Source: Alloacidobacterium dinghuense (GTDB lineage: Bacteria > Acidobacteriota > Terriglobia > Terriglobales > Acidobacteriaceae). Taken from it: a stretch of 64,000 nt of DNA. The stretch is from the NCBI RefSeq assembly GCF_014274465.1, contig NZ_CP060394.1, positions 5,208,001 through 5,272,000 of the forward strand, written 5' to 3'. The notes under the pieces were generated by a model. The model made no database searches. It saw nothing but the letters and a program-made list of their open reading frames with translations, and was not told the origin of the DNA. The translations under genes were made by a program, and so were the position numbers. Within the stretch, counting starts at the first letter, position 1, and each line of letters begins with the position of its first letter. Below are positions 1-64,000 of this stretch, in pieces.

Positions 1-93
1 TGGGTGCGAATGATCGTACGCATGCAGTGACCATTGCACAACGGCGCGGATTTCTCCGCATTTAACCGCAGCCAAGGTTCAGGAGTTGGGCTC

Positions 94-1425
94 ATGCACA
101 CGTTTCGCGCCTCAATCTCCCGCTGTACTAGACTGGCAATAATCTCACTTTTCCTGGCGGGAATGGGAAGCTGTCACCAACAGACGAAGGAGACTGTAAC
201 GATCCGAATCCTTCGAGACGAGTGGATCCCGCCAAATGAACTATCTGCAGTCAACGCATTGTCCGCAGAATTCACCACTCAGACAGGGATCAGACTCGAG
301 AACATCCGTGGGGTTCCAGCTGAGACCCTGGACCAGCTATCGTTCGTAAGAAAACTCCTGCAGCAAGGATCCGAAGGACCGGAGGTCCTCGAAGTCGACG
401 AGACATGGCTGGGTATGCTTAAAGATGACTTGCTCGATTTGAGACCGTACATGCCGGATTTAGCTCATTCAATCGCGCCAGCACTTGAGTCCAGTTATTT
501 CATCGGAGGAAAGCTCGTCGCCATTCCCTATCAGAATCACGTCGGCGTCTTGGCTTTCCGAGCAGACCTTCTTCGTAAATACGGCTTTGGTAATCCTCCT
601 GCGACATGGACTGAACTTGAAAGGATGGCGCTGCGTATCCAAGAGGGTGAGCGCGCGCACGGCAACAAAGACTTCTGGGGTTACGTATGGCCGGGTGCAG
701 CCGAAGAATCGCTTACCTGCAATGCTCTTGAGTGGCAAGTCGATGAGGGTGGTGGCAAGATCATCGAGAGCGATGGTGCGGTCAGCGTGGACAATCCAGC
801 GGCGATTCACGCGTGGCAACGGGCCAAGCATTGGATTGGCTGGATTTCTCCTCCGAGCGTGCCTGAATACAGGGAGTCGGATGCCTTGGGTGCTTTCAAT
901 TCCGGTCGAAGTGCGTTTCTCCGCGTTTGGGCCGGCGAACCCGGTGGGGATTCAAGTCAGCAAGACTCGAATCTTCACGTGACTATTTGGGGAACTGGAC
1001 ACCAAGTTGGAGAAATGGCGATAACGGCGCTACCAGGTGGTTCCGTTTCAAGGGTCGGCACCCTTGGAGGAGTTGGATTAGCCGTCTCCAAGTACTCTAA
1101 GCACCCCCAAGAAGACGCCGCGCTTGTTCGATTCCTGCTTCGAAAGCAGCTCGAATCATTTGAAAAAGGTGAGATTCATCTTTTCGTGGCCAAGCCCGCC
1201 CTATACGATGTTTCATCTTCGAACCCGGATACTGCACGAGCAATTGTTATTGCTCGTCCAACTCGCTTTGATTCACGTGATTATGAAAAAGTAAGCAGGG
1301 AATATTTTGGGGCTGTGCATGCAGTGCTTACCGGAGAGAAACGAGCCTCTGCTGCAGCATTCGAGTTGCAAAAGAATCTGGTCCGGATCACAGGGCAGCA
1401 ACCCGGGCTCGTGGCTCGAGAATGA
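94..1425 (+). CDS. Extracellular solute-binding lipoprotein (ABC sugar-binding type)
   Basis: The product is 443 aa and resembles family 1 solute-binding proteins that capture sugars or oligosaccharides outside the inner membrane. A hydrophobic signal runs to a lipobox (LAGMGSC) with Cys27 as the predicted lipidation site. The body has the usual mixed profile, including a VDETW segment and repeated Trp/Tyr that could line a ligand cleft. The ATG at 94 is chosen over an in-frame TTG 60 bases earlier because AGGAG lies at 81-85 and the signal peptide begins there. The stop overlaps the next gene's start (ATGA), so this gene is probably co-translated with the sensor kinase. No permease or ATPase is nearby, so a sensory role is as likely as transport. 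Family call good; ligand unknown. Confidence 0.8.
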   Translation: MHTFRASISRCTRLAIISLFLAGMGSCHQQTKETVTIRILRDEWIPPNELSAVNALSAEFTTQTGIRLENIRGVPAETLDQLSFVRKLLQQGSEGPEVLEVDETWLGMLKDDLLDLRPYMPDLAHSIAPALESSYFIGGKLVAIPYQNHVGVLAFRADLLRKYGFGNPPATWTELERMALRIQEGERAHGNKDFWGYVWPGAAEESLTCNALEWQVDEGGGKIIESDGAVSVDNPAAIHAWQRAKHWIGWISPPSVPEYRESDALGAFNSGRSAFLRVWAGEPGGDSSQQDSNLHVTIWGTGHQVGEMAITALPGGSVSRVGTLGGVGLAVSKYSKHPQEDAALVRFLLRKQLESFEKGEIHLFVAKPALYDVSSSNPDTARAIVIARPTRFDSRDYEKVSREYFGAVHAVLTGEKRASAAAFELQKNLVRITGQQPGLVARE

Positions 1426-2819
1426 AACACTCCTCTGCACAACGAGGACGAATGAGAAGATACACAACAATCAAGCTCAACCTCGGTCTCCCCCTGAAGT
1501 TGACATTTGTACTACTCGTTGTGTTCATCCTAGGCGGCAACGGGCTACTCATCTGGCAGTTTCGCTTGGCTCGAGAGCAGACCGACCGCCTAGCCGTCGT
1601 AAGCAAACAGATGATGGCAGTTCTGCGTTTGCGCAACAGTCTTGTCTCGTTTCATCAGAGCATCGATGAACTCGTGGTATCACATGATACCCACGCCCTG
1701 TCACTTAGGTCTGAGAGCCTCCAGAAGGATCTACTTGAACAGCTACAGCAAACAAGGGAAGCCCTCAGTTTGTCTCCTTCCGCGCACTCGTTCGACAGGC
1801 GGTTCTTGCCAATCCTCGACGCTGTCGAAATCGGCTTTCCGCATCAGCTTGAAGCGATCAGATCGTTGGCGGCGACAAGTGATTGGGAAGCGGTCAAGTA
1901 TCGCGACGCAAATGAACTCAGGCCGACAGAGATGGAGGTGACGGCGTTCGCTGAGAAGATAGATGAAGCCTTTACCACGGAGCTTTCGCGCTCCGAGTTG
2001 AATGCCCGTAGTCTGCAGAACCGAATACTCTTTTTGATTCCCTTCATGGCCCTTTCGACATTCCTAATTGCGGCCATGTTTGTGTGGGTCATTGCGCGGA
2101 GAATCCTCGAGCTCCGGATCGAAGAGCGATTGAGTGAGCGGATGCTGATAACCAGGGATTTGCACGACACCTTTCTTCAGACCATACAGGGAAGCAAATT
2201 GTTCGCCGAACACGCCTTGGCCAAGTGTTCCGATGTGGGGGGAATGCGCGATGCTTTAGCGCAACTTGTTCACTGGCTTGATCGTGCAAGCGAGGAGGGA
2301 CGGTCGGCGCTCAATTCGCTTCGTGAGACCCAACCCAAACGAGATGACTTTGCGGACGCACTCCAGGCCATCACAGTTGATGCGAGAGCCCAGGGTCCGA
2401 TAAACGTTGCCTTGTCGATTTCAGGCACCCCAGTCGACCTATTACCCGAGGTCCAAGACGAGGTGCTTCGGATTGCAAGGGAAGCAATAGCTAACGCCAG
2501 AAGGCATTCCCTTGGCAGCGAAGTCGAAGTCTCACTCGAATACGCGGGAAATCTCTCACTTACGATTTCCGACGATGGAAGGGGCTTCGATCGGCTGGAC
2601 AATGCTGCCGTAATGAGTGGCCACTACGGATTACAGGCGATGCGCGAGCGAGCTGCACGCATCGGTGGAAACCTGACGATCACTAGTTCCGCAACATCGG
2701 GCACCCAAGTGAAACTGACGGTCTCTCGGCGTCGTCTCCTACGCAGTCTCGGCAATTCTACACAGGACCTATCGGGTTATGTTCATAAGCCAATCTCGCC
2801 CTTCACCGTCAAACGGTAA
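1422..2819 (+). CDS. Membrane sensor histidine kinase, HisKA_3/LuxR-type
   Basis: The product is 465 aa. A first membrane helix lies at about residues 25-46, then a roughly 150-residue extracytoplasmic segment, then a second helix at about 201-225. The dimerization/phosphoacceptor motif is RDLHDTFLQ with His248, typical of NarL-partner kinases. The ATPase domain follows: N-box REAIANARRH near 353, G1 box DDGRGFD near 384-390, then GLQAMRERA. The start overlaps the stop of the solute-binding protein, so the kinase may read the occupancy of that protein. No response regulator is adjacent, so the partner must be encoded elsewhere. Confidence 0.88.
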   Translation: MKHSSAQRGRMRRYTTIKLNLGLPLKLTFVLLVVFILGGNGLLIWQFRLAREQTDRLAVVSKQMMAVLRLRNSLVSFHQSIDELVVSHDTHALSLRSESLQKDLLEQLQQTREALSLSPSAHSFDRRFLPILDAVEIGFPHQLEAIRSLAATSDWEAVKYRDANELRPTEMEVTAFAEKIDEAFTTELSRSELNARSLQNRILFLIPFMALSTFLIAAMFVWVIARRILELRIEERLSERMLITRDLHDTFLQTIQGSKLFAEHALAKCSDVGGMRDALAQLVHWLDRASEEGRSALNSLRETQPKRDDFADALQAITVDARAQGPINVALSISGTPVDLLPEVQDEVLRIAREAIANARRHSLGSEVEVSLEYAGNLSLTISDDGRGFDRLDNAAVMSGHYGLQAMRERAARIGGNLTITSSATSGTQVKLTVSRRRLLRSLGNSTQDLSGYVHKPISPFTVKR

Positions 2820-3107
2820 ACAAGCGGCTGGCAGGGCCAGAGTCTTCACCGGAAGCTGAGACTATCATTCCCATGGCTTCCGACAGAAATCTGCAAGCGG
2901 CAGCCGATGCAGTGTGTGCGCTTGATCCGTTCCCGCTCTCTACAAGCCGTGGTTAAGCACGCACCTTCTCTGGCAGGACCGCCTTCCACTCGCGCCTACC
3001 CTGCCAGATTTTGCAGGTGGATCGCTGCCCAATCTGGGGATGTGTTCGGACCCTCCGACTCTTTACTGTTTTCCTTGAAAGATCGAAGCACAGGTCGGGC
3101 AGATCGG

Positions 3108-4118
3108 ATGATGATTACGCGGCGACATTTCACGATGGGTCTGGGCCTAGCAGGGATTGCTGCATTTTGTGATAAGGCACGCGCAGGGAGTTCAACCAGC
3201 GAAGGAGGAAGCACAATGACCACTACACAGACGCAGACAAAGCGATTCTGGCCGAATGGCGCTCGGTTGGCCGTAAGCATCTCGATGATGTTTGAAGGAG
3301 GTGGCCAGCCAATCTCCGGGGCGGGCGGTCCGATCCCTGAACCAATCAAAGACGGCCTGCCGGATCTTCCGACAAATGCCTTCTTCGCCTATGGCTACTA
3401 CGAAGGCATTCCGCGCGCTTTGAACCTCTTCGACAAGCACGGGATCAAAGTCTCCAGCTTCATGATTGGTAAGGCTGTTGAGAACGCCCCTGATCTTGCG
3501 CAAGAGATCGCTCGCCGAGGCCATGAAGTGGCTGCGCATGGACGCACCTGGCAGAATTCCTATTTCCTCCCTCGGGATGAAGAGAAGCGATTCATTGCCG
3601 ATTGCGTGGAAACAATTCATAAGATCACCGGGCAACGCCCGGTCGGTTGGAATGCCTACTGGCTCCGCAACTCGGTTCACATCCTCGAGACCCTGCAGGA
3701 ACTAGGCTTTCTCTATCACATCGACGAACCCAGCCACGACGAGCCCTTCATCATTCCCGTAAATGGCAAAGACTTCGTGACTGTCCCGTATACGTTCCAT
3801 ATGAATGACATCTCGTCTTTCCCTTTCGAAGGCTACAATCCGACGGCCTATGAGCAGGCACTTAAGGATGAGTTTGATCAACTCTATGAAGAAGGTGCGA
3901 CCCGACGCCGTATGATGCTCATTGGCTTCCATGATCGCATCAACGGACACGCAAACCGGATCCGGATGCTCGATCGCTTTCTCACCTATGCAAAGAGTCG
4001 CGATGGTGTGTGGTTTGCGCGCAAAGATGAGATTGCGAAGTGGGTGCTTGAGAACCGTCAGGATACGCCTGTCATGCAGCGCGGTCCGGCTAGTGTCACA
4101 GGGCTACCGAGCGCCTGA
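3108..4118 (+). CDS. Polysaccharide deacetylase-family (PuuE/allantoinase-like) protein
   Basis: The product is 336 aa from the ATG at 3108. It is a NodB-fold hydrolase of the PuuE-like subgroup: NAFFAYGYYEGIPRAL, then a GHEVAAHGRTW metal-site region, then a Trp/Tyr-rich stretch. From 3108 the N terminus reads MMITRRHFTMG followed by a hydrophobic run, a plausible Tat signal. An internal ATG at 3216 has a much better ribosome site (AAGGAGG at 3202-3208) and would give a cytoplasmic form without the signal. Either start, or both, could be used. The substrate cannot be read from sequence; this subgroup acts on C-N bonds other than those of sugars. Confidence 0.78.
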   Translation: MMITRRHFTMGLGLAGIAAFCDKARAGSSTSEGGSTMTTTQTQTKRFWPNGARLAVSISMMFEGGGQPISGAGGPIPEPIKDGLPDLPTNAFFAYGYYEGIPRALNLFDKHGIKVSSFMIGKAVENAPDLAQEIARRGHEVAAHGRTWQNSYFLPRDEEKRFIADCVETIHKITGQRPVGWNAYWLRNSVHILETLQELGFLYHIDEPSHDEPFIIPVNGKDFVTVPYTFHMNDISSFPFEGYNPTAYEQALKDEFDQLYEEGATRRRMMLIGFHDRINGHANRIRMLDRFLTYAKSRDGVWFARKDEIAKWVLENRQDTPVMQRGPASVTGLPSA

Positions 4119-4258
4119 GCCACAACAGCGGAGGATCTACGCATTGACCGGCGAATCGGGGCAGCGGAAGACGTTGCCAAGGCAGTGCTCTTTTGGCAAC
4201 CAACCCGTTCGTGACCGGCTCCGTTGTCACTATCGACGGAGGAGGAACAATCGCATGA
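4119..4258 (+). pseudogene. C-terminal remnant of a short-chain dehydrogenase (SDR)
   Basis: Directly after the deacetylase stop, the same frame reads RRIGAAEDVAKAVLF. After one missing base near 4192 the next frame continues LATNPFVTGSVVTIDGGG to a stop at 4256-4258. This is the classical SDR tail (GxxEDvAxavlFLas...vtGsvvtiDGG). Only the last 40 or so codons survive. The remnant runs into the start of the next gene and supplies its ribosome-binding site. Confidence 0.8.
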
Positions 4259-4827
4259 CGAGACTTAAAACGCAGACGGCCTTCTCGTGGAGGTTCGCAT
4301 GCGTAGGTTTTTGTTTTGCCAGCCTTATCAACTTGGCAGTCGCGCGAGGTGAAAGCAAAATGCAATTTGGTAAACCAGATGTCCTGATCGTCTCCGCCGA
4401 TCTTCAAGGCGAAAGAAGGCAATCGCTAATCGATGCAGCGCAACAGTTCTATACCTTTTGGAATGCCGGCGATCCGGCGCTGCTCTCTCGTGTCATCTCT
4501 CCATCCTTCACGGATCGGGCTCTTCCTCCAGGCCGACCTCAAGGTCCAGGTGGTCCTCTATTTGCGTTCCGTCAGTTCACGAAGGCGGTTCCAGATCTGC
4601 GCTGTGAGGTTCTGCAACAAATCATCGTTCAAGATCGCGTAGTCTCTCATCTCCGCTTCACGGGGCACTTCAGTGGCGATTTCGGAAGCCTGCATGGTCA
4701 TGGCCAAGAAGTGGACTTCATAGCCACGGACATCATACGCATCGACGCTCGCGGACAGATTACCGACAATTGGCATCTTGAAGATAATCTCACTTTCTTG
4801 AAGCAAATCGGAGCAGTACCGCAGTAG
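4255..4827 (+). CDS. Secreted SnoaL-like / ester cyclase family protein
   Basis: The product is 190 aa: an N-terminal signal-like segment (FACVGFCFASLINLAVA), then an alpha+beta-barrel domain of the SnoaL/NTF2 superfamily. Family landmarks are QQFYTFWNAGDPALLSRVISPSFTDR, the FTKAVPDLRCEV segment, and a C-terminal DIIRIDARGQITDNWHLEDN strand. Members include polyketide cyclases and many uncharacterized enzymes. The start at 4255 follows GGAGGA at 4239-4244. It overlaps the SDR remnant by four bases, so the gene may once have followed an intact SDR gene. Substrate unknown. Confidence 0.72.
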   Translation: MTRLKTQTAFSWRFACVGFCFASLINLAVARGESKMQFGKPDVLIVSADLQGERRQSLIDAAQQFYTFWNAGDPALLSRVISPSFTDRALPPGRPQGPGGPLFAFRQFTKAVPDLRCEVLQQIIVQDRVVSHLRFTGHFSGDFGSLHGHGQEVDFIATDIIRIDARGQITDNWHLEDNLTFLKQIGAVPQ

Positions 4828-4891
4828 CAACCGGCATTATTCAGCGCTGGAGACCTAAGCATGATTGCGCTCAAAACATGAGAGTGACCCA

Positions 4892-5977
4892 ATGAACGAA
4901 AAACGCATTGTGTTGATAGCCGGTGTGCATGGAGTGAGCGGCATAGCGGCGGCCGAACAATGGAGCGAGATTCCTGGGACTGTTGTCTACGGTCTCTCTC
5001 GAAGAAATGCCGCTCTACCTGAAGGCGTGATCCCCGTTCAGTTAGATCTTCTGAATCGGGAAGACGTAACCCAGAAGCTCGGACAGATTCGAGGGATATC
5101 GCAGGTCGTATTCGGTGCTTACATCGAGAAGGCGTCCGTCGTTGAAAGGTCGGAAGTCAATGTTGCTATACTGCGGAACCTTCTCGACGTTGTGGAGTCG
5201 ACATCTCCTCGTTTGGAACGAGTTGTGTTCTATCAGGGAGGGAAGGCGTATGGTGCCGATCTGGGCCCGTTCAAGACTCCGGCGCGAGAAGATGAGCCTC
5301 GCTTGATGGGCCCCAATTTCTACTACGATCAGGAAGACTTTCTCCGCCAAAGACAGGCTGGGAAGGAATGGACCTGGACCGCGCTACGTCCGGAAGCGGT
5401 GTGTGGGTTCGCGCTCGGCAATCCCATGAACCTTGCCATGGTGATAGCCATCTACGCAGTCATCTCGAAGGAGTTGGGATTGCCGCTGCGTTACCCGGGA
5501 ACCATCGAAGGCTATCAAGCGTTGTACCAGTTAACATCCGCCGAGATTCTCGGGAAGGCTTCTGTCTGGTCTGGCACGTCGCCGCAATGTAGCAATGAGA
5601 TCTTCAACATTACGAACGGCGACTATTTCCGGTGGCAGTACATGTGGCCAAAAATCGCCAAGATGTTTCAGATGGAGACCGCAGAGCCGGTTCCCATCCC
5701 GTTGGCAACCTATATGGCCGATAAGGCTGATCTCTGGAATCACATCGTAGAGAGATATCGACTCGTGCAGCACTCATATTCAGAAGTTGTCGCATGGCCG
5801 TTCGGGGACGCGATTTTCAACCAAGGGTTTGACAACATCACGAGCACAATTAAAGCTCGCCGCGCGGGTTTTGATGCGTGTATCGATACGGAGGAAATGT
5901 TTCAGCAGTTTTTTCAGGAATTGCGTCAACGAAAGGTGATCCCAAAGCTGATCGACTCCGGAGCATTCGTTGGGTGA
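4892..5977 (+). CDS. Extended SDR, PRISE (progesterone 5-beta-reductase-like) family
   Basis: The product is 361 aa. The N-terminal NAD(P)-binding motif GVHGVSGIAAAEQW, followed by VYGLSRR, is characteristic of enone-reducing PRISE proteins. NFYYDQEDFL carries the family Tyr, and RPEAVCGFALGNPMNL is the conserved post-catalytic block. NITNGDYFRWQYMWPKIA near the end is also typical. Relatives reduce activated C=C bonds of enones. The start at 4892 (ATGAACG) is preferred over an upstream in-frame codon because homology begins immediately after it. Confidence 0.8.
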   Translation: MNEKRIVLIAGVHGVSGIAAAEQWSEIPGTVVYGLSRRNAALPEGVIPVQLDLLNREDVTQKLGQIRGISQVVFGAYIEKASVVERSEVNVAILRNLLDVVESTSPRLERVVFYQGGKAYGADLGPFKTPAREDEPRLMGPNFYYDQEDFLRQRQAGKEWTWTALRPEAVCGFALGNPMNLAMVIAIYAVISKELGLPLRYPGTIEGYQALYQLTSAEILGKASVWSGTSPQCSNEIFNITNGDYFRWQYMWPKIAKMFQMETAEPVPIPLATYMADKADLWNHIVERYRLVQHSYSEVVAWPFGDAIFNQGFDNITSTIKARRAGFDACIDTEEMFQQFFQELRQRKVIPKLIDSGAFVG

Positions 5978-6046
5978 GCACTTTTCAATTGGCGAGGCAG
6001 CGCGGTGGAGTATTCATGGTCCCTAACGGAAACAAATAGGAAGAAT

Positions 6047-7123
6047 ATGACCAGAATTATCGCAATAGCGGCAACCATTTTCTTCGCAGCGTCACCGGTC
6101 ATTTCTCAAAACCGTGTTGAGGCTGTCTTTTCGAGCGACCTTGTGATTAACGGCCCAACGGTGTCGCCTGACGGGAGACTCTTTACGGTAGCGCAACCAG
6201 CGAGCCCTGGCACGACTCCACAAGTTGTCGAGGTGCGCAATGGAAAACCGGTGCCCTACCCAGACGAACGAATGAACAGTTGGAAGCCAGGCATGGATGG
6301 CCATGAGCTTTTCGTGGGAGTCAACTCCATCCGAATGGGGCCTGATGGTGCACTCTGGGTGGTCGATCGAGGCGGGCCGGGCATCGGTAAACCGCTCGCG
6401 CCGGGCGGTCCAAAGTTGATGAAGATCGACATTGCCACCAACAAGGTTTCCCGCATCTATGACCTTGCTGCCGTAGCGAGACCGTGGAGTTTCGTCGACG
6501 ACGTCCGCTTCAATGCTCTCCACGCGTATCTCACTGACGCAGGCAGCCCAGGCTTGATAGTTCTTGACCTGAACACCGGCAAGGGACGACGGGTGCTGGA
6601 CGGTCATCCATCGACTGTCGCTCAGACTCCGTTAGTCGCCGAAGGGAAGATCCTACGTAATCCGAAGGGTGATCCCATCAATATTCATGCCGATCAGCTT
6701 GAGGTGTCGCCGAATGGCAAGTGGTTTTATTACCAGCCCTCCTGCGGCCGCATGTCTCGCGTCGAGACACGCTACCTCGACGATGCCAGCCTTTCCGACG
6801 CACAGCTCGCATTGCATGTCGAGCGTTTTGCCGACACACCATCGACCGGTGGCACCGCTATCGGAGCTGACGGAACAATCTATCTCAGCGACACGGATAA
6901 AAAGCGCATTTTGACGATTTCCCCGGAAGGCAAAATCGCGACACTCATTGACGATCCACGTCTGGATTGGGTGGATGCGATGTGGATCGATGACTCTGGC
7001 CATCTGCTGATGCCTGCTTCACAACTCAATCGCATGGCCGGGATAAACGGCGGTACCAATGCTATCCAGCAACCAGTCGTACTTTATCGCCTCAACATTG
7101 GACAAAAGGGAGTTCGCCGATAA
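6047..7123 (+). CDS. Secreted MRJP/yellow-like beta-propeller protein
   Basis: The product is 358 aa with a signal peptide (MTRIIAIAATIFFAASPVIS, then Q). The rest is a six-bladed propeller of the major royal jelly/yellow type, with repeated blade cores such as NSIRMGPDGALWVVDRG, HADQLEVSPNGKWFYY, and GTAIGADGTIYLSDTDKKR. Bacterial members are often annotated as L-dopachrome tautomerase-related. Biochemical function is uncertain. It lies in a co-directional run with the cupin at 7178 and a second propeller at 7643, so the three probably act in one pathway in different compartments. Confidence 0.75.
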   Translation: MTRIIAIAATIFFAASPVISQNRVEAVFSSDLVINGPTVSPDGRLFTVAQPASPGTTPQVVEVRNGKPVPYPDERMNSWKPGMDGHELFVGVNSIRMGPDGALWVVDRGGPGIGKPLAPGGPKLMKIDIATNKVSRIYDLAAVARPWSFVDDVRFNALHAYLTDAGSPGLIVLDLNTGKGRRVLDGHPSTVAQTPLVAEGKILRNPKGDPINIHADQLEVSPNGKWFYYQPSCGRMSRVETRYLDDASLSDAQLALHVERFADTPSTGGTAIGADGTIYLSDTDKKRILTISPEGKIATLIDDPRLDWVDAMWIDDSGHLLMPASQLNRMAGINGGTNAIQQPVVLYRLNIGQKGVRR

Positions 7124-7177
7124 GCAGGCCACTTCGACTGGGGCACATGGCATATTGCAGTGGAGGAACAAACGCCT

Positions 7178-7591
7178 ATGACAACACGAGCTACTTTCGA
7201 TCGTTTCAAAGTTATGGAAATTGCAAAGAGGTTTCCGGAAACAGCAGATACACTCCTGCTCGACACATATCTAACAAATGAAGAGGCGGCAAGCGCACGT
7301 GTGTTTCGCGTGTATCGTGGCACTCCTCCTCACTACCACGCAGGGAGTGATGAGTATCTGTACATTCTGTCCGGCAAAGGCACTTTCTGGATGTCAGATG
7401 CGTCCAACACCGGAGAGTTCGCGCCTGGCGACCTTCTTTTCTTTAAGCGTCGCACTATACATGCGCTTCCTGACATTCTCGAAGGACCAGTGATCTTTCT
7501 CTCGTTTGACACGCCGCGGCGAGATCCCAAGGACATCATCTTTTTCAATCCACAGGATGGCACCCCAGAGTCTTTCATTAAGGGGGTTTGA
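7178..7591 (+). CDS. Small cupin-domain protein
   Basis: The product is 137 aa with a single cupin_2 fold. The first metal motif is PPHYHAGSDEYLYILSGKG and the second block is FAPGDLLFFKRRTIHALP, giving His and Glu ligands for a divalent metal. There is no signal peptide, so it is cytoplasmic. The ATG at 7178 is chosen; GGAGG at 7162-7166 is slightly distant, and a GTG at 7160 is possible. It sits between two propeller genes and may be a small isomerase or dioxygenase for the same substrate. Confidence 0.78.
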   Translation: MTTRATFDRFKVMEIAKRFPETADTLLLDTYLTNEEAASARVFRVYRGTPPHYHAGSDEYLYILSGKGTFWMSDASNTGEFAPGDLLFFKRRTIHALPDILEGPVIFLSFDTPRRDPKDIIFFNPQDGTPESFIKGV

Positions 7592-7642
7592 GACACCAGT
7601 TACCAGAAATGTACATCAACATGATCGTTCGAAGGAAAAGTC

Positions 7643-8803
7643 ATGGCTTATCATGCCCAGAGTCTCAAAAGCGCAACCGCGGTCAATCCTGAGCTTGAGC
7701 GGTGGCGTAGTTATTCAGGTGTGAGTTGGGATCGACCGGATCATAGTGGCGCCGCCAAGGCATTCTCAAATTCGGTCTCCTCACCAATCTGTGGCATCCA
7801 CTTCGATAAGAGAGGACGGGCTTTCGTAAGTACACCCCGGCTGGTTTCCAGTGAATCCCCCGCGACCATAAGTGTTCTGGATTTGAATTCATTGTCTGGC
7901 CCTGCCATCCTGACTGCATTTCCATCAGTTGAGGGGAATACTGTGTCTGCAAATCCGGACCAGAACCTGCGTAGTGTGCTCGGCTTCTATGTGGACCGGA
8001 CCAACGATTGGTTGTGGGCGCTGGATATGGGCTACATTGCCGGCGAAACAGAGGCTCCGGCAGGGGCACAAAAAGTTCTCGTGTTCGATCTTGAGACCGG
8101 CAGCCTGGTCAAGCGTATTGGACTGGATATTGCATGCGATCGCAAAGGAAGTTTCCTGAACGACATAGTCGTGGACGAACAACGGAAGATCGGCTACATC
8201 TCCGACAGCGGCATACGCAGTGCACCAGACAATATGGTGGGCATCATTGTTATCGATGTCGCCTCGGGATCGGCCAGACGAGTGCTGCATAAGCACGCCA
8301 GCCTGCAGGTCGTGCCCGGAGTGAAGGTGTTCTCCCACAATAATGAGGTGTGGCCGGGAAATCCCATGAAGTGCGGTATCAACGGCATTGCTCTCTCGCC
8401 GGACGCGAACACCCTCTATTGGACAGTAACAACAGGTTTCCACGCGTACTCGATTTCGACGCAATTGTTGCGAGATCCGTCAGCCCCTGACGAGGAGATC
8501 TCTGCGGCAGTTCGCAATATCGGGAGCGTCGGAGGCAACAGCGACGGGATCGTGACCGATGCGGAAGGAAACTTGTACATCACGGACCTAACACACGGGG
8601 GTATCGTCAAATACGATTCTCAAAAACACACGATGACGTTGGTAGCGTCTGACGCAGGTGTGTGGTGGCCGGACACGCCAACCATTGATCACGAGGGAAA
8701 TCTCGTTTTCTCATCGAGCAATCTCAGCCAGCACTTTGCTGGCGGAATCAAACCCGGACAAGAGCGCTACGAGTTGTGGCGATTGATACTTAATTCAAGA
8801 TGA
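7643..8803 (+). CDS. MRJP/SMP-30-like beta-propeller protein, cytoplasmic
   Basis: The product is 386 aa. Blade signatures include ICGIHFDKRGRAFVSTPR, NDWLWALDMGYI, KGSFLNDIVVDEQRKIGYISDSG, and KCGINGIALSPDANTLYW; the last two are hallmark MRJP motifs. It differs from the propeller at 6047 in lacking a signal peptide and in sequence, so the two are diverged family members, not a recent duplication. The start has AAGGA just upstream. Gluconolactonase-like activity is possible but not demonstrable from sequence. Confidence 0.74.
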   Translation: MAYHAQSLKSATAVNPELERWRSYSGVSWDRPDHSGAAKAFSNSVSSPICGIHFDKRGRAFVSTPRLVSSESPATISVLDLNSLSGPAILTAFPSVEGNTVSANPDQNLRSVLGFYVDRTNDWLWALDMGYIAGETEAPAGAQKVLVFDLETGSLVKRIGLDIACDRKGSFLNDIVVDEQRKIGYISDSGIRSAPDNMVGIIVIDVASGSARRVLHKHASLQVVPGVKVFSHNNEVWPGNPMKCGINGIALSPDANTLYWTVTTGFHAYSISTQLLRDPSAPDEEISAAVRNIGSVGGNSDGIVTDAEGNLYITDLTHGGIVKYDSQKHTMTLVASDAGVWWPDTPTIDHEGNLVFSSSNLSQHFAGGIKPGQERYELWRLILNSR

Positions 8804-8942
8804 GAAATCGATTGTGGTCTTCTGAAAGATGGATTTTTTCCAGGTTGACTACTCGAAAGAAGAACTCGCTACGACAGAAGCCTAACTATCTTTAGTAATC
8901 CGATGTCCTGTGGCTGACATTGGGATTCACCGAGGAGGTTAC

Positions 8943-9377
8943 ATGCCCCGCAATTCCGGCCAACAGACCGACGTGTCTATGGGCTATCTAATTCTGCGCG
9001 TAAGCATCGGGCTCAACATCTTCACGCATGGCTTGAGCCGCATCCTTGCCGGTCCAGCGAATTTCGCACATATTCTGGTCCCGATGTTTCAACATACTTT
9101 TTTACCCGCAACATCGGTATATCTATTTGGGTTGTGCTTACCATGGGCCGAAGCCGCCGTCGGTTTTTTCCTCTTGATAGGCATCTACACTCGCTACGTT
9201 ATCTTAGTCGGGGCACTTCTCATGCTCAGCCTCACGTTCGGTGCGACATTGCGCCAGGATTGGGAGAGTGCCGGACTTCAACTCATCTACGTCGCGATCT
9301 ATACGGCACTTCTGGCTTTCAGGCAGTACAACCAGTTCTCGGCTGACGGGCATTTGAGACGAAGCGAAACCGATTAA
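8943..9377 (+). CDS. DoxX-family membrane protein
   Basis: The product is 144 aa with about four membrane helices: YLILRVSIGLNIFTHGLSRI, TSVYLFGLCLPWAEAAVGFFLLIGI, YVILVGALLMLSLTFG, and LQLIYVAIYTALLA. The GLNIFTHGLSRI entry motif is typical of DoxX. Family members are linked to redox stress and thiol metabolism. A strong ribosome site GAGGAGG at 8931-8937 fixes the start at 8943. Confidence 0.8.
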   Translation: MPRNSGQQTDVSMGYLILRVSIGLNIFTHGLSRILAGPANFAHILVPMFQHTFLPATSVYLFGLCLPWAEAAVGFFLLIGIYTRYVILVGALLMLSLTFGATLRQDWESAGLQLIYVAIYTALLAFRQYNQFSADGHLRRSETD

Positions 9378-9543
9378 CTCGAATTTGTCAAATTGATCAT
9401 CTCGAAGCTATTAAGTTGCGCATGATCAATCTCGTCGGCTGGCAGGACTCTGTGACCCGCTGCACAACATTGTGCCGACACTCAGTTGTGACCGACCCCT
9501 TCCGCAATTCGGACGGTACGCTCATTATCAAGCACACTGATCG

Positions 9544-10560
9544 TTAAAAGCCCGTCAGCACAATCTTTCCTCGCGTCCGGCCAGATTCCAGCATCGTGTG
9601 TGCCTTCTTGAGATTTGAAGCGTTGATGACTCCTACGTTCTCGCCGATCGTTGTCCGGAGTTCGCCGTTGTCCACCATCTTTGCAACGCTAGAAAGCAAT
9701 TCGTGCTGCCTGATCATGCTTTGTGTCTGGTATTTCGGCCTGGCGAACATGAATTCCCAGTGGAACGAGGCACTCTTATCCTTGAGCGGCTTGACGTCGA
9801 CATGGGGCGGGTCGTCGATCATGCCAATCGTGCCTTCCGGCGCTAAAACTTCGATCATGCCGGGATAATGACAGTCCGAAGCCGTAAGCGCTGCGATGTA
9901 ATTGACGGTGGGAAAACGAATCGACTCAAGCTGGGGCTTGAGCCGCTTCGTGTGGTCAATGACAAAGTGTGCTCCCAATTCAATGCACCAGGCGGAAGTT
10001 TCTGGACGGGACGCGGTTGTAATAACGTTCAGTCCCGTCAGTTTGCGAGCGAGTTGCGTGAGGATTGACCCCACACCGCCTGCGCCACCAATGATCAGAA
10101 TAGAATCTCCGTGCCCAGACGATTTTCCACGCAAGCCAAAACGGTCGACCAGAAGTTCCCAAGCTGTAATGGCAGTGAGCGGAAGGGCTGCGGCTTGGGT
10201 GAAGTCCAGCGTTCTTGGCTTGAGACCAACGATCCGCTCGTCTACCAGATGATACTCAGCGTTTGTGCCCGGTCGAACAACGGAGCCCGCATACCAAACT
10301 TCATCCCCCTTCTTGAAGAGTTCCACGTCTTCGCCAGTATCAATCACCACGCCCGCGCCATCGAAGCCCAGGATTCGGAACTCGTCGCCCGGTAATGGAC
10401 CCACTCCTGCGCGCAGCTTGGTATCTGCTGGGTTCACAGAAACAGCCTCGATTCTGACCAAGAGGTCCCGACCGCTCGGTGTCGGTACAGGAACCTCAAT
10501 ATCGATGAGTGAATCGAGATTCGAGATGGGGAGCGGTTTCTTGTATCCCACGCCCTTCAT
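9544..10560 (-). CDS. Zinc-type alcohol dehydrogenase / quinone oxidoreductase-like MDR protein
   Basis: The product is 338 aa. It is a medium-chain reductase of the zinc-binding-alcohol-dehydrogenase (ZADH) subgroup. The N-terminal GroES-like domain has SVNPADTKLRAG; the FDGAGVVIDTG segment follows. The Rossmann motif is IIGGAGGVGSILTQLARKL. Catalytic zinc ligands of classical ADHs are absent, so it probably reduces quinones or enals with NADPH. It is convergent with the DoxX gene and is the last gene before the attachment relic at 10904. Confidence 0.82.
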   Translation of the reverse strand: MKGVGYKKPLPISNLDSLIDIEVPVPTPSGRDLLVRIEAVSVNPADTKLRAGVGPLPGDEFRILGFDGAGVVIDTGEDVELFKKGDEVWYAGSVVRPGTNAEYHLVDERIVGLKPRTLDFTQAAALPLTAITAWELLVDRFGLRGKSSGHGDSILIIGGAGGVGSILTQLARKLTGLNVITTASRPETSAWCIELGAHFVIDHTKRLKPQLESIRFPTVNYIAALTASDCHYPGMIEVLAPEGTIGMIDDPPHVDVKPLKDKSASFHWEFMFARPKYQTQSMIRQHELLSSVAKMVDNGELRTTIGENVGVINASNLKKAHTMLESGRTRGKIVLTGF

Positions 10561-10840
10561 TTAGTCTTCTCCTGCCCACTTGCGATCAATGCCTCAAGAG
10601 TGCGCAAAGGTTCCTCTTGCCCCACGAGGTATCACCAGAAAGAGTCTATCGAGGTAGATGTCGGAACACGCCCCAAGATCGGGCAGACCTGATCCTGCGA
10701 AATCTGGTAGGGGAGAGCTCGATTTCAGAATTCGTGGCAACATACAATCGCGTGTAAGCGAGAACGTCTATGAGTTATGACGCGTGAAATCGGTCGATTT
10801 GGTGGTCGGGAACAATACGGGAACAACCTGGGGAGGAAAC
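10561..10840. other. Intergenic stretch left of attachment relic A
   Basis: No gene is supported here. It contains the 19-base element CGGGAACAATACGGGAACA at 10807-10825, which also occurs inverted at 56244-56262. The element is itself a tandem pair of GGGAACA separated by four bases, a layout seen at integrase arm sites. Confidence 0.5.
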
Positions 10841-10870
10841 CAGCCCAAATGATCCCAAACAATCCTAAAT
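10841..10870 (+). repeat. Three 10-bp direct repeats, candidate integrase arm-type sites (copy A)
   Basis: Three consecutive decamers read cagcccaaat, gatcccaaac, aatcctaaat (consensus natCCyAAAy). A matching triplet sits at the same relative place before relic B (21386-21415). The position just outside a tRNA 3' fragment and beside an integrase gene suggests arm-type binding sites. Confidence 0.5.
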
Positions 10871-10903
10871 CGCACCTTGCTAACAGCTTTTGTTTCAATC
10901 GGG

Positions 10904-10989
10904 TCCGCTGATTCTAAGCCACTTAGGTCCATTGGTAGGGGGCCCTGAAAAGGCCGGCGTCGGCGGTTCGATCCCGTCTCTGGCCACCA
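10904..10989 (+). other. Attachment-site relic A: 3' half of tRNA-Phe(GAA)
   Basis: The segment ends with an anticodon loop carrying GAA (10947-10949), a variable loop, the T arm GGCGG-TTCGATC-CCGTC, and acceptor strand TCTGGCC + A + CCA ending at 10989. From anticodon to final A is exactly 43 nt, the canonical 34-76 spacing. No 5' acceptor strand (GGCCAGA expected) is present, so it is not a working tRNA. The upstream part (TCCGCTGATTC...) is shared with relics B and C. The integrase gene follows immediately. Best read as an att site left by island integration into a tRNA-Phe gene. Confidence 0.75.
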
Positions 10990-11117
10990 CATTCTAAAAG
11001 ACTTAGCCAAATTCCGTCGCAGATCCCAGTCCGCTCTCAGTCCGCATCGAAAGACGTGCCAACAGCCCCTACGGTAGCCGCATGATGATCGAGAACTTAG
11101 CGCCAATCACCGTTTCC

Positions 11118-12356
11118 TTAGTCCGCTCCCAGTCCGCTTTGATCCGCCGCGTGGCTGAGAATCGCGATTAACATTTCCCCCGCGGCGGCCATGCGATCCT
11201 GGCTGACAGCGTGGCTGTAAAACTGGAGCGTCAATTTGACATCGCTATGTCTAAGCAGAGTTTGCACCGTTTTTGGATCAGTTCTGATGCGAACCAGGAA
11301 CGATGCGAGACTGTGGCGAAGGTTGTGAAATCCGAACCGGCGCGGATCGTCCTCCACTAGCCGCCCGCAATCATCTCGATGCGATGAAAGAATTCCAGCC
11401 TTCGCTGCGGCCGGGCGCAGATAATCTTCAACGAGCATATTCGCTACCCGCGGCTGCTTGCCTTTCAGTCGAAACGAAGCAAACACCCAGTCGCCTGGGT
11501 CCGAATAGGCGGTCTTCTTTTTCCAGCGAAGCATGAATTCGGCCAGCAGTGGATGGAGCGGCACAGGCCCCTTTGAAGCCTTGGTCTTTGGCAAACCCAC
11601 TTGGCCTCCCGTCCAGGTGCGACGTACATGAATCATCGCCTCCGCGAAATTTACATCCTGCCATTGCAATCCCAGGCACTCGGAGATGCGCAGACCAGTG
11701 CCCGCAGCCAAAAGCGTCAGAGTGCGCTCCGGCTCCTGTAGGTTTCGGACGATTGCGTAAGCTTGTTCGGGAGTAATGATCATGGCTTCGTAGCAGCTGG
11801 TTGTCTTGCAACGGACGAAGCGCATTGGATTCGATTCCTGAGTTCGTGGAATCAAGCCATATCGTTGGCCGTGGCGATAGACCAGAGACATGACACGTCG
11901 CAGTCGGTCGAGAGTTGGATTTTCAAGCTCCTCTTCCTTCTTCAGAGTCGTCAGCCACTCCTCGACTTCGAGCGGTTCTATATCCAGCGCAATTCTGTTG
12001 CCCCATTTCGGAAGCAAGCGGTTTCGGAGGGCGCGGTCGTAACCTTTTATTGTGGTATGCGCCTTTGGGTGGATTGATTCTGTTCGCTCGACCAATTCGT
12101 GTTCGGCGTAGTGCAGTACAAGGTCGCCAAATGTGACACCGCGTCGCGAGTCCACCGGATTGATCGGAAGATGCAATCGCTCGACTTCAGCCCAGGCTGT
12201 AAGTTTGTCGGGAAGATCGCGGATCAAACCAAGAGGGATCTTGTTCTCCACTCGCCTGCCGTCGGACTTGCGCGTAGTTCGAAAATGGAGCACCCATGTT
12301 TCACCCGGTATGCGTGTTTCCTTCTTCAGCCAACCTCGTTGTCGTCTTTGCGTCAT
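11118..12356 (-). CDS. Tyrosine recombinase / phage-type integrase
   Basis: The product is 412 aa. An N-terminal arm/SAM-like region (about 75-165) precedes the catalytic domain. Catalytic residues are visible: Arg223 (AGTGLRISE), Lys258 or Lys260, His344 and Arg347 (FHNLRHSLASF), His370 (LLRHSDVK) and nucleophile Tyr380 (FYSHAV). All key residues are intact, so it could still be active. It is transcribed toward relic A, whose tRNA 3' end lies about 130 bp beyond its stop. This arrangement is typical of islands integrated at tRNA 3' ends. No excisionase or phage structural genes are seen. Confidence 0.92.
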   Translation of the reverse strand: MTQRRQRGWLKKETRIPGETWVLHFRTTRKSDGRRVENKIPLGLIRDLPDKLTAWAEVERLHLPINPVDSRRGVTFGDLVLHYAEHELVERTESIHPKAHTTIKGYDRALRNRLLPKWGNRIALDIEPLEVEEWLTTLKKEEELENPTLDRLRRVMSLVYRHGQRYGLIPRTQESNPMRFVRCKTTSCYEAMIITPEQAYAIVRNLQEPERTLTLLAAGTGLRISECLGLQWQDVNFAEAMIHVRRTWTGGQVGLPKTKASKGPVPLHPLLAEFMLRWKKKTAYSDPGDWVFASFRLKGKQPRVANMLVEDYLRPAAAKAGILSSHRDDCGRLVEDDPRRFGFHNLRHSLASFLVRIRTDPKTVQTLLRHSDVKLTLQFYSHAVSQDRMAAAGEMLIAILSHAADQSGLGAD

Positions 12357-12634
12357 GTGTCACTCCTTGAGACAGCCTTGCGCTCAGATTCTCGAATATT
12401 CAGAGGACTGCGCATAGGCGAAGTTGCACGAAGCGACACTACAGGCAGGCATCTGGGAGCGTGAAATCCGGTAAGTACAGACAACTGCCATCGCGGTGGA
12501 TGAGCGCGTTGACCTGTACGGCCAACTGAAACGCATTGGTCTAAGCTATTGCCTTGATAAAACAACTCGACCACTAGGATGATGGCTACATCGAGACACA
12601 AGGGCGCATTCACGAATTTGAAGAATACGATCCG
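12357..12634. other. Intergenic stretch upstream of the integrase
   Basis: No coding pattern, repeat or RNA gene could be supported. It should contain the integrase promoter on the minus strand, but no clear -35/-10 pair stands out. Confidence 0.4.
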
Positions 12635-12962
12635 CTAGTCAGACATCCGTTCCTTCCTTTGTCCATGGCTACGAGCGAGCCACTCAGTTGGTGACATTTC
12701 GGAGACGCTGGGTGAAGACTCGCGTCAGGGCTGTGGCATTGGTGTATCCAACGGCGGCTGCGATGAGCTTCAGCGAGTTGCCCTTGCGCAACATCGTTTG
12801 GGCAACTCCCAGGCGCCAGTTCGTCAGGTAATCAAATGGCGTCATGCCGACGACCTTGCGAAAGTGGGCGGCGAAGCGCGCGCGGGACATACCAGCGCTT
12901 TGAGCCAACTGTTCCAGCGACCAGGCAGTTTCAGGGTGTTTATGCATGTCCTCGATCGCCAC
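12635..12962 (-). pseudogene. Truncated AraC-family regulator (DNA-binding domain only)
   Basis: Reading leftward from about 12962, the frame gives AIEDMHKHPETAWSLEQLAQ, SAGMSRARFAAHFRKVVG and ALTRVFTQRL, the two helix-turn-helix units of an AraC protein. The sensor domain is missing. Near 12690 the reading frame shifts: the usual tail MSPTEWLARSHG continues in another frame to a stop at 12635. The gene is thus broken at both ends. Its upstream edge abuts a truncated DUF417 gene on the other strand. Confidence 0.8.
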
Positions 12963-13399
12963 TTACCAGTTGGCAATTCAAGGTCTTTGGACCATATATT
13001 CTGGGGGATATGATCGGGGCCACTGAATGGACAGCAGCACTCCTGCTGATCATTGGCTACTTCAAACCGAAAGCAGGCATTCTGGCCGGGATCATTCTAG
13101 TCGGCATGTTCTTCACCACAAGCAGCATGTTGATCACAACCCCGGATGACACCATCGTGTTTCACGGCATCCATTACATGAACAATCTCGGCCTGTTTCT
13201 CTTCAAGGACATTATCTCTTTCGGAGTTGCGTTCTATCTGATCAGCTATTTCGGCAAGAAGGCAATCCTTTCCGAAAACAAAGCTAATAGCCAAAATGCC
13301 GCTTTCCTGCTCAGAGATGTGGTCCCTCCGTCGGCGTCGGTCTATCTAGTAAAGCAGGACGCTGCCAGAGCCACGCTTGTTACTGAGATTACGTGGTGA
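12955..13399 (+). pseudogene. 5'-truncated DUF417 (YkgB-like) membrane protein
   Basis: From about 12955 the frame reads SPLTSWQFKVFG, then DMIGATEWTAALLLIIGYF and three further hydrophobic stretches, matching DUF417/YkgB. The first 50 or so residues, including the first helix and a start, are absent because the sequence runs directly into the truncated AraC gene. The end (YLISYFGKKAILSENKANSQ to the stop) is intact. YkgB-type proteins are inner-membrane proteins linked to reactive-chlorine stress. Confidence 0.75.
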
Positions 13400-13573
13400 C
13401 ACGTTCGAAGAGTTCACGTGGACCGTGTTCGGCGCCGAGCGCACCATTCCTACAAGCCTGTCGTTGATCGTCTCTTACCAGACCCGCAACGCATGAATGA
13501 AGGGCGCAGATATCGGCGCCGGCCACGTTGCTGTGGCATCAAATTCTGTCCGTCGCACGAAGAAGAGGAAGAT

Positions 13574-13726
13574 ATGAACGACCAAACCGGGAAATTGTTA
13601 ATCGTTGAGTCTGACGACGCTCTGAGAGCAACCCTCATCGCTGTGCTTGAAGACGCAGGATACAGGGTTTCAACTGATTACCGCGGAGGAATGAAAGCCG
13701 TTCTAGCATTGCCCACTCTTCAATGA
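13574..13726 (+). pseudogene. Truncated response-regulator receiver domain
   Basis: Fifty codons encode MNDQTGKLLIVESDDALRAT, continuing TLIAVLEDAGYRVSTDYRGG. This is the first third of a receiver domain, including the acidic pair (here SD) after LIVE. The phosphoacceptor Asp and the rest are missing, so it cannot act as a regulator. A GAAGAGGAA sequence upstream is a plausible ribosome site, so the fragment may still be translated. Confidence 0.72.
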
Positions 13727-13733
13727 TCAAGGT

Positions 13734-13829
13734 CAGGTCATAGGAATCAACTTCGCGATACTACGCGATTTCGGCGGATCAAATTTTGCCATTCCCGTGC
13801 GTTTTGTGGAGTCACTCTTGAAGCCCTGA
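13734..13829 (+). pseudogene. C-terminal fragment of a trypsin-like (DegP/HtrA-type) serine protease
   Basis: An open stretch without its own start reads QVIGINFAILRDFGGSNFAI then PVRFVESLLKP and stop. This is the last beta-strand region of S1C-type proteases, where G-x-x-VGIN and NFAIPV are conserved. The catalytic triad is missing. It begins a few bases after the truncated receiver gene, so two unrelated gene ends have been joined. Confidence 0.65.
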
Positions 13830-13905
13830 GACGTGTAACCAAACGCGCTCTCAGTACCTCTCATCTTCGAAAGCGCCTATACAAAATAGAAATGGAGTCA
13901 CCCAG

Positions 13906-14316
13906 ATGTTTGATATGAAGAATCTCACTCGGCTCAAAAAGCTCGATGAGAATGCGCCTGACACGATGAAAGCCTTTTGGGCTTTTGATAAAGAGGCGTT
14001 CAAAGAGGGTGCTATCGATGTCTTGCACAAACAGTTGATGGCGGTCGCCGTTGCGCTCACGACGCAATGCCCATACTGCATTGAGTTGCATGTGAAGGCA
14101 GCGCGTCAGGCCGGCGCAAATGACACGATGCTGACGGAAGCAGCCATAGGTGCCGCGGCAATGCGGGCGGGCGCGGCCGTCACTCACGCGTCGCACTGTT
14201 CAAAGAGTAATGAAGGCACAGCGGAAGCGCCTCAAGCGGTTCCGCTGGCTCGTTCTTCAACGATCAAGTCATCGGAGCAACCTTTGCGATGGTATTTCAG
14301 GGTCGAATCTTGCTAG
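13906..14316 (+). CDS. Carboxymuconolactone decarboxylase (AhpD-like) family protein
   Basis: The product is 136 aa with the AhpD-type active site CPYC (Cys55, Cys58) followed by ELHVK (His62). Such proteins are alkylhydroperoxidase-like or gamma-carboxymuconolactone decarboxylases, working as multimeric all-alpha bundles in the cytoplasm. The N-terminal 115 residues match the family. The last 20 or so (after CSKSNEGTAEAPQ) look like run-on sequence. It lies directly before a type II NADH dehydrogenase gene. Confidence 0.82.
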   Translation: MFDMKNLTRLKKLDENAPDTMKAFWAFDKEAFKEGAIDVLHKQLMAVAVALTTQCPYCIELHVKAARQAGANDTMLTEAAIGAAAMRAGAAVTHASHCSKSNEGTAEAPQAVPLARSSTIKSSEQPLRWYFRVESC

Positions 14317-14372
14317 CCTCGTGCTTTTTTTTGGGGGAGCATCCAGCTTCAACAGAAAGTTGTAGTGAACCA

Positions 14373-15704
14373 ATGAGTGCAAGAACGCGCAAACAGGTGC
14401 TGATTCTCGGTGGTGGGTTCGGTGGACTCTATACCGCTCTCGGGCTTGAACAGACGCTCGCCCGCGATAGCGATGTGCAGGTCACGTTGGTCAATCGGGA
14501 GAACTTTACCCTCTTCACTCCCATGCTGCATGAGGTTGCTGCAAGCGATCTGGATATGACACATATCGTGAACCCAGTCCGGAAGCTCCTAAGCCACGTC
14601 GTGTTCTTTCATGGGGAGGTGGTACATATTGACCTCGCCTCGAAGCACGTGACGGTGGTGCACGGTCCGGAGCGCCATAGTCACGAACTTAACTACGACT
14701 ATCTCGTTCTCGCTCTTGGGTCGACCACAAACTTCTTCGGGCTGCCGGGCCTTGAGCGCAGGGGCATGACGATGAAGTCGCTGAGCGATGCAATTCACTT
14801 GAGGAATCAACTGATCGATATGTTGGAGGAGGCGGATTTTGAGTGTGCGGCCGGCGAACGGCCTAATTTATTGACGATTGTTGTTGCTGGCGGTGGTTTT
14901 GCCGGGGTCGAGACGGTGGCCGCTGTGAACGATTTTCTGCGCGAATCGATTCGGTTCTATCCACATCTTACGGCAGCCATGCTCCGGGTGGTTTTGGCAC
15001 ATCCGGGTGATGTGATCCTCCCGGAACTGGGGCCAAAATTGGGCGCGTACGCTCAGAAAAAATTGTCAGAGCGCAAAGTAGAGATTCGAGTCAATACAAA
15101 GGTTGTCTGTGTAGACGAGGATGTGGTGGACCTGAGCGACGGCTCTACTATTCCGACGAAGACAATGATTTGGACCGCAGGGACATCTGCGAATCCTCTC
15201 ATTGCCACACTGCCATGCAAATTGGACCGCGGTCGTATTGTGACAAATGAGTACCTGGAAGTGCAGGATTGGCCGGGCGTGTGGGCGCTGGGTGACTGCG
15301 CTTCGATTACAGACCACAAGACTGGCCGGCCACATCCACCGACCGCTCAACATGCCCTCCGGCAAGGTAAAACTGTTGCGAAGAACGTAACCGCGACGAT
15401 TCGTGGCGGCACAAAGACGCGGTTCTCATTTTCCACGTTGGGTCTGCTCGCAGCGATAGGCCGAAGGACCGGTGTGGCGAACATTCTTGGAATTAACTTC
15501 TCAGGTTTCGTTGCCTGGTTTCTGTGGCGCACCATTTATCTGAGTAAGTTGCCTCGTTTGGAGAAGAAGGTCCGCGTAGCCTTGGATTGGACGCTCGATT
15601 TGCTTTTTAGCAAGGACCTCGTCCACCTCCTCGATCTCCGGGCTCCGACGGTGTCGCAAATCGAACAAGAGGTGGATACTTCGCTTGCGAGGTCCGAGCG
15701 GTAG
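14373..15704 (+). CDS. ndh: NAD(P)/FAD-dependent oxidoreductase, type II NADH dehydrogenase-like
   Basis: The product is 443 aa. The FAD-binding motif LILGGGFGGLYTA is at the N terminus, and a second dinucleotide motif VAGGGFAGVETV lies mid-protein for NAD(P)H. The FAD-contact block VWALGDCASI and following HPPTAQHALRQGK are typical of Ndh. A C-terminal amphipathic/hydrophobic segment (NFSGFVAWFLWRTIYL) would bind the membrane. It would pass electrons from NADH to quinones without pumping protons. The ATG at 14373 is chosen because homology starts there; no strong ribosome site is visible. Confidence 0.87.
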   Translation: MSARTRKQVLILGGGFGGLYTALGLEQTLARDSDVQVTLVNRENFTLFTPMLHEVAASDLDMTHIVNPVRKLLSHVVFFHGEVVHIDLASKHVTVVHGPERHSHELNYDYLVLALGSTTNFFGLPGLERRGMTMKSLSDAIHLRNQLIDMLEEADFECAAGERPNLLTIVVAGGGFAGVETVAAVNDFLRESIRFYPHLTAAMLRVVLAHPGDVILPELGPKLGAYAQKKLSERKVEIRVNTKVVCVDEDVVDLSDGSTIPTKTMIWTAGTSANPLIATLPCKLDRGRIVTNEYLEVQDWPGVWALGDCASITDHKTGRPHPPTAQHALRQGKTVAKNVTATIRGGTKTRFSFSTLGLLAAIGRRTGVANILGINFSGFVAWFLWRTIYLSKLPRLEKKVRVALDWTLDLLFSKDLVHLLDLRAPTVSQIEQEVDTSLARSER

Positions 15705-15870
15705 CTGCACGATGTAGTCGAATCCGGAGGTCCGCTCGCGATTTCTGTGCGGATGTCGTCGCGCTCATAATCGAACACGTCATGGGCACCGGCTGCCGGG
15801 CCAGTGCGATCGATTGCAGCGTGCGGTCGTTGCTGGTGACCTGTCCGGGCCCCAAGGCACGCGCTGCGCG

Positions 15871-16716
15871 TCATCCGAGCCCGGCTGCTCGCGCGATCAG
15901 AAACAAGCCGGTTCCGATTATGACCGCTCCGATCGCTCGCGCGACCCGCTCGGCCGCCGGCGCCAGGCGCTCGACCGTGATGGCGCCCGCCACCACCGCC
16001 ATCGCGCGCAGGTCCATTACGCCAATCACCAGCAGGATCGCCATCAGGCCCGCGCAGCACTGGCTGCAGTGCAGCCCCAGGCGCAGGCCGTGCCGCCACG
16101 CGGTGGCGGCGCACGGTGAAAGCGCGCCGGGCCCGGGCGCATCGCGGCAGCTGTCAAGCTGACGGGCCTTCCACGCGGTGAACTGGAACGCGCCCGCTAT
16201 CACGACCACCACGCCGACCGCGATCGGAACCGCGGTCGATAGCGCCGGATGCCGCATCTCGAGTGCCGCCAGCGCGACCCCCACCGGAAAGGCGGCGATT
16301 CCCCACGTGGTCCACACCGAGAAATAACCGGCCCCAACCAGCGCGGTCAGCTTGCCAAGATTTTCCGCGCCGCCCAGCGCTCGCCGATAGCGCGACAGCA
16401 TTGGCACCAGCGACGGCAGCATCATCGCCGCCATCATCACGCCCCACATACAGACGAACGACGACGACGCTCCCGCCCACGACTGTCCGGGCATTCGCAT
16501 CCACGCCATCGACATCGTCCACCCGCCGGCCATCGTCATCCCGCCCATCGCCGACATCGAGTTGCACCAGACGATCGTCACCGCCGCGCTGGCGGCGAAC
16601 AGCAACGCCGCGACGGCGAAAAACGCGCGCTCGGAAATCGCGCGGGCGCAAATGGCGCACTCGAACTTGCCGTAACTCGCGTCGGTCATTTTCAATACTG
16701 ATTCTTGCCGCTTCAA
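15871..16716 (-). CDS. DUF2182 integral membrane protein
   Basis: The product is 281 aa (or 272 from an internal Met at 16689), with six or so membrane helices. The Met-rich GGMTMAGGWTMSMAWMRMPG stretch followed by CMWGVMMAAMMLPSLVPML is the DUF2182 signature of a predicted metal-binding membrane protein. The coding sequence and its neighbour at 16727 are visibly more GC-rich than flanking genes. It is ten bases downstream of the DUF899 gene, an apparent two-gene operon. Confidence 0.82.
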   Translation of the reverse strand: MKRQESVLKMTDASYGKFECAICARAISERAFFAVAALLFAASAAVTIVWCNSMSAMGGMTMAGGWTMSMAWMRMPGQSWAGASSSFVCMWGVMMAAMMLPSLVPMLSRYRRALGGAENLGKLTALVGAGYFSVWTTWGIAAFPVGVALAALEMRHPALSTAVPIAVGVVVVIAGAFQFTAWKARQLDSCRDAPGPGALSPCAATAWRHGLRLGLHCSQCCAGLMAILLVIGVMDLRAMAVVAGAITVERLAPAAERVARAIGAVIIGTGLFLIARAAGLG

Positions 16717-16726
16717 CGAGGACTTC

Positions 16727-17494
16727 CTAGTACTGCAGGTTGGGGTAGGCAGCGCTGTCTCCGCGTCCCTCGCGCGTCAAATCGAGAGCGCCGTAGATTA
16801 CCCAGACCGGGTCGAGGGAGCTGGTGTCGCCGCGCTTGAATGTCATCTCGCTCGTCCAGTGGTGATAGATCCCGTCCTCGCCGCGTGAGAACACGTTCAG
16901 GACCGGGAGCTGCCCGCCGTCCGGTGCTTCCGCATGGTAGTCGCGGTTGAAGGTGTTGTTCCGCGAGGACAACAGCCGCAGGTTGCGCCAGCCGCGTTCT
17001 TGTGCGTAGGCGCCGAGCCGATCGGGGCTTGTCTTCGCGATCACGACGAGGTTGATGCGCTCGGCGAGGTGAAAAGCAGCACCATCGAGCCCGTCAACGA
17101 CCGATGTGCATGACGGGCACGGCTGATCGACCAGGGGCAGTTCGGCTGTCTTGCCCCCTGGGGCGCCCGCTCGTTGGTCTTCTGACCAGCGCGGGAACAT
17201 CATGTTGTAGATGACCAGCGAGTTCCTGCCCGGTGCGAACAACTCCGAGAACCTGACCTTGCTGCCATCGGCCGCGGACTCGAAGACGTAGTCCTCCCTG
17301 ATGAGGCCGCCAGCTGGGAGTGCGCGGCGCTGGGCGGCGACCTGCTCGTTCTGCCGCCGGAGCTCTGCCTCAGCCTCCAACAGCTCGTTGCGCGCGCGCC
17401 GGTATTCGCTCGACTCGCCGGGGAAGTGGACATTCGGATCGAGGAGTACTTCCCGCCACTTGTTCATGTCGCGTGGTTTGCCTTTGAGAGCCAT
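16727..17494 (-). CDS. DUF899 thioredoxin-fold protein
   Basis: The product is 255 aa. It carries the DUF899 pattern: KWREVLLDPNV near the start, an EAELRRQNEQVAAQRRALP helix, YVFESAADGSKVRFSELF, and a CPSC redox motif in a thioredoxin-like fold. The C-terminal LDPVWVIYGALDLT motif is also typical. The start at 17494 (MALKG) is preferred for its AAGGATGG upstream; 17503 is an alternative. It is cytoplasmic, of unknown substrate, and likely co-transcribed with the DUF2182 gene. Base composition suggests transfer from a higher-GC donor. Confidence 0.85.
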   Translation of the reverse strand: MALKGKPRDMNKWREVLLDPNVHFPGESSEYRRARNELLEAEAELRRQNEQVAAQRRALPAGGLIREDYVFESAADGSKVRFSELFAPGRNSLVIYNMMFPRWSEDQRAGAPGGKTAELPLVDQPCPSCTSVVDGLDGAAFHLAERINLVVIAKTSPDRLGAYAQERGWRNLRLLSSRNNTFNRDYHAEAPDGGQLPVLNVFSRGEDGIYHHWTSEMTFKRGDTSSLDPVWVIYGALDLTREGRGDSAAYPNLQY

Positions 17495-17589
17495 TGTTTC
17501 CATCCTTTTCTCTGCTCCGAACTCCTTCTCCCTTGTGGAGTGGGAGATCGGGAGCGTCCTTTCATATACTGCGCCTTTTCGCCGCGCTT

Positions 17590-17928
17590 TCACGAGATCA
17601 ATCGGTGTTCACTGGACCGCTGTCTCATGCCTTTTACGTCTCGCTTACCAGGCCAAAGCCGTCGCGACAGGGCGGGTCTTCGACCCTTTTTCTGGACAAC
17701 AGACTTACGGACCGAATGCCTGGGAGCCAACCGAATGTCGCCACTCAGATCTTTGACCACGAACTTCTGAGAACAAGCACCACAAAGCCAATAATGCTCA
17801 AGTTGGTGACTCTGTTTCTCATCAGAACTTTTCACAGACGAATCTTGCACATTGAAGACAAAGATTCGACCTTCTCGCAAATAATGCAGTGGTTTGGCAC
17901 ATTTAAGATTCGCGCAGTTGCTCACCAT
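17590..17928 (-). CDS. Small conserved cysteine-motif protein, possible zinc-binding
   Basis: The product is 112 aa from the ATG at 17928 (a TTG at 17952 is possible). The first 70 residues look conserved: CANLKC (CxxxxC), PLHYLREGRIFVFNVQ, then EHYWLCGACSQKF with CxxC. Two cysteine pairs suggest a zinc-ribbon-like fold. The tail is low in features and basic. I recall similar short proteins in acidobacterial genomes but cannot give a function. It lies upstream of the DUF899 gene on the same strand. Confidence 0.6.
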   Translation of the reverse strand: MVSNCANLKCAKPLHYLREGRIFVFNVQDSSVKSSDEKQSHQLEHYWLCGACSQKFVVKDLSGDIRLAPRHSVRKSVVQKKGRRPALSRRLWPGKRDVKGMRQRSSEHRLIS

Positions 17929-18359
17929 TTGAGTTCTGCACTGCGCCTGCAATGGCTCTTCTGTTCAAGTGTTGACTGGCTCATTGGTGTTTTCAGCGTT
18001 CCGGAGAATTCTCCCCGTTTAGTTATGGATTGAATTACAAATTCTTGCTGTGAATTACGCATTTTCACGCTTCTGGTTTTCGTGTCTGGTCGCACAATTT
18101 CCCAGCACACCAAGTTCGATGTCGGCGAGACCGAGCGGTTATGCCGTCGTTGTTTTCATAACGAACGGTTTAAGCGAAATTCGACACAGAAAAGCGTCTT
18201 TAGATACAGGTCATTTCCATGAATGGATTTCTCTAATTCGCGAGAAGATTCGGGCTACAAAACGCACTGTTCAGCGGATCTCTCAGAATCGTTGCTGATG
18301 CGCTGGACATCTGAGTGTTATAAGAACGTGTTCACCGGTCGGTGTAAGTGGCGTTCAGC
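17929..18359. other. Intergenic stretch before the AraC gene
   Basis: About 430 bp with no supported gene, RNA or repeat. It is more AT-rich than the preceding GC-rich genes, which marks the right-hand edge of that segment. It should hold the divergent promoters for the small protein (minus) and the AraC regulator (plus). Confidence 0.4.
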
Positions 18360-19220
18360 ATGAATATAAGTCGTGCATTTACATCAAAGACGGCTCCGCT
18401 CAGCATTCTGCCAACAGCGAAGCGGGATTTCATGCCAGTCGATGTGGCCGTGGTGGAAGCACCCCGAGGAGAATGGGTACTTCCAGCAGTTAATGATGTC
18501 CGTCTTGGCCTGATCCTCTCCGATTACTCTGCCCACTGGCATAGCTCGAAAGGCCTGCTATCGATAAACGTGAGCGCTGGCAGTCTGTCGATATGCGAAT
18601 TCAACCAACCGCGACGCATGGAGATGCAAAACCCCGCAAACGTCGCCCTCGTGCTTTTGCAGAATGAAATCCTGGAGCAAGCTCTGCACGATAGCCGGAA
18701 GCAACGAGTTGAACTGCAGGAGCGTCATGGGCTACAGGATCACAACATGCGCCATCTCATGGAGATTCTTCTGTACGAAAAGCGTCAGGGTTTTCCCAGT
18801 GGCGGCTTTTTTCTGGACAGCATAGCGGCCGCTTTAGCGAGCCACCTTATTCATTATTATTCTGCTGCTGCACCACTTATATCGGAATCCGTTGGAGGGA
18901 TGGCGCCCTCTACTCTGCGTCGGTGCATCGCATTGATGGAGGCACGCCTCGAAGGAAACCTTCGACTGGATGAATTGGCGTGCGAGGCTGGATTGAGCAC
19001 ATCGCACTTCATTCGGAGTTTCCGCGAGAGTACCGGTAAGACGCCCTATCAATTCCTGCTTGATCGGCGAGTGCAAAGAGCACAAACCTTGATGCGCGAT
19101 CCTCGCACTTCGCTGACTAAGGTTGCCAAGTCGAGCGGCTTCGCCAATCAGCATCACATGGCCCGCATTTTCCGATGTGTCACGGGCATGACGCCAAGCA
19201 ACTACCGTCGGTCGTTGTAA
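18360..19220 (+). CDS. AraC-family transcriptional regulator
   Basis: The product is 286 aa. The first 180 residues form a divergent sensor region. The C-terminal 100 residues hold two helix-turn-helix units: LDELACEAGLSTSHFIRSFR and LTKVAKSSGFANQHHMARIF, joined by TGKTPYQFLLDRRVQRAQ. The terminal TGMTPSNYRR motif is typical. A GTG four codons earlier (18348) is an alternative start. It is related in layout to the AraC protein at 22103 but clearly diverged. No target can be assigned. Confidence 0.85.
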   Translation: MNISRAFTSKTAPLSILPTAKRDFMPVDVAVVEAPRGEWVLPAVNDVRLGLILSDYSAHWHSSKGLLSINVSAGSLSICEFNQPRRMEMQNPANVALVLLQNEILEQALHDSRKQRVELQERHGLQDHNMRHLMEILLYEKRQGFPSGGFFLDSIAAALASHLIHYYSAAAPLISESVGGMAPSTLRRCIALMEARLEGNLRLDELACEAGLSTSHFIRSFRESTGKTPYQFLLDRRVQRAQTLMRDPRTSLTKVAKSSGFANQHHMARIFRCVTGMTPSNYRRSL

Positions 19221-19669
19221 TAATCGGCTCGAAAAAAACGAGGCAAGCCATCTAGTCGAGGGTAAGAAAGGATCACGACTTGGTTGGTCTCTTTAGTCAG
19301 AGCGGGCAGTGTCACGCCCGACTTGGACAATCAGCGATCCGCGTAGCATTGCTGTCGGCAATAGACACAGCTCAAACATTCAATGTGATTTTCAAAGCTA
19401 TAAGTCGATGGCGCGATTATTTAGCAGATTTCTAGAGAAGAGTTTTTCAACAGCCACACAGGGCGAATGCACTTAATGCATGCATGCCTCTGAGGCCGGA
19501 TTCTCACAATTGGTACGTAACTGACCCGTCGAACCGAAGGGTTGAGTTCAGGGGCCTTTCGAAGAAGGGTGCCGCTCGATTCGAATGATACTATCAGATA
19601 TGTCTACGGTACTCTCCGCGACAATGCGTCTCATCCTATCTGCAGAAATGCCAGAGATTGGAGAAGATC
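19221..19669. other. Intergenic stretch after the AraC gene
   Basis: About 450 bp without a supported gene. A run TTATTTAGCAG and repeated TGCATGCATGCC near 19480 are seen, but nothing that identifies a feature. Confidence 0.35.
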
Positions 19670-20056
19670 ATGTCCCACGGAATGAAACCGAAGCATACCT
19701 TACTACTCTCGTTCATGCTAATGATGCCCTCGGTGTTGCCAGCCGCCTCGAGGAATCGGGCTGAAGTCACGTTAGAACAGACCGTGATTGTGAACGGAAC
19801 TCAAATACCCCCAGGGAGCTATCGCGTTCAGTGGGAAGGCACCGGTTCATCTGTCCGCGTCAGCATCATGAAGGGAAAGGAGACGATCGTCACCGCCTCA
19901 GCCACAGTAATTCAGGAGAAGTCACCATATCGTGACGCGGCAATTCGCTTTACCAATGGAAACATTGTCCAGGACATCGAATGGGGCAACCAAACAGTGC
20001 GATTCGATCAAGGAGATGCATCTTCGAGCAGTTCTGCCAGCAGCACAATCAAATGA
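19670..20056 (+). CDS. Small secreted protein of unknown function
   Basis: The product is 128 aa. The signal peptide HTLLLSFMLMMPSVLPAAS is followed by a compact beta-rich domain (VTLEQTVIVNGTQIPPGSYR, IRFTNGNIVQDIEWGNQTVR) and a Ser-rich tail. The NGTQIPPGSYRVQWEG pattern recurs in acidobacterial secreted proteins, but no function is known. The start is set by GGAG at 19659-19662. A clean terminator follows at 20070. Confidence 0.7.
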   Translation: MSHGMKPKHTLLLSFMLMMPSVLPAASRNRAEVTLEQTVIVNGTQIPPGSYRVQWEGTGSSVRVSIMKGKETIVTASATVIQEKSPYRDAAIRFTNGNIVQDIEWGNQTVRFDQGDASSSSSASSTIK

Positions 20057-20069
20057 AACCTTAAAGACA

Positions 20070-20095
20070 GGCGCGATCCTTTTCGCGCCTTTTTT
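20070..20095 (+). terminator. Rho-independent terminator
   Basis: Stem GGCGCGA / TCGCGCC with a six-base loop, followed by six T residues. It lies 14 bases after the stop of the secreted-protein gene. Confidence 0.9.
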
Positions 20096-20268
20096 CCAAA
20101 TCTGACTACGCCGATGTGGTTGAAAGGCGCGGCAATCTTAACGCGCTCACGCTGCATGCGCAGTCCATGGCTTCCAATCCAGTTGCCAAAATGATATCGG
20201 TCCCGTCACCGGGGCGACAGAAACGCCCGTGTCGGCTGAGACGCGCTCAGGCTACGTGGGAGATGGTT

Positions 20269-20820
20269 ATGAAAGCAATCCTTCTGTCGATTCTGCTTTG
20301 TTTCTTCGGGAGCCAATACGCGCTCGCGGTCGAGAGACAGATCGACCCGGAGCAAAGCACGCTCACCATCCATGTGGGCAAGAGCGGGCTGCTCTTGGCC
20401 GCCGCCCACGAGTACACGGTGACAGCTCCGATTGCGAACGGAACGATTGATGACGGAGTTTCAGCGGAGATCAGCTTTCGGGTGGAGGCGATCCGCCTGA
20501 CCGTCCTGCCGGAAGAACACCGGAGTAAGATTCAACACGCGATGCAGGAGCGAGTTCTGGAAAGCAGCCGTTTCCCGGAAATCTATTTTGCTTCCGACAA
20601 GGTGCAATCCACGGCAGAGGGAGAATGGGATGTTTTAGGCCAGCTAACCCTACATGGCGAAACCAGGACGGTACTGGTGCACGTGAATTCACTCGACGGC
20701 AAATACATTGGAAGTACGATGATCAAACAGACTGACTTCGGTATTCAGCCAGTCAGCGTTGGTGGAGGCACAAGGATAAAGAACGAGCTCAAAATCGACT
20801 TCTCTATCAAGATGAGGTAA
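20269..20820 (+). CDS. YceI-family periplasmic lipid-binding protein
   Basis: The product is 183 aa with a signal peptide (MKAILLSILLCFFGSQYALA). The mature domain is a lipocalin-like barrel binding isoprenoid lipids: RQIDPEQSTLTIHVGKSG opens it and the VLGQLTLHGETRTVLVHV strand pair is the YceI hallmark. The ending TRIKNELKIDFSIKMR is also typical. GGGAG at 20258-20262 places the start at 20269 over an ATG six bases earlier. Confidence 0.83.
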   Translation: MKAILLSILLCFFGSQYALAVERQIDPEQSTLTIHVGKSGLLLAAAHEYTVTAPIANGTIDDGVSAEISFRVEAIRLTVLPEEHRSKIQHAMQERVLESSRFPEIYFASDKVQSTAEGEWDVLGQLTLHGETRTVLVHVNSLDGKYIGSTMIKQTDFGIQPVSVGGGTRIKNELKIDFSIKMR

Positions 20821-21385
20821 GGAATCCGCTTGACCTCTGAGAAATCGTCTGCCCATCCTTCGCCGGGCGCAGAATCCAGAGGAGGAGCTGACACATAGCC
20901 AGGACAATGGGTCTACCACCGATCCGGACTCAGAGTCGGATGACCAACGGATCTGTTTGCCTGGACAACGGCTCGGTTCACCGTTATCGCAACATCCGGC
21001 TGTTTTCTCGTGCTGACGAGAGATGGATCCCGTCGGAGACGCCAATTAGAATCCAGAACTTACACCGAACGCGGTCATCCAGCGTGGCAGTCGAGCACAG
21101 CGCCACCTTTGCCGCTTCAGCTTGACCAGAGCATTTAAGATCCAATGCAGTCCTCCAAAAACATTCCGGGAAGTGTGTCAAAAAATCCCGATCTCATCCC
21201 AGCTTAAACAGTAGATGCGCGTCATCATCCCGGCAATCGAGTTTGTCGCCGACTGAACATTTTGCTCTGTATGCGAGACAAATTGACGGATCATTTACGG
21301 CCAATAAAGCGGTTGATGGAAGACACGGGAGCCAGAGAGCGTTTCGACCGGCGCGACCAATACACGACCATCGTACGGTCGAAAC
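20821..21385. other. Gene-poor stretch before attachment relic B
   Basis: No intact gene. It carries a 31-base exact copy (20928-20958) of part of the secreted-protein gene at 23818. From about 21354 it carries sequence shared with the region before relic C (from 55986). Confidence 0.55.
20928..20958 (+). repeat. 31-bp exact copy of part of the 23818 gene
   Basis: Identical to 24310-24340, where it encodes part of TQSRMTNGSV. Here it translates in one frame as TQSRMTNGSV as well, but the flanks do not continue the homology clearly and there is no intact reading frame. It is probably the last trace of a second gene copy. Confidence 0.7.
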
Positions 21386-21415
21386 CATCCCAAATGGTCC
21401 TAAACCATCCTAAAT
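21386..21415 (+). repeat. Three 10-bp direct repeats, candidate integrase arm-type sites (copy B)
   Basis: Decamers catcccaaat, ggtcctaaac, catcctaaat. They match the triplet at 10841-10870 in period, orientation and distance to the tRNA fragment. Confidence 0.5.
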
Positions 21416-21449
21416 GGAAGAGGCCACAACACTCTTCATCTCAATGATA

Positions 21450-21535
21450 TCCGCTGATTCCAGACCACTTAGTTGGCTTGCTAGGCAGCTCTGAAAAGGC
21501 CGGCGTCGGCGGTTCGATCCCGTCTCTGGGCACCA
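21450..21535 (+). other. Attachment-site relic B: 3' half of tRNA-Phe(GAA)
   Basis: Same structure as relic A: GAA anticodon at 21493-21495 and exactly 43 nt to the terminal A at 21535. It has drifted: one base change in the acceptor (TCTGGGC), and the anticodon stem has a mismatch (agctctGAAaaggc). About 200 bp around it, from 21354 to 21560, is homologous to the region around relic C. Confidence 0.72.
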
Positions 21536-21568
21536 TTTAGAATCAATAACTTACAGGCGTTAAATCAT

Positions 21569-21592
21569 AAGCCTCCCATTCGGGAGGCTTTT
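21569..21592 (+). terminator. Rho-independent terminator after relic B
   Basis: Stem AAGCCTCCC / GGGAGGCTT with loop ATTC, ending in a short T run. Its place just after the tRNA fragment suggests it is the original tRNA terminator carried along. Confidence 0.8.
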
Positions 21593-22102
21593 GCGTGTTT
21601 TGGCTAAGTTACCTATTTTTAATAGCATGACACTTTTTGGGGTGTGGTCGCGTATTGGTCGTGCGCTGCCTTGCTTAATTTAAGGCGATCTTCCAACTCT
21701 TTTGGAATGTGCAAAATGTGAATGCTGCAGAATGGGCGACGCCAGCCTCTTTCGAGGTCGCTCTACTTGTTGGGCAGGTGAGGTTCTGATAGGAACTCCG
21801 CTCAAGAAGATCACAACACGCGGCATGCATTTCCGCGCGAGTCAAGCGTTCAGGTCATCGGTTGTCCCATCAGTACCCTGGATCGGGATCTCCGGAGAGG
21901 ACCCAGGGTGGTGTGCTGTTGCACCTTCAACTACATTGCTGGGTATCCGGCAAATGGCGTGCCCAGAACTTGTTTGAGAGCCTTGCCCTCACGCGAGATA
22001 CATGTATCGCCTTGCCGCGGAGATTCATCAAATCAGATGACTTTGAACAGCGCCTGTTGAGCTCTCGGCCATATCAACAATGTGAAGGCATGATGCAAAA
22101 GA
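21593..22102. other. Intergenic stretch after relic B
   Basis: About 510 bp with no supported gene or repeat. If an integrase once stood beside relic B it has been completely lost; no recombinase motif is readable on either strand. Confidence 0.4.
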
Positions 22103-22942
22103 ATGAGAGTTGAACTCTTTCAACCCGAGTCTGATATAGAGCCACGTCATTGGGTGCGGCATGATCAGGCTTTCGCAATGATGTTGGGGCCCGGCTCAAT
22201 TGAATGGGGCTCAAAGCGTTCCGCGCTGGAAAAGTTCGACTATGCGAAGGGCGACTTAGCACTGTGCCATCGTCATGAGGGAGAGTGGGTTGGACTCATG
22301 AACGTACCGCATTTGCAGCTCGGTATTTCCGACGCGGCCCTGATGGCCAGCTCGGACGGAACTTACGGCGAGGTAGAACTGCACCCTTCACGTAAGTTTG
22401 CTGACTCCCGCTTGAGTGCGCTGGTTGCCGCCGCGCGTGCGGAGATGGTTGCTGGCTTTCCGAGCGGGCGGCTATTTCTGGATTCTGTTGAACAGGCGAT
22501 GGCCGTAGCCCTGGTCACGGGTCATGCAGTAAGGCACCGTCCTGTGCAGATGTACCGAGGCGGACTAGGCTCAGCGCGCTTGCGAAGGATTAAAGAGTTG
22601 GTCGATGCGAAGATCGGGGACGACTTGAGTCTCGACGAGATGGCGCAATCGATAGGATTGAGCACAGCCCATTTCGCGCGGATGTTTCGCAAGTCAACCG
22701 GCGAGACCCCGCATCAATTTGTTCTGCGCCAAAGGGTCGAGCGCGCTAAAGCGATGTTGCGTGCACCCGATGCGCGAGTATTGGACGTGGCCGTGGCCTG
22801 TGGCTTCAGAACTCAGCAGCACTTTGCGCAAGTTTTTCGTGAAGTCTGTGGAGTTAATCCAACTCAGTATCGCCAGGATTTGCTGAATTCCGAAGTGAGT
22901 TGCGTTTCGGAAACCCATTCCGAAGATATGCTACGCCTCTGA
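22103..22942 (+). CDS. AraC-family transcriptional regulator
   Basis: The product is 279 aa. An N-terminal sensor region (about 1-170) contains CHRHEGEWVGLMNVPHLQL. Two helix-turn-helix units follow: LDEMAQSIGLSTAHFARMFR and VLDVAVACGFRTQQHFAQVF, with TGETPHQFVLRQRVERAK between. The GVNPTQYRQD motif closes the domain. It precedes the monooxygenase-like gene and redox operon on the same strand and may regulate them. Confidence 0.86.
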   Translation: MRVELFQPESDIEPRHWVRHDQAFAMMLGPGSIEWGSKRSALEKFDYAKGDLALCHRHEGEWVGLMNVPHLQLGISDAALMASSDGTYGEVELHPSRKFADSRLSALVAAARAEMVAGFPSGRLFLDSVEQAMAVALVTGHAVRHRPVQMYRGGLGSARLRRIKELVDAKIGDDLSLDEMAQSIGLSTAHFARMFRKSTGETPHQFVLRQRVERAKAMLRAPDARVLDVAVACGFRTQQHFAQVFREVCGVNPTQYRQDLLNSEVSCVSETHSEDMLRL

Positions 22943-23170
22943 TTTGTGGTTCGCAGCCACACGTCACCCTCACGGGCTGCCTTTCACCTCGTGGCTAACG
23001 TCGCGGCTCACCGGAATTTGTAAATCATCGCTCCTTGCATCTGCCTCGGCACTGCGTCCTCCGCCAACAATTCTGACTGCGCGCGCCGCAGCTCGTTCGA
23101 AGTCTCGGCGTCGTTCACTCAGGGCACCCTGGAAACCTAATTGAAAGTCGTTGGAGTTCTGTCTCTAGCA

Positions 23171-23275
23171 GCATGAAGTAGCAGGATTCCGACCATCCGA
23201 GCAGAAACCCGCACAACTCCGTATGCGATGTGCAGTTTACTCAGAGTTGTGAGCAGAGGCCGGTTCCAATCGGTC
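23171..23275 (+). repeat. Duplicated leader element, copy 1, with an ACAACTC/GAGTTGT inverted repeat
   Basis: The stretch is homologous to 26462-26676, with a 39-base identical core at 23213-23251. The core starts with ACAACTC and ends with GAGTTGT, a 7-bp inverted repeat 24 bases apart. It lies just upstream of the monooxygenase-like gene; copy 2 lies upstream of an SDR gene. A shared promoter/operator is the simplest reading. Confidence 0.6.
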
Positions 23276-23305
23276 GGGAATAACTCAACGCAGAAGGGTA
23301 ACTCA

Positions 23306-23611
23306 ATGGAAGCAATTGGATTGTTAGTCACGCTCGAAGCACGTCCAGGTAAGGAGGCCGATGCCGAAGCATTTCTGAAGTCGGCTCAGCCTCTCGCGCG
23401 CAATGAAAATGGGACGTTGAAATGGTATGCGATCAAGATCGGGCCGGGGAAGTTCGGCATCTTCGACACCTTTGCAAATGAAGCGGGCCGCAATGCCCAC
23501 CTGACTGGCGAGATTGCGAAGACGTTGGGGGCTCGGGCCAACGAATTGTTCGCGACTCCCCCGCAGGTCGAAAAAGTTGAGATCCTTGCAAGCACACCTT
23601 CGAAGAATTAG
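23306..23611 (+). CDS. Antibiotic biosynthesis monooxygenase (ABM)-like protein
   Basis: The product is 101 aa with one ferredoxin-like ABM domain: GLLVTLEARPGKEADAEAFL, then TLKWYAIKIGPGKFGIFDTF, and NAHLTGEIAKTLGARA. Relatives are cofactor-free monooxygenases or heme-degrading proteins. Without further residues the substrate is unknown. The start at 23306 follows AGAAGGG. It is preceded by the duplicated leader element. Confidence 0.78.
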   Translation: MEAIGLLVTLEARPGKEADAEAFLKSAQPLARNENGTLKWYAIKIGPGKFGIFDTFANEAGRNAHLTGEIAKTLGARANELFATPPQVEKVEILASTPSKN

Positions 23612-23817
23612 GCGGGAACAATTCGAATCGCAAGTCCGATTGATGGCGGTATTCGTGCCCGTTACGTAGAGGACCTGTTCGAATCGTTCTTGGCCTCCGC
23701 GTTTCGTTGAACCCACCCACGAATTCGCGCGGAGAAAGCCGCGAGACTGAACAAGGTCAAATGACCGGCCCAAGATCAACTGATGCTTGATTGCGGGAAC
23801 AACAAGGGAGATATGAA

Positions 23818-24609
23818 ATGTCATACGTCACGGTTGGCAATAAAGAGCTAAGCAGCGCCACACTCCCCTCCAATGCGAACGGACACTCTGGGTCAATGAG
23901 TGCCAAAACCACGAGTCAACGTCTGCTCAACGCAAGCCGTCACCGCATGTTTCCTCTTGCGATGGTCGCTCTAGTGGCAGTCGCTTTTGGATTCAACCCG
24001 GGAGCTCGGGCTCAGGATGTTGCACCACCCATCTCGGGTGCCCTGGGGCAGGTTCAGTCTGTCGGGGATCATTCGATCACAATCCAGGATAAATCTGGGC
24101 TTTTTCATATCGACATCACGCAGCCACTCACAACATATAAGGTAGTTCCCTCGGACCTGAACCACATCACGGACAATGCGTATATTGGTGTCGCATCAAC
24201 GGAGCTGCCGGACGGAACGGAGGTGGCAAAGCAGATCTTCATATTTCCGTCGGAACTGCGAGGCGCCGTGGAAGGCAGCGTTGCAATGGATGCGCAGCCC
24301 GGCGCTACGACTCAGAGTCGGATGACCAACGGATCTGTTTCCCTGCGGCGCGCGCCCGAGTCACACTCTCGAATGACGAACGGCGTCGTGCAGAAAGGAA
24401 CCGGAACAACACTGGTCGTTAACTATCAGGATGGAGCACAGACCATTTCTGTGCCGCCGAATGTTGCGGTCGTAAGTGTTGTTCCCGGCGAGGTTCAGCT
24501 GGCGGCAGGGGAGACGGCCTACGCCAAGACCGATAAACAAACGGATGGCACGCTCAGCACGCATATGATCCTCGTGATCGGCGGACCCCCCTCGGGAAAT
24601 ACCAAGTAA
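23818..24609 (+). CDS. Secreted DUF5666-like protein with an RMTNG motif pair
   Basis: The product is 263 aa. An unusually long N region (about 40 residues) precedes a hydrophobic signal (FPLAMVALVAVAFGF, then PGARAQ). The mature part resembles DUF5666-type beta-barrels: GALGQVQSVGDHSITIQDKS and PDGTEVAKQIFIFP. A spacer carries two copies of RMTNG (QSRMTNGSVS and HSRMTNGVVQ). It is the first gene of an operon with a cytochrome b and a molybdopterin protein, so it may be a periplasmic accessory subunit. Partial copies of this gene lie at 20928 and 26568. Start 23818 has GGGAGA upstream; a later Met may be the real one. Confidence 0.65.
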   Translation: MSYVTVGNKELSSATLPSNANGHSGSMSAKTTSQRLLNASRHRMFPLAMVALVAVAFGFNPGARAQDVAPPISGALGQVQSVGDHSITIQDKSGLFHIDITQPLTTYKVVPSDLNHITDNAYIGVASTELPDGTEVAKQIFIFPSELRGAVEGSVAMDAQPGATTQSRMTNGSVSLRRAPESHSRMTNGVVQKGTGTTLVVNYQDGAQTISVPPNVAVVSVVPGEVQLAAGETAYAKTDKQTDGTLSTHMILVIGGPPSGNTK

Positions 24610-24627
24610 TAGCCAGAGGGATATGCC

Positions 24628-25464
24628 GTGTCATCTGGCAGACAAATCCACAGTGAACGAATGGCTACAGGCGCGCTGTCTCCCAAGGCCCGCGCGCTCG
24701 TAGTCCGTCGGCACCACATCTTAGTACGGATCAGTCATTGGCTTACCATTCCGCTCCTCGTCGGCCTGATTCTGAGCGGCATATCGATCTACTGGGCTTC
24801 GCCCGTTTATCGACATAATCCGGATCCGCAGTCGGGTAATTTCGACTACTTCGCTGACGCGGGAATCTGGATTTGTGCTCACGTTCCATGGCTGCACCAC
24901 TACGCAGACCCGGCGGACTGGGTCTACAACCACAGCAGCCTTGGACCCTTCATGCTCGCCTACGCTCTACGTTTTCACTGGCTCTGCGCGTACTCATTGA
25001 TGCTGAACGGGCTGGTGTACCTTGCAGGCCTCATTCTGGGAGGGGGATGGCGATCACTCCTGCCCCGGCTGAGCGATGCTGGCGGCGTTTTGCAGATGGC
25101 CAGATATTATCTCGGCTTACCCTACGCCATATTGGCTCAGCGCGGCCAAACGCATCCCAGATTTCGCACAAAATACAACCCCCTTCAGCGGCTCTCCTAT
25201 TTTGCCGTTGCGGCTGGCGGCTTCCTCGCTGTCGCCACTGGGTGGGCAATTCACAAACCGGCGCAACTCTCCTGGCTTGCAGCCATCTTCGGCGGATTCG
25301 ATAAGGCCCGCGTTTGGCACTTTTGGCTGATGTGGTTCTTTGTAGTGTTTGCGATTCCGCATGTTGTGTTGGTTATCGCCGCTGGTTGGGACACGTTGGG
25401 GAGCATGATCACCGGCTGGTCCAAGAAATTCGCGTGCTCGGAGGTTTCCGATCATGCGTTCTAA
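24628..25464 (+). CDS. Cytochrome b561/Ni-Fe-hydrogenase b-type membrane subunit
   Basis: The product is 278 aa. Several membrane helices carry candidate heme-ligand histidines: RISHWLTIPLLVGLILSG, LRFHWLCAYSLMLNGLVYL, and HFWLMWFFVVFAIPHVVL. This is the usual b-type cytochrome that links quinols to a periplasmic molybdoenzyme. The start is a GTG at 24628; ATG at 24661 is an alternative. It overlaps the next gene by 11 bases, so the two are co-translated. Confidence 0.83.
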   Translation: MSSGRQIHSERMATGALSPKARALVVRRHHILVRISHWLTIPLLVGLILSGISIYWASPVYRHNPDPQSGNFDYFADAGIWICAHVPWLHHYADPADWVYNHSSLGPFMLAYALRFHWLCAYSLMLNGLVYLAGLILGGGWRSLLPRLSDAGGVLQMARYYLGLPYAILAQRGQTHPRFRTKYNPLQRLSYFAVAAGGFLAVATGWAIHKPAQLSWLAAIFGGFDKARVWHFWLMWFFVVFAIPHVVLVIAAGWDTLGSMITGWSKKFACSEVSDHAF

Positions 25465-26344
25465 ACAGAATGATGTGGAACCAAAGTCCGCCAGGGGATC
25501 TGTTCTCCTGAAGAAGTTTCAGGGCGCATTCAGCGAACGACCGGCCGAACCGATTGAAGTCGAACCCTCGATGCTGCACCGCTGGACTCGGCGTAATTTG
25601 CTGATCTTCGGTGCGGGAGCGCTCGCCACATTTGCAGTTGGCGGATCGCAGCTTCCCCGGGAGGTTTTCGAACGGCTGGGTCTCGATCCAGTTAAGACTG
25701 GACCGGAAGACAAATGGCTTCTGAACAAAGCACTGCGATTCGACGATGATGTGTCAACAGCGCTCTATTCGCAGCATCATTTGGCGCCCACCTATACTAA
25801 ATCGCAGATTACTCCGCTTAAGAACAACTACAACGGCGCGACGCCAGATCCGGCTTATATTTCGGGGTGGCGTCTGACTCTCGATGGGCTGTCCTCCGGG
25901 CTGAGCGTTTCTCTCGACATCGGCACCCTTCTCGCACACCACCAGATCCATGACCAGATTACTCGCCTCGTGTGTGTGGAGGGTTGGAGCGCAATCGCAT
26001 GGTGGTCCGGTTTGAGATTTGACGATCTCTTGCATGCTTATCCGCCGGTGTCCCAAGCAAAATGGGCCCACATCGAATCGGCGATCAATCTCGACGCAAA
26101 CGGGAATTCGGATCCATATTTCGTTTCGATTGACCTGCTGACAGCCGAGCATCCGCAGTCTCTACTGGCGACTCACCTGAACGGAAAGCCTCTCACAGTG
26201 GAGCACGGGGCTCCGCTGCGACTGCTTGTACCTGTGAAACTAGGTTTGAAGAACATCAAGGCAATTACCCGGATTACCTATACTCAAGACGAACCGCCGG
26301 ACTATTGGGCAAAGCGCGGGTATTCACGCTATGACGGAATTTGA
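25454..26344 (+). CDS. Molybdopterin-dependent oxidoreductase (SUOX fold), exported
   Basis: The product is 296 aa. An N-terminal cytoplasmic stretch leads into TRRNLLIFGAGALATFAVGG, a Tat-type signal or anchor with the twin arginine. The molybdopterin domain has RLVCVEGWSAIAWWSGLRF, with Cys as the molybdenum ligand as in sulfite oxidase and MsrP. YFVSIDLLTAEHPQSLLA and a later APLRLLVPVKLGLKNIK are typical of this fold. Together with the cytochrome it forms a membrane-linked periplasmic oxidoreductase; the substrate is unknown. GGAGG at 25440-25444 supports the start. Confidence 0.87.
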   Translation: MRSKQNDVEPKSARGSVLLKKFQGAFSERPAEPIEVEPSMLHRWTRRNLLIFGAGALATFAVGGSQLPREVFERLGLDPVKTGPEDKWLLNKALRFDDDVSTALYSQHHLAPTYTKSQITPLKNNYNGATPDPAYISGWRLTLDGLSSGLSVSLDIGTLLAHHQIHDQITRLVCVEGWSAIAWWSGLRFDDLLHAYPPVSQAKWAHIESAINLDANGNSDPYFVSIDLLTAEHPQSLLATHLNGKPLTVEHGAPLRLLVPVKLGLKNIKAITRITYTQDEPPDYWAKRGYSRYDGI

Positions 26345-26461
26345 ACTAGACGCCCCGAGAGTGCCTACGCAACTCATTCGAACCCTCGCAGTGATCTCGC
26401 TCAAGACAGCCTGAGACAGTCTACCGACTGGTTGCAATTAGCTGGAGATCCGCCACAGGGT

Positions 26462-26676
26462 GCATGAATGTAGCAAGAATCCGACCACCCCAGCAGTAAT
26501 CCGAACAACTCCGTATGCGATGTGCAGTTTACTCAGAGTTGTGCTCAGAGCAAATGTATCAACAAATCGGCTCGCAATAGTCGCTCTGTTAGCAGCTGTT
26601 TATGGGTTGAAACGGGGAGCTCGCGCTCAAGATGTTCCACAGATTTGGGTGCCCCGAGGTTGGTTCCAATCGGCCT
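26462..26676 (+). repeat. Duplicated leader element, copy 2, split by a gene remnant
   Basis: Homologous to 23171-23275. The 39-base core is at 26505-26543 and is identical to copy 1. The shared end GGTTCCAATCGG comes about 110 bp later here because a remnant of the secreted-protein gene (26568-26678) sits inside. Confidence 0.58.
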
Positions 26677-26678
26677 GA
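26568..26678 (+). pseudogene. 5' remnant of a second copy of the 23818 secreted-protein gene
   Basis: The frame reads RLAIVALLAAVYGLKRGARA then QDVPQIWVPRGWFQS and stop. It aligns with the signal region of the 23818 protein (PLAMVALVAVAFGFNPGARA, QDVAPPISGALGQVQS). Only the signal and about 15 mature codons remain. Confidence 0.78.
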
Positions 26679-26702
26679 ACCGAACAATAAAGGAGATTAG
26701 AA

Positions 26703-27428
26703 ATGGTAAATACGCGGAAAACAGCAATCGTTACCGGCGCCTCACAAGGTATCGGCGCGGGTCTCGTGGATGAGTTCTTGAAACGAGGTTACAACGTAGT
26801 CGCAAACTCGCGAAACGTGACTAAAGCCAATCCATTCGCAGCGTCCGCGAATCTTGCACTGGTCGATGGAGACATCGGCGACCCGCGCACGGCTGCAAAG
26901 ATCGTGGATACTGCCCTATCCCGATTTGGCCGGATCGATGTGCTGATCAACAATGCTGGTGTTTTTATTCCGAAGCCTTTCACCGAGTACACGACTGAAG
27001 ACTTTAACACCCTAGTCTCCACCACACTAGCAGGCTTTCTCTACGTATCACAGCTCACCGTGAAGCAAATGCTGGAGCAGAAATCGGGCAGCATCATCAA
27101 CGTCTCAACCACCCTGGTCGACCAACCGATCGCAGGTGTAGGGGCAGCTGTTCAAATTATGCTGAAGGGCGCCTTGAATGCGGTGACGCGCGCACTCGCC
27201 ATTGAATACGCGAAGGATGGCATTCGTGTAAACACCATAGCGCCGGGAGTGATCAATACTCCCATGCATAAACCCGAAACCCACGACTTTCTCAAAGGGC
27301 TGCACCCAGTCGACAGGCTAGGTGAAGTTAAAGAAGTCGTCGACGCGGCTTTGTTTCTGACCGACGCCACGTTCACCTCGGGCGAAATACTGCACGTGGA
27401 TGGCGGCGCTCACGCAGGCAAATGGTAA
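26703..27428 (+). CDS. Short-chain dehydrogenase lacking the usual catalytic Tyr
   Basis: The product is 241 aa. TGASQGIG gives the cofactor loop, NNAG the central motif, and SIINVS the catalytic Ser strand. At the YxxxK site the sequence is QIMLKGALNAVTRAL, so Tyr is replaced by Gln. The remaining SDR tail (GVINTPMH, FTSGEILHVDGGAHAG) is intact. Such Tyr-less members exist in a widespread subgroup; activity is doubtful or altered. The gene overlaps the following RidA gene by seven bases. Confidence 0.85.
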   Translation: MVNTRKTAIVTGASQGIGAGLVDEFLKRGYNVVANSRNVTKANPFAASANLALVDGDIGDPRTAAKIVDTALSRFGRIDVLINNAGVFIPKPFTEYTTEDFNTLVSTTLAGFLYVSQLTVKQMLEQKSGSIINVSTTLVDQPIAGVGAAVQIMLKGALNAVTRALAIEYAKDGIRVNTIAPGVINTPMHKPETHDFLKGLHPVDRLGEVKEVVDAALFLTDATFTSGEILHVDGGAHAGKW

Positions 27429-27907
27429 GCCGGGATGGCTCTCGGCCTGCCAGCGCCGAGCAGCGGTTGAAAGAACTTGGCATCCAGCTCCCGACACCGC
27501 CTGAACCATTCGGCATCTATGCGGAGGCGGTACAGGCGGGCAACCTACTTTTTCTAACCGGGATGCTACCCACGCATGGCCGCGGAGCGAAATTCATCGG
27601 GCGCGTCGGCGCTGAACTCGATGTAGAAGCGGGTCACAAGGCGGCTCGGGTGGCGGCGCTCAACGCCCTCGCTGTCGCGCGGCAGCATCTGGGGTCGCTC
27701 GACAAAGTGAGGCGAGTTATTCGGCTTGGCGTAGCGGTGGCCACATCTGGAGATGTCCGCGAACACCCAAAGGTGGCTGACGGCGCTTCAGAGTTGCTGC
27801 AAGAGGTCTTTGGAAAAGACAGGAATCCTTCTCGACTCGTCTACGGCGTTGCAAGCCTCCCCCTCGGTACCCCCGTTGAGCTGGAAGTGATTCTTGAGGT
27901 TTCCTAA
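27422..27907 (+). CDS. RidA/YjgF family deaminase-like protein
   Basis: The product is 161 aa: RLKELGIQLPTPPEPFGIYA, then GNLLFLTGMLPTHGRG, and the C-terminal LPLGTPVELEVILEVS, the RidA fold. RidA proteins hydrolyse reactive enamine/imine intermediates and form trimers. The canonical catalytic Arg before the C-terminal strand is not evident in the usual place, so it belongs to a divergent subgroup. Translation is coupled to the SDR by the ATGGTAA overlap, suggesting a joint role in clearing a reactive metabolite. Confidence 0.82.
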   Translation: MVSRDGSRPASAEQRLKELGIQLPTPPEPFGIYAEAVQAGNLLFLTGMLPTHGRGAKFIGRVGAELDVEAGHKAARVAALNALAVARQHLGSLDKVRRVIRLGVAVATSGDVREHPKVADGASELLQEVFGKDRNPSRLVYGVASLPLGTPVELEVILEVS

Positions 27908-28044
27908 TGCCTACCTGTAATCGGAACCCGACTCAGATCGCGCGCGGCTCCACTGACTCGGGGTCGTGGTGCCAATCCTTCAACTAAGAGATTTTCATTC
28001 ACTATAGCTTGCCGGTTATGACCGGCGCACGGAGCAAAATCGAG

Positions 28045-28497
28045 ATGTCCAAAGCCAACGCAGTAGCTAGTTCAAACCATGAAGTCATGAAAGTGATGTA
28101 CACCGCCAAGACCCATACCTGGGGAGGTCGGCGCGGCGGCATCTCTCAAAGTGATGATGACCGCTTAGATGTTAAGTTTTCGGCTCCTGGAGTTCCAGGA
28201 ACTGGCACCAATCCGGAACAGTTGTTTGCCGCTGGCTGGTCGGCCTGTTTCATCAGCGCGATGGGACTTGTGGCCAGCAAAATGAAGGTCAAACTTCCGG
28301 CTGACGTAACCGTCGATGCCGAAATAGACTTGTGTAACTCCGGCGATGTTTACTTCCTCCGAGCACGGCTTAACGTCTGCCTGCCTAGCTTGGAGCGCGA
28401 AGTCGCCCTTGCCATTGTGGACGCCACGCACGGCGAGACATGTGCATATTCCAACGCCACACGGGGCAACATCGACGTCACGATCAACGTGGTGTAA
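28045..28497 (+). CDS. OsmC/Ohr-type organic hydroperoxide resistance protein
   Basis: The product is 150 aa. The two redox cysteines are in GWSACFISAMGL and HGETCAYSNATRGN, as in Ohr peroxidases that reduce organic hydroperoxides with lipoylated partners. KTHTWGGRRGGISQSDD opens the domain. The start at 28045 is chosen for domain fit and a GGAG upstream; 28018 is an alternative. The gene is single and lies between the RidA gene and the secreted hydrolase. Confidence 0.88.
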   Translation: MSKANAVASSNHEVMKVMYTAKTHTWGGRRGGISQSDDDRLDVKFSAPGVPGTGTNPEQLFAAGWSACFISAMGLVASKMKVKLPADVTVDAEIDLCNSGDVYFLRARLNVCLPSLEREVALAIVDATHGETCAYSNATRGNIDVTINVV

Positions 28498-28611
28498 GCC
28501 GGACCTGTAGCAGACCGTTTTACAAGGACTGCGTCGGCTCTTGCGGACTCTGATTGCGGCAAGAGCGTGATGAACTATGGCTTCAATCTTGATGCAACGA
28601 AGGAGAAAAAT

Positions 28612-29406
28612 ATGACTCTCTCGAAAACATACCGAATTGCTTTGATTGCGTTTGCAGCATTCCTACTGACAGCAGTGTTTCACACGAGAGCGGTCGCTCA
28701 GACGAACTCTTCTCAAGCGGTTAGAAACATTGTCATTGTTCACGGTGCGTGGGCCGATGGATCAAGCTGGTCCAAAGTGATTCCACTGCTTCAAGCCAAG
28801 GGATTACATGTGGTCGCTGTGCAGAACCCATTGAGCTCTCTGGCTGATGACGTCGCCGCCACCAAGCGTGCCATCGCATTGCAGGATGGCCCTGTACTGC
28901 TAGTGGGCCATTCCTACGGGGGAGTGGTTATCACGGAGGCAGGAAACGATCCAAAGGTAGTCGGGTTGGTTTATGTGGCTGCCCTCGCTCCGTCGGATGG
29001 TGAGTCCGTTGCTTCGGTCACCAAACCGTTTCCGCCGGCTCCGCTAGGCAGCGAAGTCCGGGCGGATGCTGAAAGTTTTCTGACGGTGACCCCAAAGGGA
29101 ATCGCTGAGGACTTCGCCCAGGATCTGCCAGACAAGGAGAAGCAGCTGTTGACGGCGACACAGGGTCCCACAGCGGCAGCTGTTTTCGGGGCCACAATCA
29201 CAACTGCCGCATGGAAGACCAAGCCATCTTGGTCCGTGATTGCCAGCGATGATCGCGCCGTTTCTCCGGAACTCGAGAAGGCCGAAGCGGCGGCAATGAA
29301 GGCCACATCGATCACTGTTCCCTCCAGTCACGTGCCAATGCTTTCTCACCCGAAAGAAGTAGCAGACTTAATCGAGCAAGCTGCAGCTAAAGCCGGGCGC
29401 CAATGA
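28612..29406 (+). CDS. Secreted alpha/beta hydrolase
   Basis: The product is 264 aa with a signal peptide ending near AVAQ. The oxyanion region is VIVHGAWADGSSW and the nucleophile elbow is LLVGHSYGG with Ser101. SDDRAVSPELE holds the acid, and PSSHVPMLSHPKEVADLI holds the His. The EstX/salicylate-esterase-like profile matches a paralog at 52841-53644. AAGGAG at 28600-28605 supports this start. Likely a periplasmic esterase; substrate unknown. Confidence 0.85.
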   Translation: MTLSKTYRIALIAFAAFLLTAVFHTRAVAQTNSSQAVRNIVIVHGAWADGSSWSKVIPLLQAKGLHVVAVQNPLSSLADDVAATKRAIALQDGPVLLVGHSYGGVVITEAGNDPKVVGLVYVAALAPSDGESVASVTKPFPPAPLGSEVRADAESFLTVTPKGIAEDFAQDLPDKEKQLLTATQGPTAAAVFGATITTAAWKTKPSWSVIASDDRAVSPELEKAEAAAMKATSITVPSSHVPMLSHPKEVADLIEQAAAKAGRQ

Positions 29407-29484
29407 TCCCGGTTCATGAAGACTCAGAAATGAGTACTACCACTCGCGAAGCATTGGCCGGTTCGAGCACGGGGGCAAGATTTT

Positions 29485-29916
29485 ATGGGTAATAGACCTG
29501 CACTACTTTCAATTCGCCTGTTCGTGTCCGTGAACCTTCTGTATGCCGCTATCTTTCTCAAGTTTGCAGGGATGCCAGATTCGGTGACCCTGTTCACGCA
29601 GATGTCGCAAGCGGTCCACGGGTTGGTATCTCAGCCGGTATTCCGGCTAGGGTCAGGGGTGTTCGAAACAGTGGTGGCGGTTCTGCTCCTGATCCCGAAG
29701 ACAGCCAACTTGGGAGCGGGATTGACTATTGTGTGGATGACTGCCGTAATTCTCAGTCACATTTTCGTGTTGGGATATGGCTGGTTCTTTGTCGATGCTC
29801 TCATGGTGATGATACTGGCTGTCATTTATCTCTTGCTGACACGCAGGCACTCCCATCAGGGCGAACCCGAATTTTTTGCGAAAACAAAAGGGAATAACAC
29901 AAGGAGTGTCTTATGA
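29485..29916 (+). CDS. DoxX-like membrane protein
   Basis: The product is 143 aa with four predicted helices, including SIRLFVSVNLLYAAIFLKFAG and NLGAGLTIVWMTAVILSHIF. It fits the DoxX-like superfamily, but motifs are weak. Its stop overlaps the start of the ferritin-like gene by four bases (ATGA), so the two are co-translated. Role unknown. Confidence 0.68.
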   Translation: MGNRPALLSIRLFVSVNLLYAAIFLKFAGMPDSVTLFTQMSQAVHGLVSQPVFRLGSGVFETVVAVLLLIPKTANLGAGLTIVWMTAVILSHIFVLGYGWFFVDALMVMILAVIYLLLTRRHSHQGEPEFFAKTKGNNTRSVL

Positions 29917-30944
29917 GCAGTTCCAGCACAGTATCGACACAAAGCCGCCGCTCGTTCTTCAAGATGACGGCAGCAGGTGCGGCCATCGCCATACCCGGCT
30001 TCGCTTTAATGAACGGAACAGAGATCGCTTTCGCCGAATCAAAGCCCTCACTCAACGATAGCGATGTAGCCGTATTGCAGTTCCTCGCAGCGGCAGAACT
30101 CGTCGAATCTGATCTTTGGGAACAATACTGCGAACTCGCGACCAACAATCCCGGCTACCGCAATGCCCTTCAGAGGATCGACGAATCGCTTCCCGACTAC
30201 ATCTGTGGGGTATTGGAAGACGAGCGCAGCCATGCCACCTTCATCAATGCATTCCTGGTCGCTGCCGGCAAAACACCAATCAACCTCGATCCCTTCCGCA
30301 CCTTGCCCAGCGTACCCGTCGAAGGCGCGAAGAACATCGGCCGTCTGACCAACCTGAAGAATCTGACCGTCGATACGAGTTACTACCAGCGTTACCGCCA
30401 GGCCGGAAACCCCGACTTCGGAGATGCCTTCGCCCAGATAGCCAACATCGTCAACCAGCCCGCAGTTCCTACCTCCGACTCGCTTGGCGGCGATGAGCTC
30501 CGTTCTATTGCACAGACCGCCGCCTTTCACTTTGCAGCAATCGAGCAAGGTGGAAGCAGCCTCTACAACTCGTTTATGACTAAGGTCACGAACCTCGACG
30601 TCGTGGCAATCCTCGCCTCCATCGGCCCAGTGGAGGTCTACCACTTCGCCGTCTTCCAAACTGCCCTTGAACGAATCCGCAAACTCGAAGGCCACGACGG
30701 CCCGAGTTTTCCCGACATTCGGGAGAACCCAAACCGCGGCGACATCATGCCTGAACCCTGCACCTTTCTGGATAAAAGCCTGCCCGTCTGCTCGGTCATC
30801 AGGCCCCGCAACACCAATACCGCGGGAGCGGTTGCGGCCGCGACGGGCCTGGTAAATTCCGGCCTGTTCCTGGGCCAAAGCCAGGCATTCTTCGACGCAG
30901 TCGTACCGCTCGCCGAAGCAGCGGACGCCGCACTACGAAGCTAA
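29913..30944 (+). CDS. Tat-exported ferritin-like domain protein
   Basis: The product is 343 aa. QSRRSFFKMTAAGAAIAIPG is a Tat signal. The mature protein has the helical ferritin-like layout: LQFLAAAELVESDLWEQYCE and ICGVLEDERSHATFINAFL supply Glu/His of the putative iron site, with ASIGPVEVYHFAVFQTALE later. Members of this exported group are of unknown function; iron or manganese binding is likely. It is translationally coupled to the DoxX-like gene and followed by a hairpin at 30958. Confidence 0.8.
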   Translation: MSSSSTVSTQSRRSFFKMTAAGAAIAIPGFALMNGTEIAFAESKPSLNDSDVAVLQFLAAAELVESDLWEQYCELATNNPGYRNALQRIDESLPDYICGVLEDERSHATFINAFLVAAGKTPINLDPFRTLPSVPVEGAKNIGRLTNLKNLTVDTSYYQRYRQAGNPDFGDAFAQIANIVNQPAVPTSDSLGGDELRSIAQTAAFHFAAIEQGGSSLYNSFMTKVTNLDVVAILASIGPVEVYHFAVFQTALERIRKLEGHDGPSFPDIRENPNRGDIMPEPCTFLDKSLPVCSVIRPRNTNTAGAVAAATGLVNSGLFLGQSQAFFDAVVPLAEAADAALRS

Positions 30945-30957
30945 AAGAAAACCAAAA

Positions 30958-31001
30958 GGGCGGAGAGATCAGCCGACTCATCTTCGACCTCCTCTCCGCC
31001 C
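30958..31001 (+). terminator. Candidate terminator hairpin
   Basis: Ten-base arms GGGCGGAGAG / CTCTCCGCCC enclose a 24-base loop just after the ferritin-like gene. No strong T run follows, so it may be a weak terminator or an mRNA end-stabilizing stem. Confidence 0.55.
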
Positions 31002-31070
31002 CTTCTCCTCCGCGATCCCCGAATTGCTCATAGCAGGGTTGCTCAAAAATGGTGCGGAAGCAGTCCGACG

Positions 31071-31507
31071 GCCGAGGTCTCAGTTTTCGATGGCGGTCCT
31101 TATCCATCCACGACGATCGCTGAGGAGGATTCAGAGGTCCTCTCTCTCGGTCGAGAAGATGTTCGCCGATTCATGCTTCAGCATCCTGAACGGCTTTGAC
31201 TGCTCTGGAGATTATCGCGAAGAAACTGCGGATGGTCGAACAACTCGCTTTGATGGATGTCGGTCAGCGGCTAGCAACCCTGCCGCTCGAAGAGGCACGG
31301 AGAAGTACGCCGGAACTCAAAGACGGCATCTCGTTTTCCCTCCCTCTGTCTCACTCCAAGATAGCAGCACGTCTCGGTTCCGTCCGGGAAGTCGTCACGC
31401 GCGGATTGCAGAAGCTGACACAGCGCGGCGTGATCGAAGCCCGCGGCCATCGCATCGTTGTTCTCAGCGTGAAGGAACTCCGCGCCCACGCCGAGGATCG
31501 CTCATAG
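31071..31507 (+). pseudogene. Crp/Fnr-family regulator, truncated and frameshifted
   Basis: One frame reads VSVFDGGPYPSTTIAEEDSE and then GREDVRRFMLQHPERL to a TGA at 31197. The next frame continues TALEIIAKKLR, then SHSKIAARLGSVREVVTRGL and the rest of a Crp helix-turn-helix to 31507. One T is missing at the CTTT tract (31194-31197); restoring it gives a continuous HPERLLTALEIIAKKLR. The first half of the cyclic-nucleotide domain is absent. The DNA-binding half could still be translated from a TTG at 31196. Confidence 0.8.
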
Positions 31508-32012
31508 GAGCGTCCGCAAGTTGGAGCGAGCCTGCAGACGTGACCATGCGTCGCAGGCATATGAGTGGTTGCTGAAATGGATCAGCCTTGCTTATCCAAA
31601 CGCCACTCTTCACGAATTCTTAAGGCGAGTGGCTGATCCCGCTCTGTCATCCGAGACGAATAAGCTGGGCGCTTCTCTTGTCGCGAAAATAATCAGGATG
31701 CTCGTTGGGCCGCCAGGAAAAGGGCTGACCTGTTAAAGCAGCTTCGCAAGGCTCAAATTGCAGTCCTCGACGCCGGCATCCCGGCAGGCGCGAATGAACG
31801 CATCGATAACTGCAAAGGAGTGATTCCTGGGAACAACACCCTTATAATTCACCCTTCCAGTTCGCCTTTCCATGATTGCATTGAGCTATGAGGACGCGTT
31901 CTTCGCGGAGCTGTCGCAGTGAGCGGCGCGCAGAAATCGGATCTTCCCACACGCGCCAACTTTTAGAAGCGAGTCCCTCATCCGTTGGGATGAGGACTTG
32001 AGAGCTGTATCT
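31508..32012. other. Intergenic stretch after the Crp relic
   Basis: About 500 bp. On the minus strand, 31873 to 31733 is a 46-codon reading frame from an ATG, with NHSFAVIDAFIRACRDAGVE; it could be a small gene but I recognise no family. An 8-bp hairpin CCTCATCC/GGATGAGG at 31976-31995 could end transcription of the transaldolase on the minus strand, though no T tract follows it. Confidence 0.35.
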
Positions 32013-33088
32013 TTATTTTGCCTGTAGGCTCTCGCTCTTCAACTGAATCGTCTTCAGCAAACTGTCCCACGACTTGTCGAAAGACTTCGCGCCGTCCGAT
32101 TGCAAATCGGCAGCCAGCTTCGTAAGGTCGATACCCGCTTTTTGAAAACCGTCGAGAACCGTCTGCAAGTCCCCACCATCACGCGGCAGAGACCCGTTCA
32201 CTGCCCCGTGTTCTTGGAACGCTAGCAAGGTTTCCTCCGGCATGGTATCGATCGTGTTCGGAGCTGCCAGCGCTGAAATATAGAGAATATCGGACTCCTT
32301 CGGATCCTTCGTGCCAGTGCTCGCAAAGAGAAGACGTTGCGGCTGGGCCCCAAAGTTCGCCAGTCTTTGCCACCGATCGCAGTCCAGAATGTCTCGATAT
32401 GCTTTGTACACCTGTTGGCCAACGGCGATGCCCAGCTTGTTTCGCAGCTCGCCTGGCACCTTATCCATCGTTGCCTTGTCCCAGCGGCTCAGGAACACCG
32501 ACGCCACCGACCGAACATTCGGAGAATGACCTGCATCGATTCGTCTTTCGATACCACGCATGTACGCTTCCGCGGACGCCACGTATTGATCGACAGAAAA
32601 CAGCAGAGTCACATTGATGGGAACGCCGGAGAAGATCGACTCTTCAATGGCTGGATTTCCTTCCTTCGTGCCCGGAATCTTAATGAACAAATTCGGACGG
32701 TTGCCTTTGGCGTGCAATTCTTTGGCGGAGGCGATCGATCCTTGCGTGTCGTATGCCAGTCGCGGCGAGACTTCCAGCGAAACGAACCCGTCAACGCCGT
32801 TGGTGCGCGTGTGCGCAGGCAGGAATAGATCTGCCGCCCTTCGCAAGTCCTGCAGGGCAAGTTCGAAGAAGATCTGCTCCTCGTGTATCTCTCGCTCAGC
32901 GAAGCTGGCGATGTCCTCGTCGTAGGCGGCGCTTTTAGAAATCGCATGTTCGAAGATGGTCGGGTTGGAAGTGAGCCCGGTAACCGAAAATTCGTCTACG
33001 TATTTCCTCAAAGTGCCGTTATTCAGAAGGTGATGTTGTCGAGCCAAAGGCTCTGACCGAGATTGTGCAGGGTTTGCGTTGCTTTCAT
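32013..33088 (-). pseudogene. tal: Transaldolase with an N-terminal frameshift
   Basis: The true start is the ATG at 33088, with GGAGG at 33096-33100. It begins MKATQTLHNLGQSLWLDNIT and then hits a stop. The next frame resumes at LLNNGTLRKYVDEFSVTGLT (from about 33029), followed by SNPTIFEHAI, NLFIKIPGT (Schiff-base Lys), and SVASVFLSRWDK, ending at 32013. Family members have IRRDLL or similar at this point, so about seven bases appear lost. A TTG at 33047 could start the downstream frame but has no ribosome site. Transaldolase belongs to the non-oxidative pentose phosphate pathway. A sequencing error cannot be excluded. Confidence 0.8.
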
Positions 33089-33237
33089 AGTGTCACCTCC
33101 AGCTGATTGCACACATGAGTGCATTCATTAATTTTCGATTTCCCCTGCCTGCATCTTGCTGCAGGTCCAGCCGGTGGTCAGAAGCTTGTGCACCGGCATT
33201 CCGAGAGTCCGATGCACAAGTAGGTTGAACCTGAGGC

Positions 33238-33579
33238 TTACAACAGCTTGATTGAGGAAACCTTCAGCGTATCGCCGTCGACGTCCCCGCTGACATTAAC
33301 GCGGAGATGATCGGTTTTATTGGACGCTTTGAGGGCTGCCAAAATCTGTTCGTTTCCTGCGGCATCGAACTTCAAGAATTTCTGGTCACTCGTGACGATG
33401 CCGAAGCCGCTCCCCTCGCACTTGAGAGCACAGTCGCGGGTGTGAGCATCGGGGTTGGCAGCTGCCTTCTTGGAGCAGTTGACGTCCACGACAGATACGT
33501 TCTCAAAAGTTTGCGGCGCCGCGAGTGCAGGAAGTGCACTAAGCCCAAGCAGCAGGAGAAGCGAAGTGAGTTTTTTCAT
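33238..33579 (-). CDS. Small secreted protein of unknown function
   Basis: The product is 113 aa: signal peptide (KKLTSLLLLLGLSALPALA), then a compact domain with three Cys (VDVNCSKKAA, RDCALKCEGSGFGIVTSD) and a C-terminal HLRVNVSGDVDGDTLKVSS strand region. GGAGG lies just before the ATG. I have seen this domain in acidobacterial secreted proteins but know no function. It lies between a DoxX-like gene and the transaldolase on the same strand, a likely three-gene operon. Confidence 0.72.
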   Translation of the reverse strand: MKKLTSLLLLLGLSALPALAAPQTFENVSVVDVNCSKKAAANPDAHTRDCALKCEGSGFGIVTSDQKFLKFDAAGNEQILAALKASNKTDHLRVNVSGDVDGDTLKVSSIKLL

Positions 33580-33610
33580 GGATCCTCCGTTTGAGTTGTT
33601 GATGTCTTAC

Positions 33611-34054
33611 TCAGTGAGTGTGAGCAAGGGCTGAGTCCGGCGCGGCTTTCGCACTTAGCGTTGCTGTCGCGTACTGCTCGCGCACAGCTGTGAGCTGGGA
33701 AAGAGCAAAAGCCCCGATGGCAATTTCCACATCACGCACAGCAAGGTCATAAAACATGCCTGTGGTGCATAGGTTCACGGCGATGGCGAGAAGCCAAGCC
33801 ATCACGATGTAACTGCCAACCCTAGTTTTGCTGCTTAGTACGATGAGCCCGGCGACGATTTCGACGATGCCGACCGCATGCATAAAGGTTGCAGGGCTGA
33901 CCGGTATGACCTTTGTTGCCAGTGGACTCAGGTACATGCTCCAATCAGTGAGCTTATTGAAGTACTTATCGATGCCGGCGACAACGGGTCCCACCCCCAG
34001 GGCGATTTTCAGAGCCCACCAGGCTACATTGAGACGCTTATCGAAGTCTGTCAT
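33611..34054 (-). CDS. DoxX-like membrane protein
   Basis: The product is 147 aa with four helices: WWALKIALGVGPVVAGIDKYF, a second with AVGIVEIVAGLIVL, a third with YIVMAWLLAIAVNLC, and a fourth. HAVGIVEIVAG resembles DoxX-like consensus. It is the first gene of the minus-strand operon and is divergent from the ECF sigma gene at 34235, which may control it. Confidence 0.72.
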   Translation of the reverse strand: MTDFDKRLNVAWWALKIALGVGPVVAGIDKYFNKLTDWSMYLSPLATKVIPVSPATFMHAVGIVEIVAGLIVLSSKTRVGSYIVMAWLLAIAVNLCTTGMFYDLAVRDVEIAIGAFALSQLTAVREQYATATLSAKAAPDSALAHTH

Positions 34055-34234
34055 TTTCTAACCCTCTACTAAAAAGGAGTGGCGAGCAGACAATTGGTTA
34101 CACGCGCCGTAGAGTATTCAGAAATCCTGCGCCAGGCAGACGCATGGTCGTCGGCGCGGCGCATCGATCGGCACAATCATTCTGGGCTTGTAACCTTTTG
34201 GATCGGCGCGACTCTTTATCTACAGGTCGTTCAC

Positions 34235-34936
34235 ATGACAACCATTGGAACGTTCGAGAGAGCACGATCCGAAAGCTGGACAGACGAGGAGGTCGTCGAT
34301 CGAGTAAAGGCCGGCGACATCGCTTTGTACGAGATCATCATGCGCCGCTACAATCAGCGGCTCTACCGCGTGGCGCTTGCCATTCTGCGTGACGATGCAG
34401 AGGCGGAAGATGTGATGCAGGATGCCTATGTACGGGCATACCAACATCTCGACCAGTTTGCCGGAGAAGCTCCATTTTCTGCCTGGCTGACACGCATCGC
34501 GGTGCACGAAGCGCTGCGACGGCTACGCCAGCGCAACCGCAATCAGCAACTTGAAGATGAGGAAAACGGGGAAGGGATTATGGATATGGCCGATACTTCG
34601 CTTGATCCGGAACAAAGGGCTTCGGTTGCGGAAGTCGGCCAGCTATTGGAGGAAGCGGTGCTCGGCCTTCCTGAGCAGTATCGGGCTGTGGTCATGCTGC
34701 GCGATATTGAAGAGCTGAGCACTTCAGAAACAGCCGCCGCGCTCGATCTGACCGAAGAGAACGTAAAGGTTCGCCTGCACAGGGGGCGCGCGATGATGCG
34801 CGGCTGGCTTTTCGAACGTGTTGGGGAGAGCGGTAAAAATGCATTCCCGTTCATGGGCGCGCGCTGCGATCGCCTTGTTCTCGCTGTTTTCGCTCGACTC
34901 GCGGAGTCCGGGCCATCGACGGATGTTGTGAACTAA
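34235..34936 (+). CDS. ECF-type RNA polymerase sigma factor
   Basis: The product is 233 aa. Region 2 reads IMRRYNQRLYRVALAILRDD then AEAEDVMQDAYVRAYQHLDQF. Region 4 reads GLPEQYRAVVMLRDIEELST, then SETAAALDLTEENVKVRLHRGR. The ATG at 34235 is chosen since homology starts after it; upstream in-frame codons are likely leader. No anti-sigma gene follows. It is divergent from the DoxX-like/secreted/transaldolase operon. Confidence 0.88.
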   Translation: MTTIGTFERARSESWTDEEVVDRVKAGDIALYEIIMRRYNQRLYRVALAILRDDAEAEDVMQDAYVRAYQHLDQFAGEAPFSAWLTRIAVHEALRRLRQRNRNQQLEDEENGEGIMDMADTSLDPEQRASVAEVGQLLEEAVLGLPEQYRAVVMLRDIEELSTSETAAALDLTEENVKVRLHRGRAMMRGWLFERVGESGKNAFPFMGARCDRLVLAVFARLAESGPSTDVVN

Positions 34937-35049
34937 GCCATCACGACAACGATCCGGCACGCCATCGAGTCGGCACGGCCCTGGAAGATCGTCTTCCTCT
35001 CCACTGTCGGAGCGCACGTAACCGAGCCGAATCTGTTGAATAATTCTCT
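34937..35049 (+). pseudogene. NmrA-family fragment
   Basis: Directly after the sigma-factor stop the same frame reads IRHAIESARPWKIVFLSTVG and then AHVTEPNLLNNS. It matches the intact NmrA protein at 46020 (IRHAIETARPEKIVFLSTVG AQIAEPNLLNNS) almost residue for residue. Both ends of the gene are gone. Confidence 0.82.
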
Positions 35050-35068
35050 GCTCCACCGAGCAAGTCAA

Positions 35069-36058
35069 TCACGATTGAGTAGAAGCGAAGCGCTTTCGAT
35101 AATCGCGCGGCGGAACGCCCAAAGTTCGAATGAACGCCAATCGCATTTGCTCTTCGCCACTGAAGCCACAATCTCCAGCGATGGTCTCGACTCGATCAGT
35201 AGTCTCCTCAAGCCGTCGTCGTGCAGCATCTAGGCGAATGGCCTCCACTGCCTTCGCGGGGGAGCGGCCACGCGTCTGAGCGTAGATTCGCGCGAAGTTG
35301 CGAGGGCTCATGTGGACGTGATCGGCCAGCGCCTCAACGCGAAGATCGCTCTTCAGGTGCTCTGTGATCCATTGTTCAAGCTCATTGAAACGGTCAGAGT
35401 CGGAGTGGGCCTGCGCATCGAGCAATGCGCTGTACTGCGATTGGCCGCCCGCTCGCTTTAGATACACCACGAGGAAGCGCGCCACCTGAATTGCGACTTC
35501 TCTGCCTGCATCCTGTTCAATCAAAGCCAGCGCCAAATCGATTCCTGAAGTTGCGCCGGCAGAAGTCCACACGGTGCCGTCGTGAACGAAAATCGCATCG
35601 GGCTCCACGGTGACGTTAGAGTGGCGGCTAGCGAGCAACGACGCATGCCTCCAGTGTGTGGCCGCGCGGCGTCCGTCGAGAACTCCCGCCGCAGCCAATA
35701 GAAAACTACCAATGCACACGGAACACACCCGCCTGCACCTTGGAGCGACCTTCCTGATCCAGAGCATGAGAGCGCGATCGCGAGTCACATCTTCTACAAG
35801 GAAGCCGCCCGGCACGACGAGCGTATCAATCGGTTTATTGCCGATGCTGCGCATAGACTTCACATTCAGTTCCACGCCATTGACAGTTCTTACCGGGCCA
35901 CCGCGGGAGGACACCACCGTGCATTCGTAGCTCGTACGGCCCTCTTTCAGAGCGAACTCAGCAGCCACCCGGAAAGCCTCCAGCGGTCCTGATAGATCGA
36001 GCAACGAGACACCTTCGTAGGCAGTAAAGACGATGTGGCGCGATGTGGATGGTCGCAT
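35069..36058 (-). CDS. GlxA-family regulator (DJ-1/PfpI + AraC domains)
   Basis: The product is 329 aa. The N-terminal DJ-1/PfpI domain has FTAYEGVSLLDLSGPLEAFR, VVPGGF, and a CSVCIGSFLLAAAGVLDGRR nucleophile-elbow region. The C-terminal AraC domain has VEALADHVHMSPRNFARIYA and VETIAGDCGFSGEEQMRLAF. Divergent from the decarboxylase-like gene at 36184, with a small palindrome between (36087). It probably controls that gene and perhaps the aldehyde dehydrogenase beyond. Confidence 0.88.
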   Translation of the reverse strand: MRPSTSRHIVFTAYEGVSLLDLSGPLEAFRVAAEFALKEGRTSYECTVVSSRGGPVRTVNGVELNVKSMRSIGNKPIDTLVVPGGFLVEDVTRDRALMLWIRKVAPRCRRVCSVCIGSFLLAAAGVLDGRRAATHWRHASLLASRHSNVTVEPDAIFVHDGTVWTSAGATSGIDLALALIEQDAGREVAIQVARFLVVYLKRAGGQSQYSALLDAQAHSDSDRFNELEQWITEHLKSDLRVEALADHVHMSPRNFARIYAQTRGRSPAKAVEAIRLDAARRRLEETTDRVETIAGDCGFSGEEQMRLAFIRTLGVPPRDYRKRFASTQS

Positions 36059-36086
36059 AACGAACTGGCAGATTTTAAGGGATATA

Positions 36087-36100
36087 TGTCAGTGCTGACA
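36087..36100. promoter_or_regulatory. Candidate operator palindrome between GlxA and the decarboxylase-like gene
   Basis: TGTCAG-TG-CTGACA, six-base arms with a two-base spacer, lies 28 bases before the GlxA start and about 85 before the divergent gene. Position and symmetry suggest an autoregulatory site. Confidence 0.45.
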
Positions 36101-36183
36101 ATCGCCGAGATTCATCAAAGCCATAGAAACACACATGACGGCGACCAACACTCGCTGCCGCGTCTCGAAAGGAATTAACTAAT

Positions 36184-36591
36184 ATGCTCACTAGCATCCT
36201 TGGTGCACGACTAAGCTGGCACTTTGCCAATGGCTGGGTCTTCGAACCTGCCATCGTTGGGCCCGACATCGTCGACTACACCCTGAAAGAGGGGCCACAC
36301 GCTGGACGCCATGCCATCCAGCACTTCTACTACCAGCGGGTAGCTCCGGGAGTCGAGACCACTGTCTGGTACGAGGAGAGTGGCGCGCTCGTCCATATTA
36401 CCTGGTATCTAGAGACACAAACGGTGCATCGGTTCGCTGCTCTTCCTGCCTGGCTGGCCGAGGATATGACCGTTTATCGGGGTGACAACCAAGACCCCGC
36501 GTTCATCGAGAAAATCAGAAAGCTTACTTCAACGAAGCAGGATTGGCCCCGGCACATCCTGAACGATGAGGGCTATTTCAAGGTGATCTGA
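36184..36591 (+). CDS. Phenolic acid decarboxylase / MoaF-like lipocalin-fold protein
   Basis: The product is 135 aa. The pattern WHFANGWVFEPAIVGPDIVD, then HAIQHFYYQRVAPGVETTVW, and ALVHITWYLETQTVH, then ALPAWLAEDMTVYRGDN is that of the small beta-barrel decarboxylases acting on hydroxycinnamic acids, or related MoaF-type proteins. It is divergent from a GlxA regulator and followed by an aldehyde dehydrogenase, consistent with aromatic-acid turnover. Exact family uncertain. Confidence 0.6.
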   Translation: MLTSILGARLSWHFANGWVFEPAIVGPDIVDYTLKEGPHAGRHAIQHFYYQRVAPGVETTVWYEESGALVHITWYLETQTVHRFAALPAWLAEDMTVYRGDNQDPAFIEKIRKLTSTKQDWPRHILNDEGYFKVI

Positions 36592-36690
36592 TCGCCCCCT
36601 GCCGCTTGGCAAGTCGATCTCTATTTTTGTAACTACAACTTTCATGCAAACAAAACTGAATATGCCACAGAGAGTGGCAGGGAGACTTCA

Positions 36691-38052
36691 ATGAACTTCG
36701 AATCACATAATCCGGCGACGGGTGAACTTCTTGGCACTTATCCGGAGCACAACAAGGCAGAAATCGAGGTACGCTTGCAGTCCGCTTGGGACGGCTGGCG
36801 GCACTGGTCCCGCACCCCATTGCACGAGCGAATCGCCTTTCTCACTCGGCTCGCCGAGCTGCTGGAAGAACGGGTCGAGACCTATGCCCGCCTGATCACC
36901 GCCGAGATGGGCAAGCCGCTGGCTGACTCCATTTTCGAGATCAAGAAATGCGCCTGGGACGCCCGCCACCTCGCCGAAATGGGGGAGGCTTATCTCAAGC
37001 CACAGCCCGTCCCCGGCATACCGGCACAGATCATCTATGAATCGATAGGGCCGATCTTCTCCGTTCAGCCGTGGAACGTACCCTTCTGGCAGGTGCTGCG
37101 TTTCTTCAACACCACAGCCCTTGTCGGCAATACCGCGATCATCAAGCATGCCGAAACAGTGCAAGGCTGCGCCGAGGCGCTGGAGACCCTGGTGCGCGAC
37201 GCCGGTGGCCCCGAAGGACTCTATGTGAACCTTGCGATCCCGGTTGAGGCGTGTGCGGCCGTCATCGCCGATCCACGGGTGCGGGCCGCCACCGTCACCG
37301 GCAGCGTCCGCGCCGGCCGCGCCGTTGCGGAGGAAGCGGCCCGAGTCGGCAAGAGAGTGGTGCTGGAACTCGGCGGTTCCGATCCATTCATCGTTCTGGA
37401 GGACGCCGATCTTGCGAAGGCCGTAGAGAACGGCGTGGCATCGCGCTACTTCAACAATAGTGAGGGTTGCATTTGCGCCAAGCGCTTCTTAGTGGCGGAG
37501 TCTCTGTTTGACGACTTCACCAAGGCTTTTGTCGAACAATCCAAGGCGCTGCCCATGGGCGATCCCATGAAGGATGGCGTCAAGCTCGGCCCACTGGCCA
37601 GCTCCGGTGCCCGCAAGAACCTCCATCGCCAGGTGCTCGACGCGGTAAAGGCTGGAGCACGCATTCTCACTGGCGGTGAGATCCCCGACGGCCCCGGCAA
37701 TTTCTACCCGGCGACGGTGCTTGTGGGGCTGCCGCCCGATGCCGCGATAGCCAAGGAAGAATTCTTTGGTCCCGTGGCTATGATTTTCCCCTTCAAGACC
37801 GAGGACGAGGCGATTCACCTCGCCAACATCACTGACTTCGGTCTCAGCGCGGCAGTCTGGAGCCGCGATCTCGTCAAGGCCCGCCGGGTTGCTGGCGAGA
37901 TCGAGTCTGGAATGGTATTTATCAATGACTTCACCCGCACCGATCCCCGCGCACCGTTCGGAGGCTTCAAGGCTTCAGGGTATGGGCGCGAACTTGGCGC
38001 TCCCGGCGCACTGGAACTTACCAACCCAAAAGTGATCTGGCAGGCTGCCTGA
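36691..38052 (+). CDS. NAD(P)-dependent succinate-semialdehyde/aldehyde dehydrogenase
   Basis: The product is 453 aa. NPATGELLGTYPEH starts the domain, FSVQPWNVPFWQVLRF is the oxyanion/Asn region, VVLELGGSDPFIVLEDADL contains the general-base Glu, and NNSEGCICAKRF carries the catalytic Cys. KEEFFGPVAMIFPF and FGGFKASGYGRELG close the protein. It would oxidize an aldehyde to an acid in the cytoplasm. The SSADH subgroup is the best match. Confidence 0.9.
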   Translation: MNFESHNPATGELLGTYPEHNKAEIEVRLQSAWDGWRHWSRTPLHERIAFLTRLAELLEERVETYARLITAEMGKPLADSIFEIKKCAWDARHLAEMGEAYLKPQPVPGIPAQIIYESIGPIFSVQPWNVPFWQVLRFFNTTALVGNTAIIKHAETVQGCAEALETLVRDAGGPEGLYVNLAIPVEACAAVIADPRVRAATVTGSVRAGRAVAEEAARVGKRVVLELGGSDPFIVLEDADLAKAVENGVASRYFNNSEGCICAKRFLVAESLFDDFTKAFVEQSKALPMGDPMKDGVKLGPLASSGARKNLHRQVLDAVKAGARILTGGEIPDGPGNFYPATVLVGLPPDAAIAKEEFFGPVAMIFPFKTEDEAIHLANITDFGLSAAVWSRDLVKARRVAGEIESGMVFINDFTRTDPRAPFGGFKASGYGRELGAPGALELTNPKVIWQAA

Positions 38053-38170
38053 ACAACGGTACGCGCCGAATACCAACCCACACTCGACGTTGACCTGGTG
38101 AAATGATTCGTCGTCACGCGCCGAGAAGCAATTTCTTCGGTACAGTCCGAAGGTAAATAGGAGATAACAA

Positions 38171-39124
38171 ATGAGCAGCCAAGTCCGTACAGAACGCGGA
38201 TCACAGAACATGGTAGATACTTCGGATGCAGCACTGGCCGCTTCACTTTCCGGTGATTTCAGGAACGGCTATGGCGAAGTGAACGGCACCCGCATCCACT
38301 ATGTCGAGGGTGGCAAAGGCACGCCCGTGCTCCTGCTGCCGGGCTGGCCCCAGACTTGGTGGCAGTTCCATAAGATCATGCCGGAACTGGCGAAGCGCCA
38401 CCGCGTCATCGCGGTTGATCTTCGCGGGATGGGAGGTTCTGCTAAACCGGCCTTGGGCTACGACAAGAAGAACATGGCCAAGGATATTCACGAGCTGACC
38501 CAAGCGCTCGGGTACAAGCAGGTCAACATCGCCGGACACGATATCGGAGCAATGGTCGCCTACAGCTTCGCTGCTAACTATCCAGATGCGACGGTCAAAA
38601 TTTGCCTGATCGACGTTGCGCACCCCGAAGAGAGTCTCTACACAATGTCGCTGCTCCCTCCACCCGGGCATGCGGTCCGCGGAACCGGGGAATCAATCCA
38701 TCCGGTCTATCTCTGGTGGTTCGCTTTCAATCAACTGCCGGACCTTCCGCAACAACTGCTGGCTGGGAAGTTTAGGTTACTGATCGACTGGCTCTTCGAT
38801 TCTCAACTGCGAAATCCCGCTGCGATCTCGGAGCGTGATCGTGCGATCTACGCCGCGGCGTACTCGCAGCCGGATGCGATCCGCGCTGGAAACGGCTGGT
38901 ATCAGACGTTTGGACAGGACATCATTGACGCCAAACACTACGGCCAGATAGCAACGCCAGTTCTAGCCTTGGCCGGTGAACGTAATTATCCTTATCTGCG
39001 CGAGCTTCTTCCGACACAGGCTTCAGACGTGCGTGTCGCAAAGGTCAACTCCAGTAGCCACTATGTCCCCGAGGACCAACCCGAGGCCGTTGTGCGAGAA
39101 CTTCTCGGATTCTTTAAGTCATAG
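38171..39124 (+). CDS. Alpha/beta hydrolase, epoxide-hydrolase-like
   Basis: The product is 317 aa. The PGWPQTWWQFHK oxyanion motif (HGXP type), VDLRGMGGS, and nucleophile elbow AGHDIGAMVA with Asp124 mark an epoxide hydrolase/dehalogenase-type member. NSSSHYVPEDQPEAVV carries the catalytic His. GGAG upstream supports the start. A hairpin terminator follows at 39152. Confidence 0.85.
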   Translation: MSSQVRTERGSQNMVDTSDAALAASLSGDFRNGYGEVNGTRIHYVEGGKGTPVLLLPGWPQTWWQFHKIMPELAKRHRVIAVDLRGMGGSAKPALGYDKKNMAKDIHELTQALGYKQVNIAGHDIGAMVAYSFAANYPDATVKICLIDVAHPEESLYTMSLLPPPGHAVRGTGESIHPVYLWWFAFNQLPDLPQQLLAGKFRLLIDWLFDSQLRNPAAISERDRAIYAAAYSQPDAIRAGNGWYQTFGQDIIDAKHYGQIATPVLALAGERNYPYLRELLPTQASDVRVAKVNSSSHYVPEDQPEAVVRELLGFFKS

Positions 39125-39151
39125 GGCTTACTGTGAGCTGCCAATCAAGTG

Positions 39152-39180
39152 AGAAGACCGCGCCTGATGGGGTCTTCTTC
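39152..39180 (+). terminator. Candidate Rho-independent terminator
   Basis: Arms AGAAGACC / GGTCTTCT around an 11-base loop, followed by a short pyrimidine stretch. It follows the hydrolase gene by about 30 bases. Confidence 0.6.
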
Positions 39181-39302
39181 CAATCATTCATGAACGCGAC
39201 GAGATCGTACCGCATCCTGAAAGTCACAAGTGTGCTGTGCTCGGTCGCGTGAAAAGTAGCGTAGGTCGCTACTACAGAGTCTCAACCGAGGAGAAAAATT
39301 CG

Positions 39303-40427
39303 ATGAGCAAAAATACAACCCAGATTAGAGCTGCCGTCGCGCGAGAGAAAGGCGGCCCTTTTAGCATCGAAACCCTAACTTTGGACGCTCCGCGCCGAGA
39401 CGAAGTCTTAGTCAGGGTCGTAGCCACCGGCTTGTGCCACACAGATATGGTTGCACGTGACCAGAGCTACCCGGTGCCACATCCAATCGTGCTCGGACAC
39501 GAAGGTGCTGGAATCGTTGAGAGCGTAGGCGCTGACGTTCTCAAAGTCGCGCCCGGCGATTCCGTGGTGCTCACCTTCTTGACATGCGGACGTTGTAAGC
39601 CTTGTCGCTTGGGAAGGATGGCACATTGCGAGAAGACGTTCCCACTCTGCTTCGGTGGAGCACGGTTGGACGGCAGCACTGCTACACTCGACGGCCAGGG
39701 AGAGAAAGTTCACGATCACTTTTTCGGGCAATCGTCCTTTGCCACGTACGCACTCGCCAATGAACGCAACGTGGTCAAGGTCAGCAGTGACGTACCGCTC
39801 GAACGCCTCGGTCCGCTCGGATGCGGTATTCAGACCGGAGCCGGCGCCGTAATGAATGCACTGAATGTGAGACCGGGTACAAGTTTCGCTTCCTTCGGCG
39901 CGGGCGCAGTTGGGTACTCTGCGATCATGGCAGCACGGGCTGTTGGGGCAACAACCATCGTCGCCATAGACATCGTGCCCTCGCGTCTGGAAATGGCAAA
40001 GGAACTGGGCGCGACGCATGCTATTAACAGTAAACAGACAAATCCGGTCGAGGCGATCCGAGATATTACTGGTGGCGGAGTCGATTACTCGCTGGAGACC
40101 TCTGGGAACCCCAGTGTGTTGCATCAGGCGATAGAAGCACTCGGATCTCTCGGCACGTGCGGAATCGTCGGAGCAGAGCCGCTAGGCACAGAGGTGAGCT
40201 TTGACGTGAACACCCTGATGATACAAGGCAAAGGGATACGCGGCATTCTTGAGGGTGAGAGCGTTCCTGACATTTTTATCCCGCAGCTCATCGAACTCAA
40301 CGCGCAGGGGCGCTTCCCGTTCGAGAAACTGATGAAGTTTTACAGCCTCGATCAAATCAATCAAGCTGCGCAAGACAGTGAAAAAGGGGTCACAATCAAA
40401 CCCGTCATTCGCCTATTAGCAGCGTGA
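39303..40427 (+). CDS. Zinc-dependent aryl-alcohol dehydrogenase-like protein
   Basis: The product is 374 aa. Catalytic zinc ligands are visible in GLCHTDM, LGHEGAG and GPLGCGIQTGAGAV; structural-zinc cysteines are in TCGRCKPCRLGRMAHCEK. The Rossmann motif is SFGAGAVGYSAIMAAR. The profile is that of benzyl/aryl-alcohol dehydrogenases (XylB type). GAGGAG precedes the ATG. With the aldehyde dehydrogenase and decarboxylase-like genes it fits aromatic-alcohol oxidation. Confidence 0.88.
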   Translation: MSKNTTQIRAAVAREKGGPFSIETLTLDAPRRDEVLVRVVATGLCHTDMVARDQSYPVPHPIVLGHEGAGIVESVGADVLKVAPGDSVVLTFLTCGRCKPCRLGRMAHCEKTFPLCFGGARLDGSTATLDGQGEKVHDHFFGQSSFATYALANERNVVKVSSDVPLERLGPLGCGIQTGAGAVMNALNVRPGTSFASFGAGAVGYSAIMAARAVGATTIVAIDIVPSRLEMAKELGATHAINSKQTNPVEAIRDITGGGVDYSLETSGNPSVLHQAIEALGSLGTCGIVGAEPLGTEVSFDVNTLMIQGKGIRGILEGESVPDIFIPQLIELNAQGRFPFEKLMKFYSLDQINQAAQDSEKGVTIKPVIRLLAA

Positions 40428-40716
40428 GCGGGGAGGGATACTCGGTGTCACTGGTCACAAATTTCGCTTTATTCCGCGCTCGGGTGGCCAGAGTGAGGCA
40501 CTGGACGCGGCTCTAGCCGCTTGGTCGGAGCCCACCCGGCTAGAAGCCGGATGCCTCAACGACGATCTGCACCGGTCCGTCGATGAAGCAGATGCGGCGG
40601 TCATCGCTACTCGAAGAGACATCGTGTCGGTAACGATCCGGATGGCGCCCGGAGCCCAAAATCTTAAACTCACCCGTCACCGAGACGAGTGCCGGAAATG
40701 AAGCATGGAGATGATT
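40428..40716. other. Intergenic stretch with a possible minus-strand remnant
   Basis: No intact gene. On the minus strand, about 40700 to 40540 reads open with LGSGRHPDRYRHDVSSSSDD and a stop after VQIVVEASGF, which looks like a protein C terminus. I do not recognise the family, and it has no start of its own. Confidence 0.35.
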
Positions 40717-41217
40717 ATGTCTAAATCGCAACCGATCAACCGAGGTGCCGCGATATTTTATGGTGAACTCATTGCTGGAATACTCGATGCGGCCGACGGC
40801 TTCGCGGCCTATTACTTCGCGGCAGGCTTCAACCCGATCCAAGTTCTGCAATTTATTGCCAGCGGCCTTTATGGAGCGGCCGCTTTTCAAAAGGGAATTT
40901 CCGGCGCCTTGGTTGGTCTCCTCGCCCATTTTTTCCTGGCCTTCGCGGTCGCCGCCATCTACGCGGGAGCAAGCCGGTTTCTGCCCATGCTAAACAGGGA
41001 GGCGGTAATGTGGGGCACGATCTACGGCGTTGCGGTATTCATTGTTATGAACCTTGTCGTACTACCGCACACAGCAGTCGTGAAATCACCCTTGTCTTTG
41101 CCGCTCTTGCTGAACGGGGTTCTCGGGCACGCTTTATTCGTTGGCTTACCGATCGCCTTGGCAGCCCGACGCATTACAAACCAGTCCAGCTTCAGTGCTC
41201 AGGCGGCTCAACTATAA
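40717..41217 (+). CDS. Hypothetical membrane protein with about five helices
   Basis: The product is 166 aa. Hydrophobic segments include NPIQVLQFIASGLYGAAAF, SGALVGLLAHFFLAFAVAAI, MWGTIYGVAVFIVMNLVVL and LNGVLGHALFVGLPIALAA. No enzyme motif is visible and I do not recognise a named family with confidence. GGAG at 40708-40711 favours this ATG over one four codons earlier. Confidence 0.7.
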   Translation: MSKSQPINRGAAIFYGELIAGILDAADGFAAYYFAAGFNPIQVLQFIASGLYGAAAFQKGISGALVGLLAHFFLAFAVAAIYAGASRFLPMLNREAVMWGTIYGVAVFIVMNLVVLPHTAVVKSPLSLPLLLNGVLGHALFVGLPIALAARRITNQSSFSAQAAQL

Positions 41218-41426
41218 ATCTGTAGGAGCAACTCCAGACCAGAACATTCCGGAAAAACACGGCCCGCCATTTAGAGGAAGGGTGCGGTTTACTACGGCAC
41301 AAAACTCTCTGGTGCTCACTGCCACAGGCGAAGAGATTGCTCAACCTTCAAGCCACGGCGCCTAAATTGGGTCAACGACTAACCCAATCGCTCCCCTCGG
41401 GGAACGCAAAAAGAAAGGAACACACT

Positions 41427-41906
41427 ATGGAAGCACGCCTTAATGCTCAGCAAGAGTCTCCAGCGGCTTACGCGGCCATGGTCGGTTTGGAGACGTTTAT
41501 TCGAAAAGCATCCAAACTCGAACCATCGCTTGTCGAACTCGTGAAGATGCGCGCCTCGCAGATCAATGGATGTGCCTATTGTATTGATATCCACTCCAAA
41601 GATGCCCGCAGCGAAGGCGAGACGGAACAGCGTTTGTATGCGCTTAACGCATGGAGAGAGACACCATTCTTCACCGCACGAGAGCGCGCTGCTCTAGCAT
41701 GGACCGAGGCTCTGACCCTGATTACGGAGTGCCATGTGCCGGATGACATATATGAGTTAGCGAAGCAGAGTTTCTAGGATGAGGAACTCGTAAATCTCAC
41801 ACTGGCTGTCATCACCATCAACGGTTGGAACCGTCTCGCGATTTCATTTCGATCGGTACCAGGAGCCTACCAGCCAGGAATGCGTAGCAAGGTGGCATCA
41901 AAATGA
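41427..41906 (+). pseudogene. Carboxymuconolactone decarboxylase-family gene with an internal TAG
   Basis: The frame starts MEARLNAQQESPAAYAAMVG and carries the CAYC site and IDIHSKDAR. It then meets TAG at 41775-41777 right after ELAKQSF. Reading on in the same frame gives DEELVNLTLAVITINGWNRL, the normal end of AhpD-like proteins, to a TGA at 41904 that overlaps the next gene's ATG. So a nonsense change probably shortens a 159-codon protein to 116 codons. The active site remains, so partial function is possible. Confidence 0.85.
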
Positions 41907-42286
41907 TCAAACGCATACTCATGGTTTCAATTCTTCTGACTGGAACACTTGTGGCCCAAGAACCAAAGGTAACGCCGCTTCTGTCGAAGGACTTGACAGG
42001 AATTCCTGGCAAGGAAGGCCTGATGATTACGGTCGACTACCCACCAGGTGCGACGGACGCGATCCACCGTCATAATGCCCATGTCTTCGTCTACGTTCTC
42101 GAAGGGTCGGTTGTGATGCAAGTCAGAGGTGGCAAGGAAGTAACGCTTCGCCCAGGCCAAACCTTCTACGAGGGCCCACAGGACGTACACATCGTAGGTC
42201 GCAACGCCAGTAAGTCGAAACCCGCAAAGTTCCTTGTTTTCTTTGTGAAGAATAAAGGTGCGCCGCTTCTTCTTCCCGCCAAGTAA
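41903..42286 (+). CDS. Secreted cupin-domain protein
   Basis: The product is 127 aa. MIKRILMVSILLTGTLVA is a signal peptide. The cupin motif is GATDAIHRHNAHVFVYVLEG, with a second block RPGQTFYEGPQDVHIV giving His/Glu ligands. The ATG overlaps the original end of the CMD gene (ATGA), indicating ancestral co-translation. Confidence 0.82.
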   Translation: MIKRILMVSILLTGTLVAQEPKVTPLLSKDLTGIPGKEGLMITVDYPPGATDAIHRHNAHVFVYVLEGSVVMQVRGGKEVTLRPGQTFYEGPQDVHIVGRNASKSKPAKFLVFFVKNKGAPLLLPAK

Positions 42287-42415
42287 CTGTGCACTCCGCG
42301 AGAATCCAAGCTGGTGGTTTCCCAATGCTCCTCGGGCGGTCTGGACTGAGGCTCGATGAACTACTTATCAGTGGCGCTTACTTGCGGACCATAGGAAATC
42401 GGAGTCAAGCAGTCG

Positions 42416-42850
42416 ATGATAGAAAAAATACTTCACACAGATCCAGACTACGCCTTGACCTTTCTGAGCATTATTGCTGGACTCATCATCTTTCCATACG
42501 GAATGCAGAAACTCTTCGGATGGTTTGGGGGGCCAGGACTCGACGGCACTCTGAAAGACCTAGATTCTCGCAGGATTCCGAAAAGCATTGCATGGCTGAT
42601 CATCGTCGGACAGTCTTTTGGAAGCATTGCGCTAATAGCAGGCTTTTTGGGCAGAATCGCGGCTGGTGGTCTGTTCATAATCTTTACTGGTGCCCTTATA
42701 GTGCATTTGCCCGATGGATGGGCAATGAATTGGTTTGGCGAAAAGAACGGGGAAGGGATTGAGTATCACGTCATGCTCCTCTCGCTGCTCTTGATAGCCA
42801 TCGTTAGAGGATGCGGCGCCATGTCAATCGATCTTTGGCTAGCATCTTAG
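42416..42850 (+). CDS. DoxX-family membrane protein
   Basis: The product is 144 aa. The FLSIIAGLIIFPYGMQKLFG entry helix is a textbook DoxX motif, followed by SIAWLIIVGQSFGSIALIAG and two more helices, with YHVMLLSLLLIAIVRG at the end. It follows the cupin gene and precedes a broken SDR on the same strand. Confidence 0.86.
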   Translation: MIEKILHTDPDYALTFLSIIAGLIIFPYGMQKLFGWFGGPGLDGTLKDLDSRRIPKSIAWLIIVGQSFGSIALIAGFLGRIAAGGLFIIFTGALIVHLPDGWAMNWFGEKNGEGIEYHVMLLSLLLIAIVRGCGAMSIDLWLAS

Positions 42851-42893
42851 AAACAGTTACCACGACAAATATCAGGATTGGATTGGAGTATCA

Positions 42894-43667
42894 ATGTCTC
42901 AGGTATGGCTCGTTACCGGCAGTTCTCGTGGACTCGGCCGTGCATTCGTTGAAGCTGCTCTGCGGTCTGGCCATCGAGTAGCTGCTACCGCACGCCATAT
43001 CGGAAGTCTGCAATCTCTTAAGGGACAGTTCGGAGACCGGGTTCTTCCGCTTCAACTCGATGTCACTGATGAGGACCTGGCCTCCCGTGTGGTGCAAACG
43101 ACGATTGATTCCTTTGGCGGGCTGGATGTGCTCGTCAACAATGCCGGCTACGGCAAATGTAGCCCCTATCGAAGAGACACCGCTGCAGGAGTTCCGAGAA
43201 CAAATTGAAACGAACCTGTTTGGCGTCATCATTATGACGAAGGCTGTCCTGCCCTACTTCCGCGAGCGCAAGGCGGGGAGAATCTTTCAAATCTCATCGA
43301 TTGGCGGCCGGATTGGACCAATAGGTCGCGGGCCTTATGCAGCGGCTAAGTTCGGGATGGAAGGCTTCTCGGAATCACTAGCAAAAGAAGTTGGCCCACT
43401 CGGGATTCGCGTGACAATTGTGGAGCCGGGGGGTTCCGGACAGATTTTGCAGGCTCGTCAACCACGCTGACGGGTGGCCGCCCTGAGTACGACGCCACGG
43501 TAGGAAATGTTGTGAGATTCCAGCGCAATTTTGCCGGAAAGCAGCCCGGGGATCCGACGAAAGCGGCTTCCATCCTCCTTCAGTTGGCACTCGACGACCA
43601 ACCTCCTCTGCGTATCGTGCTTGGCAGAGACGCCTATGAAGCAGCCGAGAATCTTTCAGATAACTGA
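42894..43667 (+). pseudogene. Short-chain dehydrogenase broken by two frameshifts
   Basis: Frame one gives MSQVWLVTGSSRGLGRAFVE to VLVNNAGYGK. One extra A near 43155 shifts the frame; the next reads NVAPIEETPLQEFREQIETN, then ISSIGGRIG and YAAAKFGMEG with the catalytic YxxxK. A second shift at the G run near 43428 leads to FRTDFAGSSTTLTGGRPEYD and the tail to a stop at 43665-43667. All parts of a 255-residue SDR are present in three frames. Confidence 0.88.
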
Positions 43668-44358
43668 TAATCCTCTCTCCGCGGCGCGGAGCCAGGCGAC
43701 GAATACGATCGTGAGTTCCATGGTCCCTGCGCTGCAAGCATTACTTCAACGCCTGCCGAAGTCCTCTCGCAAAGAGCCGCAGATTACTCGTCGTATCGTT
43801 CCCGTCGCGGCACAAGACCCAATACAACCCGAATTCGCAATGCAGGAGATTGCGCGCGCCGTGGGTCGCGACATCATCGTCGTCGAGGAGGCACCCTCAC
43901 ACCGGCCAGCAATGCAGAAACATCTTCCGATACTCCGGCCCAAAGGCTTTTACACGATGGCCAGCGGAGGATTGGGCTGGGGGCTGCCGGCGGCTGTTGG
44001 TGTCGCGCTCGCCGAAAAACAGCCCGTGGTCTGCCTCATCGGGGACGGCTCGGCCATGTACTCCATCCAAGCTCTTTGGACCGCCGTACAGGAGAAGCTT
44101 CCCATGGTCATGAGTGTCCTGAACAACCACGGCTACGGCGCAATGAAATCTTTCAGCCAACTCTTGGGGAACAGCGAACCTCCTGGCATCCGCCTACCGG
44201 GGATCTCATACGTGGATGTCGCTCGCGGATTTGGGGCGGTCGGAGTCGAGGTCACTCGGTCAGGCGATATCTACGGCGCACTGCAAGATGCACTTCAAAG
44301 AGAGAGCCCGACCTTGATCGACATTCAGATAGATCCGAGCGCCGGCGATCTTTATTGA
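43648..44358 (+). pseudogene. Benzoylformate decarboxylase-like ThDP enzyme, N-terminally truncated
   Basis: Homology begins abruptly at RIFQITDNPLSAARSQATN and includes the ThDP-binding block VCLIGDGSAMYSIQALWTAV, with VLNNHGYGAMK, then SYVDVARGFGAVGVEV and a normal C terminus to 44358. About the first 300 residues of a 520-residue enzyme are missing. The junction coincides with the end of the broken SDR, whose last codons share the same bases in another frame. GGLGWGLPAAVGVALA matches benzoylformate decarboxylases better than acetolactate synthases. Confidence 0.8.
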
Positions 44359-44474
44359 AGAACGATTGGAGCTCCGGCCGCTGAACATTCTTACTAGCGC
44401 GATGTCGGAGCTCTGTCACCTCGGTACGTCGCGAACGGTTCACACCTCTTCACCTTACTAAGGAGAATCAAGTC

Positions 44475-44732
44475 ATGAAGGTCATCGCCAGCCATCTTAT
44501 CCCCGCTTTGCCTGGCACTCCTCTGAATTGGATCGATGGAGCGTGGGTTGACTCCTACAAGACAACGGACAGCTTCGATCCAGCTACAGCTGAGCGGATA
44601 GGCCCATCCCAATTCAGTCGCGAGACGGGCATGGTAGTCGGCGCGAATTCTCCGACAGCACAATGTGGTGAGTGGAAGGAAGATGAGTGGCAGGAACTGT
44701 TGGCGAGGCTGTCGACCGGTTGCAAGGTTTGA
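44475..44732 (+). pseudogene. N-terminal fragment of an aldehyde dehydrogenase
   Basis: AGGAGA precedes an ATG. The first 43 codons read like an ALDH start: LNWIDGAWVDSYKTTDSFDP, then ATAERIG. Homology stops there and about 40 unrelated codons run to the TGA. Together with the truncated benzoylformate decarboxylase this suggests a lost benzoylformate-to-benzoate segment. Confidence 0.68.
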
Positions 44733-44984
44733 AGGTGGTTCCCAAGCGCGGGAGCGGCAGAGGAACTTGAGCATGCAGTCAGTGACGCCTAGGTGTGAGA
44801 AGCACTGACAGCCCTTCCGGATGAAGCACGGGCTCGTTTATATAGCTGCGCGTCGCAGAGTATTTAGTGGCGCCCCACGAACCTTCTGTGCTGTGGGTGG
44901 TCTACAACAAATTGCAGCGCACGCACGAGATGGTGGCTGCGATGGAGTTGAGGGGGATCATTGTTTACCTTTTCGGACTGTCAG
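44733..44984. other. Intergenic stretch after the ALDH fragment
   Basis: No supported gene. The plus-strand reading frame from 44867 is mostly antisense to the LysR gene and lacks family features. Confidence 0.4.
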
Positions 44985-45932
44985 CTAATCCTGAGCGTTG
45001 GCCGCAATGGACGAAGGTAATGAGAGAACAAAATCCAGAAATGCGCGGGTTTTTGCTGGCAAATGTTTCCGCGATGGGTAGACGGCGTAGAGAGGAAAGC
45101 GCTCATCCTGCCAATCCGGGAACAGGTCAATCAGCTTCCCCTGATTCAACAACCGCGACACCGCATTTTCCATCACCTGAACGATTCCATAGCCTGCCAG
45201 GCAGAGATTGTGCATGGTGATGATGTCACTGACGATGATGTGACCATTGGTGGGAACTTTTACGATTCTTCGGCCACGATGGAATTCCCATTCGAACGGA
45301 CGCCCAGTCTCGGGGTCGCGATAATCAATCAGGATATGTCTGTCCGTCACGAGCTCCTGCGGCGTTGCTGGATGCTTGTGTCGTTTGAAGTAAGAGGGAG
45401 CAGCGACGGTCACAATGCGCGTGGTCCAGAGCTTTCTCACAACCAGGCTCGAAACCGGCGGGTTTCCGACATGAATGGCAACGTCGAAGCCCTCGCTCAC
45501 CAGATCGCCGAGTTGATCACGAGTTATCAGTTCGAGTTCTAGTTCTGGGTGGCTTTCAAGAAACGCCCTGAGCCGTGCTCCTTCCAGGAAATGTGCAAAC
45601 GTGCGATGCATTTGCACGCGCAGTCTGCCCCGCACCAGTGCTCGTCCTTCCATCACCGATGCCACAGCCTCTTCGAGGCCAGTCAGCAACGGGCCGATCT
45701 GCTCGTATAACCGTCGCCCTTCATCCGTCATAGAGACGGAGCGTGTGGTTCGCTCGAACAATCGTAGTCCCAGGCGAGCTTCGAGCCGCGCAATGGACCG
45801 GCTCACCCCTGACTGCGACATGTTCAGCGCTTTGCCTGCACTGGCAAAACTGCCGCATCGCACAATCGCGGCAAGGACGCCTAGCCCGTTCACGGCTCGC
45901 TCATCGAGATTCTGATTCATGCATTTCGTCAT
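44985..45932 (-). CDS. LysR-family transcriptional regulator
   Basis: The product is about 315 aa. The helix-turn-helix reads VNGLGVLAAIVRCGSFASAG then KALNMSQSGVSRSIARLEAR. The effector domain follows, with DVAIHVGNPPVSSLVVRKLW and AVYPSRKHLPAKTRAFLDFV. Starts at 45950, 45932 or 45920 are all possible. It is divergent from the intact NmrA gene at 46020, a standard LysR/target layout. Repeated AATATGAC boxes lie between. Confidence 0.88.
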   Translation of the reverse strand: MTKCMNQNLDERAVNGLGVLAAIVRCGSFASAGKALNMSQSGVSRSIARLEARLGLRLFERTTRSVSMTDEGRRLYEQIGPLLTGLEEAVASVMEGRALVRGRLRVQMHRTFAHFLEGARLRAFLESHPELELELITRDQLGDLVSEGFDVAIHVGNPPVSSLVVRKLWTTRIVTVAAPSYFKRHKHPATPQELVTDRHILIDYRDPETGRPFEWEFHRGRRIVKVPTNGHIIVSDIITMHNLCLAGYGIVQVMENAVSRLLNQGKLIDLFPDWQDERFPLYAVYPSRKHLPAKTRAFLDFVLSLPSSIAANAQD

Positions 45933-45936
45933 TTCT

Positions 45937-45977
45937 AATATGACACTCATGCTCAAATCGCTGCAATCGAATATGAC
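45937..45977. promoter_or_regulatory. Two AATATGAC boxes 33 bp apart in the LysR-NmrA intergenic region
   Basis: AATATGAC occurs at 45937-45944 and again at 45970-45977, a spacing of about three helical turns, in the same orientation. The place between divergent LysR and NmrA genes makes it a candidate regulator-binding region. Confidence 0.35.
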
Positions 45978-46019
45978 ATCAGATCTCCAGGTCAACAACA
46001 TTCTTAAGAGAGGTCGATC

Positions 46020-46886
46020 ATGTTTGCGATTACTGGAGTGACAGGCAAGGTAGGCGGAGCGGTAGCGCGCAGTCTCCTGGCACAGGGGCACAAGGTGCGA
46101 GCAGTTGTGCGGGATGCCGAGAAGGGACGGCCCTGGTCCGCTCAAGGCTGTGATATCGCAATCGCCAGCGTTGAGGATGCAGCGGGTTTCACCAAAGCCT
46201 TTCAGGACGTCGAGGGAGTCTTCCTGATGACGCCTCCAGACTACGATCCTGATCCGGGGTTTCCTCAGACGCACGAGGCAGCCAAAGCCATCCGGCATGC
46301 CATCGAAACTGCCCGGCCGGAGAAGATCGTGTTTCTCTCCACGGTGGGAGCCCAGATTGCGGAGCCCAACCTTCTGAACAACTCCAAAATCACGGAAGAG
46401 ATGCTGCGCACCACCTCGGCCCCGATTGCATTATTGCGTGCGGCCTGGTTCATGGAGAACGCGGCGTGGGATGTGGAAGCGGCGCGCAAGGGCGTGATCC
46501 CCACCTTTCTGCAACCACTCGATCACCGGATCCCGATGGTTGCCACCGGGGACATCGCGCGAACGGCGGCAAAACTACTTGATGAAACATGGACGGGAGT
46601 CCGTGTTATTGAACTCGAAGGTCCGAAGCGCTACTCCGCGAATGATATTGCTGCGGGGTTTAGCGCTGCGCTGGAGCGTCCGGTGCGGGCGGAAGCAGTT
46701 CCACGCGACCAATGGGAAACACTGTTTCGCTCGCGGGGCATGAGGAATCCCATGCCGAGGATTCGAATGATTGACGGCTTCAACGAAGGATGGATCGACT
46801 TTGAATCTGGCGAGGCAAACTCTCGCAAAGAGCGCACGACCCTAGAGGCGGTTCTGACTTCGCTCGTCACGTCGAATAGTCTCTGA
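46020..46886 (+). CDS. NmrA-family NAD(P)-binding protein
   Basis: The product is 288 aa. GVTGKVGGAVARSLLAQGH is the dinucleotide motif; VRAVVRD follows. GVFLMTPPDYDPDPGF, EKIVFLSTVGAQ and LRAAWFMENAAWD are typical of the azoreductase/quinone-sensor branch of the family. AGAGAGG precedes the ATG. Remnants of two relatives lie at 34937 and 49084. It is likely controlled by the divergent LysR. Confidence 0.88.
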   Translation: MFAITGVTGKVGGAVARSLLAQGHKVRAVVRDAEKGRPWSAQGCDIAIASVEDAAGFTKAFQDVEGVFLMTPPDYDPDPGFPQTHEAAKAIRHAIETARPEKIVFLSTVGAQIAEPNLLNNSKITEEMLRTTSAPIALLRAAWFMENAAWDVEAARKGVIPTFLQPLDHRIPMVATGDIARTAAKLLDETWTGVRVIELEGPKRYSANDIAAGFSAALERPVRAEAVPRDQWETLFRSRGMRNPMPRIRMIDGFNEGWIDFESGEANSRKERTTLEAVLTSLVTSNSL

Positions 46887-46888
46887 TC

Positions 46889-46954
46889 GTTGGACAGGAA
46901 GGATTCAGCACTGGGCAGACAGTCGTTGTCGATAGTGGAACGGTCTTGATCTAG
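46889..46954 (+). pseudogene. Last codons of a short-chain dehydrogenase
   Basis: Immediately after the NmrA stop the sequence reads GQEGFSTGQTVVVDSGTVLI and TAG, the usual SDR C terminus. No upstream SDR sequence remains, so the NmrA gene end was joined to it by deletion. Confidence 0.65.
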
Positions 46955-47148
46955 GCCAACAGGGGAACGACGGCACTGATGAGGCTCGAGGCACTTGCGC
47001 AGATTCTTCCGTCCGAACCGGCTGGACAGGAAGGCGCCGAATTCGAAAACCGAATGCAAAAGAACCACTACCCGATAGCTCCCGCCTCCCAATCGGGTCG
47101 TTATCTTGACGAAGACACCTTTCAACAGTTGTCTTCACCGCAGGGCAA
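46955..47148. other. Short stretch with a 57-codon open frame
   Basis: An ATG at 46979 opens a 57-codon frame ending at 47152, with EALAQILPSEPAGQEGAEFE. No ribosome site or known family is seen, so it may be chance or a remnant. Confidence 0.3.
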
Positions 47149-47260
47149 TTAGCTTCGAGGCAAATTGCCGCGAGCAACAAGAACAGGGTTACAAGGGGGA
47201 ACAGTGAAGACACTCCTTAGGAAACCAAAGAGTTCAGACCGCGGCAATATTCTCATCTTT
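47149..47260 (+). repeat. Dispersed 110-bp repeat, copy 1
   Basis: About 85% similar by eye to 49537-49642. It starts TTAGCTTCGAGGCAA and holds the palindrome GGCAA-A-TTGCC at 47159-47169. It includes the GTG start and first codons of the kinase gene at 47204. Confidence 0.75.
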
Positions 47261-48010
47261 GATAAGGGTGTTGGTCTGGATGTGCGAAACGGGTCGCAAC
47301 GGCGTGCACAAAGCCAAATGATAGAGGCAGAGAGGATGTCGGTAATCGGCAGGATGGCATGCTCGATAACCCACGATATGCGCCACTCGCTCACGGTGAT
47401 CTATGCGAACGCCGAGTTCCTCGAGCACCACGATACATGCGCGAACGGGCGGGCTAATCTGCTGCTCGAAATTCAAGAAGCAGTGCTCGATATGACGGAG
47501 CGCATTGACTCACTACTGCATTTCAGCAGGAGCGGACGTAATAACTCCTTTGTCCGAGAGCGCGTTTCCTTGGTTGTTGAGAAAGCTGTTGCGGCAGTGA
47601 AACATCATCCAGACGGGCGGAACGTGTCCATCACACGCGGCAAGTTCCCGCCGGCGGAAGCAGACATCGATGCCAGAAATCTTGAAAGTGCCATATATAA
47701 CCTGCTGCTCAATGCCTGCCAGGCTGCGACGCGCTCAACTCACGTGCCTGAGGTGACGGTCCTCATTACGGAAGTCGATGAGCGGATCTACGTGACAATC
47801 TCGGACAATGGTCCCGGCATACCTACCTCTGTCCGGAAGACGTTGTTCGATCCGTTCGTGACCGCAGGAAAACCCAATGGAACAGGCCTGGGGCTCACGC
47901 TGGCACGCCGGATAGCTGAAGAGCACGTTGGCAGTGTCTGGGTCGAGGAATCGAATCGAGAGGGGACGGAATTCACGCTGAGTCTGACAAAGAATAGATC
48001 GTTACGCTAG
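47204..48010 (+). CDS. Soluble histidine kinase without a sensor domain
   Basis: The product is 268 aa. HisKA region: RMSVIGRMACSITHDMRHSL, with the phosphoacceptor His in THDMR. ATPase region: ESAIYNLLLNACQAATRS, SDNGPGIP, FDPFVTAGKPNGTGLGLTLA and EGTEFTLSL. There is no membrane helix or PAS domain. The N-terminal 35 codons come from the repeat at 47149, with AAGGGGG before the GTG. It may be a truncated kinase whose original start was replaced. No response regulator is near. Confidence 0.8.
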   Translation: MKTLLRKPKSSDRGNILIFDKGVGLDVRNGSQRRAQSQMIEAERMSVIGRMACSITHDMRHSLTVIYANAEFLEHHDTCANGRANLLLEIQEAVLDMTERIDSLLHFSRSGRNNSFVRERVSLVVEKAVAAVKHHPDGRNVSITRGKFPPAEADIDARNLESAIYNLLLNACQAATRSTHVPEVTVLITEVDERIYVTISDNGPGIPTSVRKTLFDPFVTAGKPNGTGLGLTLARRIAEEHVGSVWVEESNREGTEFTLSLTKNRSLR

Positions 48011-48153
48011 AGGAGCTGAAGCGGCAGAGCACGCTTTCTGTCTTGATCGGTACTGATGCGGCAACTGTACGAGATGGCGACTACACGTCTATGTGGATCG
48101 CGTTTCATTGTCGGCGAATGATTTGGTGATAACGCGCTCACCGAAAACCGCGC

Positions 48154-49047
48154 TTAGCGGGATAGGGAAGCACCTAGTTGCCGCATGGTTTGGCGGAGCC
48201 AAGTGTGGGCTGCGTCGGTGTTAACGCGTGGGTGCCAGGTCATGACATAGCGGAAGCTGCTGACTTCGGGAGGAGGCTTAAGGAAGCGTATGGAGGGATT
48301 GGGCGTTGCTCCCTCCACGAAGCGGCGCGGCACCGTGGCAATGTAGTGTGTGCCCGGAACGCAGCGGATGGCCGCCTCGTGGTAGGGGAGTTGCATGGCG
48401 ATTCTCCGCTTATAACCTTTAGCGGCGAGAGGCTTATCGGGAACCACCTGGATGCCGGACTGGATGGCAATGCTGATGTGTTCCGCCTTGATGTACTGGC
48501 CGATGGTGAGAGTGTGCTTGTAGGGACTCTTTGCATCCACGGCGCAAAGAAAATCTTCGTTGTAAATCATCTGGCTCTGCAGGGGTGGCGGGACGTCGAC
48601 AATGCTGGCCGCCATGGCGAGATCGATTCTACCGTGCGCAAGCTGGTCGTAAACGCCGCTGTGCCAGGGCAGGAAGTCAATGCGGACCTTCTTTGCTCCG
48701 GGCAAGACATTGCGACAAAGAAGAGGTGCAAGGACGGCGGCGGCGTTGTCTGTCACAGCGATGCGGAAGGTGGCCTGTTCGGTGGCGGGATCGAAGTTGG
48801 AACCACTGAGGAGGCGATCAAGCTTGGGCAGCATGACTTCGAGTTCGCCGAGGAGGCGCTGGCCTTGCGGGGTAAGTTCGTAGCCGGATGCAGCGCGTAT
48901 GAGGAGATCATCGTGGAACATGTCACGAAGACGCTGCAGGGCGCGACTGACGGCAGGTTGGCTAAGGAGCAGGCGCTCGGCAGCGCGGGAAACGTTGCGC
49001 TCTTCGGCGAGAACGATGAAGAAGCACTGACATTCACAACAAATCAT
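48154..49047 (-). CDS. LysR-family transcriptional regulator
   Basis: The product is 297 aa. FFIVLAEERNVSRAAERLLL then SQPAVSRALQRLRDMFHDDL is the helix-turn-helix of the NodD/NahR branch. The effector domain has ATFRIAVTDNAAAVLAPLLC and HSGVYDQLAHGRIDLAMAAS. The first residues (MICCECQC) are unusual for the family. It is divergent from the broken NmrA gene at 49084, repeating the LysR/NmrA layout at 44985-46886. Confidence 0.85.
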   Translation of the reverse strand: MICCECQCFFIVLAEERNVSRAAERLLLSQPAVSRALQRLRDMFHDDLLIRAASGYELTPQGQRLLGELEVMLPKLDRLLSGSNFDPATEQATFRIAVTDNAAAVLAPLLCRNVLPGAKKVRIDFLPWHSGVYDQLAHGRIDLAMAASIVDVPPPLQSQMIYNEDFLCAVDAKSPYKHTLTIGQYIKAEHISIAIQSGIQVVPDKPLAAKGYKRRIAMQLPYHEAAIRCVPGTHYIATVPRRFVEGATPNPSIRFLKPPPEVSSFRYVMTWHPRVNTDAAHTWLRQTMRQLGASLSR

Positions 49048-49083
49048 TTCAGACAACCACGATAGAAACGAGGAGCTATCAAT

Positions 49084-49536
49084 ATGTACGCAGTCATGGG
49101 AATCACGGCAATGTCGGCGATGCCGTTGCACGCACACTTCTTGCAAGGGCGAGAAGGTTAGTGGGATCGTAAGGAATCCCGAGAAAGCGGCAGAGTGGCA
49201 GAAATAAAGTGTGGAGCTTTTCAAGGCAGACTACGACGACGTGGATGCGATCACGGCAGCGTTCACCGGTGTCGCTGGCGTGTTCTTAATGGTTCCTCCG
49301 AACTTTGCGCCGGCTCCGGGCTTTGCCGTGACCAAGGCGACGTTGAAGGTCCTGCATGAGGCACGTCAAGAGCTTTGCCGTCGAAAGCGGTCTATCTGTC
49401 AGCTATAGGAGCTGAACAGGCCAGTGGATTGGGTTTGTTCACAAGCTCACATCTTCTCGAAGAGACGTTGAGCGATCTTCCGTTCTTTGGAGTCTTTCTT
49501 GAAGAAGGCGCATTCCGCCGGCTTCAACGCCGCTGA
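49084..49536 (+). pseudogene. NmrA-family gene with several frameshifts and stops
   Basis: MYAVMGIT starts it, then in another frame GNVGDAVARTLLA, then GEKVSGIVRNPEKAAEWQK followed by a stop, then VELFKADYDDVDAITAAFTG, VAGVFLMVPPNFAPAPGF, and after another shift AVYLSAIGAEQASGLGLFTS then SHLLEETLSDLPF. The C-terminal half is missing and the repeat at 49537 follows. Paired with the divergent LysR at 48154. Confidence 0.88.
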
Positions 49537-49642
49537 TTAGCTTCGAGGCAACTTGCCGCGAGCAGCAAGAAAAGGGATCAAAAGGGGAACAGTGAGAACA
49601 AAGGAAACCAAGACTTCAGACCGCGGCAAGATTCTCATCCTT
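49537..49642 (+). repeat. Dispersed 110-bp repeat, copy 2
   Basis: Partner of 47149-47260. Palindrome GGCAA-C-TTGCC at 49547-49557. It follows directly on the NmrA remnant and leads into the tautomerase gene, so the repeat is linked to two different downstream genes. Confidence 0.75.
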
Positions 49643-49657
49643 GAACGAGGAGATTTT

Positions 49658-50049
49658 ATGCCCTTGTTTACCATGACGATGAATTCCAACGGGTCAACCA
49701 ACGAGGAAGGCCGCCTTTCCAGAGCCATCTACGCTGCAAGCATTGCTACGGATATCCAAAGGACGACCTTTTCCAACGTTTTCTTTCCTTGGGACCAAGT
49801 GACGCGAGGGTTGATCTGTACTATCCCGCACTGCCCAAGCCGCGCCCCGACCAGATGTTGATGATCGACGTGCTGGTATCTTCAGGGACTGACAGCAATA
49901 GGAAGAAGGGTCTTGTTGTCGCCCTGGTCGAAAAGCTTGGCGACGCAGGCATCGACCCAAACGACATAATGGTGTTCTTTTTGGAGACCGATCGCGCGAG
50001 CGGATCATTCGGTGGCGGTCGGTTCGCGCCGCCCGTTGCCTTCGCCTGA
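49658..50049 (+). pseudogene. Tautomerase-family gene with a single frameshift
   Basis: GAGGAG precedes ATG 49658. The frame reads MPLFTMTMNSNGSTNEEGRL and then ASIATDIQRTTFSNVFFP. Near 49790 one base is missing, and the next frame reads LGPSDARVDLYYPALPKPRP, DQMLMIDVLVSSGTDSNRKK, and GGRFAPPVAFA to the stop. Joined, it is a 130-residue tautomerase-superfamily protein. The catalytic proline after Met1 is present. Confidence 0.78.
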
Positions 50050-50238
50050 TACCGCGCGCGGCATCCTTGGGGCATGGCTTCAAAGAACCCGGAGTTGCAG
50101 TGGGGTTCTTTCAAGTCACTAGGACCGAAAGATATTTCTTTAACTTCTACCACCACAACCGGAGAAGGCATTCACGCAACGCCGCGGTTTGTAGGCTCTC
50201 TGCGTGAATCAATCCTGCCATACACCCTGACGGAATAG

Positions 50239-52032
50239 ATGATGACTACATCGCTCTACCTGCGGGCGGCTCAATGGTGCCTTTGTCGACCGATAGCATC
50301 CTATGTCCTGGCCAGTTCTCTTTGGATAACTGTTCTCTATACACATGCCATTACCGCAGGCTTTGCTTCCTATGACGATGCGCCACAGATAGTAGAGAAC
50401 CAATCTCTATCATGCCTAGCCGGGAGTCTAAAATACTTTCACTCTCCTGTATCGTTTGCCTCAGATCTAAGCGGAAGCGGCGAGTCTTTCTATCGTCCTC
50501 TCTTCTGGCTAAGCTTGGCCATCGACGAAAAGCTCTGGGGGCTGAGGCCAGCAGGTTTCCATCTCGCGAATATGGTGCTGCATTGGCTGAATTGCCTGTT
50601 TCTATTTCTGCTCTTGCGACGGCTGCATTTTTCCTCTCTGTCTTCGGCACTTACGTCGCTGCTCTGGATGTGTCTTCCGGTTAATTCGGAAGTGGTTACG
50701 TGGATCTCTGGTCGTCCGTATTGCCTAGCCACGTGTTTCCTGTTGCTTGGGACGTTGTTTGCAGAACGGTATTTATCTCGTCCTGCGGTGAAATATCTTG
50801 TCGGTTATTGCGTGGCTGCATCTTGTGCACTGCTTTCACATGAAGTGGCTGTGTTGATTGTTGCTTTCACTCTCCTGCTGATAATCACGAAGTGCAAAGG
50901 CAAGAGTCGAGCAGCCATGACGCTCTATGGCCTGTCGGTCACTACGATACTGCTTTACTTTGGGTTGAGACGTGCCGCGGGTGCAACCGGAGTTACAACA
51001 AATGGGACGATGACGTCCTTTGGGCTGTTTTTCTGGAAGTATCTCGGTTGGATGGTTCTTCCAATCCACATGAGCATGGAGCGATCGACTGACACGCCGC
51101 CTCCAGGATGGTCCAGAAATGCGCTTGCAGCGTGGCTGTGTCTGGCTCTCGCCTGTGCTGTATTGATGATTGTATGCCGTAAGATTCCGAGATTACGAAT
51201 TGGCTTTGCATGGATGGGACTCGGGTTGTTGCCGTTCTGCGGCATCGTGTTCATCTATCAGGGCATGGCCGAGCGTTACACCTACGTGGCGTCCATGGGC
51301 CTAGCCTTGATAATTGTCGTCATCGGCGTAGAATCGCGGGTGCGCTGGCGACCGTTCGTTCTCGGATTAATCGCCGTGTGGGGGTTGTGGGGCATTTATC
51401 GGCTGGAAACACGAATCGCAGACTGGTCGGATGCTGCGCGTCTTTACCGGCATTCTTTGGAAGCTACTCCTCGCAGTGCCAAGCTGCATTACGATCTGGG
51501 TGCCATCCTGGAGGAACGCAAAGATTTCGCTCGGGCGAGCTGTGAATACAAGAAAGCAGTCGGTTTGGAGCCGTCCTACGAGCCCGCACTTGCTGGGCTT
51601 GGAAATGTGGATCTGAACTTGGGAAGAGCGAATGAGGCTTCCCGCATTTTTCAGAAGGCGCTTCAACTCAAGCCCGATGACGTGAAAACTATCACGAACT
51701 ATGGCACTGCGCTCCAGGCGCTCGGCAAGATCGACGCGGCCAAAACGCAATATAAGCGTGCCATCACTCTTGCACCGCACAGCGATGATGCGTACTGCGA
51801 TCTCGGTGTTCTCTTGTTTCGTACAGGAGACACGGATAATGCCGTTCGGCAATTCCTCAACGCGGCCGAAATGAATCCAGACGATCCAATCCCCCTCTTC
51901 AATCTGGCCGCGATTTATCAAAAGAGCGGCAGGCCGGATCTCGCCATGAAGCTGTACACCCGAGTGCTTCAACTCAACCCTGGAGACGCAGACGCGAGTT
52001 CAGCCCTGCAGTCTTTAATACGTCACAATTGA
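50239..52032 (+). CDS. Membrane protein with C-terminal TPR repeats (TMTC/PMT-like architecture)
   Basis: The product is 597 aa. The first 390 or so residues hold about ten membrane helices with luminal-type features of GT-C glycosyltransferases: an early loop with YDDAPQIVEN and NQSLS, and YRPLFWLSLAIDEKLWGLRP then GFHLANMVLHWLNCLFLFLL. The C-terminal 195 residues contain about five TPR units (LGAILEERKDFARASCEYKK, YGTALQALGKIDAAKTQYKR, LGVLLFRTGDTDNAVRQFLN). Such proteins may transfer or recognise glycans at the membrane; substrate unknown. Confidence 0.78.
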   Translation: MMTTSLYLRAAQWCLCRPIASYVLASSLWITVLYTHAITAGFASYDDAPQIVENQSLSCLAGSLKYFHSPVSFASDLSGSGESFYRPLFWLSLAIDEKLWGLRPAGFHLANMVLHWLNCLFLFLLLRRLHFSSLSSALTSLLWMCLPVNSEVVTWISGRPYCLATCFLLLGTLFAERYLSRPAVKYLVGYCVAASCALLSHEVAVLIVAFTLLLIITKCKGKSRAAMTLYGLSVTTILLYFGLRRAAGATGVTTNGTMTSFGLFFWKYLGWMVLPIHMSMERSTDTPPPGWSRNALAAWLCLALACAVLMIVCRKIPRLRIGFAWMGLGLLPFCGIVFIYQGMAERYTYVASMGLALIIVVIGVESRVRWRPFVLGLIAVWGLWGIYRLETRIADWSDAARLYRHSLEATPRSAKLHYDLGAILEERKDFARASCEYKKAVGLEPSYEPALAGLGNVDLNLGRANEASRIFQKALQLKPDDVKTITNYGTALQALGKIDAAKTQYKRAITLAPHSDDAYCDLGVLLFRTGDTDNAVRQFLNAAEMNPDDPIPLFNLAAIYQKSGRPDLAMKLYTRVLQLNPGDADASSALQSLIRHN

Positions 52033-52162
52033 AACTGTCTGGCATGGAGAATCTAGAAGTCCGACATGGACGAAAAGCGGACTATTCAGACATGTCCTTG
52101 CTCGGTTGCCTTCGCCGGTGAGTGCAGTGCGACTTACCACTCGCCGAGCATTCGGCCGTTGC

Positions 52163-52801
52163 TTATTCCAAGAACCACTCGACCAATTCGATCAATTGCG
52201 CCTGACCATCCGCCAGGCTCCTCTCCGACTCCCGAGCATCGTGATTCCACGCGTTGTCAACGATGATGCTTCGAAGGTCTTGCACCCCGATCAGCCGGAG
52301 CCAGAGGTCTACGTAAGGAGCCTGGTGATCGAAGCGCGATGGCGGGATAGCCGACGCTTCGAGAAAACGAGAGCCGCGAGTGTAGACAGTGACCGCTTTT
52401 TCTACATGAAGCGCTGGCCCATACTCCTTGCCGTCGTACGTGAAGAGAAAGTTGCGTTGGGCAACCAGGTCAATCAATTGCTTCAGCTTGTAGGGCACGC
52501 TGAAGTTCCACATTGGAGTTCCTAAAACGATTCGATCGGCGTTCTGAAAGCGGAAGATCAACGATTGAATACGTTCCCATACGTTGGACTCTGCCTCAGT
52601 CATCGTTTCGTGCTTCACTGCTTTGTACTTCGCGCCAATTGTCTCGTAGTCGAACTCCGGTAGCCGCTCATGCCAGACGTTCAACGTATCCACGACTATC
52701 GAGCTGCTGTAGGACTTGCACGCCTCGATGAATGATCTGGTGAGGGCGATCGAGTCGGAAGATTCGCCTCTTGGTGACGACTGAATTTCGAGAAGTTTCA
52801 C
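52163..52801 (-). CDS. azoR: FMN-dependent NADH azoreductase-like flavodoxin-fold protein
   Basis: The product is 212 aa. SSPRGESSDSIALTRSFIEA opens the fold and LGTPMWNFSVPYKLKQLIDL is the FMN/quinone site of AzoR. RNFLFTYDGKEYGPALHVEK and TRGS follow. The start is a GTG with GGAGAGA upstream. AzoR reduces azo compounds and quinones with NAD(P)H. The gene lies 40 bases after a secreted hydrolase gene on the same strand. Confidence 0.87.
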   Translation of the reverse strand: MKLLEIQSSPRGESSDSIALTRSFIEACKSYSSSIVVDTLNVWHERLPEFDYETIGAKYKAVKHETMTEAESNVWERIQSLIFRFQNADRIVLGTPMWNFSVPYKLKQLIDLVAQRNFLFTYDGKEYGPALHVEKAVTVYTRGSRFLEASAIPPSRFDHQAPYVDLWLRLIGVQDLRSIIVDNAWNHDARESERSLADGQAQLIELVEWFLE

Positions 52802-52840
52802 TTGGTCTCTCCGGTGTGAAGACTCCTTGCGGAGTCCGAT

Positions 52841-53644
52841 TTATTTCGAGACGGCACGTGTTGCACTTTCAATTACATCTGCAACTTCCTGAGGATGTGA
52901 GACGTAGACTGAGTGGCTGGCGCCTGCGACTTCGACCGTATGGCTGTTAGCCCGTTTGGCATACCAACGTTCCAAATCCGGATTGATAGTGCGATCGCTT
53001 CCCGCCACTAGCATCCAGCTCGGCTTAGTTCTCCAGGCAGCTGTGGTGATCGTCGCTGAGAAATTGTCCGCAAAGTTGAGCACCTGCGAGCGCGCCATGA
53101 ATGCGGCCCGATCATCGGAAAGGTCAGCCGCGAACAATTCATGAAATTGCACAGGGTTGATATATGTGAAGCCATCAGGCGTTTTCTTAATAGCGCCCGA
53201 TTTGGCGAGATCGCTCGGGTATCGCTTTCCGTCGTCTGACTCTTTCTCGCCGGCATCCGGCATGTGGGCCGCGATATACACCAAGCCCAGAACCGATGGA
53301 TCCGTGCCTGCTTCCGTAATCACAGCTCCGCCATAGCTGTGCCCAACAAGAACGCACGGCCCGTCTTGCATTGCGAGGACACGCTTCACGGCAGTTACAT
53401 CGTCCTGGAAGGATGTCTCTGGCTCTTGGACAATGCTGACGTGGTAGCCGTCCTTGGCGAGAATGTCGTAGACGCCTTTCCAGCCAGAACCATCGGCCCA
53501 GGCGCCGTGAACCAGAACAATATTCCGGACGCGCTGCTCTTGGTTTTGCGCAGACAGTACGCCGCAGGTCAACAGCGATAAAACGATGCAAAGGGACTGA
53601 GAGATTCCTCGTACTCCTCGCATAGGCTTTATTGAATAACCCAT
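52841..53644 (-). CDS. Secreted alpha/beta hydrolase
   Basis: The product is 267 aa with a signal peptide (SLCIVLSLLTCGVLSAQ). NIVLVHGAWADGSGWKGV and VLVGHSYGGAVITEAGTDPS mark the oxyanion and nucleophile sites; ASHSVYVSHPQEVADVIESA carries the His. It is a clear paralog of 28612-29406. AAGGAG precedes the ATG. Likely one operon with the azoreductase downstream and the metallo-beta-lactamase-fold gene upstream. Confidence 0.86.
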   Translation of the reverse strand: MGYSIKPMRGVRGISQSLCIVLSLLTCGVLSAQNQEQRVRNIVLVHGAWADGSGWKGVYDILAKDGYHVSIVQEPETSFQDDVTAVKRVLAMQDGPCVLVGHSYGGAVITEAGTDPSVLGLVYIAAHMPDAGEKESDDGKRYPSDLAKSGAIKKTPDGFTYINPVQFHELFAADLSDDRAAFMARSQVLNFADNFSATITTAAWRTKPSWMLVAGSDRTINPDLERWYAKRANSHTVEVAGASHSVYVSHPQEVADVIESATRAVSK

Positions 53645-53705
53645 TTGTTGCTCCTTTTGTTTTGTTACGCTCTGGTCGGATCATTTGATTTCAGTCGCGG
53701 GCAGC

Positions 53706-54731
53706 TCAAAGGGTCAGATAAACAATTTGCACCCACTGGTCGCTGTTGATGATGCCTTTGCCCCAGATGGCGTCGAGATCGGCGAAGGGCTTTTCTGCGA
53801 CAGCCTCTTGGGCGGGTTTTCCCGCAGAGTTCAATTTCTCAATCCGATCGCGCGAAGTCACCAGCATTTCCCGAAATCTCGTGAGGTCCGCTTTGTTGCC
53901 GAGCGGGCCGTGTCCCGCAACAATCTTGGTATCCTTGTCGGCCAGCGATAAGATTCTGTCGGCAGCGGCAATCGTGCCGGTGATTTTGCCGCCGGTACTG
54001 GGGTCGATGTAGGGATACATCCAGTTGAAAAACAGATCGCCCATCTGAATCACGTTGGCCTTTTCAAAATGAACGTAGATGTCGGTGTCTGTATGCGCGG
54101 GAGGAACGTGTTGCAGCGCGAGCGTTTCCCCATTGGCTTGCAGCTTGTAACTTGTGGCGAAGGTTTGCTGCGGCAAGGCCCCTGCTGGCGAAGGGTCGAA
54201 ATGCAGGCCGGCGAGTGCACCGTTTGCTGCTCTATATAAGACCGGCAGATCGTGCGACTCCGACATGCGCTTTGTCGTGTTTTCGTGCGCAAGGACCGTG
54301 GCTCCAGCGGCATGAAGATGCGCATTGTTATCGGTGTGGTCGAAATGCCAGTGGGTATCAATGACGCATTGCACTGGCGCGTTGCCCAGGCCATCGAGAG
54401 CCTCTTTGAGCCGGGGCCAGGCTGGCGCAACGAAAGTGTCCACGACGAATTTGCCGTCGGGGCCGTTGAGGACGACCACGCTTCCGCCGGGGCCGGAGAG
54501 CATCGTGACATCTTCACCAAGCCTCTGGATTTGGAGGGGAGCGGCGTTGAACTTAGCGCGCATATCCGCGAGCAGGTCCGGCGAAGGCTCTTGTTGCGGG
54601 TAGCCCGAGACGGAGGCGCCGAGTAGTCTGGTGGAAAAGACGTGCGCCAGGAGAGCGCTGCCTGCCAGCCTGGTTGAATACGAAAACATTTCGCGGCGTG
54701 AGATTTCCTTCCGTAAGAAACTGGATTTCAT
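53706..54731 (-). CDS. Exported metallo-beta-lactamase-fold hydrolase
   Basis: The product is 341 aa. SRREMFSYSTRLAGSALLAH is a Tat signal. The zinc motif is IDTHWHFDHTDNNAHLHAAG, with PPAHTDTDIYVHFE and GHGPLG supplying further ligands. It could be a lactonase or esterase-type hydrolase; substrate unknown. It is the first gene of the minus-strand operon and divergent from a LysR regulator. Confidence 0.87.
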   Translation of the reverse strand: MKSSFLRKEISRREMFSYSTRLAGSALLAHVFSTRLLGASVSGYPQQEPSPDLLADMRAKFNAAPLQIQRLGEDVTMLSGPGGSVVVLNGPDGKFVVDTFVAPAWPRLKEALDGLGNAPVQCVIDTHWHFDHTDNNAHLHAAGATVLAHENTTKRMSESHDLPVLYRAANGALAGLHFDPSPAGALPQQTFATSYKLQANGETLALQHVPPAHTDTDIYVHFEKANVIQMGDLFFNWMYPYIDPSTGGKITGTIAAADRILSLADKDTKIVAGHGPLGNKADLTRFREMLVTSRDRIEKLNSAGKPAQEAVAEKPFADLDAIWGKGIINSDQWVQIVYLTL

Positions 54732-54848
54732 CCTCTTGAGTCCTTTCTTTTCGGTCGAGGGTGGATCGCTCGTATGCGGCGCCGTTCCAAGCGCGCCGTC
54801 TCTCTTGCCCTCACCACTCTCTACTGGTCAATTTGATTCCGTAGCTGA

Positions 54849-54862
54849 GATTAGGTCTAATC
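54849..54862. promoter_or_regulatory. Candidate LysR-type operator
   Basis: GATTAG-GT-CTAATC is a 6-bp palindrome containing a T-N11-A pattern. It lies between the divergent hydrolase operon (start 54731) and LysR gene (start 54909), 47 bases from the latter. Confidence 0.5.
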
Positions 54863-54908
54863 GTATGTTGAGTGGCTTGTGATAAGTACAGCAAATGAGG
54901 ATTCTCAC

Positions 54909-55817
54909 ATGGAAATGCGGCAAATCGAGTCGTTTCTGTCATTGGCGGCGACGCTCCACTTTGGTAAGAGTTCCCAAGAACTTCATCTGAGTCAGCCTGC
55001 CCTGAGCCTGCAGATCAAGGCGCTGGAAGAGGAACTAGGGGTCAGGCTTTTTGATCGCAACCGGCAACGGACCCTACTGACAGATGCCGGCGCGGCATTT
55101 CGGGAGGATGCCACCGCAGCCATGGAACGTCTAGCAGAGGCTAAGAAACGTGCCACGCTGACTGCTCGCGGCAAAATCGGCGTAATCCGGTTGGGATTCA
55201 TCTCCACAGCCGGATACGAGATCGTTCCGCGTCTGGTGCGCCACTATCGAAAGGAGAATCCCAACGTTGAGTTCTCCCTGCGAAACGTGCTGACTCACGA
55301 TCAGATGAAGATGTTGAACGAGGGCACGCTCGATGTCGGCTTTCTGCGGATTCCGCTCGAGGCTTCTCCGCATCTCGACCTGACACCGATTCATCGCGAA
55401 CCGTTTGTCGTGGCGGTTCCCGCGGCACACCCCCTTGCCAGGGTGAAGCAACTTCGGCTGCGCCAGCTCGCAGGACAGCCTTTTGTCATGTATGAACGCC
55501 GCTTTGCGCCGGGCTATTATGACCAGATCGCCAGCATCCTCACCCGGGCAGGTATCGTGCCGGAGGTTGTGCAGTCCGCAGGTGAGATGCCCACTCTTGT
55601 TTCCTTGGTTGATTCAGGGCTGGGAATCGCGGTTTTGCCGCAATCTGCGTTGACGCGAAAGCCAGACGGGGTCAGGGTCTGTACAATTCTCGACCGAATT
55701 CCACCTTCCCAGATCGCACTTGTCTCCGCAAGGCACACCCACAGCATGACAGTTCGCCAATTCGTTGCCTTTGCAAAGAAGAATCTTACGACGGAGATGA
55801 TTGGCCAAGATCCATGA
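54909..55817 (+). CDS. LysR-family transcriptional regulator
   Basis: The product is 302 aa. MEMRQIESFLSLAATLHFGK then SSQELHLSQPALSLQIKALE is the helix-turn-helix of the CbnR/CatR-like branch. The effector domain includes GYEIVPRLVRHYRKENPNVE and QPFVMYERRFAPGYYDQIAS. It is divergent from the hydrolase operon and probably regulates it through the palindrome at 54849. A long hairpin follows at 55854. Confidence 0.9.
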   Translation: MEMRQIESFLSLAATLHFGKSSQELHLSQPALSLQIKALEEELGVRLFDRNRQRTLLTDAGAAFREDATAAMERLAEAKKRATLTARGKIGVIRLGFISTAGYEIVPRLVRHYRKENPNVEFSLRNVLTHDQMKMLNEGTLDVGFLRIPLEASPHLDLTPIHREPFVVAVPAAHPLARVKQLRLRQLAGQPFVMYERRFAPGYYDQIASILTRAGIVPEVVQSAGEMPTLVSLVDSGLGIAVLPQSALTRKPDGVRVCTILDRIPPSQIALVSARHTHSMTVRQFVAFAKKNLTTEMIGQDP

Positions 55818-55853
55818 AGAGGCTCCCGGATACAATCGGTAGAAGAGTTGGAA

Positions 55854-55886
55854 AACCTTTCGTTGGAAAATACGCAACGAAAGGTT
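55854..55886 (+). terminator. Perfect 12-bp hairpin after the LysR gene
   Basis: AACCTTTCGTTG and CAACGAAAGGTT enclose a nine-base loop. No T run follows, so its role as a terminator is likely but not sure. Confidence 0.55.
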
Positions 55887-55985
55887 CGGCCTCGTCCCTT
55901 TCTTAACCATGCATGACAGCAAATCGCACGTCTATGCGGAGTTGGGTACGGAAATACATCGGATGACGGACTGGTTTGAGACGCA

Positions 55986-56061
55986 CGACCAATACACGAC
56001 CATCGTACGGTCGAAACCATCCAAAATGTAAGAGGCCACAACGCTCTTTATCTCAATCATA
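55986..56061 (+). repeat. Sequence shared with the left flank of relic B
   Basis: CGACCAATACACGACCATCG starts a stretch that matches 21354-21449, with about 20 bases deleted here. The deletion removes two of the three 10-bp repeats, leaving one degenerate unit. Confidence 0.7.
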
Positions 56062-56148
56062 TCCGCTGATTCCAGACCACTTAGTTTAGTTTGCTAGGCA
56101 GCCCTGAAAAGGCCGGCGGCGGCGGTTCGATCCCGTCTCTGGCCACCG
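56062..56148 (+). other. Attachment-site relic C: 3' half of tRNA-Phe(GAA)
   Basis: GAA anticodon at 56106-56108 and exactly 43 nt to the last base at 56148. The terminal A of CCA is now G, and the variable loop has one change (GGCGG for GTCGG). The acceptor TCTGGCC is intact. Homology to relic B continues to about 56170 (TTTAGAATCAATAACTTACA). Confidence 0.72.
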
Positions 56149-56170
56149 TTTAGAATCAATAACTTACAAG

Positions 56171-56613
56171 GAACCCCAGCACCAATTCTCCGAGGCCGTC
56201 CTTATTCCTTTCTTGTAAGTGATTGAAAAATATGAGTCGGTGATGTTCCCGTATTGTTCCCGTCAGCATAAAACCTGCTTTCAAACCCCGCGAAGTGAGT
56301 CGGTAACAATAAATGCCCAGTTGCCTGGAAAGATTCTCCATTTACGCATAATCGCCATCCATGTAAGTCATTTGTCAAGGGAGAAGCACGAAGTATCTGG
56401 ACGCGCTCTGGAGAGCGCGCTGTTGGCCTGATCGGGATCTATCGCCGCGCACCTTTGCCTCTCGGCGGGTGGTTCCTGCTCTCTTGCAGAACCGGACATC
56501 CATTTGCTGCCTAGGCTGGTAAGAGCCATCGCAGAAGATTGAGTTTGTGTTCTCTGCCAGTCCCGAAACAATGCGAAGAGAGCCTCGGGAGTTTCCTCCG
56601 TCGCCCGGGCGAT
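56171..56613. other. Gene-free stretch after relic C
   Basis: It contains the inverted copy of the 19-base CGGGAACA element (56244-56262). No gene is supported. The open frames here do not resemble the missing end of the IS110 transposase. Confidence 0.45.
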
Positions 56614-57393
56614 TTACTGCAGGACCTGGCAGCCTGCGCACCGAATTATCTCGATGTTTTTGTTTTCCTCTCTGAGGAAACGAGATGTATCGCCCACCTC
56701 GAGCACCCAGGTCAAGGCTGTGATCGGGCCGACTCCAGGGATAGTTCTGAGCCGCTTCAACCGATCACGCAGCAGAGGATCCCGCTCCAGCGTGCGAAGC
56801 AATGTCGAGTCCAGGCGGATCGCACGATCGATCTGTTGGCGGCAAATCTTCAGTAGTGGCCGTATGTTGTCTCTCACTTCTTCGTTGGTGGAAAGCAACT
56901 CGTCGAAGTAAGCCATGCGGTGCAATCGAAGCTTGTCATAGCTGACCCCGCTTTCCATGTGCAACCCCGATACTCGGTTCTTCATTTGCGCCATCTGCTG
57001 CATCACCAGGTTTCGGTAGCGCAAGGTACGGCGCCGGTCCCGGATCTCCGTGGAAGCCATATGGCGCTCGGGCAGGAAATCGCATCGCAGGCAGTCGGCG
57101 ATCCTGCTGGCATCGATCGTGTCGTTCTTCTTCTTGGCCGCGGCGATCGCTCGCAGCATCAGCGGATGCGCGACCTTCACCTTCTCTGCGTGCGGCCGCA
57201 GATGGTCATAAATCCAGCCGCTGAAGATCGTCGCTTCCATCGCCATCGTGCGCGGTTGTGGAAGGGTTCTGATCCACGCATCCAACTCGGTCCGCGTCGA
57301 TCCGATCCTGCCTTCCTGATGCACACAACCAGCCGCGTCCTTCACGCAGTAGCTGATCGTCTTCTTGTGAACATCCAGTCCGATGTAGTACAT
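56614..57393 (-). pseudogene. IS110-family transposase, C-terminally truncated
   Basis: The product would be 259 aa. The DEDD catalytic domain is present: YIGLDVHKKTISYCVKDAAG, TMAMEATIFSGW, and KKNDTIDASRIADCL. IPGVGPITALTWVLEVGDTS begins the Transposase_20 domain, but after RFLREENKN the sequence diverges and stops. The conserved Ser-containing end is missing, so it cannot transpose unaided. Confidence 0.85.
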
Positions 57394-57497
57394 GTCGTCT
57401 CTGAGGAGCCTCCGAGGTTGTTCTCTGAATCAGCTGCCGCTGAGTTCAGCTTCTTGTAACACCTCGTGCTCCTCTTCGACTCCTGATGAACACCTCG

Positions 57498-58154
57498 CTA
57501 AAGTGTTGTACCTGTTGCAGGGGCCAAGTAGAAGCCCAGTGCAGCAGCTTGTTGTCGAAGTCGATTTTCGGCGCGAGTTCTTGATGCGATGTCGGCCCTC
57601 TGGAAGACCTCTTCGGTATAGGGCTGCTTCGTTGAGAGAAGGTGGTAGACGATGCGTGCGAGCTTGTGGGCCGTGGCAGTAACCGCGGCAGGCGCCCCCA
57701 ATCTCCATTTGGCCTTCCGATAAAATTCGCCGAGATGGTTGTTGGCGTGATATAGGCACTGTGCTCCGAGACGGAGAGCGATGGCAGCCCTGTTCTTTAC
57801 GTGCCTCGTTTGCGAGTGGAGGACCTTGCCTCCGCTGACCTTCTTTTCCGGGCACAGTCCTAACCAAGATCCAAACGCAGATGCATTTCTAAAACGCGAA
57901 ACGTCGGGTCCGATTTCCATGATGATTGTGTGTGCTGTCAGGGTGCTAAGCCCAGGTACGTCCGTAAGGTCGACCCCAGCGATTCGATACAGTTCGGACT
58001 TGAGATCGAATGCCGGCTCGTTTCCGGCTCGCTGGTATATACGCTTCTTCGTCCCAGAAGGTCGTTTCGGTTGCGCATTCGCCGATCTAGGCATAGCTCG
58101 CAAGTGCTTCTCCTTCTGGGCTCTTGTGAAGATCTCATGCATCTCCCTTTTCAC
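57498..58154 (-). pseudogene. Second IS110-family transposase, N-terminally truncated
   Basis: The frame covers the C-terminal domain: LYRIAGVDLTDVPGLSTLTA, ASAFGSWLGLCPEKKVSGGK, then TRHVKNRAAIALRLGAQCLY and a full end. The catalytic DEDD half is absent. The Transposase_20 sequence differs from the beginning of that domain in the 56614 gene, so the two are different elements lying head to tail, not one split gene. Confidence 0.82.
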
Positions 58155-58591
58155 TGGCGCCTGCGGCCCGAGGTTACGAAGAATGCAAACTCCTGAACGG
58201 GATCGCTGCCGCGGCAGACGTCACCACTGACCCTTACGTGTCCTCGGACCCACGCTTAGCAACGGGCTCTCATACACACCAGTGTCAACACGGCTGGAAC
58301 TGTCGCAGGCGACAGTATTGCTAGTATCGCTGCTACGTGTTCCTCTCGTGCCTTTTGGGACGCCCCATCCCACCGCTTTGCATTCAAACAATGCGTACTC
58401 TGAGTGGTGTCGATCACTTTCGCTCACTCGCAATGACGAAAACTGCGGCTGATCGGGTCAGTATTGGTCTCGTACGGGGTCGTAGCCGGGGAAGACCATC
58501 AGTGGCTTAACGTCGAATTGAGAAATGGCGGTCCTTTTCCGTTTAGGTCATCACCCCGACCTCAGAAATGGGAGTGACGCCACGAGTCTCA
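58155..58591. other. Intergenic stretch
   Basis: About 440 bp with no supported gene. No trace of the missing transposase N terminus was found here. Confidence 0.4.
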
Positions 58592-59473
58592 TCACGGCAG
58601 CGGGTCCGCCAACACGAGGCCGGTGGAAAGACCAAAGGGCATGGCGGCGACCGCACACTCAAAACCTGTTTTGGGATCGATCACATAGAGACCAGAGGCA
58701 CCAGTGAAGTCGGTCGCATATAATTTGCCGTCCCGGGCGAAAGCCAACCCCATCACGGTGTTACTTCCCACCAGATTAACGATCTTCGTGGCTGCGCCGG
58801 TTTCAGGATTGATGCGATACAGGATCGCAGGAACATAAGAAGGGTTGAGAGTGGTCGTCACCCCGTACAGGCTCCCGCGACGATCGAACGCCAGGTCCAT
58901 AAAGTATTGAGGTGCGCCCGTTGAACCGATGCGGGTAAACGCCCCCGTGACCTCATTGACTGTATACAGCGAGTTGAAATTCGGGTCTGAGCTGGAACAG
59001 TCGGTGTTCAGATCGTTCGGGTTACCGTTCGGATAACAACCTCCCACCGCGTACAGAGTCCCATCGGGACCGAAAGCCATGGCCATGACGGCGAGCCCGG
59101 GAACGGGAACACCGAACAGCGTGGCCAGTCCGGTTTTCGTATCGAAGCTGGTGAGCTGCTGGGTCCCAAAAAGTATGCCGCACATGCTGAGCGGTGTCCC
59201 GGAGGGCGACATCGCCAGCGTGGCACAGCCCGTTTTGATTGGTCCAATGTCGGTCGTGGTGATCTTCCTGCCGGTCACTTCAATCGCCCACATCTCCCTC
59301 TCTCCAGGAGGAGAAGCAAGGGTATAGAAGACATGCCTGGTTTGATCGTCGTTCGCTGCGGGAGTCGCAGCCAGAACGCCTTTGGACGGTAGCACACCTG
59401 TCGTCGCTGTCACGATGAACAGGCACAAGCCATTGGATAGCAGGTTTCTTCTTGAGAACAATTTTCCAAACAT
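58592..59473 (-). CDS. Secreted beta-propeller-like protein of unknown function
   Basis: The product is 293 aa with a signal peptide after SRRNLLSNGLCLFIVTATTG. Repeated propeller-type units are visible: AVMAMAFGPDGTLYAVGG, YFMDLAFDRRGSLYGVTT, and VMGLAFARDGKLYATDFT, each with a following INPETG- or NEVTG-type turn. GAGGAGG before the ATG at 59473 fixes the start. The SRRNLL stretch could make it a Tat substrate. Function unknown. Confidence 0.75.
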   Translation of the reverse strand: MFGKLFSRRNLLSNGLCLFIVTATTGVLPSKGVLAATPAANDDQTRHVFYTLASPPGEREMWAIEVTGRKITTTDIGPIKTGCATLAMSPSGTPLSMCGILFGTQQLTSFDTKTGLATLFGVPVPGLAVMAMAFGPDGTLYAVGGCYPNGNPNDLNTDCSSSDPNFNSLYTVNEVTGAFTRIGSTGAPQYFMDLAFDRRGSLYGVTTTLNPSYVPAILYRINPETGAATKIVNLVGSNTVMGLAFARDGKLYATDFTGASGLYVIDPKTGFECAVAAMPFGLSTGLVLADPLP

Positions 59474-59640
59474 GGTGACATCCTCCTCGAAAGAGACTTG
59501 GAAGCAACAGGAATCCGGCGCTGGAATCGGCGTCGCACTCGCAGGAAGCCGCACTCTCTCACTAAGTAAAAGGAGATTCCGAGAGAATTCGGCTCAGCGG
59601 TGCCCGATCTTTTTCGGGCTTGGGCCAGCCCGGCGATGCC

Positions 59641-59899
59641 ACCAGCCGGAGTCGCCGCAGGCTCATCGAGAAGGGCTTTGGATGGCTGAAGCAAACCGGT
59701 CTGTTGCTCTAGGTGAAGCTGCGCGGATTGGAGAAAGTGGATTGGCTGTTCATCTTCCGTTGTGCGGCGCCTTCTGATCCGACTCCCAGGACTGATCGCG
59801 CGACGAGCTTCGGCAGGACTCAAGCAGTTTTCAACCCGCCTAAAAACCCAAATTCACAATAAACCCACCGCGTTCAGACGAATTTCAACAAGCGCCTAG
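59641..59899 (+). pseudogene. C-terminal remnant of an IS5/IS1182-like transposase
   Basis: The frame reads RSRRRLIEKGFGWLKQTGLL, a stop, then VKLRGLEKVDWLFIF. After a frameshift it continues LLIRLPGLIARRASAGLKQF. This is the standard end of DDE transposases (ExxFGWLK...KxRGxxKVDWLF). An in-frame TAG and a shift break it. No terminal repeats could be delimited. Confidence 0.72.
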
Positions 59900-60245
59900 A
59901 GGCACAATGCTGTTTTTTCCGGCAATAGGTCTATCTTCTTTAGGTGACAAACAAGAGCCGGGAAGGCTAGATGTACCTTCTTAGTCGCCGTGAGCCTTCT
60001 GTCACACGCTTTTGTCCGTCAGGTTGCTGGTTCTTTTTTTATTTCCACCACGGTTTCTCTGGCATATCCTTGTTTGCGTTTCCGCGAGGTTCTGCAGATG
60101 GCTGACGTTTCCGCGATTTAAGAGGGCCGGTGGCGAGAACCATTCCACTTCGCATGAGAGCAACAGTACACGATTATCTCCATGATTATCGGAGTCCTCT
60201 CATGAAGTAGCCTGAGGGTTCAGAACCGAAGACACGGAACTAAAT
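59900..60245. other. Intergenic stretch before the TonB-dependent receptor
   Basis: About 350 bp, rather T-rich (for example TTCTTTTTTTATTTCC near 60030). It should hold the receptor promoter, but no clear site is recognisable. Confidence 0.4.
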
Positions 60246-63200
60246 ATGCGGTCAACCGCATGGCGCGTGACGAAGTCTGTACAGGAAGCGGGGAAAGCGC
60301 TCAATACATACTGGCTCTTAGCTCCTCTAATCACCTGTCTCTTGCTATTGGATTCTCCGCCCTGCTCGCATGCCCAAGTACTAAGTGGTATTACAGGTAC
60401 AATTACCGATGCTACTGGGAACTTCATTGACGGCGCGAACGTCACCGCAATCAATACTGCCACAGGGGTAACGAGCCATACTGTCACCACGTCGTCCGGC
60501 ACTTACCTAATCACAGACCTGATCCCGGGCGTTTATTCGGTAAGGATTGAGATGCCGGGATTCCAAACCCACATCGTGACTGGCGTCATTATAGAGCCCG
60601 GCGGCAGAAAGATCACGGTAGATGGTGCGCTCAAAATAGGCAGAGCAGAAGAGGTGGTAGAGGTCACGGCACCCTTGATCACGCTCGAAACTGAGATGCC
60701 CGAACTCGGTACCACGATCGAGCATGCATTCATTGAGGAGCTTCCCATTGAAATGGGCCAGAATCAGATTTCCACGAACCGCGGACGCCGCATCGACTCG
60801 TTTATATTTCTGACTCCCGGTGTGACGGGCGGCGAGTTCAGTCACCGGATCAACGGCGGGGTTGATTTCGCGAACGAAGTAACATTCAACGGATTGCCTT
60901 TAGTAAAAGACGAAACTCCAGGATTTCAGGAGATCATCAATCCACCCTATGAAATGGTAGACGAGGCTCGCGTTATCTCTTCGGTTTTCTCACCTCAGTA
61001 TGGGCTCGGACAAGGTGTCGCAGCCTTCCAGTTTGCTTCGGGAACAAACGAATTGCATGGCTCCGCCTTTGAGGTCATGCGCAACAGCTCCTTCGATGCT
61101 CCGGGTGCCTACCCGAATCTTGATGCAAACGGAAACAAAATCACGCCGGCTGACCACGAGCACAACTTCGGTTTCTCGTTGGGCGGTCCCGTCTTCATTC
61201 CCAGGGTCTACAACGGAAAAAACAAGACTTTTTTCCACATTGATTTTGAATGGTATCGCTTGAACCAAGGCACAACGCAACTTGGAACAGTACCTACAGA
61301 TGCCATGAGAAATGGCGATTTCAGCAATGACTTCTTCTTCAATACCCTTCCAACTGGTCAGGTTGTGCCACAACAGATACAGATCTACGTCCCACAGGCT
61401 TGGGCCAACAATCCTTCCTTAATACCTCCGGGGTGCAGCCTTGCCGCTCACGGTTATGTTCCGGGACAGCAGTTTCCCGGCAACAAGATCGATCCAAGTT
61501 GCTTCAGTCCAATCTCGCAGCAAATTCTGGCGCTCATTCCTCACTCCAATAATCCTCGAACTCCGAACCCAAACCAAAACAACATTTTTACAGGGGTCTC
61601 GAGTTTTCCCACGCGCGAATTCGAGCCCGGCTTCTCGATTGATCACAACCTGACGGAGGCGCAGAAAATTCATGGGTCTTATTGGCGGGCTCCTTATACG
61701 TCTTACATACCGGGCTTTTCGTTCCCCGCCGATAATCCGCTCACGCAATTGGCAATTCTGACTACATACGGCATGGGAATTATTCTGAATTATTCCAATG
61801 CGATCAGGAGCAACCTGGTAACAACAGTCGGAGCGTTCTTTGAGAAGGACGACAACGACCTGCCTCCCGCGCCTGCCACAATACAAGCTGACGCCTTTCC
61901 ATCCATTGTCGCGAACGGCAGCCAGACTCCACAGTTCACCTTCAATGCCAATAACAGTGCGCCAAAGGCGCTCACCACATTTGGGAATGTATCGTTTGCG
62001 CTACAGCATGGAAAAGGTTTAAGTGTGGCCAATAACTGGATCTACACGCAAGGCCGTCATACCTGGAACTTTGGCGCAGAATTTCGCCATAGTACTCAGC
62101 ATGTTTTCGGACAGAATTGTGTCTGTAACGGGACCCTCAGCTTTAACAGCAATACGACAAGCAACAATGATCCGAACATTTCCGACTTACTGAACATCAA
62201 CACCACGGGAAGCGCATTTGCCAGCTTCCTTCTAGGCAATGTCGATTCGGTGCTCCGAAGTAATGCCGCCTTGGGCAAGTTGCGGAATTTCGCTGTTTCG
62301 CCATACGTACTCGACAACATCAAGCTATCGCCGCACCTAACAGTCGATGCAGGGCTGCGCTGGGACATCCTGATTCCGTTTACTTCCGTTGGATCTGGAC
62401 CTGCGGCTCAGGTTAACTTTTTTGATCCAAACGAGCCCAATCCCGGGGCAATCGGGACGGTTACTGGTCAGCCGTTACGTGGAGCTATCAGTTTACTGGG
62501 AACCTGCTCAAACTGTGCGGGCTATGACCGGGCCAATATTCATTGGGACAATTTCGGGCCTCGTCTGGGCTTGGCCTATCAGTTGAGCCAGAAAACCGTG
62601 CTTCTGTCCGGTTATGCTGTAAGCTTCCTCATCGGCGGCGCTTACGATTATGGCGATACTAAGGTTGGGGACGACCTCACCGGTCTGCTCGCCGGTTCAT
62701 TGCCATCTTCGTATACCACGTCCGGTTATCCTGGTCCGGGTGCGGGACAATGGGATACAAGCTCCAGTTTTCCGCTCCCGTTTCCTCCGCCCATCCCGTT
62801 CAGCCCGACCCTTTGTAATGGTCTCTCCACCAACCAGTGCGTCAACTTCTTTTCCCGCGATCCCGGAAAGTATCCCTACAGCGAGAGCTGGAATGCAGGT
62901 ATCCAACGCGAACTACCGTGGAACCTGCTTCTTTCGGTGTCGTATGTCGGCAATAGAGGCGTCCATCTGCCATCCGGACTCCAACCATGGAATCAGCTCA
63001 ATCCAGACTTACTAAATTTGTGTGCAAACGATGGCGGAGCCAGCAATTGCGTGCTGGGAGACAGCTGGACCTGCACCACGCAAACCCTTGACAGTAACGG
63101 CAACCCGGCGTTTCCATGCCCCGCGCCAGTTCCGGCTCAGACCGTGCTGCAGAGACTTGGCTACGGAAAAGACAGCAACCGCTTCAACAGCGTTTATCAG

Positions 63201-64000
63201 AATTTCTCGAATGATTACGGCCAATCCGTGCCATTGCTGAATGCGTTAGTGCCGTATCCGCAGTACCGCGGCGCCATTCACAACAGCTTCGAGACTCAAG
63301 GGCGTTCTTCGTATAACGCGTTACAAGCGCAAGTTCAGAAGAGGTTTGCCGACGGTCTAGGGTTTCTGGTTAACTACACGCTCTCGCATTCCATGACGAC
63401 TTCTGGCTTCGGATTTGGCGCTTTTGCTGTTCAGGCCTTAAACAAATACAATCTCGCCTCGGAGTATACGATTGCCGGCTACGACCAGACCCACTTCGTG
63501 AACATCAGTGGCGTCTATGAATTGCCCGTTGGTCCCGGTAAGAAGCTTCTGAGTGACGGTGGTTTTATCAAGAAAAACCTGGCAGGTGGCTGGCAGGTGA
63601 GCGGCATCCTCCAATATCAGAGTGGCTCTCCATTAGGTGTCAGCGCTAGCGGCAATCCATTGAACAATGGCTTCAATCGCGCGAATGCCGTGCCCGGGAT
63701 TGAGCCGGTTATTTCCTGGAAGAATGTCGATAAGACCGATACAAGCGGTAATCCTCTTCCAGTTCTAAATCCTAAAGCGTTTTCGGATCCTGGACCGTGG
63801 GTACCGGGTAATGCACCCCGCCTGCTGGAAAGCCTGCGGCTCCCCCCGACCTACAACGAGAACATTGCACTGGCCAAGAAGTTCTTCCTGGGCGACCGCA
63901 TACAGGCCGAACTCAGAATGGAGTTCTTTAACATACTCAACCGCGTGATCAGGAGTTGCATGCCGGACACAAATATCAGCGATGGAGGCTTTGGTCTCGC
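60246..64000 (+). CDS. Oar-like TonB-dependent outer-membrane receptor (3' end beyond window)
   Basis: An uninterrupted frame of over 1,250 codons runs off the right edge. A signal anchor (LLAPLITCLLLLDSPPC, then AQ) leads into a carboxypeptidase-regulatory domain: LSGITGTITDATGNFIDGAN, then YLITDLIPGVYSVRIEMPGF. The plug-like region has TPGVTGG and the barrel shows alternating aromatic strands with typical SYVGNRGVHLP, YNALQAQVQKRFADGL, NYTLSHSMTTSG and MEFFNILNR motifs. Acidobacteria encode many such receptors for polymer or siderophore uptake; the ligand is unknown. The start at 60246 is inferred; no strong ribosome site. Confidence 0.9.
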   Translation, partial: MRSTAWRVTKSVQEAGKALNTYWLLAPLITCLLLLDSPPCSHAQVLSGITGTITDATGNFIDGANVTAINTATGVTSHTVTTSSGTYLITDLIPGVYSVRIEMPGFQTHIVTGVIIEPGGRKITVDGALKIGRAEEVVEVTAPLITLETEMPELGTTIEHAFIEELPIEMGQNQISTNRGRRIDSFIFLTPGVTGGEFSHRINGGVDFANEVTFNGLPLVKDETPGFQEIINPPYEMVDEARVISSVFSPQYGLGQGVAAFQFASGTNELHGSAFEVMRNSSFDAPGAYPNLDANGNKITPADHEHNFGFSLGGPVFIPRVYNGKNKTFFHIDFEWYRLNQGTTQLGTVPTDAMRNGDFSNDFFFNTLPTGQVVPQQIQIYVPQAWANNPSLIPPGCSLAAHGYVPGQQFPGNKIDPSCFSPISQQILALIPHSNNPRTPNPNQNNIFTGVSSFPTREFEPGFSIDHNLTEAQKIHGSYWRAPYTSYIPGFSFPADNPLTQLAILTTYGMGIILNYSNAIRSNLVTTVGAFFEKDDNDLPPAPATIQADAFPSIVANGSQTPQFTFNANNSAPKALTTFGNVSFALQHGKGLSVANNWIYTQGRHTWNFGAEFRHSTQHVFGQNCVCNGTLSFNSNTTSNNDPNISDLLNINTTGSAFASFLLGNVDSVLRSNAALGKLRNFAVSPYVLDNIKLSPHLTVDAGLRWDILIPFTSVGSGPAAQVNFFDPNEPNPGAIGTVTGQPLRGAISLLGTCSNCAGYDRANIHWDNFGPRLGLAYQLSQKTVLLSGYAVSFLIGGAYDYGDTKVGDDLTGLLAGSLPSSYTTSGYPGPGAGQWDTSSSFPLPFPPPIPFSPTLCNGLSTNQCVNFFSRDPGKYPYSESWNAGIQRELPWNLLLSVSYVGNRGVHLPSGLQPWNQLNPDLLNLCANDGGASNCVLGDSWTCTTQTLDSNGNPAFPCPAPVPAQTVLQRLGYGKDSNRFNSVYQNFSNDYGQSVPLLNALVPYPQYRGAIHNSFETQGRSSYNALQAQVQKRFADGLGFLVNYTLSHSMTTSGFGFGAFAVQALNKYNLASEYTIAGYDQTHFVNISGVYELPVGPGKKLLSDGGFIKKNLAGGWQVSGILQYQSGSPLGVSASGNPLNNGFNRANAVPGIEPVISWKNVDKTDTSGNPLPVLNPKAFSDPGPWVPGNAPRLLESLRLPPTYNENIALAKKFFLGDRIQAELRMEFFNILNRVIRSCMPDTNISDGGFGL

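Follow-up and report, generated by a model that had tools for sequence, protein, structure and literature searches.

A cytochrome and molybdoenzyme operon from Alloacidobacterium dinghuense that may encode a periplasmic methionine sulfoxide reductase and its own secreted client

Three adjacent genes in a 64,000-nt stretch of Alloacidobacterium dinghuense DNA (the window) form an operon that we tentatively read, with a probability of about 45%, as a periplasmic methionine sulfoxide reductase encoded together with its own dedicated secreted client. The trio, comprising a secreted protein (P0001), a membrane cytochrome b561-type protein (P0002) and a molybdopterin oxidoreductase of MsrP/YedY type (P0003), is real, co-inherited and narrowly distributed. 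In the mechanism that we propose, P0002 would draw electrons from the quinol pool and, by way of its b hemes, hand them on to P0003, a Tat-exported molybdenum enzyme resembling MsrP, with which it would act as one unit. P0003 would reduce methionine sulfoxide, with P0001 as its preferred target. P0001 itself would be a Sec-exported OB/DUF5666-like protein with a flexible linker whose two RMTNG motifs hold the conserved methionines. It would require both in reduced form for a job of its own; binding, whether of Cu(I)/Ag(I) or of a partner, or redox switching would be likelier than bulk scavenging. We take P0001 to be the dedicated client because the gene logic is that of bcrXQP and yedYZ-mrpX, here realised by an MsrP-like enzyme, a membrane protein that would carry heme and a secreted protein in which two methionines are fixed. 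A further, rather doubtful proposition is that the two methionines of the RMTNG motifs act as a reversible redox switch or as a soft-metal site, which the cell envelope would read or use and a dedicated quinol-driven molybdenum reductase would reset, in a pairing that arose independently of MrpX and MsrQ.

Gene order and the redox pair

ORF mapping places P0001 at 23818–24609, P0002 at 24628–25464 and P0003 at 25454–26344, all on the + strand, with a gap of 18 bases between the first two genes and an overlap of 11 bases between the last two; the coordinates, shared strand and spacing confirm the operon of exported and membrane redox genes proposed in the first-pass annotation. The ATG at 23818 is preceded, 7 bases upstream, by AAGGGAG, a ribosome-binding site, and no such site was seen at an alternative ATG at 23896. 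Between 22900 and 26900, a sigma-70 scan found no promoter-like site, and terminator-like sites numbered 5 against 3.8 expected.

P0002 is the b-type cytochrome that had been suggested. It matches the prokaryotic cytochrome b561 family (PF01292) at 4.7e-10 and 40 bits, above the cutoff of 30.1, has 4 predicted hydrophobic segments and carries five histidines (H29, H37, H117, H231 and H245) that are invariant across 16 sequences. At E<=1, neither Pfam nor NCBIfam links it to a ferric-reductase or MsrQ family.

P0003 likewise bears out the description of an exported molybdopterin protein that keeps its cysteine ligand. It matches PF00174 (Oxidored_molyb) at 1.1e-25, and a twin arginine, R46-R47, precedes a hydrophobic stretch; R46-R47, Asn125, Cys174 and Glu176 are invariant (n=16). 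Cys174 lies in RLVCVEGWS, which aligns with RMRCVEAWS of YedY/MsrP (1xdq), the nearest protein in the PDB at 6.4e-18. The features of MsrP, namely a PF00174 domain, a cysteine in a CxE stretch and a twin-arginine signal, are all present; against the curated MsrP model NF003767, the score of 104.9 bits is half the cutoff of 207. In Edaphobacter lichenicola M8UP30 (L074/L101), P0002 and P0003 are naturally fused in one ORF of 647 amino acids.

A secreted protein with two invariant motifs

The N terminus of P0001 is long, with a hydrophobic stretch at residues 44–62 followed by ARA-Q, and by inspection looks like a Sec-type signal. RMTNG occurs at residues 168–172 and 185–189, the motif methionines being M169 and M186, as expected for the secreted protein with paired motifs first described. 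Neither motif varies across the 13 aligned P0001 proteins, whose identities go down to 38%, and invariant columns make up 11/12 of the two six-residue motif stretches against 33/195 elsewhere; the orthologue in one further genome (G608) has RMSNG twice. The motif methionines are the sole methionines of the mature protein in 8 of the 13 (L068–L073, L075 and L076). Mature P0001 has three methionines in L074 and L077 and four in the window, L067 and L078. That most relatives have only two methionines, both in the conserved motif, suggests a dedicated pairing of enzyme and P0001. Mature P0001 lacks cysteine in 13/13. In the genome (6.27 Mb), DNA that could encode RMTNG (with R as CGN only) occurs at 3 sites, namely the two P0001 motifs and a site at 20937; the last lies within a 37-bp remnant (20927–20963, + strand, 97%) of the part of P0001 that bears the motifs.

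For P0001, dN/dS lies at 0.13–0.33 between relatives for which dS is usable. It is 0.55 between the window and L067, the closest pair, for which selection looks weak; P0002 and P0003 have values of 0.11–0.24.

The fold of P0001 is approached here through models and family profiles. An AlphaFold model from 13 alignment rows consists mostly of strands, in keeping with the beta-barrel of the first-pass annotation, and is of moderate quality (mean pLDDT 66). Residues 104–120 and 126–148 of the model, around the motifs (Met169 and Met186 are residues 121 and 138 of the model), have pLDDT below 50, a value that may reflect the shallow alignment of 13 rows rather than disorder; a flexible linker at the motifs is what the model would suggest. 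The N half modelled alone was worse (mean pLDDT 59.6) and too poor for a structure search. VIA-align ranks apo-CusF first against the P0001 model (Z 8.0 over 73 aligned residues, rmsd 5.6), and because other OB folds reach Z 7.6 this likeness is a hint only. Foldseek returned nothing for the model at E<=1e-3. Searches of the PDB gave a best E of only 1.4 with the single sequence and none at E<=5 with the profile; P0001 had no meaningful match in Pfam and NCBIfam, and the CusF family was not among the Pfam matches of nine P0001 members.

The label DUF5666-like holds indirectly. P0001 of the window has no match to PF18914 (DUF5666; cutoff 27 bits) at E<=1, and support comes from its relatives: 2/9 family members match at a lax E<=5 (best 1.9e-5), and the G608 orthologue (L108) scores 20.4 bits, below the 27-bit cutoff. 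Two weak relatives at the scale of the phylum (L085 and L088) exceed the Pfam cutoff. One paper that mentions DUF5666 does so only in a gene table.

Distribution of the three genes

The cytochrome and molybdoenzyme pair is widespread and ordinary, and P0001 marks one narrow clade of it. Among 200 genomes sampled from the window's family, a P0003 homologue (E<=1e-10) is present in 190 and a P0001-like gene (E<=1e-3) in 9. A close P0003 (E<=1e-40) occurs in 17 genomes, all of them ORF-mapped, with tblastn where a gene seemed absent; G182, whose contig starts inside the cytochrome gene, was left out. P0001 accompanies the close P0003 in 11 of the 16 judgeable genomes, that is, in 11/13 within the family and 0/3 outside it. 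The genome samples used (200, 396, 392 and 298) are overlapping draws from larger groups. P0001 lies upstream of the pair in G000, G110, G142, G158, G117, G340, G414, G596, G608 and G628. In G014, the contig with the pair starts inside P0001 and a near-full copy sits at the edge of another contig. By ORFs and tblastn, no P0001 was found in G672, which has an intact close pair with an exported-looking DUF4440 protein in the place of P0001, or in G615, where the pair has decayed. The three genomes of other families (G375, with only 537 bases of upstream sequence, G434 and G462) have none; G462 groups with distant pairs in the P0003 tree, and excluding it gives 11/15.

Farther out the association ends. 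At nine distant pairs (L057–L065), picked from 30 loci of the family-sample P0003 search and all with both pair genes, P0001 was absent from 9/9, both in blastp searches of the ORFs and when five P0001 variants served as tblastn queries at E<=0.01. The co-occurrence across genomes that the first-pass annotation had proposed as a check therefore holds for the close P0003 and fails for most homologous pairs. Conversely, G072 (two genes), G058 and G033 have distant P0001-like genes with no pair alongside. Those of G072 and G058 bear MTNG, the second motif being lost in one (L054), so the motif is older than the pairing or independent of it. One P0001 scan scored 7 candidates per genome, and distant relatives may thus be missed by it.

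A P0001 profile scan of 84,980 species, one genome per species, gave 12 loci, 7 of which (L070, L072–L074 and L076–L078) overlap the genomes of the close-P0003 count. The pair or its remnants follow at 11/12, and the remaining locus (L070) stops at a contig edge. The three genes are intact or fused at six (L072, L073, L074, L076, L077 and L078). Elsewhere they are broken or partial, which makes the gene set patchy: at L069 the second and third genes are frame-broken and the first is cut by the contig start; at L075 the third gene is broken off; at L068 P0003 is reduced to its last 21 residues; at L071 residues 111–275 of P0003 remain, in two frames; and at L067 (E. aggregans DSM 19364) the cytochrome matches to residue 185 only and the third gene is missing. 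L068, L069, L071 and L075 come from metagenome-assembled genomes, and their contigs may be misassembled; L067 belongs to an isolate.

A FastTree phylogeny built from 25 P0003 proteins supports the close clade at 0.999. G672 nests among the sequences of the window's own family (0.945 for the split), so its absence of P0001 reads as a loss. G608, which has P0001, groups weakly (0.546) with G375 and G434, which do not, and at the base of the clade either a gain or a loss of P0001 is possible.

Neighbouring genes and repeats

Directly 5′ of P0001 lies a small ABM-like protein gene (23306–23611, + strand; PF03992 E 0.01, below cutoff), and upstream of it an AraC-family regulator (22103–22942, + strand), whose counterpart at the corresponding position in E. 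lichenicola M8UP30 is 91% identical. By blastp, related ABM-type genes precede P0001 in several relatives; such genes lie near P0001 in the window, L067, L072, L073, L074, L076 and L102. None was found near P0001 in L077, L078 and L108, or at L068–L071 and L075 within what their contigs hold. OsmC, RidA, ABM, AraC and SDR genes recur around the trio loci, and the recurrence of ABM, OsmC, RidA and SDR suggests an inducible stress set.

An 81-bp direct repeat brackets the block, with one copy before the ABM gene (23178–23258, + strand) and one after P0003, before an SDR gene (26470–26550, + strand, 89%); these are the only two copies found in the genome. The upstream copy contains two AGCA...CCG half-sites 20 bp apart (23180 and 23200). 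Given this AraC-operator-like spacing of AGCA-type half-sites and the AraC gene upstream, the element is a candidate AraC-type operator. It precedes the ABM gene in L067, L073/L046, L074/L101 and L106, and E. lichenicola has a second copy 3′ of the fused gene. The paired repeats were considered as the mark of a transposon, a reading set aside because the element stands 5′ of the ABM gene in several species. A degenerate copy of the region encoding the P0001 signal peptide follows at 26571–26640 (+ strand, 76%).

Alternative explanations

Counted in favour of a dedicated client are the co-inheritance (11/16 and 11/12), the fusion, the nearness of P0003 to YedY/MsrP, the motif invariance, the lack of cysteine, the bcrXQP and CusF precedents, the low pLDDT around the motifs and the recurring OsmC, RidA, ABM and AraC neighbours. 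The strongest points against it are the MTNG-bearing relatives without the pair and the G672 pair without P0001. Further points against it are the MsrP score at half the cutoff, the non-MsrQ partner, the four methionines of the window P0001, the patchy trio, the weak selection between the window and L067, the ambiguity of the low pLDDT and the lack of any copper-type gene in the ORF lists of complete trios.

The alternative that survives best, one we would put well short of even odds, is general repair of methionine sulfoxide in the periplasm: P0002 and P0003 would serve many envelope proteins in the manner of MsrPQ, with P0001 merely co-regulated, for example under stress. According to the text available from PMC8076862, MsrP has broad substrates. 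P0003 homologues are near-universal in the family and mostly without P0001 (190/200 against 9/200; 9/9 distant pairs), and the OsmC, RidA and ABM neighbours resemble a stress set. General repair, however, predicts neither the position of P0001 before the pair in 11/13 judgeable own-family genomes nor an invariant pair of methionine motifs.

Quite unlikely is a role for P0001 as a docking or maturation subunit of P0002–P0003, with RMTNG as binding elements and another S- or N-oxide as substrate. It would account for co-inheritance specific to one clade of the P0003 tree and for the invariance of the entire RMTNG rather than of methionine alone, down to the doubled RMSNG of G608. Set against it, G672 retains a close, intact pair without P0001, and P0001 is likewise missing at the three pairs found in other families.

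A sacrificial oxidant sink, as proposed for MrpX and BcrX, is very unlikely. P0001 methionines would absorb hypochlorite-type oxidants and be recycled by P0003, an idea encouraged by the three-part gene logic shared with bcrXQP and yedYZ-mrpX as these are described in the excerpted reports. Across the 13 proteins, however, mature P0001 lacks the methionine richness of MrpX and BcrX, and 2 to 4 methionines make a poor sink; nor would a sink require the conserved R, T, N and G flanking each methionine. We therefore rejected a Met-rich sink.

That P0003 is a sulfite dehydrogenase feeding electrons to P0002 is highly improbable and was rejected on model scores. P0003 shares a fold family with such enzymes and matches sulfite oxidases in the PDB weakly, but scores only 39.2/570, 32/600 and 25.4/420 bits against the SorT, SorA and SoxC cutoffs and has a YedY-type cysteine stretch, CVEGWS; sulfite, a candidate substrate in the first-pass annotation, is accordingly not favoured.

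Relation to known systems

The description of the operon as an undescribed working system was too strong. The retrieved text of PMC5449189 describes a heme-b/molybdoenzyme pair, in Sco3746 and in MsrPQ, and in that of PMC8315932 MsrPQ shares operons with a secreted Met-rich protein. Sco3746-type heme-MoCo proteins are reported there to join a heme b membrane part to a MoCo domain, with a twin arginine before the last membrane segment (PMC5449189), a layout matched by the E. lichenicola fusion. In the window, by contrast, P0002 and P0003 are separate genes, and the excerpted account of Sco3746 mentions no secreted partner (PMC5449189). With E. coli MsrP/MsrQ (YedY/YedZ), the operon shares the twin arginine and cysteine stretch of P0003 and an adjoining membrane protein of heme b type. 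It differs in the cytochrome b561 type of P0002, which is not MsrQ, in the extra secreted gene and in a P0003 score under the curated MsrP cutoff.

The closest precedents in gene logic are yedYZ-mrpX of Azospira, the earlier operon, in which a secreted Met-rich protein accompanies MsrPQ (PMC4623255, PMC8315932), and bcrXQP of Brucella, where, according to the available portion of the report, a Met-rich peptide is co-transcribed with MsrPQ homologues, induced by hypochlorous acid and proposed as their substrate (PMC8315932). As excerpted, both place the gene of a secreted, Met-bearing protein in one operon with genes for a heme protein of the membrane and an enzyme of MsrP type, as in the window (PMC4623255, PMC8315932). 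P0001 is nevertheless unrelated to the MrpX and BcrX peptides, being folded-looking, DUF5666-like and sparing in methionine, and its membrane partner comes from another family. A literature search returned nothing on methionine sulfoxide reductase in Edaphobacter, or on YedY with cytochrome b and molybdopterin in Acidobacteria.

If P0001 is indeed a dedicated client, MsrP-class reductases can have a specific folded client encoded alongside them. Operons linking a secreted client with a molybdoenzyme and a heme-bearing membrane protein would then have arisen on more than one occasion, with different secreted and membrane parts. The DUF5666 family would gain a testable role, as secreted proteins with conserved methionines that have to be kept reduced, and P0001 orthologues with no methionine outside the motif would offer exceptionally clean substrates for assaying MsrP-type enzymes.

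A further point of comparison is CusF, a metallochaperone whose OB fold carries a His/Trp/Met copper site. The excerpted text of PMC9302797 reports it to be an MsrP client in E. coli, repaired by MsrPQ at its copper-binding methionines. P0001 resembles it in being secreted and methionine-bearing and perhaps in an OB-like fold; it differs in that its fold match is at background level, its motif is another and, from a reading of the ORF lists, no copper-type gene is seen beside complete trios. Nine trio loci, scanned crudely for motifs, yielded one match, an ORF antisense to P0001. Of the nine distant pairs, L058 and L061 have CusB-type genes next to them. With copper or efflux-type neighbours otherwise confined to the small DUF5666 relatives, copper chaperone was set aside as a firm label for P0001.

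Those relatives share some traits with P0001. L085 and L088 are small and secreted-looking with Met-rich tails, and L089 resembles them. Their neighbours read from ORFs as CusC-type outer-membrane proteins and cytochromes c, and Pfam confirms the cytochrome c beside L088. Another neighbour of L088 reads from its ORF as a CPMHP-type metal-binding protein.

Repeats and regulators around the block

The small ABM-like protein gene and the three genes downstream of it (P0001, encoding the secreted DUF5666-like protein, then cytochrome and molybdoenzyme) are bracketed by an 81-bp direct repeat (23178–23258 and 26470–26550), with copies that are 89% identical and are the two found in a genome-wide search. 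In other species, the element is kept upstream of the ABM gene. From its sequence and placement, the repeat is a candidate AraC-family operator that would have been duplicated around the block. Two AraC-family regulators, likely paralogues, lie 3 kb apart (18348–19220 and 22103–22942); the second shares 91% identity with one E. lichenicola gene, compared with 33% for the first.

The 5′ part of P0001 also seems to have been copied around. Outside the gene, we detected remnants of its motif stretch (20927–20963, 97% identity) and its signal-peptide region (26571–26640, 76% identity), and a similar 5′ remnant is fused in front of an ABM-like stretch at another locus (L051, 8050–8598).

Related loci and other features

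In E. lichenicola M8UP30 (L074, 6679–8622), cytochrome and molybdoenzyme are naturally fused in frame (647 aa). E. aggregans DSM 19364 (L067, 2263–2820) has a truncated cytochrome and no molybdoenzyme, with the P0001 reading frame still intact; farther downstream, the opposite strand carries an AcrB-type efflux gene.

Three loci (L085, 1495–1860; L088, 1492–1860; L089, 1429–1794) encode DUF5666 proteins that are small, look secreted and carry a Met-rich tail at the C-terminus; these possibly form a CusF-like copper group. Their neighbours include efflux-like and cytochrome c-like genes.

Elsewhere in the window, two alpha/beta-hydrolase-like ORFs (28567–29406 and 52841–53644) have near-identical mature-part starts (VRNIV-VHGAWADGS), and 56614–58154 holds fragments that we take to resemble IS110-type transposases.
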